Positions 1-21,712 of a DNA stretch of 21,712 nucleotides are shown piece by piece (position 1 is the first letter of the stretch; every line of letters starts with the position of its first letter). Source of the DNA: a virus. The translations under genes were made by a program, and so were the position numbers. The notes beneath the pieces are model-generated. The model did no database searches. It was given only the letters and a program-made list of their open reading frames with translations, and had not been told where the DNA came from. The stretch covers positions 1-21,712 of the IMG/VR virus record IMGVR_UViG_3300021962_006780; one strand, given 5' to 3'.

Positions 1-2
1 AG

Positions 3-545
3 AAGCGCCTGAAAAACCTGTTGCAAGAATACCCTGTGTACACCGAGTTTCTGGAAAACGTAAAGGGTATAGGCCCTGCTATGGCCGGAGTGATTATCAG
101 CGAGATTGATATTCATAAAGCCAAGTATCCGTCTTCTATATGGGCATACGCGGGGTTGGATGTCGGGCAGGATGGTAAGGGACGTAGCCGCAAAAAAGAA
201 CATCTGGTGGAGTCTACTTACACCGATAGCGACGGCGAGACGCAAACTAAAATGGGTATATCGTTTAATCCGTGGCTCAAGACTAAATTAATAGGGGTTT
301 TGGGTAGTAGTTTTCTACGCGTCGGGGAAAACAAGTATTCTAAAATTTACTACGACTACAAAAACCGACTTGATAATTCCCCCACCCATGCGGAAAAAAC
401 CAAGAAACACAGACACAATATGGCTATACGTTATATGGTCAAGTTGTTCTTGGTAGACTTGTATGTTGCGTGGAGGACTGTAGAAGGTTTGGAAGTACAT
501 AAACCGTACCACGAAGCGAAGTTGGGCATCGTGCATACTGCGTAA
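3..545 (+). CDS. TIGR-associated (Tas) protein, C-terminal IS110-like/Nop-type domain, 5' partial
   Basis: The reading frame is open through the left window edge, so only the last 180 residues are present. Numbering from position 3, the visible part carries the helix-hairpin-helix-like signature of the IS110/IS116 C-terminal (Transposase_20) domain: VKGIGPAMAG (residues 20-29), then WAYAGLD (47-53), NPWLKTKL (89-96) and a basic HRHNMAIRYMVK stretch (136-147) before an HKPYHEAKLG tail. The usual compact Ser-Gly motif of IS110 transposases just after AGLD is not obvious, and about 35 residues rich in charge lie between AGLD and NPWLK. IS110-like proteins encoded in phages next to 36-nt dual-spacer arrays are Tas proteins, which bind tigRNA through a Nop-like domain related to box C/D snoRNP proteins. 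The stop codon (543-545) overlaps the first array motif. The N-terminus is missing, so whether it carries a RuvC (TasR), HNH (TasH) or no nuclease (TasA) cannot be told. The alternative is a true IS110 transposase, which the array makes unlikely. Confidence 0.82.
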   Translation, partial: KRLKNLLQEYPVYTEFLENVKGIGPAMAGVIISEIDIHKAKYPSSIWAYAGLDVGQDGKGRSRKKEHLVESTYTDSDGETQTKMGISFNPWLKTKLIGVLGSSFLRVGENKYSKIYYDYKNRLDNSPTHAEKTKKHRHNMAIRYMVKLFLVDLYVAWRTVEGLEVHKPYHEAKLGIVHTA

Positions 546-1207
546 CGAGTCAAAGGCAACGAGTCACTGAGCAAAAGAAAACCACAGACCATGAACGAGT
601 CATCGAGGTCAAGAAAACCAAGCGAACTAAACGAGTCAAGGCTAGGGAGAAAACCAGAAATCGGAAACGAGTCATACAAAGGAAGAAAACCAAAGTAACG
701 AAACGAGTCACGGAGAGAGAGAGAAAACCACAGACGACGAACGAGTCATTACTAAAGAGAAAACCAGTAAAATTGAACGAGTCATGGAGAGAGAGAAAAC
801 CACAGACCATGAACGAGTCAAAGTTCGAAAGAAAACCATGAAAACTGAACGAGTCAAAGCTCGAAAGAAAACCATGAAAACTGAACGAGTCAACCGTGGG
901 AAGAAAACCATATATCCTAAACGAGTTAAGCACAATAAGAAAACCATTGGAAATTAACGAGTCACGCAAAGAAAGAAAACCAAAATATCGAAACGAGTCA
1001 AGTATTTTAAGAAAACCATAGATATTGAACGAGTCAGGCAGAATAAGAAAACCAATTAACAACAACGAGTCATAAATCATAAGAAAACCATCATCGATTA
1101 ACGAGTCAATAAATACAAGAAAACCAATAAAAATTAACGAGTCAAAAGCAATTAGAAAACCAACAAGAAATAACGAGCCGACAAATACTATAAACCCATA
1201 GTGATGC
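544..1207. repeat. TIGR array: 17 dual-spacer 36-nt units with partial head and decayed tail
   Basis: Seventeen units begin at 558, 594, 630, 666, 702, 740, 776, 812, 848, 884, 920, 956, 992, 1028, 1064, 1100 and 1136. Each reads AACGAGTCA, spacer A, AGAAAACCA, spacer B. All spacers are 9 nt except spacer A of the unit at 702, which is 11 nt and GA-rich. AGAAAACCA is invariant in all 17 units. AACGAGTCA varies once (AACGAGTTA at 920). An extra AACGAGTCA at 544 sits only 5 nt before the first full unit. The unit at 1172 is decayed (AACGAGCCG, then ATAAACCCA at 1190). Two alternating constant boxes, 9-nt spacers and a 36-nt period match TIGR arrays, whose transcripts are processed to 36-nt tigRNAs with two guide segments. 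Which box is 'edge' and which is 'loop', and which strand is transcribed, are not settled here. The + strand is favoured because tas reads straight into the array with no terminator visible. Confidence 0.88.
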
Positions 1208-1260
1208 AGCGAATTACTAACTAACGAGAAATTAAACTTACAACTGGTGCGGCAAAATAA
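1208..1260. other. Short non-coding stretch between array and helicase, with possible repeat remnants
   Basis: After the decayed unit, AGCGAATTA at 1208 lies exactly one period on and matches the AACGAGTCA box at six of nine bases. AACGAG recurs at 1223. These look like eroded array units. No terminator hairpin, clear promoter or strong Shine-Dalgarno sequence is visible before the ATG at 1261. Confidence 0.4.
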
Positions 1261-2823
1261 ATGGAAATACTGGAAAACAAAGCTTTGCTTTTGCGCGTTC
1301 GTAATCCGGACAAAATAACACAAAGCATTAAAAAAAGTTTTGTTGTTGAGCAGAAAGACGACATCACCGAAATAGCGGTGCACTGGGGTTTAAAAGAAAC
1401 GCAAGAACTAGCCAAATTAAACTTTAAGAATATACCATCACCTATTTTTAAAGATTATATTTGGACTGGAAAGCTGTTACCTTTTGAACACCAGAAAACC
1501 ACCGCTAGTTTTTTAACGCTGCACAAACGAGCTTTTTGTTTTAACGAGCAAGGTACGGGGAAGACAGCCAGCGTTATATGGGCGGCGGATTATTTGATGA
1601 AATTGGGGATACTAAAAAGAGTATTGGTTATATGTCCGTTGTCCATTATGAAACCCGCATGGCAACAAGATTTGTTCAAATTTGCCATGCACAGAAGCTG
1701 TGGGATAGCCCATGGAACGGCGAGTACCCGTAAAAAAGTAATAGCTGCAAACACAGATTTTGTAATAATAAATTTTGATGGCGTAGGAGTCGTAGCAGAC
1801 GAAATAAAAAATGGTGGGTTTGATTTGATTGTTGTTGACGAAGCGACGGCTTATAAATCGGCCCAGACTACAAGATGGAAGATACTCAGCAAGATTGTTG
1901 CCAATGTAGAATGGTTGTGGATGTTGACAGGCACACCAGCGGCTCAGTCCCCCATAGATGCGTTTGGCATAGCCAGACTTATAAACCCGGATAACACCCC
2001 TAGATTTTTTAATCAGTTCAGGGACCGGGTTATGTATAAGTTGTCGGCGTTTAAATGGATGCCAAAACCGGGTGCTAAAGAATACGTACACTCTATACTG
2101 CAGCCCGCAATACGATTTGAAAAAAAGGATTGTCTGGATTTACCTGATATTATTTACATGGACCGTGATGTGGGCATGACCCCGCAACAGAAAAAATACT
2201 ATGAAGAGCTGAAAACAGAGTTGTTTTTGGAAGCCGCTGGGGAAGAAGTATCCGCCATAAATGCAGCCGTTAAGCTAAGTAAATTGCTCCAGATTGCTTG
2301 TGGCTCTGTGTATACCGATACGGGGGAAGTTATAGACTTTGATGCCTCAAATAGAATGGACGCAGTTGTAGAAGTGGTAGAGGAAGCGTCTCATAAAGTT
2401 CTGGTGTTCGTCCCTTTTACGCATACTATAGAGCTACTTTCCAAACGCATGGAAAAAGAAGGAATACCTTACGGGGTAATCGATGGCAGCGTGTCGGTTA
2501 ATAAACGCTCTGAAATAGTTAAAAAATTTCAAGAGCAAGAAATCCCCAAAGTATTAATCATACAACCACAAACAGCTTCTCATGGACTCACGTTGACGGC
2601 AGCAGATACTATTATTTGGTATGCCCCAATAACAAGTGTAGAAACATATTTGCAAGCAAATGCGCGTATAGACCGCCCCGGACAAAAAAATAGTATGACC
2701 GTGGTGCATATAAAAGGAAGTGAGGTAGAGTCGCGGTTATACACAATGTTGCGAAATAACATCAACACTCACAATTCGTTGATTGATTTGTACAAAAAAA
2801 TAATTACAGAACCGGATAAATAG
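1261..2823 (+). CDS. SF2 (SNF2-like) DNA helicase
   Basis: A 520-residue ATP-dependent helicase/translocase of superfamily 2, expected to act on phage DNA during replication, recombination or transcription. Visible motifs in order: Q-motif-like FEHQKT (75-80), Walker A NEQGTGKT (95-102), motif Ia region VLVICPLSIM (121-130), Walker B DEAT (193-196), motif III LTGTP (222-226), motif V ASHGLTL (439-445) and arginine-finger motif VI QANARIDRPGQ (465-475). Both RecA-like lobes are complete, so the protein is full length for a compact phage SNF2-type helicase; no extra accessory domain is seen. The ATG at 1261 has no convincing Shine-Dalgarno sequence, but the N-terminus (EILENKALLLRVRNPDKI) runs into the conserved fold without spare residues. 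It follows the TIGR array on the same strand and leads the replication module. The exact substrate is not deducible. Confidence 0.92.
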   Translation: MEILENKALLLRVRNPDKITQSIKKSFVVEQKDDITEIAVHWGLKETQELAKLNFKNIPSPIFKDYIWTGKLLPFEHQKTTASFLTLHKRAFCFNEQGTGKTASVIWAADYLMKLGILKRVLVICPLSIMKPAWQQDLFKFAMHRSCGIAHGTASTRKKVIAANTDFVIINFDGVGVVADEIKNGGFDLIVVDEATAYKSAQTTRWKILSKIVANVEWLWMLTGTPAAQSPIDAFGIARLINPDNTPRFFNQFRDRVMYKLSAFKWMPKPGAKEYVHSILQPAIRFEKKDCLDLPDIIYMDRDVGMTPQQKKYYEELKTELFLEAAGEEVSAINAAVKLSKLLQIACGSVYTDTGEVIDFDASNRMDAVVEVVEEASHKVLVFVPFTHTIELLSKRMEKEGIPYGVIDGSVSVNKRSEIVKKFQEQEIPKVLIIQPQTASHGLTLTAADTIIWYAPITSVETYLQANARIDRPGQKNSMTVVHIKGSEVESRLYTMLRNNINTHNSLIDLYKKIITEPDK

Positions 2824-2826
2824 TAT

Positions 2827-2854
2827 TTGATTCTATCCAAATATAAAGTACAAT
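2827..2854 (+). promoter_or_regulatory. Candidate sigma70-type promoter for the replication genes
   Basis: TTGATT (2827-2832) and TACAAT (2849-2854) are separated by 16 nt in the AT-rich gap between the helicase stop and the next gene, 26 nt before the ATG at 2880. This is a reasonable match to host housekeeping consensus. An overlapping TATAAA at 2842 is an alternative -10 element. Confidence 0.45.
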
Positions 2855-2869
2855 AGCTACCCCGACAAA

Positions 2870-2875
2870 AGGAGG
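2870..2875 (+). promoter_or_regulatory. Strong Shine-Dalgarno sequence
   Basis: AGGAGG ends 4 nt before the ATG at 2880 and fixes that start. It contrasts with the weak initiation region of the preceding helicase. Confidence 0.75.
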
Positions 2876-2879
2876 AACT

Positions 2880-3287
2880 ATGAGTGACACCTCGTTAAAC
2901 GCAGAAGCGTTGGCTTCTGTGTATATTAAAATACGAACCAACATAGAGGCTCTTAAAGAGCGTCATAAATCTGAACTGGAAGAACTGGAATCCCAATTTA
3001 AACTCGTAAGCGATGCGCTACTGGATTTATGCAACGCGCAAAATGCAAATACAATAAAAACTCCTGCGGGCACCATATCAAGGCTTGTAACGTCTAGGTA
3101 CTGGACTAACGATTGGGATAGCATGTATCAGTTTGTAATGGATAATGAAGCCCCGTTCTTGCTGGAGAAAAGAATTAATAACGGTAACATGAAGGATTAT
3201 CTGGAAGCTTTTCCGGATAAATTGCCAGTAGGATTGCAAGCAGACAGGAAGTTTTCTATTCAAGTTCGTAAACCAAACAAAAAGTGA
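2880..3287 (+). CDS. Gp157-like phage protein with N-terminal coiled coil
   Basis: A 135-residue protein. Residues about 10-55 form a charged amphipathic helix (IEALKERHKSELEELESQ) likely to be a coiled coil. It is followed by IKTPAGTISR (about 60-69), reminiscent of the 'IKTP-x-TI' strand of Gp157-family phage proteins, and an RYWTNDWD segment. No enzymatic motif is visible. The start is fixed by a strong AGGAGG, and the stop lies 7 nt before the next ATG, so the two genes are almost certainly co-translated. The position between helicase and primase suggests a DNA replication or recombination accessory role; this is inference from context. The family assignment rests on a short motif and overall layout. 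Confidence 0.72.
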   Translation: MSDTSLNAEALASVYIKIRTNIEALKERHKSELEELESQFKLVSDALLDLCNAQNANTIKTPAGTISRLVTSRYWTNDWDSMYQFVMDNEAPFLLEKRINNGNMKDYLEAFPDKLPVGLQADRKFSIQVRKPNKK

Positions 3288-3294
3288 GGATATT

Positions 3295-4209
3295 ATGAGT
3301 AATATAGCTATTTTTAAAAACCAGAACGCAGTAACCACCACGGGTAAGCGTGAGCTGAGTGATTTGGCCAAGTCTTTGGCGAGTTCTTTGACTACCAGAC
3401 GTATCCAGACCAGCATCAATGGCACGTTCAAGCGCGTTGTAAACGGTGAACAGATTGGTAATGCCGTGCGGGGGGAAATCAATGTAATCATAGTCAGCGC
3501 GTTGCCGAAAGTGTCCCGTGTGTTTTATGCTGAAAAATACGACCCGGATGGTGAAGCGACCTTACCAAACTGCTGGTCCAATCTTGGGGACAAACCTGAA
3601 TCGGCAGCTGCAGACCCCCAGAGTACCAGTTGCGCTACGTGCCCTCAAAACATAAAAGGCTCAGGCGGTGGAGACCGTAGAGCATGTCGTTACCAGCGTA
3701 GAATTTCTGTGCTGGTGGAAGGTGATGATAGTGGCGACGTATATCAGTTTAACGTACCCTCAAAGTCTTTGTTTGGTAAAGGCACCGGCAACGTGCATCC
3801 GTTTGAGAGCTACATAAAGTTCCTGATTGCCAATGGGGAATCCCCGGACAACGTAGTAACCAATGTAAGCTACGACGCAAACGCAGAAGGCATGGAGCTG
3901 TTGTTTACTCCGGTGCGTAATGTAACGGACGAAGAATACGAAATGATAAAGAGCGCCCAAGCCCGTCCGGAAACCAAAGCCTACACAACGATTACGGTTG
4001 CACAGGCAGATAAGGTAACCAAGCAGCCTGAAAAAGTCGCAGCGAAGCCCGCCGCCCCCGTTGTTTCTCGTAGTGAAGAACCGGAGGAAGTAGAAGAGCC
4101 TACTCCTGCCCCTACAAAACGGGAAAAGACCAAAGCTAAACAGGAAGCTTCTAGTGAGGCGAAGCCCGCTTTAGCCGACGTACTTAGCGCATGGGGTGAT
4201 GAAGACTAA
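3295..4209 (+). CDS. Cys4 phage protein with acidic C-terminus, possible ssDNA-binding protein
   Basis: A 304-residue protein with three visible parts. Residues about 60-210 form a beta-rich core. Within it are Cys93, Cys113, Cys116 and Cys131, including a CATC pair and a GSGGGDRRACRYQRR segment, which look like a zinc-binding site. The core continues with VYQFNVPSKSLFGKG (149-163), a pattern I associate with conserved phage replication-module proteins. Residues about 225-290 are a low-complexity Ala/Lys/Glu/Pro linker. The end is LADVLSAWGDED, acidic in the manner of SSB tails that recruit replication partners. A single-stranded DNA-binding role is inferred from the tail, the metal site and the place just ahead of the primase-helicase; no OB fold can be proved by eye. 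The stop overlaps the next ATG by one base (TAATG). Confidence 0.75.
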   Translation: MSNIAIFKNQNAVTTTGKRELSDLAKSLASSLTTRRIQTSINGTFKRVVNGEQIGNAVRGEINVIIVSALPKVSRVFYAEKYDPDGEATLPNCWSNLGDKPESAAADPQSTSCATCPQNIKGSGGGDRRACRYQRRISVLVEGDDSGDVYQFNVPSKSLFGKGTGNVHPFESYIKFLIANGESPDNVVTNVSYDANAEGMELLFTPVRNVTDEEYEMIKSAQARPETKAYTTITVAQADKVTKQPEKVAAKPAAPVVSRSEEPEEVEEPTPAPTKREKTKAKQEASSEAKPALADVLSAWGDED

Positions 4210-4442
4210 TGACTATCGGGTATTCTTTACAGCTATACCGCTGTAACAGGGAGGCTCCTCAGCATAAGCTTGGTGTAAGGCTTGGAAAGCTGTGTATAGA
4301 AAAAAACATCTCTGTGGACTACGTTTCAGATAAGCTCAATGTTTCCAGACAGACTATCTATAACTGGTTCATGGGGTTGTCGGAACCTCAAAGGCGGCAT
4401 TTGACAAACATAGAGAGGTTTCTAGCCTCTCTTAATAAATAA
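4209..4442 (+). CDS. Small helix-turn-helix DNA-binding protein
   Basis: A 77-residue protein. GKLCIEKNISVDYVSDKLNV followed by SRQTIYNWFMG (residues about 26-56) reads as a Cro/XRE-like helix-turn-helix: an SVDYVSDKLNVSRQTIYNWF pattern with a conserved Trp in the recognition helix. There is no dimerisation or ligand domain, so it resembles Cro-sized phage regulators or small replication-associated DNA-binding proteins. It starts by overlapping the stop of the preceding gene (TAATG), and the next gene follows after 18 nt, so it is embedded in the replication operon rather than divergently transcribed like a typical lysogeny switch. The operator is unknown. Confidence 0.8.
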   Translation: MTIGYSLQLYRCNREAPQHKLGVRLGKLCIEKNISVDYVSDKLNVSRQTIYNWFMGLSEPQRRHLTNIERFLASLNK

Positions 4443-4460
4443 CCCTTATTAAAGGAGCCT

Positions 4461-7328
4461 ATGTTGGGGGAGGCAACTCCCCCTTCGTTTCTTATGGATA
4501 ACTTTGACCTTTTAACCGCCATTCAACCATCTGAAGGATGGTACGCAGTAATTGGCATACGGGGGGGAAGTGTCAAGCAGGAGTTTGCAGAAAACAAAGA
4601 ACAAGTACAATCCATAGTAGAAAAGTTTATCTCGAACAACCGAGACGTATATTTCGGTGTAGCCAAGTACAAGACAGACAAGAACCGCACTAAGGACAAT
4701 GTTCTTGGGCTGAAATCTTTTTGGATAGACATAGACTGTGGAGAGGATAAAGCTTCTGTAGATGAAGAGACGGGTAGACCAAAAGGCTATGTGTCTCAAG
4801 CAGACGGAGTAGAAGCTTTAAAGCAGTTCTGCAAGGTAACCAAGCTCCCTAGACCTATTATCGTTAATTCAGGGCGCGGTATACACGCCTACTGGCCGAT
4901 TACGACTACTATACCGCGTGAACAGTGGGAACCTGTAGCCAAAAAGTTACGGGACCTTTGTATAGCGAATAATTTTTACATAGACCCAAGTGTGTTCGAA
5001 GTAGCACGCATACTGCGTATACCCGGCACCTACAATTTCAAAGACAACCCGCCAAAACTGGTGGAAGTGCTGAGTGTAGCCCCCGCTACAGATTTTTATA
5101 CTTTTTGTGGTTTACTTGGGGTAGCCACTGAAACTGAAAAGCCAAAGCCAAAACGGGAATTGACTGAACTGGCCAAGTCCATGATACAGAATATGACTTC
5201 TGTATTTAGCAAAATTATGGTCAGAAGTGCAAAAGGGAACGGGTGCGCCCAACTTATAGATTGCTTTACAAACCAGCATAACTTGTCGGAACCAAGATGG
5301 TTTAATGCCCTCTCCATAGCCAAGTTTTGTGAGGATGCAGACAAGGCTATACATAAGATGTCTGAACGGCATCCTGATTACGCCCACGCTAAAACTGAGC
5401 AAAAAATAAAGCACATAGTAGGTCCGCACACGTGCTCTCAATTTGAAATGAACAACCCGGGTGGGTGTGATGGGTGCCCATTTAAGGGGAAAATAACCAG
5501 TCCTATTCAGCTTGGCAAAGACATTAAGCAAGCAGAGGGGGAAGACAACAACGTACAGGATGAAATAGACCCAAGCATTGTATACACGATACCTACATAT
5601 CCTAAGCCGTTTTTTAGAGGCAAGTATGGTGGTATTTATTACATGCCAGAGGAAGAAGAGGCAGAACCTGTATTCGTATATGAAAATGATTTGTATGTCG
5701 TTAAAAGAATGAAGGACCCGGTATTAGGAGACGTAGTTGTTATGCGTGTCCATATGCCACAAGACGGAGTTAAAGAATTTACGGTACCCAACACCTGCAT
5801 AGCAGAAACAAAAGAACTTAAAAAGCTGTTATCCAGCCACGGGGTTTTATGTGGCAAGCAAGCTTTTGACTTGTTGGGGTTGTTTATAATGTTCTCAATA
5901 AAGGGCTTACAGAAAGAAAAGAGGGCGGAGCAAATGAGATTACAATTTGGTTGGGCGGATAACAACAGTAAATTTGTCTTGGGGGAACGTGAGATTACCA
6001 AAGATGGGGTTTTCCACAGCCCTCCCTCGAACATAACAACGAAACTGGCAAAACAGTTATGCCCTGCCGGGTCTTACGAAAAATGGAAGCAAGTGTTCGA
6101 CTTGTATAATAACGAAGGGCTGGAGCCTCATGCTTTTGCTGCGTTGACGGCGTTCGGTGCCCCGCTTCTAAAAATGTTTGGGCAAAACGGAGCTGTTATA
6201 AACGTGATTTACCCAAGGTCAGGTACGGGCAAAACCACCATTTTGCATATGTGCAACAGCGTATATGGGCACCCGGAAAATCTCTGTGCTATGTGGGACG
6301 ATACTCTGAACGCCAAAATAATGCGCCTTGGAATTATGAACAACCTTCCATTTACTATAGATGAAGTTACAAACATGACCCCGTTGGACTTTTCTACTTT
6401 GTTATACAGCATGTCACAAGGACGCGGCAAAGACAGGGTAAAGGCTTCAGCTAACGAACTAAGAGCCAATCTGACTTCGTGGCAAACCATATCGCTGTGT
6501 AGTTCCAATGCGTCATTCTATGAGAAATTGTCTTCCCTAAAGCACAGTGCGGATGGCGAGATGATGCGGTTAATTGAGTACAAGATTGACTACACTTCGG
6601 TAATAGACCCGGCTGTAGCCAAAGAGATGTTTGACCATCAGTTGTACAACAACTATGGGCACGCTGGGGAAATATACCTTATCCATTTGGTGAACAACTT
6701 TGAAGAGGTTTTGGAGGGCGCGTTGAGTGTACAAGCCAAAATAGACTCTGAGTTAAAGCTTACTTCTAGGGAAAGGTTTTGGTCGGCGGTGGTCGCTGCA
6801 AACATATCCGGAGGTTTAATCGCACGTCAGCTTGGCATCATAAACTGGGACATGAAGCGGATATATAAATGGGCAACCAAGGAAATAATAAGCCTACGAC
6901 AAGACGTAAAAGCTCCGGTTAATGATACAGTATCGGTGGTAGGAGACTACATAAACAGGCATATTAATAACATTTTGGCTGTTGATGCTGATAACGATTT
7001 ACGCACAAACATGCCCAAGCTACCCGTTATGGAGCCCAAGGGTGAGCTATTGATACGCTACGAACCCGACGTAAAGAAGCTGTATTTGGCGGTAAAAGCT
7101 TTTAAGAGAGACTGCGTAGAATCCCAGATAAACTACAAAGAGACGCTACGGCAGTTGGAGGAAAAGGGAATTTACCTTGGGGCTGTAACAAAGCGCATGT
7201 CAAAGGGTATGAAGATTGTGTCTCCGGGCGTACATGCTTTGGTGTTTGATGCGTCAAGCCCCGAGTTTTTTGATATGACTACGATTGTTGGAGAAACTGA
7301 TAATGAAGATAGAGGGAGTCAGTTATAA
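4461..7328 (+). CDS. Bifunctional primase-polymerase / helicase (PrimPol + DUF927-like ATPase)
   Basis: A 955-residue replication enzyme joining an archaeo-eukaryotic-type primase to a replicative ATPase. The N-terminal third has the PrimPol signatures: FWIDIDCG (87-94; Asp90 and Asp92 as metal ligands), NSGRGIHAYWP (136-146; catalytic His142) and RILRIPGTYNFKD (183-195). A CSQFEMNNPGGCDGCPFKGK stretch (325-344) carries Cys325, Cys336 and Cys339 and resembles a zinc-binding linker. The C-terminal half is DUF927-like, with Walker A RSGTGKTT (586-593) and Walker B FTIDE (631-635). It should prime and unwind phage DNA at forks. The start is supported by AAAGGAG at 4451-4457, 3 nt before the ATG. 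Met12 is a possible internal start but lacks such a site. The final 29 bases overlap the next small gene. Confidence 0.92.
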   Translation: MLGEATPPSFLMDNFDLLTAIQPSEGWYAVIGIRGGSVKQEFAENKEQVQSIVEKFISNNRDVYFGVAKYKTDKNRTKDNVLGLKSFWIDIDCGEDKASVDEETGRPKGYVSQADGVEALKQFCKVTKLPRPIIVNSGRGIHAYWPITTTIPREQWEPVAKKLRDLCIANNFYIDPSVFEVARILRIPGTYNFKDNPPKLVEVLSVAPATDFYTFCGLLGVATETEKPKPKRELTELAKSMIQNMTSVFSKIMVRSAKGNGCAQLIDCFTNQHNLSEPRWFNALSIAKFCEDADKAIHKMSERHPDYAHAKTEQKIKHIVGPHTCSQFEMNNPGGCDGCPFKGKITSPIQLGKDIKQAEGEDNNVQDEIDPSIVYTIPTYPKPFFRGKYGGIYYMPEEEEAEPVFVYENDLYVVKRMKDPVLGDVVVMRVHMPQDGVKEFTVPNTCIAETKELKKLLSSHGVLCGKQAFDLLGLFIMFSIKGLQKEKRAEQMRLQFGWADNNSKFVLGEREITKDGVFHSPPSNITTKLAKQLCPAGSYEKWKQVFDLYNNEGLEPHAFAALTAFGAPLLKMFGQNGAVINVIYPRSGTGKTTILHMCNSVYGHPENLCAMWDDTLNAKIMRLGIMNNLPFTIDEVTNMTPLDFSTLLYSMSQGRGKDRVKASANELRANLTSWQTISLCSSNASFYEKLSSLKHSADGEMMRLIEYKIDYTSVIDPAVAKEMFDHQLYNNYGHAGEIYLIHLVNNFEEVLEGALSVQAKIDSELKLTSRERFWSAVVAANISGGLIARQLGIINWDMKRIYKWATKEIISLRQDVKAPVNDTVSVVGDYINRHINNILAVDADNDLRTNMPKLPVMEPKGELLIRYEPDVKKLYLAVKAFKRDCVESQINYKETLRQLEEKGIYLGAVTKRMSKGMKIVSPGVHALVFDASSPEFFDMTTIVGETDNEDRGSQL

Positions 7329-7497
7329 CGTAAACTGGAAAAATTTTAGTCGTGGCAGCTCTATTTTCATACCGTGTCTGGATTGCATAAAGGCACGTGC
7401 CAGCGTTATGAACGTGACTAAACGATTACGTATAAACATACTTACCAAAATAAAAATAGAGGACGGGGTAAAAGGTTTACGAATATGGAGAATCTGA
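7300..7497 (+). CDS. Small conserved phage protein, 65 aa, unknown function
   Basis: Starting at the ATG at 7300, the product is 65 residues, basic, with a pattern of VNWKNFSRGSSIFIPCLD near the N-terminus and a closing IEDGVKGLRIWRI. The combination of an aromatic-basic head, FIPCLDC and a G-(V/L)-R-x-W-R ending recurs in small proteins downstream of phage primases as I recall them; no function is known to me. It overlaps the end of the primase gene by 29 bases in another frame, and GGAG at 7287-7290 provides a ribosome binding site 9 nt before the ATG. That makes ATG a better choice than the in-frame TTG 15 nt upstream. It is the last gene before the terminator. Confidence 0.72.
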   Translation: MMKIEGVSYNVNWKNFSRGSSIFIPCLDCIKARASVMNVTKRLRINILTKIKIEDGVKGLRIWRI

Positions 7498-7537
7498 TAG
7501 ACTAAGCACTGGGGAGTTACTCCTTTTCTCCCCCTTA

Positions 7538-7581
7538 CCCCCTACCCGTAGTGCCTCCCTTTTACGGTAGGGGGGCTTTTT
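7538..7581 (+). terminator. Intrinsic terminator closing the + strand replication operon
   Basis: CCCCCTACC (7538-7546) pairs perfectly with GGTAGGGGG (7566-7574). A further GTA:TAC step follows inside after one bulged C, around a 12-nt loop, and the hairpin is followed by TTTTT at 7577-7581. The U-tract is only on the + strand side. A smaller hairpin, GGAG-TTA-CTCC (7513-7523) followed by TTTT, lies just upstream and may assist. The opposing virion operon ends 3 bases past the U-tract, so this hairpin separates two convergent transcripts. Confidence 0.88.
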
Positions 7582-7583
7582 AT

Positions 7584-10500
7584 TTATAGCTCCTCCATCA
7601 TATCAAACAGGATGTCTTTTACTGCAGGATTGAAGTACACCCCATACATTAAACTTTCTTTTGAGCGTTCTCTGCTTTTTTTCGATTTACGCAAGTCCGA
7701 ATTATCAATGCGGTATTGCGGGTACTGTTGATAAGTACGGTTAAACTTTACTATTTTTTCCATTGTTTCAACCATAGCATCATAGTCACCCGCTTGAGAC
7801 GAATCTACGTAAGCCCGCATAAGCTTTTTCCTGCGGTTTAATAACTTAGCTTCTTGTTCTTTCTTTAAGCTAATAAAGTCTTGCTTATTGGATATGGAAG
7901 TAGGCGAAAACCCTGTAGCCTGCCTAAGTATGTCCCAAGCCCCTATGTTTTCTTCTATAGGGTCGCCGTCGCGTGTGGTTGCACCTTTTTCTGCAAACCG
8001 AAACGCTTTCATGAAGTTTCGCCAAAATCCGGGTACCACAGACTCTAAAGACCTCATCCAATCCCCGTCTTGTTTCCACTGGTCATACGAGCGTTCCAAG
8101 CCTATTGCGTAACCCCCCATAGGGCCAAAAGCTTGTGTCATGCCATACCTTACATACCCAAGGTCCGCTATGCTTACAGGGTCATCCCTAAATATCAAAT
8201 CCTGAGCCACACCTACGCGGTTCGCTATTTCAACTCCAAGCATAGCGTTGACGGGCCCTTTCATCCCCAAATCGCCTATAAATTCCTGTAGCTCGTTTCT
8301 AAGGTCATAAGGTTCATCTTCATCACCAAACATGCCAGCAAGTAAGTCGCTGACCAAAGCCAGCATACCGAAGAAAGGAAGCCCTTTGACCCCAGCAAAA
8401 GTAAAGGCCATGCCGTATATACCGAGTGCTTGACGCAACGCTAGGCGCTTTGTTTCCGGGTCTGCGTTTGAGTTACGTAACGCAAGATAGATACTACGTG
8501 CAGTAAAATACGCACTATTCCAAAGGAAACTCTTAAAGGTAAACATAATTCTGCCTACGCCACCCATACCACCCTGCATAACAGTTGGTGCCGTTTCAGA
8601 AAATCCCGAGGTATTGATGTAAGAGACCATTTCCAAAGCATACTGAATGGCTTCCTCTTGTGACATTTTTTTACCATTTAAGTCACCTTTCAGGGCAAGC
8701 TCATAAGCGGCAATAGCTGTTGCGGCACGGTTTATTTTTTCCGTATAACCAAACATACTAGCCAGCATGTTTTGTGCTTTTTTCCATTTATTTTCCGGGT
8801 CAACAGCGGACTCTTCCCCACCTACCATAAGCTCACGAGCAAAAGTGTGTTCAAGCTGTCCGGAGTCCATCAGGTTTTCATAGAGCTCTTTATAGCGTGG
8901 GTCTTCCCCTAGGGTGTTATCATCCAAAAACTTCATATGTTTTGCGGCCAACTTGGTAGCTTTGGTCAATTCTTTGGCGGTGTCCCCCCAACCATACCGG
9001 GCCGCAAGAATAGGCTGCGAAAACATAGGTATAGTCGAAAAGTTTATTACTGCTGAAGAAATGTTGCCGGTTATAAACATGAAAAAGCTACCCATAGACA
9101 TGGTATTAACCGCTGTACTAAACGTAGGATTATGGAAGAAATCACGTTTATCCTGAATTACAGAATTCAAATCCATTGCTTTTTCAAGTGACATCGGCGG
9201 ATTGGCCATTGCTCCCATAGCACTTGTTTCTTGCCTAAGTTCGTTTAATGCGCCATCTATTTGGGGTATAAACTCCGTGTTGTTCAGCTTATTGGCAAAG
9301 CCCGAGGCAGTTTGAGCAAACCCTCGGACAATATCTATGTCCATCCCCGCACGGTCTTTTGACTTCATAAATCGTTTCATAACAGAAGACGCGGGAAGGC
9401 TCTCAAGATATAGCTGATATACCGCATTAAGTTGCGTTTCTGAAGCACCACGCTCCTTCATTTTGCTCATCAATTTGGTAACAAACGCTGTAGGTGGCGC
9501 ATCCCCGGCAGAATAAGACACATCGGTGTTTTTATTCATACGCACAATACTTGCCGGGTCCACTCCTTCGGATGCCAAATATGCTATAAATTTATCGCGC
9601 TTTTTGGTGGTTTCAAATGCAACAACTACTTTTTCTTCCGAAACCGGGTCTTTGAAAGACACCATAAAATCACCGAACCGAAGGAAAGGAACGTAGGAAG
9701 CATTTTGTTCAAAACTTTTAAACCGGGCCTCAAGTTCTTTGAAAAGCTCAGGGTCTGTAGCCGCTACTTGAGATAGCATCAAGTTCTTATATTCGTTTCG
9801 TATGCTCTTGTAAGTATTTACTATTGACTTGTAAACACCCTGTACTTCCGAGGGCAAATTGCTATAAACCGTAGACAGCCTGTAGTATTCCGCACCTTGG
9901 GCAGCGTCAACGGGTTTAAAGTTGGGGTCAAGCAAATCTACATTGGCCAGCCTAGCATCTATCGCCATTTTATTCATGCGCTCAACGGCATTTTTAAACT
10001 TATTTTGCCGCGTGACTTTCTTTATGTCCTTAATAATGTCTTCAAGGGCATTTAATCTACGCATTAATTTGCCCCTACGGAGCAACAGCGTTTTTAGCAA
10101 TTTCTTTATGGCGGGGAACAGCTTTCCGTACATATCTGCCAAATTTTCTAGGCGCAGTGTTCTATATAAAGTCCGCCGTCCTGTGCCCGCCAGTCCGTCA
10201 AGGTTTGCATCAAGTTTGTCTCTTACTTCTTCGTTTAACACAGGAGCTGACTTAACAGCATTATTTATCACTGTATTAAAGTTTTTACCGTTGCCAAGGA
10301 ATAACACCTCAACAGGGTTTGCCTCTACATCTCTGGAAATGTCTATGGCATCAGTAACTATTTTTACACCCTTATCAAACGCACTGGTGCCTTTCTTAAA
10401 TCCAAGCATTTCCGCAATCGTTTGCATTATGCGTTGGAAAATATTACCGCTCTTGGGGGCCTTAATCGTTTTGAGCAAGGCTTGGAAGTCCGGGTTACTT

Positions 10501-13500
10501 ACTAACTCCGAAGCAAATTCCTGTATGTCTTTTCCACCATAGGTTTTACCCAGACGGTCTTTAATTTGGTCAAACAAAGAAACCAGTTCTTTTGTTGCTT
10601 TTATATCCGGATTCATTAAAACTTTTGAAATTGCCGCGTGAATCAACTCATGCGTAAAAGTCTGTGTATTGAGCCCGGTATTGGGGTCTAAGATAATGGT
10701 ATCCGTGTAGTAGTTATAACCACCGCCAAACCCTTCTGGAACTTTCCCTATAACAACTTTAGTCTTTAACTTAAGATTTCTAATACGCCCCAATAGAAAC
10801 ATAGCTGTCGGGTTTTGTGTAGCTTTTTGGCTATATGCTATAAGCCCATCCAAATTACTGGTATTGACCATCTCAACAGCACGAGCATCAAAGTCCGTAC
10901 CTTCAAGCGTAGGTCCAAACATAGGACGGTTAGAGGTCATTTCACGCTTAATGCCTTCAATTTCTGAAATGCCTTTAAGAGATTCTTTACCCGGTACTAA
11001 TTCCTCGTATATACGCTTATTACCCATGTACTCCAGAACTTTTACGTCTCCGGTGTTATAAGCAACGCGAACTACCGCAGTATTTTGTGGGGTACGAGTA
11101 ACAGTTAGGTTTTCCAAAGCTACATCTTTTCTAGCATATCCTCTTTTTAATTCCGCTATAGTGCCAGCGTTAACTCGCATTATGTCTTGCCTTATGCGGT
11201 CAGTAAGTTGTTTATCCGTAAGCTTGGTTTCGCTTGGCCTAGGATTACGTGGGTATTTACTTGGCGGTCGCTTCCCAGCGGGGGTAACAACTTCTTCCTC
11301 TTCAGAAATTTCAGTTTCCGATTCAGCTTTGGTTTCTGGTTCAGCTTTGGTTTCCGGTTCAGCTTTGGCTTTTGGTTCAGCTTTGGCTTTTGGTTCAGCT
11401 TTGGTTTCTGGTTCAGCTTTGGCTTTTGGTTCAGCTTTGGTTTCCGGTTCAGCTTTGGCTTTTGGTTCAGCTTTGGTTTCTGGTTTACTTGTAGGAATAG
11501 GCAACAACCCTTTTAAGGCGTTAGCTTTTTCAACATTTGCAGGTTTTGTGCTTTTTTCGTTTTGCGTAATAAATGCTTCGGCCCGTTTAATAATTTCGGG
11601 GTTGTTTATATTGGCTTTATCAGGATTATTTTTTACGTATTTGTAAAGAGCCCCAGACTTAGGAAATCCTATGTTGTCCAAAGTTTGTAATGTAAGTAAT
11701 GGGATACTTTCCGTAGTAACTTCTTCAGCAGTAGCAGGGGTTACAGTTTTTTGCGTAGGAGTAGGAGCAAATAAATCCATTTGCGTTTCTGGTACACCTT
11801 CTTGCTTCTGCAACATCCTGTTTATATCTAAAGCGCGTTTTACGCTAGACTCATTATTTTTAGCCTTAACTATTTCGTTAGTAGCATAGGAACGTAGAGT
11901 TTCCTGTACTTCAGGAGAGTTTAAGTCTTTACCAATTATACTTGCCTTACCTCTACGTAACGCAGCAGTTTTTGGTATTTTTAACTCATCCAAGAATTCT
12001 TCTGTTATAAGTTTAGACGCGACGGGTTCTTCGACAGGTGCCGCAGTAGGTTTGGTTATTTGCTTTCTACCCAACCCCGGAAATGATAACTGCCCGGGTT
12101 TCTGTTCCTGCTTCGTCCTCGTAGCCGCAGCTTCCATAAGTTGATTTTGCGCGGCATCATGGGTTGTAGGTATTTGATCCAAAGGAGGCTTGGTAGCAGT
12201 AAGTGCACCAATAGCCCTGTTCAACAAGTTCTGTTCTGATTCAGTTATCGTGGTGTCTTTAAACCCTGCACGTTTTAAAACTGCAGAAAAAGCTTCCGGC
12301 AGTGCTTCTGCGTAAGAAGGGTCTGCGTTTTCTATAAGCGGTATAAGTATACTTCTACGTTTGTTTTCCGTAGCAAGTTGACGCGCTGCGTCACGTTTGA
12401 GGTCTACTGTCTCAAGCTCAGATTCTGCTTTAAGTGTTTCTATTTCCTGAGCACGCTGCAAACGTTCAGCTTCATCTTCCGCCAGCATCTTTTCTATTTC
12501 GCTGGTTTCAGCGGCGTCTTTTTTAGCAACTTCTTGTTGCAACTTTACTCTTTCTGCTTCGGCTGTTCTCTGTTCATCTTCAGCCAGCATACGCTTGATT
12601 TCTTCAGTCTCAGCAGCTTCTTTTTGCGCTGCTTCCTGTTGTATCCTTATTTTCTCATCCGCTGCTATTTTAAACTCCGGACGCTCAAGGTACGCGGCTA
12701 TGTTGTCCGCAACACCTTCTTTTTTGGTTACCTCGGCATAGCTGGACAACGCAGTTTTTACAAATTCCGCGTCTTCTGGTTTGGATAAGTCCTTACCATG
12801 CAATAACTTGTTTCTATAGAACGTAACCCCTTTGGGTATACCCAGACTGTCCAGCACCCTATCGTCAATAATAGTTGGCAAAGGACCACCACGCAGGGCT
12901 TCGGGCGTAGGAGCCATGTCTTCACCAAACATACCTATCTGTTCAATAGGCTGACGCCGTGCTTTTGGACCTTTACCTGCTTCGGCCTGTTTTATAGATT
13001 TGCCAAGTTCAGTTTTACGTTCTTTCAAAGACTTAACTACGTCTTTCTGCGCCTGCAGGTTATCCATGAACGACTTCTTAATTTTGTTTTTCTCAGCTAA
13101 GTCAGTAATACCCTCACGCTGAAAATATCGATTAAGCGCCGCTGTGTCCGTAACGTCAACCGGATTGGCTATGCCTTGTTGTTGAAAATAGGTTTGTAGA
13201 TTTTGTTCAGTAGGTTCCGTTGGTATAAGTGAAGTATACGGCCCTGTCTCAAACCCCGGTAAGCTAGGCTGAACCTGCTCGGTTGTAGGGATTGCTGCTA
13301 TCTCCGCCTCGGTTGCTTCACGTTTAGCTACTTGGCGTTGTGTTTCTGCCAAATCCTGCTCTTCACTTAATTTTTGAAGGGCTTTATCTTTGTTTGCCAC
13401 GGTACGCAAGGCGCTACCAACACCCCCCATAGGTGCACCTAACAACGCAGCGCCAATAATGGATTGAGTGTATTCTTCCCGTGCCTCTTCACCAGTAAGG

Positions 13501-14336
13501 GGCAACCCTGCCTGCCAGCGTTCCAAGAACTGTTGGGCTACTTCTTGCGGAACTTCTATGGATACACCCTTTGCTGCGCCTTTGAAGATACCTTCTTTGG
13601 TAATGGTGTATTTACCAGTACTTATTGCCTCTTCCAGTGCTTTGCCTGTTTCTTTAATGGCAGCATCATCTGCTTCACCCAGCAGGTTTTTAAGAAATGG
13701 GAATTTTGTAAATACAGGCTTTAATAACCGCATACCTGCATAATCCAGCGCGGTTTGCCCAACTGCTGCGGCAGTAGCTTTGCCCAAAGAAATCTCACGA
13801 GGAGCCCGACCTTCTGCTACATCACGTTCTTGTGCTTCCGCTTGCCTCTTAAGGTTTTCTATTTCATATTGGGAAAAAAGAGTTGTTGCACCAGCCGCAA
13901 CACCTGTAACCGGGGTGGCAAAAAAAGTGCCCGCAGTTGCAGCAGCTACTGGAGCAGCTAGAAAACCTAAACTGCCACCCGCCAATTGCTTTAAGGCATT
14001 CCAGTTACCGATAAGCCCTTTGTCACCGCCAAAGCCCCCGGTGTATTCATACTTGGATTCCGCTGCTTCAAGAAAGGCTTGACGGTTTTCTTCAGTGGGA
14101 TTAGCAGCCCACGCCGCCGCTTCATCCGCTAACCCTACAGTAGACGCAGCATCAAACAAACTACCCCAAAACCCCGCTTGTTCTTTTTCAGGTTCGGGAG
14201 TGGTGAAGAATGGGGTTGTTGATAATCCACCATATTGTTTAGCTATAGCTCCGTAGTCAACATTACTTGTAGGCGTAATAGAATCGGAAGAAATACTGCC
14301 ATATTTCTTAGCTATAGCTGCGTAATCTACCGCCAT
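7584..14336 (-). CDS. Giant polyvalent internal virion-type protein with HELIH metallopeptidase motif
   Basis: A 2250-residue multidomain protein, probably packaged in or ejected from the virion. Layout: two DY(A/G)AIAK(K/Q)YG motifs near the N-terminus (4-13 and 27-36); a hydrophobic Ala/Gly-rich segment (about 115-155); a long charged coiled coil with an internal duplication (about 560-640); three copies of a roughly 65-residue repeat with an 'IPK' core (near 490, 775 and 880); a Lys/Ala/Glu/Pro tract (about 952-1005); a zinc-peptidase motif HELIH (1229-1233) with a likely third ligand in QEFASEL (1272-1278); then a large helical C-terminal half with hydrophobic segments near 1750-1770 and 1968-2004. 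The C-terminal half resembles the large polyvalent-protein-associated domains of phages. Position at the end of the virion operon suggests a role like podoviral internal core proteins, with the peptidase acting on host wall, host proteins or itself; that is inference. Its ATG overlaps the upstream stop by one base. Confidence 0.85.
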   Translation of the reverse strand: MAVDYAAIAKKYGSISSDSITPTSNVDYGAIAKQYGGLSTTPFFTTPEPEKEQAGFWGSLFDAASTVGLADEAAAWAANPTEENRQAFLEAAESKYEYTGGFGGDKGLIGNWNALKQLAGGSLGFLAAPVAAATAGTFFATPVTGVAAGATTLFSQYEIENLKRQAEAQERDVAEGRAPREISLGKATAAAVGQTALDYAGMRLLKPVFTKFPFLKNLLGEADDAAIKETGKALEEAISTGKYTITKEGIFKGAAKGVSIEVPQEVAQQFLERWQAGLPLTGEEAREEYTQSIIGAALLGAPMGGVGSALRTVANKDKALQKLSEEQDLAETQRQVAKREATEAEIAAIPTTEQVQPSLPGFETGPYTSLIPTEPTEQNLQTYFQQQGIANPVDVTDTAALNRYFQREGITDLAEKNKIKKSFMDNLQAQKDVVKSLKERKTELGKSIKQAEAGKGPKARRQPIEQIGMFGEDMAPTPEALRGGPLPTIIDDRVLDSLGIPKGVTFYRNKLLHGKDLSKPEDAEFVKTALSSYAEVTKKEGVADNIAAYLERPEFKIAADEKIRIQQEAAQKEAAETEEIKRMLAEDEQRTAEAERVKLQQEVAKKDAAETSEIEKMLAEDEAERLQRAQEIETLKAESELETVDLKRDAARQLATENKRRSILIPLIENADPSYAEALPEAFSAVLKRAGFKDTTITESEQNLLNRAIGALTATKPPLDQIPTTHDAAQNQLMEAAATRTKQEQKPGQLSFPGLGRKQITKPTAAPVEEPVASKLITEEFLDELKIPKTAALRRGKASIIGKDLNSPEVQETLRSYATNEIVKAKNNESSVKRALDINRMLQKQEGVPETQMDLFAPTPTQKTVTPATAEEVTTESIPLLTLQTLDNIGFPKSGALYKYVKNNPDKANINNPEIIKRAEAFITQNEKSTKPANVEKANALKGLLPIPTSKPETKAEPKAKAEPETKAEPKAKAEPETKAEPKAKAEPKAKAEPETKAEPETKAESETEISEEEEVVTPAGKRPPSKYPRNPRPSETKLTDKQLTDRIRQDIMRVNAGTIAELKRGYARKDVALENLTVTRTPQNTAVVRVAYNTGDVKVLEYMGNKRIYEELVPGKESLKGISEIEGIKREMTSNRPMFGPTLEGTDFDARAVEMVNTSNLDGLIAYSQKATQNPTAMFLLGRIRNLKLKTKVVIGKVPEGFGGGYNYYTDTIILDPNTGLNTQTFTHELIHAAISKVLMNPDIKATKELVSLFDQIKDRLGKTYGGKDIQEFASELVSNPDFQALLKTIKAPKSGNIFQRIMQTIAEMLGFKKGTSAFDKGVKIVTDAIDISRDVEANPVEVLFLGNGKNFNTVINNAVKSAPVLNEEVRDKLDANLDGLAGTGRRTLYRTLRLENLADMYGKLFPAIKKLLKTLLLRRGKLMRRLNALEDIIKDIKKVTRQNKFKNAVERMNKMAIDARLANVDLLDPNFKPVDAAQGAEYYRLSTVYSNLPSEVQGVYKSIVNTYKSIRNEYKNLMLSQVAATDPELFKELEARFKSFEQNASYVPFLRFGDFMVSFKDPVSEEKVVVAFETTKKRDKFIAYLASEGVDPASIVRMNKNTDVSYSAGDAPPTAFVTKLMSKMKERGASETQLNAVYQLYLESLPASSVMKRFMKSKDRAGMDIDIVRGFAQTASGFANKLNNTEFIPQIDGALNELRQETSAMGAMANPPMSLEKAMDLNSVIQDKRDFFHNPTFSTAVNTMSMGSFFMFITGNISSAVINFSTIPMFSQPILAARYGWGDTAKELTKATKLAAKHMKFLDDNTLGEDPRYKELYENLMDSGQLEHTFARELMVGGEESAVDPENKWKKAQNMLASMFGYTEKINRAATAIAAYELALKGDLNGKKMSQEEAIQYALEMVSYINTSGFSETAPTVMQGGMGGVGRIMFTFKSFLWNSAYFTARSIYLALRNSNADPETKRLALRQALGIYGMAFTFAGVKGLPFFGMLALVSDLLAGMFGDEDEPYDLRNELQEFIGDLGMKGPVNAMLGVEIANRVGVAQDLIFRDDPVSIADLGYVRYGMTQAFGPMGGYAIGLERSYDQWKQDGDWMRSLESVVPGFWRNFMKAFRFAEKGATTRDGDPIEENIGAWDILRQATGFSPTSISNKQDFISLKKEQEAKLLNRRKKLMRAYVDSSQAGDYDAMVETMEKIVKFNRTYQQYPQYRIDNSDLRKSKKSRERSKESLMYGVYFNPAVKDILFDMMEEL
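11322..11483 (-). repeat. 18-bp minisatellite, nine tandem copies, within the giant virion gene
   Basis: Nine head-to-tail 18-bp units begin at 11322, 11340, 11358, 11376, 11394, 11412, 11430, 11448 and 11466 (+ strand reading TTCAGCTTTGG then TTTCYGG or CTTTTGG). They alternate between two variants and encode about 54 residues of a KAEP/TKAEP tract. The unit is a multiple of three, so copy-number change keeps the frame. Confidence 0.93.
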
Positions 14337-17300
14337 TATTTAACACCTATGGCTTTTTTAAATTGGTCAGCCGCTTCCTGTGTCGGGAAAGGATGGGTGG
14401 TACCGTCGGGGGCCGTAACTGAAATCACCGTTGTACCATACCCACCAAGCGCCTTAAGTTCGTTCATAAGTTCTGTGTATTTGGGGTCTCCCGGCGAAAG
14501 ATTGAGTAACATGGTTTTTAGAACTTGCAACCTTCTATCCAACTGTGCGTCCCCACTTGCTTTCACAGCGGCTTCCGCCCTTAACATAAGATTCTCCAAC
14601 TGAATCTCTCTGTTGGCCTCAATTTCTTGCTTCTTAACCGACAACTCTTGTTGTTTATACAAATCTTCGGCGGCATCTCTTTCCAAATTAAGCGCGGTCT
14701 GAATTTGAAGAATCGCCATCTCACGGGCTTCTTTCTTTCCCGCCGTTTCTTCGTCGCGTTGTTCTTTACTTATTCCCGCAATAAACGGTGCAGTCGCACC
14801 AGCGGCTTGAGTCAAACCTTCCAAAAACGAACCCTTGGAACCGGCCAGATCTGCACCAAACTTCATAAACGCCTCGAACCCCCGCTGTTTCTTCCTCGCA
14901 GCAAGTTCTTCGGGTGACATAGAAGCGGACGGTACCCCAGCAAATAATTCTTTAGCCCTAGCCATATAGTCTACGGGGGGTTCTTCTTTAGCGGGTTGAA
15001 CCTGTGGTGCCGGTGCGGTTGTTGGCGGAATCGCGGGTAACCCAGTGGCGGGTGTGGGTGCCGGGGCTACAGGTTTTGCATTTGTTGGTGCGTTGGGGTC
15101 ATATTCGTTAAAACCTTCTGGAGCAAATTCTGGGCGTAATCCTAAGCGATCTGTTAAATCAGCTAAATAACCGTAAATGTTTTTTCCTCCTTCCACCAAT
15201 GTTTTTCCACCTCTTACAGGGTCAACAGAAATTCCGTACCCTATATCACGGGGTTTAGTTACAATTTCGGAAGCTATAGTAGGCGCTGCAAGAAGAACAT
15301 TCTCCCTTTCCCGGTTAGGAAAAGCGTAACGATTAGCAAAATCGCTTTGGGAAAGAGGGGAAGTCTCTACCCTCCTTCTACTAATTTCTTTTTGCAAAGC
15401 ATCTGCTAAAGAGATGTTTCTATCCGCCAACGCTTTGCGGTGCATAGCGCGTAGTTCATCTAGTGTATAGGTGGCTTTCACTTCCCCCGCGCTCTGGTAC
15501 CCCACGATCCCACCTTCCGCAGCGGTAAACGCATTGTCAGGAAGAGGGGCGGAGGCTAAACCAGCGGAAGGCATCTGAGGTTGTGTATTGAGTAGCTTCT
15601 GAGCAACAGTAGAATCCGGCGGTTGGGGGGCACGCATTTGTTCTGCTACCATACTTGCCGCCATTGCTTTTACCATAGGGTCTACCCCGGGCAACGCATT
15701 TATTTGCTGGACGTTACCTCGTGTACTCACTACAAGGTCACGAGCTTGTTTGCCCAACCCTTCCACGCTGGGAGCCGCGACATCTTGAGGAGCAATCGCA
15801 CCTAGCCCCATCTGTTGTTCCGCCCCACCACCTTCAGCAAGTGCAACCAGACCGCCGTTGTTGTATGCCTTTATCTCGCCACCTTTAGCGGAATTGAAAG
15901 TTTTGTACGCACCATACCCAGCAAGCCCCAAACCAGCCAACTGACTCGCAAGTGACGCAGGTTGTGAATACGTAGAAGTAACCGTGGAAGGCCCCGGAGA
16001 GGGAACCCCGCCAAGCAAACTTGCGTACTGCTGAAGCTGTTGCATTGGGTACTGCTGTTGACGCAAGAAATCTTGATACGCCATATCAAGCTGCTGTTGA
16101 CGCAGTGCCTGCTGTTCCGCACCTGCTCCACTAATAGCACCATACCGCTGAAGCTCCGCTTGCTGCGCTGCGGTACCAAGCCCACCAAGGGTCTGTGCCG
16201 CATCTAACCCCATACCCGCGCCAGTTAGCCCTAACCTACGAGCTTCCAGTTCCGCTTGCTGATTAGCCAGCCCAGCTTGCATACCTTGTTGCGCACCTAG
16301 TTCTTGTACACCAAGCAGCGCGGCGAGATTCTGCTGTCCTATCGTTAAACCCGCCTGCTGATTGGCAAGTGCCGCCCGGAGAGCCTGTTCCTGATTCATC
16401 CCCTGAGCTTGTAACTTAGCCGCTTGATTTTGTACATTGGCCTGTTGTTGAGTATTTAAATTAGCGAGCGCGGATTCCAGCCCAGTACGTGTACCAAGCT
16501 CTTGCACACCTAAACGCGCAGCAAGATTTTGTTGCTCCGCCTGTTGTCTTGCCTGCTGATTAGAAAGAGCCGCCTGAAGCTGGCTTTGAATATTTGTCTG
16601 TTGCGCCTGCAATCCACGCCCTTGTTCCGCTTCAAATTGACGTTGCGCAGCCTCATACGCCGCCTGAGAACCTGTGGCTTGAATATCCCCTAACTTTTGA
16701 CTCAGCGCACTTTCACGTTCTCCTTGCAATAGCGCCTGTCTAGCACCACCGTAAGTTCCTTGTCGCGCCGCAGCAAGATTTTGTCCTAACTGTGCTTTTT
16801 GTGCGTCATATATGGCTTCCTGTTTCTGTACATCCACCACATTTTGCATATAAGGGGACATATATTGTGATGCAACACCGGGTTGCACAAACGACCCAGT
16901 ACTAGCGCGTTCCGCAGCAACACGCTCAGGGCCTTCCATTTGGAAGGTTTGTAAATTAGGAGCAAACCCTGTCTGCGCAGCGGTCATCTGAGGTGCGCGA
17001 ACCATACGGGAACTTACTTCCCGAGCAGGCCCCATTGTGTATTGAGAAAGCTGTGGAGCCTGTACGTTAGGAGCTGGTTGATACGCACCCAATCCCGCCA
17101 ATCCTGCTTGGGTAGCAAACTGTGTGGCCGTGTTAAATTGTCCTGCAGGTTGAAGTCCTAAAATACCCTGTTGCGCCGCTATCTGCCCGGGGGTAAAGCC
17201 AGCTATGCGTTGATCTTGGTACGGAGTATATGGTTGGTACGATAACTCTTGCCCACGCGCCAGCACATCACTTATGTAGGGCTGCATATATGAAGGCAAC

Positions 17301-17362
17301 TGAGGGGTTGATACAGTGCTACCTGTAGGCATCGTGTTACTTTGTTTGCTGCTGCTTCCCAT
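14336..17362 (-). CDS. Gln/Ala-rich phage structural protein, probable internal virion protein
   Basis: A 1008-residue protein. The N-terminal part has a PYMQ-type motif (residues 23-32) and a PYTPYQDQRIAGFTPGQ segment (44-60). Residues 165-250 form a helical block including SPYMQNVVDVQKQEA and QGTYGGARQALLQGERE. Residues 250-450 are an almost uninterrupted Gln/Ala-rich coiled coil in which LGVQELG occurs twice (284-290 and 350-356) inside a duplicated block of about 66 residues. Gly-rich hydrophobic stretches follow (470-520), then a Pro-rich linker (about 765-800) and a charged helical tail. Similar architecture is common in virion proteins of short-tailed marine phages, where such proteins are thought to form or accompany the ejected core; the exact role here is inferred. 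The start lies inside the upstream gene (26-base overlap) and the stop overlaps the downstream ATG. Confidence 0.78.
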   Translation of the reverse strand: MGSSSKQSNTMPTGSTVSTPQLPSYMQPYISDVLARGQELSYQPYTPYQDQRIAGFTPGQIAAQQGILGLQPAGQFNTATQFATQAGLAGLGAYQPAPNVQAPQLSQYTMGPAREVSSRMVRAPQMTAAQTGFAPNLQTFQMEGPERVAAERASTGSFVQPGVASQYMSPYMQNVVDVQKQEAIYDAQKAQLGQNLAAARQGTYGGARQALLQGERESALSQKLGDIQATGSQAAYEAAQRQFEAEQGRGLQAQQTNIQSQLQAALSNQQARQQAEQQNLAARLGVQELGTRTGLESALANLNTQQQANVQNQAAKLQAQGMNQEQALRAALANQQAGLTIGQQNLAALLGVQELGAQQGMQAGLANQQAELEARRLGLTGAGMGLDAAQTLGGLGTAAQQAELQRYGAISGAGAEQQALRQQQLDMAYQDFLRQQQYPMQQLQQYASLLGGVPSPGPSTVTSTYSQPASLASQLAGLGLAGYGAYKTFNSAKGGEIKAYNNGGLVALAEGGGAEQQMGLGAIAPQDVAAPSVEGLGKQARDLVVSTRGNVQQINALPGVDPMVKAMAASMVAEQMRAPQPPDSTVAQKLLNTQPQMPSAGLASAPLPDNAFTAAEGGIVGYQSAGEVKATYTLDELRAMHRKALADRNISLADALQKEISRRRVETSPLSQSDFANRYAFPNRERENVLLAAPTIASEIVTKPRDIGYGISVDPVRGGKTLVEGGKNIYGYLADLTDRLGLRPEFAPEGFNEYDPNAPTNAKPVAPAPTPATGLPAIPPTTAPAPQVQPAKEEPPVDYMARAKELFAGVPSASMSPEELAARKKQRGFEAFMKFGADLAGSKGSFLEGLTQAAGATAPFIAGISKEQRDEETAGKKEAREMAILQIQTALNLERDAAEDLYKQQELSVKKQEIEANREIQLENLMLRAEAAVKASGDAQLDRRLQVLKTMLLNLSPGDPKYTELMNELKALGGYGTTVISVTAPDGTTHPFPTQEAADQFKKAIGVK

Positions 17363-17795
17363 TTCTTTCTCCTATACCCGAATCGGCTGCGGGTATTTCA
17401 TATGCGTAGCCGACTAATTTATAGCCATAATTCTCAAAAATCCTAGACCAGCCGGGGCGTCCAACAGATTCTAACCCATCACAGGTGTTATCAAACGCCC
17501 AACGCTTCAGGATTTCAAGCATCGGTTCTTTCCAGTTGTGCCCGTCAACGCCGCCTATGAAAGCCAGATTGACGAACTTTTTCCTTGGATAAAAAGTGAA
17601 ATTGGTAACAACAGCACCTTTCACACCCTCATCATCAAATGCCACCCATAACGTATGATTATCCTCTTTCACGGAGATGTAAATATCCTCCAGCGTGAAT
17701 CTCCCATACGTATATTCTACTGCTTTTTCCAAGTGCTCTTTTACTTTACCCCAGCACTGGTCTACATACTCAGTGGGTACGATAGAGACTTCCAT
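17337..17795 (-). CDS. GNAT-like acetyltransferase-fold protein
   Basis: A 152-residue protein. The order of elements fits a compact GNAT fold: an N-terminal helix pair (about 8-27), strands around LWVAFDDEGVKGAVVTNF (49-66), a central strand KFVNLAFIGG (73-82), a helix after GHNWKEPMLEILKRWA (85-100), and GRPGWSRIFENYGY (112-125), typical of phage GNAT-like proteins where the Gly-Arg-x-Gly-Trp loop precedes the last helix. The classical acetyl-CoA pyrophosphate loop (Q/RxxGxG/A) is not clear; GGVDGHNW occupies that place, so catalytic activity is uncertain. It sits inside the virion operon, with overlaps on both sides (1 base upstream, 26 bases downstream). A structural or virion-modifying role is therefore as likely as a metabolic one. 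Confidence 0.72.
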   Translation of the reverse strand: MEVSIVPTEYVDQCWGKVKEHLEKAVEYTYGRFTLEDIYISVKEDNHTLWVAFDDEGVKGAVVTNFTFYPRKKFVNLAFIGGVDGHNWKEPMLEILKRWAFDNTCDGLESVGRPGWSRIFENYGYKLVGYAYEIPAADSGIGERNGKQQQTK

Positions 17796-18886
17796 CAGGC
17801 AGGCATCAAACCACGAGCTAATCCCGTGTCTTCGCCTCTATCCGCCGTCTTACGTGCCTCATGCGCCTGCTTCATTAAATCGTACAGCCGCTGAGAGCCA
17901 ATCTGTTGTACTTTCTCATACGGGAATATCACTTCATCCCGGGCAACTCTAGCTTCCTGTACCCCGCCTATATTGGCGCGAACAGAGTCACTAACCCCGT
18001 CTCCCGCGCCTTCTACGGGAATCCCACCCATACGGGACAAAATCTCTTTACCAGCATTACTGCTACCGTTACCTATTTCAGATACCGTGCGGGCGTCCAG
18101 CACGAAGTCACCATCTTTCATACTTATTTCACCACCCTGCGCTGCAGCATATCGAGGAAGTATTGGGCGAAAATACTGGAACTCCGAAGTATCTTCCATA
18201 GGGGCATTTTGTCCCCTAAATACAACATCTCGTTGGTACTGCGGCTGGTACGCAGCAATATACTCTGCCGTGCGGTCAGTGGGCAGACCGGGTAAATTTT
18301 GTGCTTTTGGTTGGTTGAACGCGCCTAGACCGCCCATGATTCCTAACCCTGCTGCCGCAGCACCAAGTTTTCCCCCAGTCTGATTAATAAATTCAGAACC
18401 AAAATGACGAAGCCCTCCTTCTGCGGTAAGGTCTTTTAATCCTTGTCCCATAGCCGAAAAGCCTGTTTGTGCATTTACCGGCCCCGCCGCCCCAACTGAA
18501 GCTGCGCGAGCACCGGTAGAAGCTAACGTACTTCCTAAACTAGCCCCACCATAAGCCCCCAATCCAGCTTTCAATCCAGAACCAAGCGCGTCACCAAAAC
18601 TTTTACCTTTCGCCATACCAAGTGCGGTAGACCCGCCACCCACTACCAAAGCCGCGCCCATAGGCCCCATTACTGTACTCAAAGCCGCCCCAGCAATCAT
18701 AGGCAGCAAGCTCTTTAAGAACCCTGCTTCGGGCAAGCCTGTTTCCGGGTTAATCGTCAGAGACCCACCATGCGCCAAAGCAATAGCCTGCAACCCCTTA
18801 ACCTCGCCCGGGGTCATATGTACAAGAATGGTGTCTTCGTCTCGTCCTTTTGACTGAACCAATTTTGCGGCATTTATCGTGTTCAT
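17795..18886 (-). CDS. Gly/Ala-rich phage virion protein
   Basis: A 363-residue protein. The N-terminus has an ILVHMTPGEVKGLQAIA block (20-36). Then comes a long hydrophobic Gly/Ala-rich region (about 57-130 and 172-190) that could insert in or cross a membrane. A soluble C-terminal part contains GDFVLDARTVSEIGNGSSN (259-277) and GAGDGVSDSV (293-302); this 'FV(L)DARTVSEIGNG / GDGxSDS' signature recurs in phage virion-associated proteins. The hydrophobic region suits a component of the DNA ejection apparatus, but that role is inferred. It is preceded by a 41-nt AT-rich gap (18887-18927), the widest in this operon, with only a distant AGGA as a ribosome binding site. A secondary promoter could lie in the gap, but no clear element was found. 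Confidence 0.75.
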   Translation of the reverse strand: MNTINAAKLVQSKGRDEDTILVHMTPGEVKGLQAIALAHGGSLTINPETGLPEAGFLKSLLPMIAGAALSTVMGPMGAALVVGGGSTALGMAKGKSFGDALGSGLKAGLGAYGGASLGSTLASTGARAASVGAAGPVNAQTGFSAMGQGLKDLTAEGGLRHFGSEFINQTGGKLGAAAAGLGIMGGLGAFNQPKAQNLPGLPTDRTAEYIAAYQPQYQRDVVFRGQNAPMEDTSEFQYFRPILPRYAAAQGGEISMKDGDFVLDARTVSEIGNGSSNAGKEILSRMGGIPVEGAGDGVSDSVRANIGGVQEARVARDEVIFPYEKVQQIGSQRLYDLMKQAHEARKTADRGEDTGLARGLMPA

Positions 18887-18927
18887 GGCTTGATTATCCT
18901 AAATTAAATATATTTTGTACATATAAA

Positions 18928-19605
18928 CTAAGGGGCAGCCGACACAAAAGTTATAGCCCCTATGGCAGACGGAATATCTGGACGGTCATAGGGATTTGGC
19001 GGATCAGTCCACGCATCATCTTGGAACATATAAATACCATCAACAGGGCCAACCGGATTATACGCTTGGTCAGTCGCCCAATATAACTGTAATTCATCCC
19101 CGGCAGCTAACTCAAACCCAACTGTAGAATACCCGCAAACATAAGCATAGTCGGTTACAGACTTTCTAGCAGGTATAAAAAATTGGGTGGCAGACCTAGC
19201 AACATCTACGCCGTTTACTTGTAGCCATACAGTCGCATAATATGCATCGTTAGCCGTGTTTATAAATTGTAGACTATAATCAATTTTGTAAAAACCCGCA
19301 TAAGTAGCTGTAGCCGAACCCGGTGAGTTTAAGGTAAATCCATCCGCAGACTCCAATGTATTCCACTTAATGGCAGTTGGGGTGTCATTTCCTGTGGCGT
19401 ACTGATCTGTACTATCTGACACGGATATATGCGGCAAAACAAGCTGGTCGCCCCTACCCTTAAAATACTCAGCTTGTAACGGGGTTTGCGAGTCTAAACG
19501 TCCGAAATACAACTCCAGCACCTGTATAAGTTGCCGCATGTAAACAGAATCATACGTCTGCGGCGGGATAGGTAAAGGACTAGACCTGAATTTTTCCATC
19601 GCCAT
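18928..19605 (-). CDS. Beta-sandwich (C1q/TNF-like) phage structural protein
   Basis: A 225-residue protein. A short helical N-terminal region (about 15-40, with YMRQLIQVLELYF) precedes a domain (55-180) whose alternating pattern matches C1q/TNF-like jelly rolls: strands with a GFTLNSPGSATATYAGFYKIDYSL region (89-112), ATVWLQVNGVDVARS (124-138) and a closing FELAAGDELQLYW (164-176). Such domains in phages decorate capsids or tip fibres and bind glycans or receptors. The N-terminal helix may anchor it to the particle. AGAGG sits 7 nt upstream of the ATG at 19605, and the upstream gene ends 4 nt away. A start at the second Met (19599) is also possible. The specific location on the virion is not deducible. 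Confidence 0.75.
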   Translation of the reverse strand: MAMEKFRSSPLPIPPQTYDSVYMRQLIQVLELYFGRLDSQTPLQAEYFKGRGDQLVLPHISVSDSTDQYATGNDTPTAIKWNTLESADGFTLNSPGSATATYAGFYKIDYSLQFINTANDAYYATVWLQVNGVDVARSATQFFIPARKSVTDYAYVCGYSTVGFELAAGDELQLYWATDQAYNPVGPVDGIYMFQDDAWTDPPNPYDRPDIPSAIGAITFVSAAP

Positions 19606-19609
19606 AGTG

Positions 19610-21532
19610 TTACCTCTGCCCGTCTTCTCTGCCGTCTAAACGTAAAGTACCTAAAGACCAAGCTACACCAACATCTTCAGAACTTACTTTAAGCGCCATC
19701 TGCCTAGCACGAGCGCGAATGAATACTTGTTGTGTAAAAGAGTCAACACTGGTCTCTATGACATTCGCGGTATCGTCGTTTGTTGTGTTAAACGCAGAAC
19801 CGGGGAAGTTTCGGGTGCGTATGGTAAGGGCTACTTCCGGGTTTTCTACTGTAGATGAGTCAAACGAAATATCAGGCAATATACGTTTCGTGAGGATAAA
19901 TTTATCCCCGTCCGCGAGGTCAAAGTCATTGGACTGTATATAAGATTCCATAGCCTCACCGTTTGCGTCTGTTCCGTATTCTTGGTTATAGAACGTACCT
20001 ATTTGTGTGTCATAGTCTGTGTCTATAGCCTGCGGGTAATGCCGCAAAGGAGAGTCAATCCATGCCGTGCGGTTAATTGAGCCAAAATACCATATGTTTT
20101 CGCCGTAATTATAAATCACATAGCGGTCTACCGTTGCGCTTGTAGCACTGGGGTAGAACCACCAAACCTCGTTAAAGGCTTCGTTTGTGCCAGCTATTAT
20201 CTGGTCTGCCTGTGTAGTATTCATGTTGCCAAATACGTACTTCCTGACTGTACACGGCAGGGTATCCACACGACCAGAATAGACATAGAACTTATCTATA
20301 CCCATCCAATAAGTAATGTTGTTAGCGGTTACTACACCGCGAGGTGACATAATAGAGATGTTGTCAGCGTATTCCTGTAACGCAAATACATCAGTAGTAC
20401 CCAAAAACTGCAAGGAACTTAAACTGGCATCTGTCCAAACAAGTATCTCCTGTCTGGTTGGCATTGCGCGAACAATTCTGGAACCTCGTGAAACCCTCAA
20501 AAACCCTGCTGAGTTCGTTACCAACGGTTCCCACTGCCCCGGGTTATCTTGGTCTGCCCAGCGAATTAACAAGGGGTCGAAATCAGCACTCGAAGTAGAA
20601 CCATACGGCACTGCACCAAACGCCAGAAGGTGTTTGTCGTTCTGCGACAACAAAAGCTGCCCTACAACAATAGGCACATCATTCGCGTCATACCCGGAAG
20701 TAGTGGCATAAGATTGAAGAGTGACAGCGCGGGTAGCCAGTGCCGTTGAGGGGTCATCCGTTGTACCACGTTCCCAATAATAAGGCGCACCGTTGCGTAT
20801 ATTCATAGCCAGATCGTTATCAAAATTGGCAAACCACCAATCCCGTTGCGCTATGAATACACCGGATGTAGCGCCTGAACCTTCGCCCCAACCCAAGCGC
20901 CCCCAACCACCAGTACCCCACCCATAGCCAAAATACCCATTAGCCGCGCCTATACTAATTTCATATGCGCCTACGACCGCCGCCCCACCATTACCCGTGT
21001 CGCTGGCATTTGCTGTAACAGTAACCCCACTCGTGTTTTTAGCTGTTATGGTGTATGAATTTACCCCGATTACGGTAGCAATTTCGTAGTTTTGGTTTAA
21101 AACCGCCGCCGTTATATTACCCCCCAAAGACACTGCTCCTGAGTAAGTAACAAAATCTCCCGCAATAGCTCCGTGCGCGTTATCTGTAACAGTCAACGTG
21201 GAAGACCCGTTAGAAGCAGCGAATGTCACATCCCCCGCAGCCGTAGTATCACGTAACGGAGTTATGTCGTATAACGAACCACCACCCTCGATATACACTT
21301 TTTTGTTTGTACCTAAAGCACAGAAATTGTCATCGAACGTAGTTATCCAGCCCCACATCTGACGGCAAGTACCCAGTATCTGAGCCGTTGTATAAGAAGC
21401 CCAACCGCCTATTTTTTGAGGAAACCCGCTGAAAAAACGTACTTTTTCAGTTTCCCACCAACCACCTTCACCAGTGTAGTTAGTCTGGTCTCTATTAACG
21501 CCGGGGCGAAACTGTAACTTTATAAGGGCCAT
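19610..21532 (-). CDS. P22 gp10-like tail stabilisation (nozzle) protein
   Basis: A 640-residue protein with the layout of the packaged-DNA stabilisation/nozzle family of short-tailed phages (P22 gp10, functionally comparable to T7 gp12): an N-terminal FRPGVNRDQTNYTGEGGW segment (8-25), repeated beta-propeller-like blades with WGWITTF and NIWYFG-type strands, and a C-terminal RQMALKVSSEDVGVAWSLG closing strand (about 609-627). Residues about 98-190 (from AAGDVTFAASNGS to DTGNGGAAVVGAYEI) form a separate beta-rich insertion, a feature I recall from marine phage homologues. The protein would form the distal tail tube that plugs DNA in the capsid. Its presence is the best evidence that the virion is podovirus-like. 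Confidence 0.87.
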   Translation of the reverse strand: MALIKLQFRPGVNRDQTNYTGEGGWWETEKVRFFSGFPQKIGGWASYTTAQILGTCRQMWGWITTFDDNFCALGTNKKVYIEGGGSLYDITPLRDTTAAGDVTFAASNGSSTLTVTDNAHGAIAGDFVTYSGAVSLGGNITAAVLNQNYEIATVIGVNSYTITAKNTSGVTVTANASDTGNGGAAVVGAYEISIGAANGYFGYGWGTGGWGRLGWGEGSGATSGVFIAQRDWWFANFDNDLAMNIRNGAPYYWERGTTDDPSTALATRAVTLQSYATTSGYDANDVPIVVGQLLLSQNDKHLLAFGAVPYGSTSSADFDPLLIRWADQDNPGQWEPLVTNSAGFLRVSRGSRIVRAMPTRQEILVWTDASLSSLQFLGTTDVFALQEYADNISIMSPRGVVTANNITYWMGIDKFYVYSGRVDTLPCTVRKYVFGNMNTTQADQIIAGTNEAFNEVWWFYPSATSATVDRYVIYNYGENIWYFGSINRTAWIDSPLRHYPQAIDTDYDTQIGTFYNQEYGTDANGEAMESYIQSNDFDLADGDKFILTKRILPDISFDSSTVENPEVALTIRTRNFPGSAFNTTNDDTANVIETSVDSFTQQVFIRARARQMALKVSSEDVGVAWSLGTLRLDGREDGQR

Positions 21533-21534
21533 AC

Positions 21535-21712
21535 TTAGCTCAACTCAAAATGAGGTGCATCAATAAAAGGGCGTCGGGCTTCGCTCCTACAAGTATCTAC
21601 GTAGTAGTTCATAGCATGTTCCATGTTGCCTTGCCACATTCGTATATCGGGTACATTCCACGCGCCACCCCACCGAATAGAAACATTAAAATCTATAGCC
21701 ACTTGCCGTATT
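21535..21712 (-). CDS. Endolysin, M15 (VanY-like) peptidase, C-terminal fragment
   Basis: Only the last 58 residues are in the window; the frame is open to the right edge. The translated end contains AIDF (the Asp of the zinc site in M15 peptidases), RWGGAW (compare the EWGG-DW loop of T5-like L-alanyl-D-glutamate peptidases) and the family hallmark DAPHFEL (zinc-binding His) just before the stop. This identifies a peptidoglycan peptidase that breaks the host wall at lysis. The stop (21535-21537) is 2 nt upstream of the next gene's ATG. The first zinc His lies beyond the window edge. Confidence 0.78.
   Translation of the reverse strand, partial: IRQVAIDFNVSIRWGGAWNVPDIRMWQGNMEHAMNYYVDTCRSEARRPFIDAPHFELS

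What the first reader, a model, noticed from the sequence alone, without database searches (positions are those of the whole stretch)
3..1207. A TIGR-Tas RNA-guided locus in a phage genome: IS110-like Tas protein followed by 17 dual-spacer 36-nt units
The sequence directly shows two invariant 9-nt boxes alternating with two unrelated 9-nt variable spacers, at an exact 36-nt period over more than 600 bp, beginning at the stop codon of an IS110/Nop-like gene. Established knowledge: TIGR-Tas systems pair a Nop-domain Tas protein (structurally related to IS110 transposases and box C/D snoRNPs) with arrays processed to 36-nt tigRNAs whose tandem spacers guide DNA recognition. The assignment to TIGR-Tas is by matching this architecture. 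The particular box sequences and what the phage targets with them are undescribed as far as I know.
Basis: partly seen in the sequence, partly recalled or inferred. Interest (0 to 1): 0.96.

Follow-up and report, generated by a model that had tools for sequence, protein, structure and literature searches.

The report
TIGR-TasA guide-RNA locus in phage
The start of this phage fragment is a real TIGR-TasA system, a recently discovered kind of RNA-guided DNA-binding machinery; comparing sibling phages shows the whole module jumping between distant phages while its guides are reshuffled in halves, which bears on the open question of where such guides come from.

Summary
A truncated gene (3-545) is followed by 17 dual-spacer units (558-1171): edge repeat AACGAGTCA, 9-nt spacer, loop repeat AGAAAACCA, 9-nt spacer; all are 36 nt except one of 38. 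A contig identical over 4.2 kb supplies the full 287-aa protein. It matches solved TasR (E 1e-16) and TasH by sequence, and its predicted fold ranks ten TasR/TasH chains above any IS110 protein. No RuvC, HNH or DEDD domain was detected, so it is TasA, the nuclease-less type. Array-pattern hits in other viral contigs nearly always lie beside a Tas gene, and edge-repeat pairs covary as in the TasR structure. Membership is firm: a new member of a known kind. Beyond the finding: (1) the cassette (tas ribosome-binding site to next gene) has tas 97-99% identical between phages whose flanking genes are mostly 64-78% identical, so it moves as a unit; (2) arrays turn over while tas barely changes; (3) single spacers recur with unrelated partners inside one array (14 cases, about 0.1 expected), i.e. 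half-guides reassort. Natural targets stay unproven; one candidate is a conserved phage AAA_25 (helicase-like) motif.

The parts
3..545 (+). 3' part (180 aa) of tasA, solo Nop-type RNA-guided DNA-binding protein; cut by the window's start, full 287-aa copy in L002:6098-6961
544..557 (+). First edge repeat (overlaps the tas stop codon TAA 543-545) and truncated first unit
   Evidence: siblings L004, L008-L010 keep an intact 36-nt first unit
558..1171 (+). TIGR array: 17 units of edge AACGAGTCA, spacer A (9), loop AGAAAACCA, spacer B (9)
703..740 (+). 38-nt unit whose spacer A is extended by GA (CGGAGAGAGAG), probably by replication slippage
   Evidence: much longer GA runs at the same kind of unit in L008 and L010
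595..630 (+). Unit TCGAGGTCA/AGCGAACTA, member of the unit family kept in most sibling arrays; candidate guide against a phage AAA_25 gene
1172..1207 (+). Decayed terminal unit (AACGAGCCG ... ATAAACCCA)
1224..1269 (+). Conserved tail of the cassette up to the first codons of the SNF2 gene, shared with L006
1261..2823 (+). SNF2-family helicase gene, downstream border of the cassette slot

Best explanation
This is a dual-repeat TIGR-TasA system in a tailed phage. The array lies directly behind tasA with no detected terminator, so it is probably transcribed as the 3' tail of the tas message and onward into the helicase operon (inferred). By analogy with FpTasA and TasR/TasH, the transcript is cut within each edge repeat into 36-nt tigRNAs bound by a TasA dimer; spacers A and B then pair with opposite strands of one 18-20-bp DNA site, with no PAM (inferred from homology, not shown here). 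TasA lacks a nuclease, so it most likely binds, unwinds and bends its target and blocks transcription or replication, most plausibly in competing phages in the same cell (this role about 50%). Shown by comparison: the tas-array cassette moves between diverged phages into one slot, and the guides diversify by reassortment of half-units (best explained by recombination at the repeats), plus point drift and slippage.
For: Sequence match to solved TasR 9mty (E 1e-16) and TasH (E 1e-7); AF2 model pLDDT 83 with ten TasR/TasH chains as top PDB matches; solo Nop, no nuclease domain found; 17 dual-spacer units; box C/D and extra edge pairs kept or compensated across 15 loci; array-only DNA search finds Tas-bearing contigs; SpTasH phage CGphi29 is a homologue with its own array; tas dN/dS roughly 0.1-0.4; cassette exchange; half-unit reassortment 14 within-array cases versus about 0.1 expected; array RNA without strong structure, z +0.9.
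Against: No RNA or binding data; no rho-independent terminator found after the array, which Faure et al. report as typical; no excess of composite targets over mispaired controls in 2.05-2.46 Mb of phage loci; host unknown; in two relatives (L013, L025) the loop-repeat pair 2-7 is often not a standard pair.
Confidence: 0.85

Rival explanations
1. An IS110/IS1111 transposase with unrelated tandem repeats beside it: the protein moves DNA using a single bridge or seek RNA.
For: Pfam Transposase_20 (IS110 C-terminal) is the only domain hit; PHROG 4285 is labelled transposase; the cassette does move between phages.
Against: No DEDD domain; fold and sequence match TasR/TasH far better than IS110; cassette borders are gene junctions without element ends; 36-nt dual arrays beside nearly all homologues; array RNA not structured like a bridge RNA; no Rfam match.
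Confidence: 0.02
2. TIGR-TasA that acts on its own phage or host: guides direct TasA to phage or host genes to regulate transcription, replication or recombination, not to compete with other phages.
For: TasA lacks a nuclease; the cassette sits inside a replication-gene block; Faure et al. propose regulation or help to integrases as possible TasA roles.
Against: No composite site with 0-1 mismatch in the window, its siblings or related phage loci beyond chance; rapid guide turnover among siblings is not expected for fixed self-regulation. Host genome not testable.
Confidence: 0.3
3. An RNA-targeting guide system like box C/D snoRNPs (for example marking rRNA).
For: Nop-type protein and box C/D-like guide architecture.
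Against: 25 of 1482 spacers antisense to E. coli rRNA/tRNA versus 19.3 (10-28) for shuffled spacers; TasR did not act on RNA (PMC12045711); no fibrillarin-like gene among the annotated neighbours.
Confidence: 0.03
4. The neighbouring HNH-like gene supplies the missing nuclease in trans, making a split TasH.
For: The cassette lies directly behind the HNH-like gene in both independent insertions (window clade and L070).
Against: The HNH-like gene sits beside SNF2 in 32 loci without a detected tas, and is just upstream of tas in only 5 of 87 tas loci (68 with room upstream).
Confidence: 0.05

Closest known systems
TIGR-TasA, dual-repeat type (e.g. FpTIGR, Flavonifractor plautii; Faure et al. 2025, PMC12045711)
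   Same: Solo Nop protein, 36-nt units, two alternating 9-nt repeats and two 9-nt spacers, array beside the gene, phage context
   Different: Own edge/loop sequences; array overlaps the tas stop codon; no terminator found; FpTasA itself was not compared here
TIGR-TasR (Thermoproteota archaeon, PDB 9mty)
   Same: Homologous by sequence (E 1e-16) and fold; same pairing grammar in the repeats
   Different: TasR has an N-terminal RuvC nuclease and UG/CCA boxes; here no nuclease, boxes A(A/G) and (U/C)CA
TIGR-TasH of Salicola phage CGphi29
   Same: Phage-borne homologue with a 36-nt array (AGCGAGCCA/AGACAACCA) close to this one
   Different: TasH carries an HNH nuclease
IS110/IS1111 transposases (e.g. 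ISCro4)
   Same: Shared Transposase_20/Nop-type RNA-binding region
   Different: No DEDD domain, no single bridge RNA, weaker fold match (E 8.7e-3)
CRISPR arrays
   Same: Repeat-spacer array next to an effector gene; decayed repeat at the far end
   Different: Two short repeats and paired spacers, no adaptation genes found nearby, interior rather than one-ended turnover, half-unit reassortment

Membership tests
TIGR-Tas (TasA) | Tas protein with Nop domain homologous to TasR/TasH | tested here: met
TIGR-Tas (TasA) | No nuclease domain (TasA rather than TasR/TasH) | tested here: met
   287 aa, no RuvC/HNH in Pfam; N-terminal part all helical in the model
TIGR-Tas (TasA) | Array of two alternating 8-12-nt repeats with 9-nt spacers next to tas | tested here: met
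TIGR-Tas (TasA) | Box C/D pair in edge and loop repeats plus extra covarying pair in the edge | tested here: met
   Window A2-U7/C3-G6 in edge and G2-C7 in loop; edge pairs compensated across 15 loci, loop pair irregular in L013 and L025
TIGR-Tas (TasA) | Array and tas conserved together in homologous loci | tested here: met
   exceptions L033, L213 and L180 and L024
TIGR-Tas (TasA) | Truncated edge repeat and rho-independent terminator at the array's end (typical, not required) | tested here: not met
   Decayed last repeat is present but no terminator-like site was found in 1-1500
TIGR-Tas (TasA) | Processing into 36-nt tigRNAs bound by Tas | not testable with these tools
   No RNA data
TIGR-Tas (TasA) | Spacers A and B pair with opposite strands of one DNA target | tested here: inconclusive
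   No excess over mispaired controls; one candidate site at background hit rate
IS110 transposase | DEDD (RuvC-like) catalytic domain | tested here: not met
   Absent in the full protein
IS110 transposase | Structured bridge/seek RNA flanking the gene | tested here: not met
   Array transcript not more structured than shuffles (z +0.9); no Rfam match; only the 3' side was examined in this way

The most novel reading that the evidence does not exclude
The TIGR-TasA cassette is a horizontally exchanged weapon between phages. Its dual guides are not acquired from outside but generated inside the array by recombination at the 9-nt repeats, which swaps half-guides, plus drift. At least one conserved guide (TAGAGGTCA/AGCGAACTA) aims at the conserved GLRGHSSLLG motif of a rival phage's AAA_25 helicase-like gene, with spacer variants mostly following synonymous codons.
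Probability: 0.2. Interest if true: 0.88.

Novelty: new member of a known kind. Interest (0 to 1): 0.62.

Why it matters
TIGR-Tas was described in 2025 with three stated unknowns: what the guides target, where new guides come from, and what nuclease-less TasA does. This locus has siblings in phages whose tas genes are nearly identical but whose arrays differ, which makes the second question testable. Cassettes travel between diverged phages, and guides recombine as halves, although the discovery paper suggested that short repeats might minimise recombination. It also provides phage systems, and one candidate target, for testing the first and third questions. The PHROG family that this protein matches best is labelled 'transposase', so existing phage annotations may hide such systems.

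Tried and rejected
Targets: 65 window-clade unit pairs and 474 pairs from all parsed arrays were tested against 2.05-2.46 Mb of phage loci in four geometries with gaps 0-2, against mispaired controls; no convincing excess. Whole-IMG/VR scans for two conserved units gave 3 and 4 stretches. The second unit's hits lie in unrelated genes, so about 2-3 independent hits per such scan is background, and the AAA_25 hit of the first unit cannot be claimed from its count. The excess is circular, because that set was chosen through the hit. Codon-phase test of spacer drift: mild excess, P 0.014-0.20 over four thresholds (0.025 in the first run); suggestive only. rRNA/tRNA as targets: chance. CRISPR-like one-ended growth: not supported, since some siblings share both array ends and differ inside. 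HNH-like protein as partner nuclease: not supported. blastn of the array against cultured phages: only chance-level hits. No promoter or terminator signal on the array's strand.

Full report
1. What is there. The window is a complete 21.7-kb IMG/VR virus record, classed linear and so probably a fragment. Its first 545 bases are the 3' part of a gene whose stop codon TAA overlaps the first repeat of an array. The array has 17 units of AACGAGTCA - 9 nt - AGAAAACCA - 9 nt, sixteen of 36 nt and one of 38 nt, preceded by a truncated first unit and followed by a decayed one. Self-match at lag 36 is 65%, against 33% in shuffles.

2. The protein. Contig L002 is 99.98% identical over 4.2 kb and gives the whole protein, 287 aa. 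By sequence it matches the solved TasR (9mty, E 1e-16) and TasH (E 1e-7). A model from 16 homologues (pLDDT 83) retrieves ten TasR/TasH chains as its ten best PDB matches, with an IS110 recombinase eleventh and far weaker. Pfam sees only Transposase_20, with no DEDD, RuvC or HNH domain. tblastn in cultured phages finds Salicola phage CGphi29 and a Microcystis phage, both with 36-nt arrays beside the gene; the first is the SpTasH phage of Faure et al. (PMC12045711). Having no nuclease domain, the window's protein is TasA.

3. The array grammar. In the TasR structure a box C/D pair forms in each repeat and one further pair forms in the edge repeat (PMC12045711). Here the edge pair 2-7 is A-U and 3-6 is C-G, and the loop pair 2-7 is G-C; assigning these positions to the published boxes is my reading. 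Across 15 loci edge 2-7 is A-U, G-C or G-U, and edge 3-6 switches between C-G and U-A, with few exceptions. In two arrays (L013, L025) the loop pair 2-7 is often not standard.

4. Co-occurrence. Searching by protein gave 30 viral loci; nearly all carry a 36-nt dual-repeat array near the gene (none was detected at L024). Searching by array DNA alone gave 60 stretches, and a tas gene lies next to almost all (two more lie just outside the fetched stretch). Exceptions include a 54-kb contig with an array and no Tas found (L033). A genome scan gave nine further loci in bacterial assemblies.

5. Mobility of the cassette. In relatives of this phage an HNH-like gene lies next to the SNF2 helicase gene with no tas detected (32 loci, nearly all abutting). 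In the window clade, and independently in L070 (a different TasA clade with UG...CCA repeats), tas and array sit in that junction. Between the window/L002 and its siblings, tas is 97-99.4% identical while the HNH-like gene, SNF2, Gam-like, 304-aa and DUF927 genes are mostly 64-78% identical (one short 55-bp HNH match is 84%). Similarity begins about 17 nt before the tas start codon and, in L006, runs to the first codons of SNF2. tas dS between these phages is only 0.01-0.08 with dN/dS roughly 0.1-0.4, so recent transfer explains the similarity better than constraint. That is direct sequence evidence that the module moves between phages; the transfer mechanism (homologous recombination between co-infecting phages) is inferred.

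6. Guide turnover. tas of window and L003 is 99.6% identical over the compared stretch, but the arrays share 2 units of 17 and 12. L003 shares no unit with L005, L006, L008 or L009 at about 98% tas identity. In another clade both ends of the array are shared while the interior differs (L190 versus L204). Units also drift: 51 families of near-identical units, 73 substitutions in A and 72 in B, spread over all positions. Fourteen spacers (3 A, 11 B) occur twice in one array with unrelated partners, against 0.03-0.06 expected for each class under two nulls. Recombination at the loop and edge repeats would explain this and would create new 18-nt specificities without any acquisition machinery. Whether it is the main source of new guides is not shown.

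7. Targets. The published geometry (opposite strands, gap 0-2, 8-nt 3' overhangs, C-5 rule) implies a target of the form A + rc(B). I derived this from the text, and one sentence of the paper reads differently, so all geometries were tested. No convincing excess was found in 2.46 Mb of related and TIGR-bearing phages. One unit, kept in most sibling arrays with variants, has an exact A+rc(B) site with gap 0 in an AAA_25 gene of other phages, one of them in the neighbouring sample number 3300021961. The site encodes the conserved GLRGHSSLLG motif. Spacer variants AGA/CGA/CGT and CTg/TTg are synonymous there, though one variant (AGT) is not. A second unit's scan shows that this number of hits is background, so this remains a lead. 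Within-spacer drift has a mild codon-phase excess.

8. Function. Homology makes RNA-guided DNA binding by a TasA dimer very likely. Cutting by this protein is unlikely. Interference with other phages is the best fit to cassette transfer and fast guide turnover, but is inferred. Self-regulation and RNA targets found no support in the tests run; the host genome was not available.

9. Novelty. The locus is a new member of a known kind. The cassette exchange and half-unit reassortment are, as far as the papers held here show, not described; that library is partial.

Noticed in passing
L070:5729-6950: A second, different TasA (265 aa) with repeats TGCGAGCCA/TGAAAACCA occupies the same slot between an HNH-like gene and SNF2, so the junction has taken up a TIGR cassette at least twice.
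   Followed up: partly
L033:2810-3360 (54-kb contig 3300035698_007284): A TIGR-like array with no Tas gene found anywhere in the 54-kb contig, next to a HigA-like antitoxin frame: possibly an orphan array.
   Followed up: partly
PHROG family 4285: This phage protein family, labelled 'transposase', is the best PHROG match of both TasA clades (E 6e-40 and 1e-46); the label probably hides Tas proteins in phage annotations.
   Followed up: no
L008:1223-1330 and L010:616-725: In two sibling arrays a GA run has expanded one unit to about 108-110 nt, differing by one GA step between near-identical phages.
   Followed up: no
arrays L003-L231: Reassortment is lopsided: 16 B spacers but only 5 A spacers recur with an unrelated partner, although substitutions are equal in A and B. 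Unexplained.
   Followed up: no
window 558-1171 and all parsed arrays: Both spacers are purine-rich on the array strand (about 60% over 967 units, 67% in window spacer A), which a contiguous coding target read on opposite strands would not predict.
   Followed up: no
L003:1500-2085 and L004:860-1380: In these siblings a methyltransferase-like frame (DNA adenine methylase type, by eye) lies between the array and SNF2; it is absent in the window and L006.
   Followed up: no
window 7584-14336 (-): A 2250-aa protein whose C-terminal third matches a DarB-like antirestriction family; its gene holds an 18-bp tandem repeat (11314-11485).
   Followed up: no
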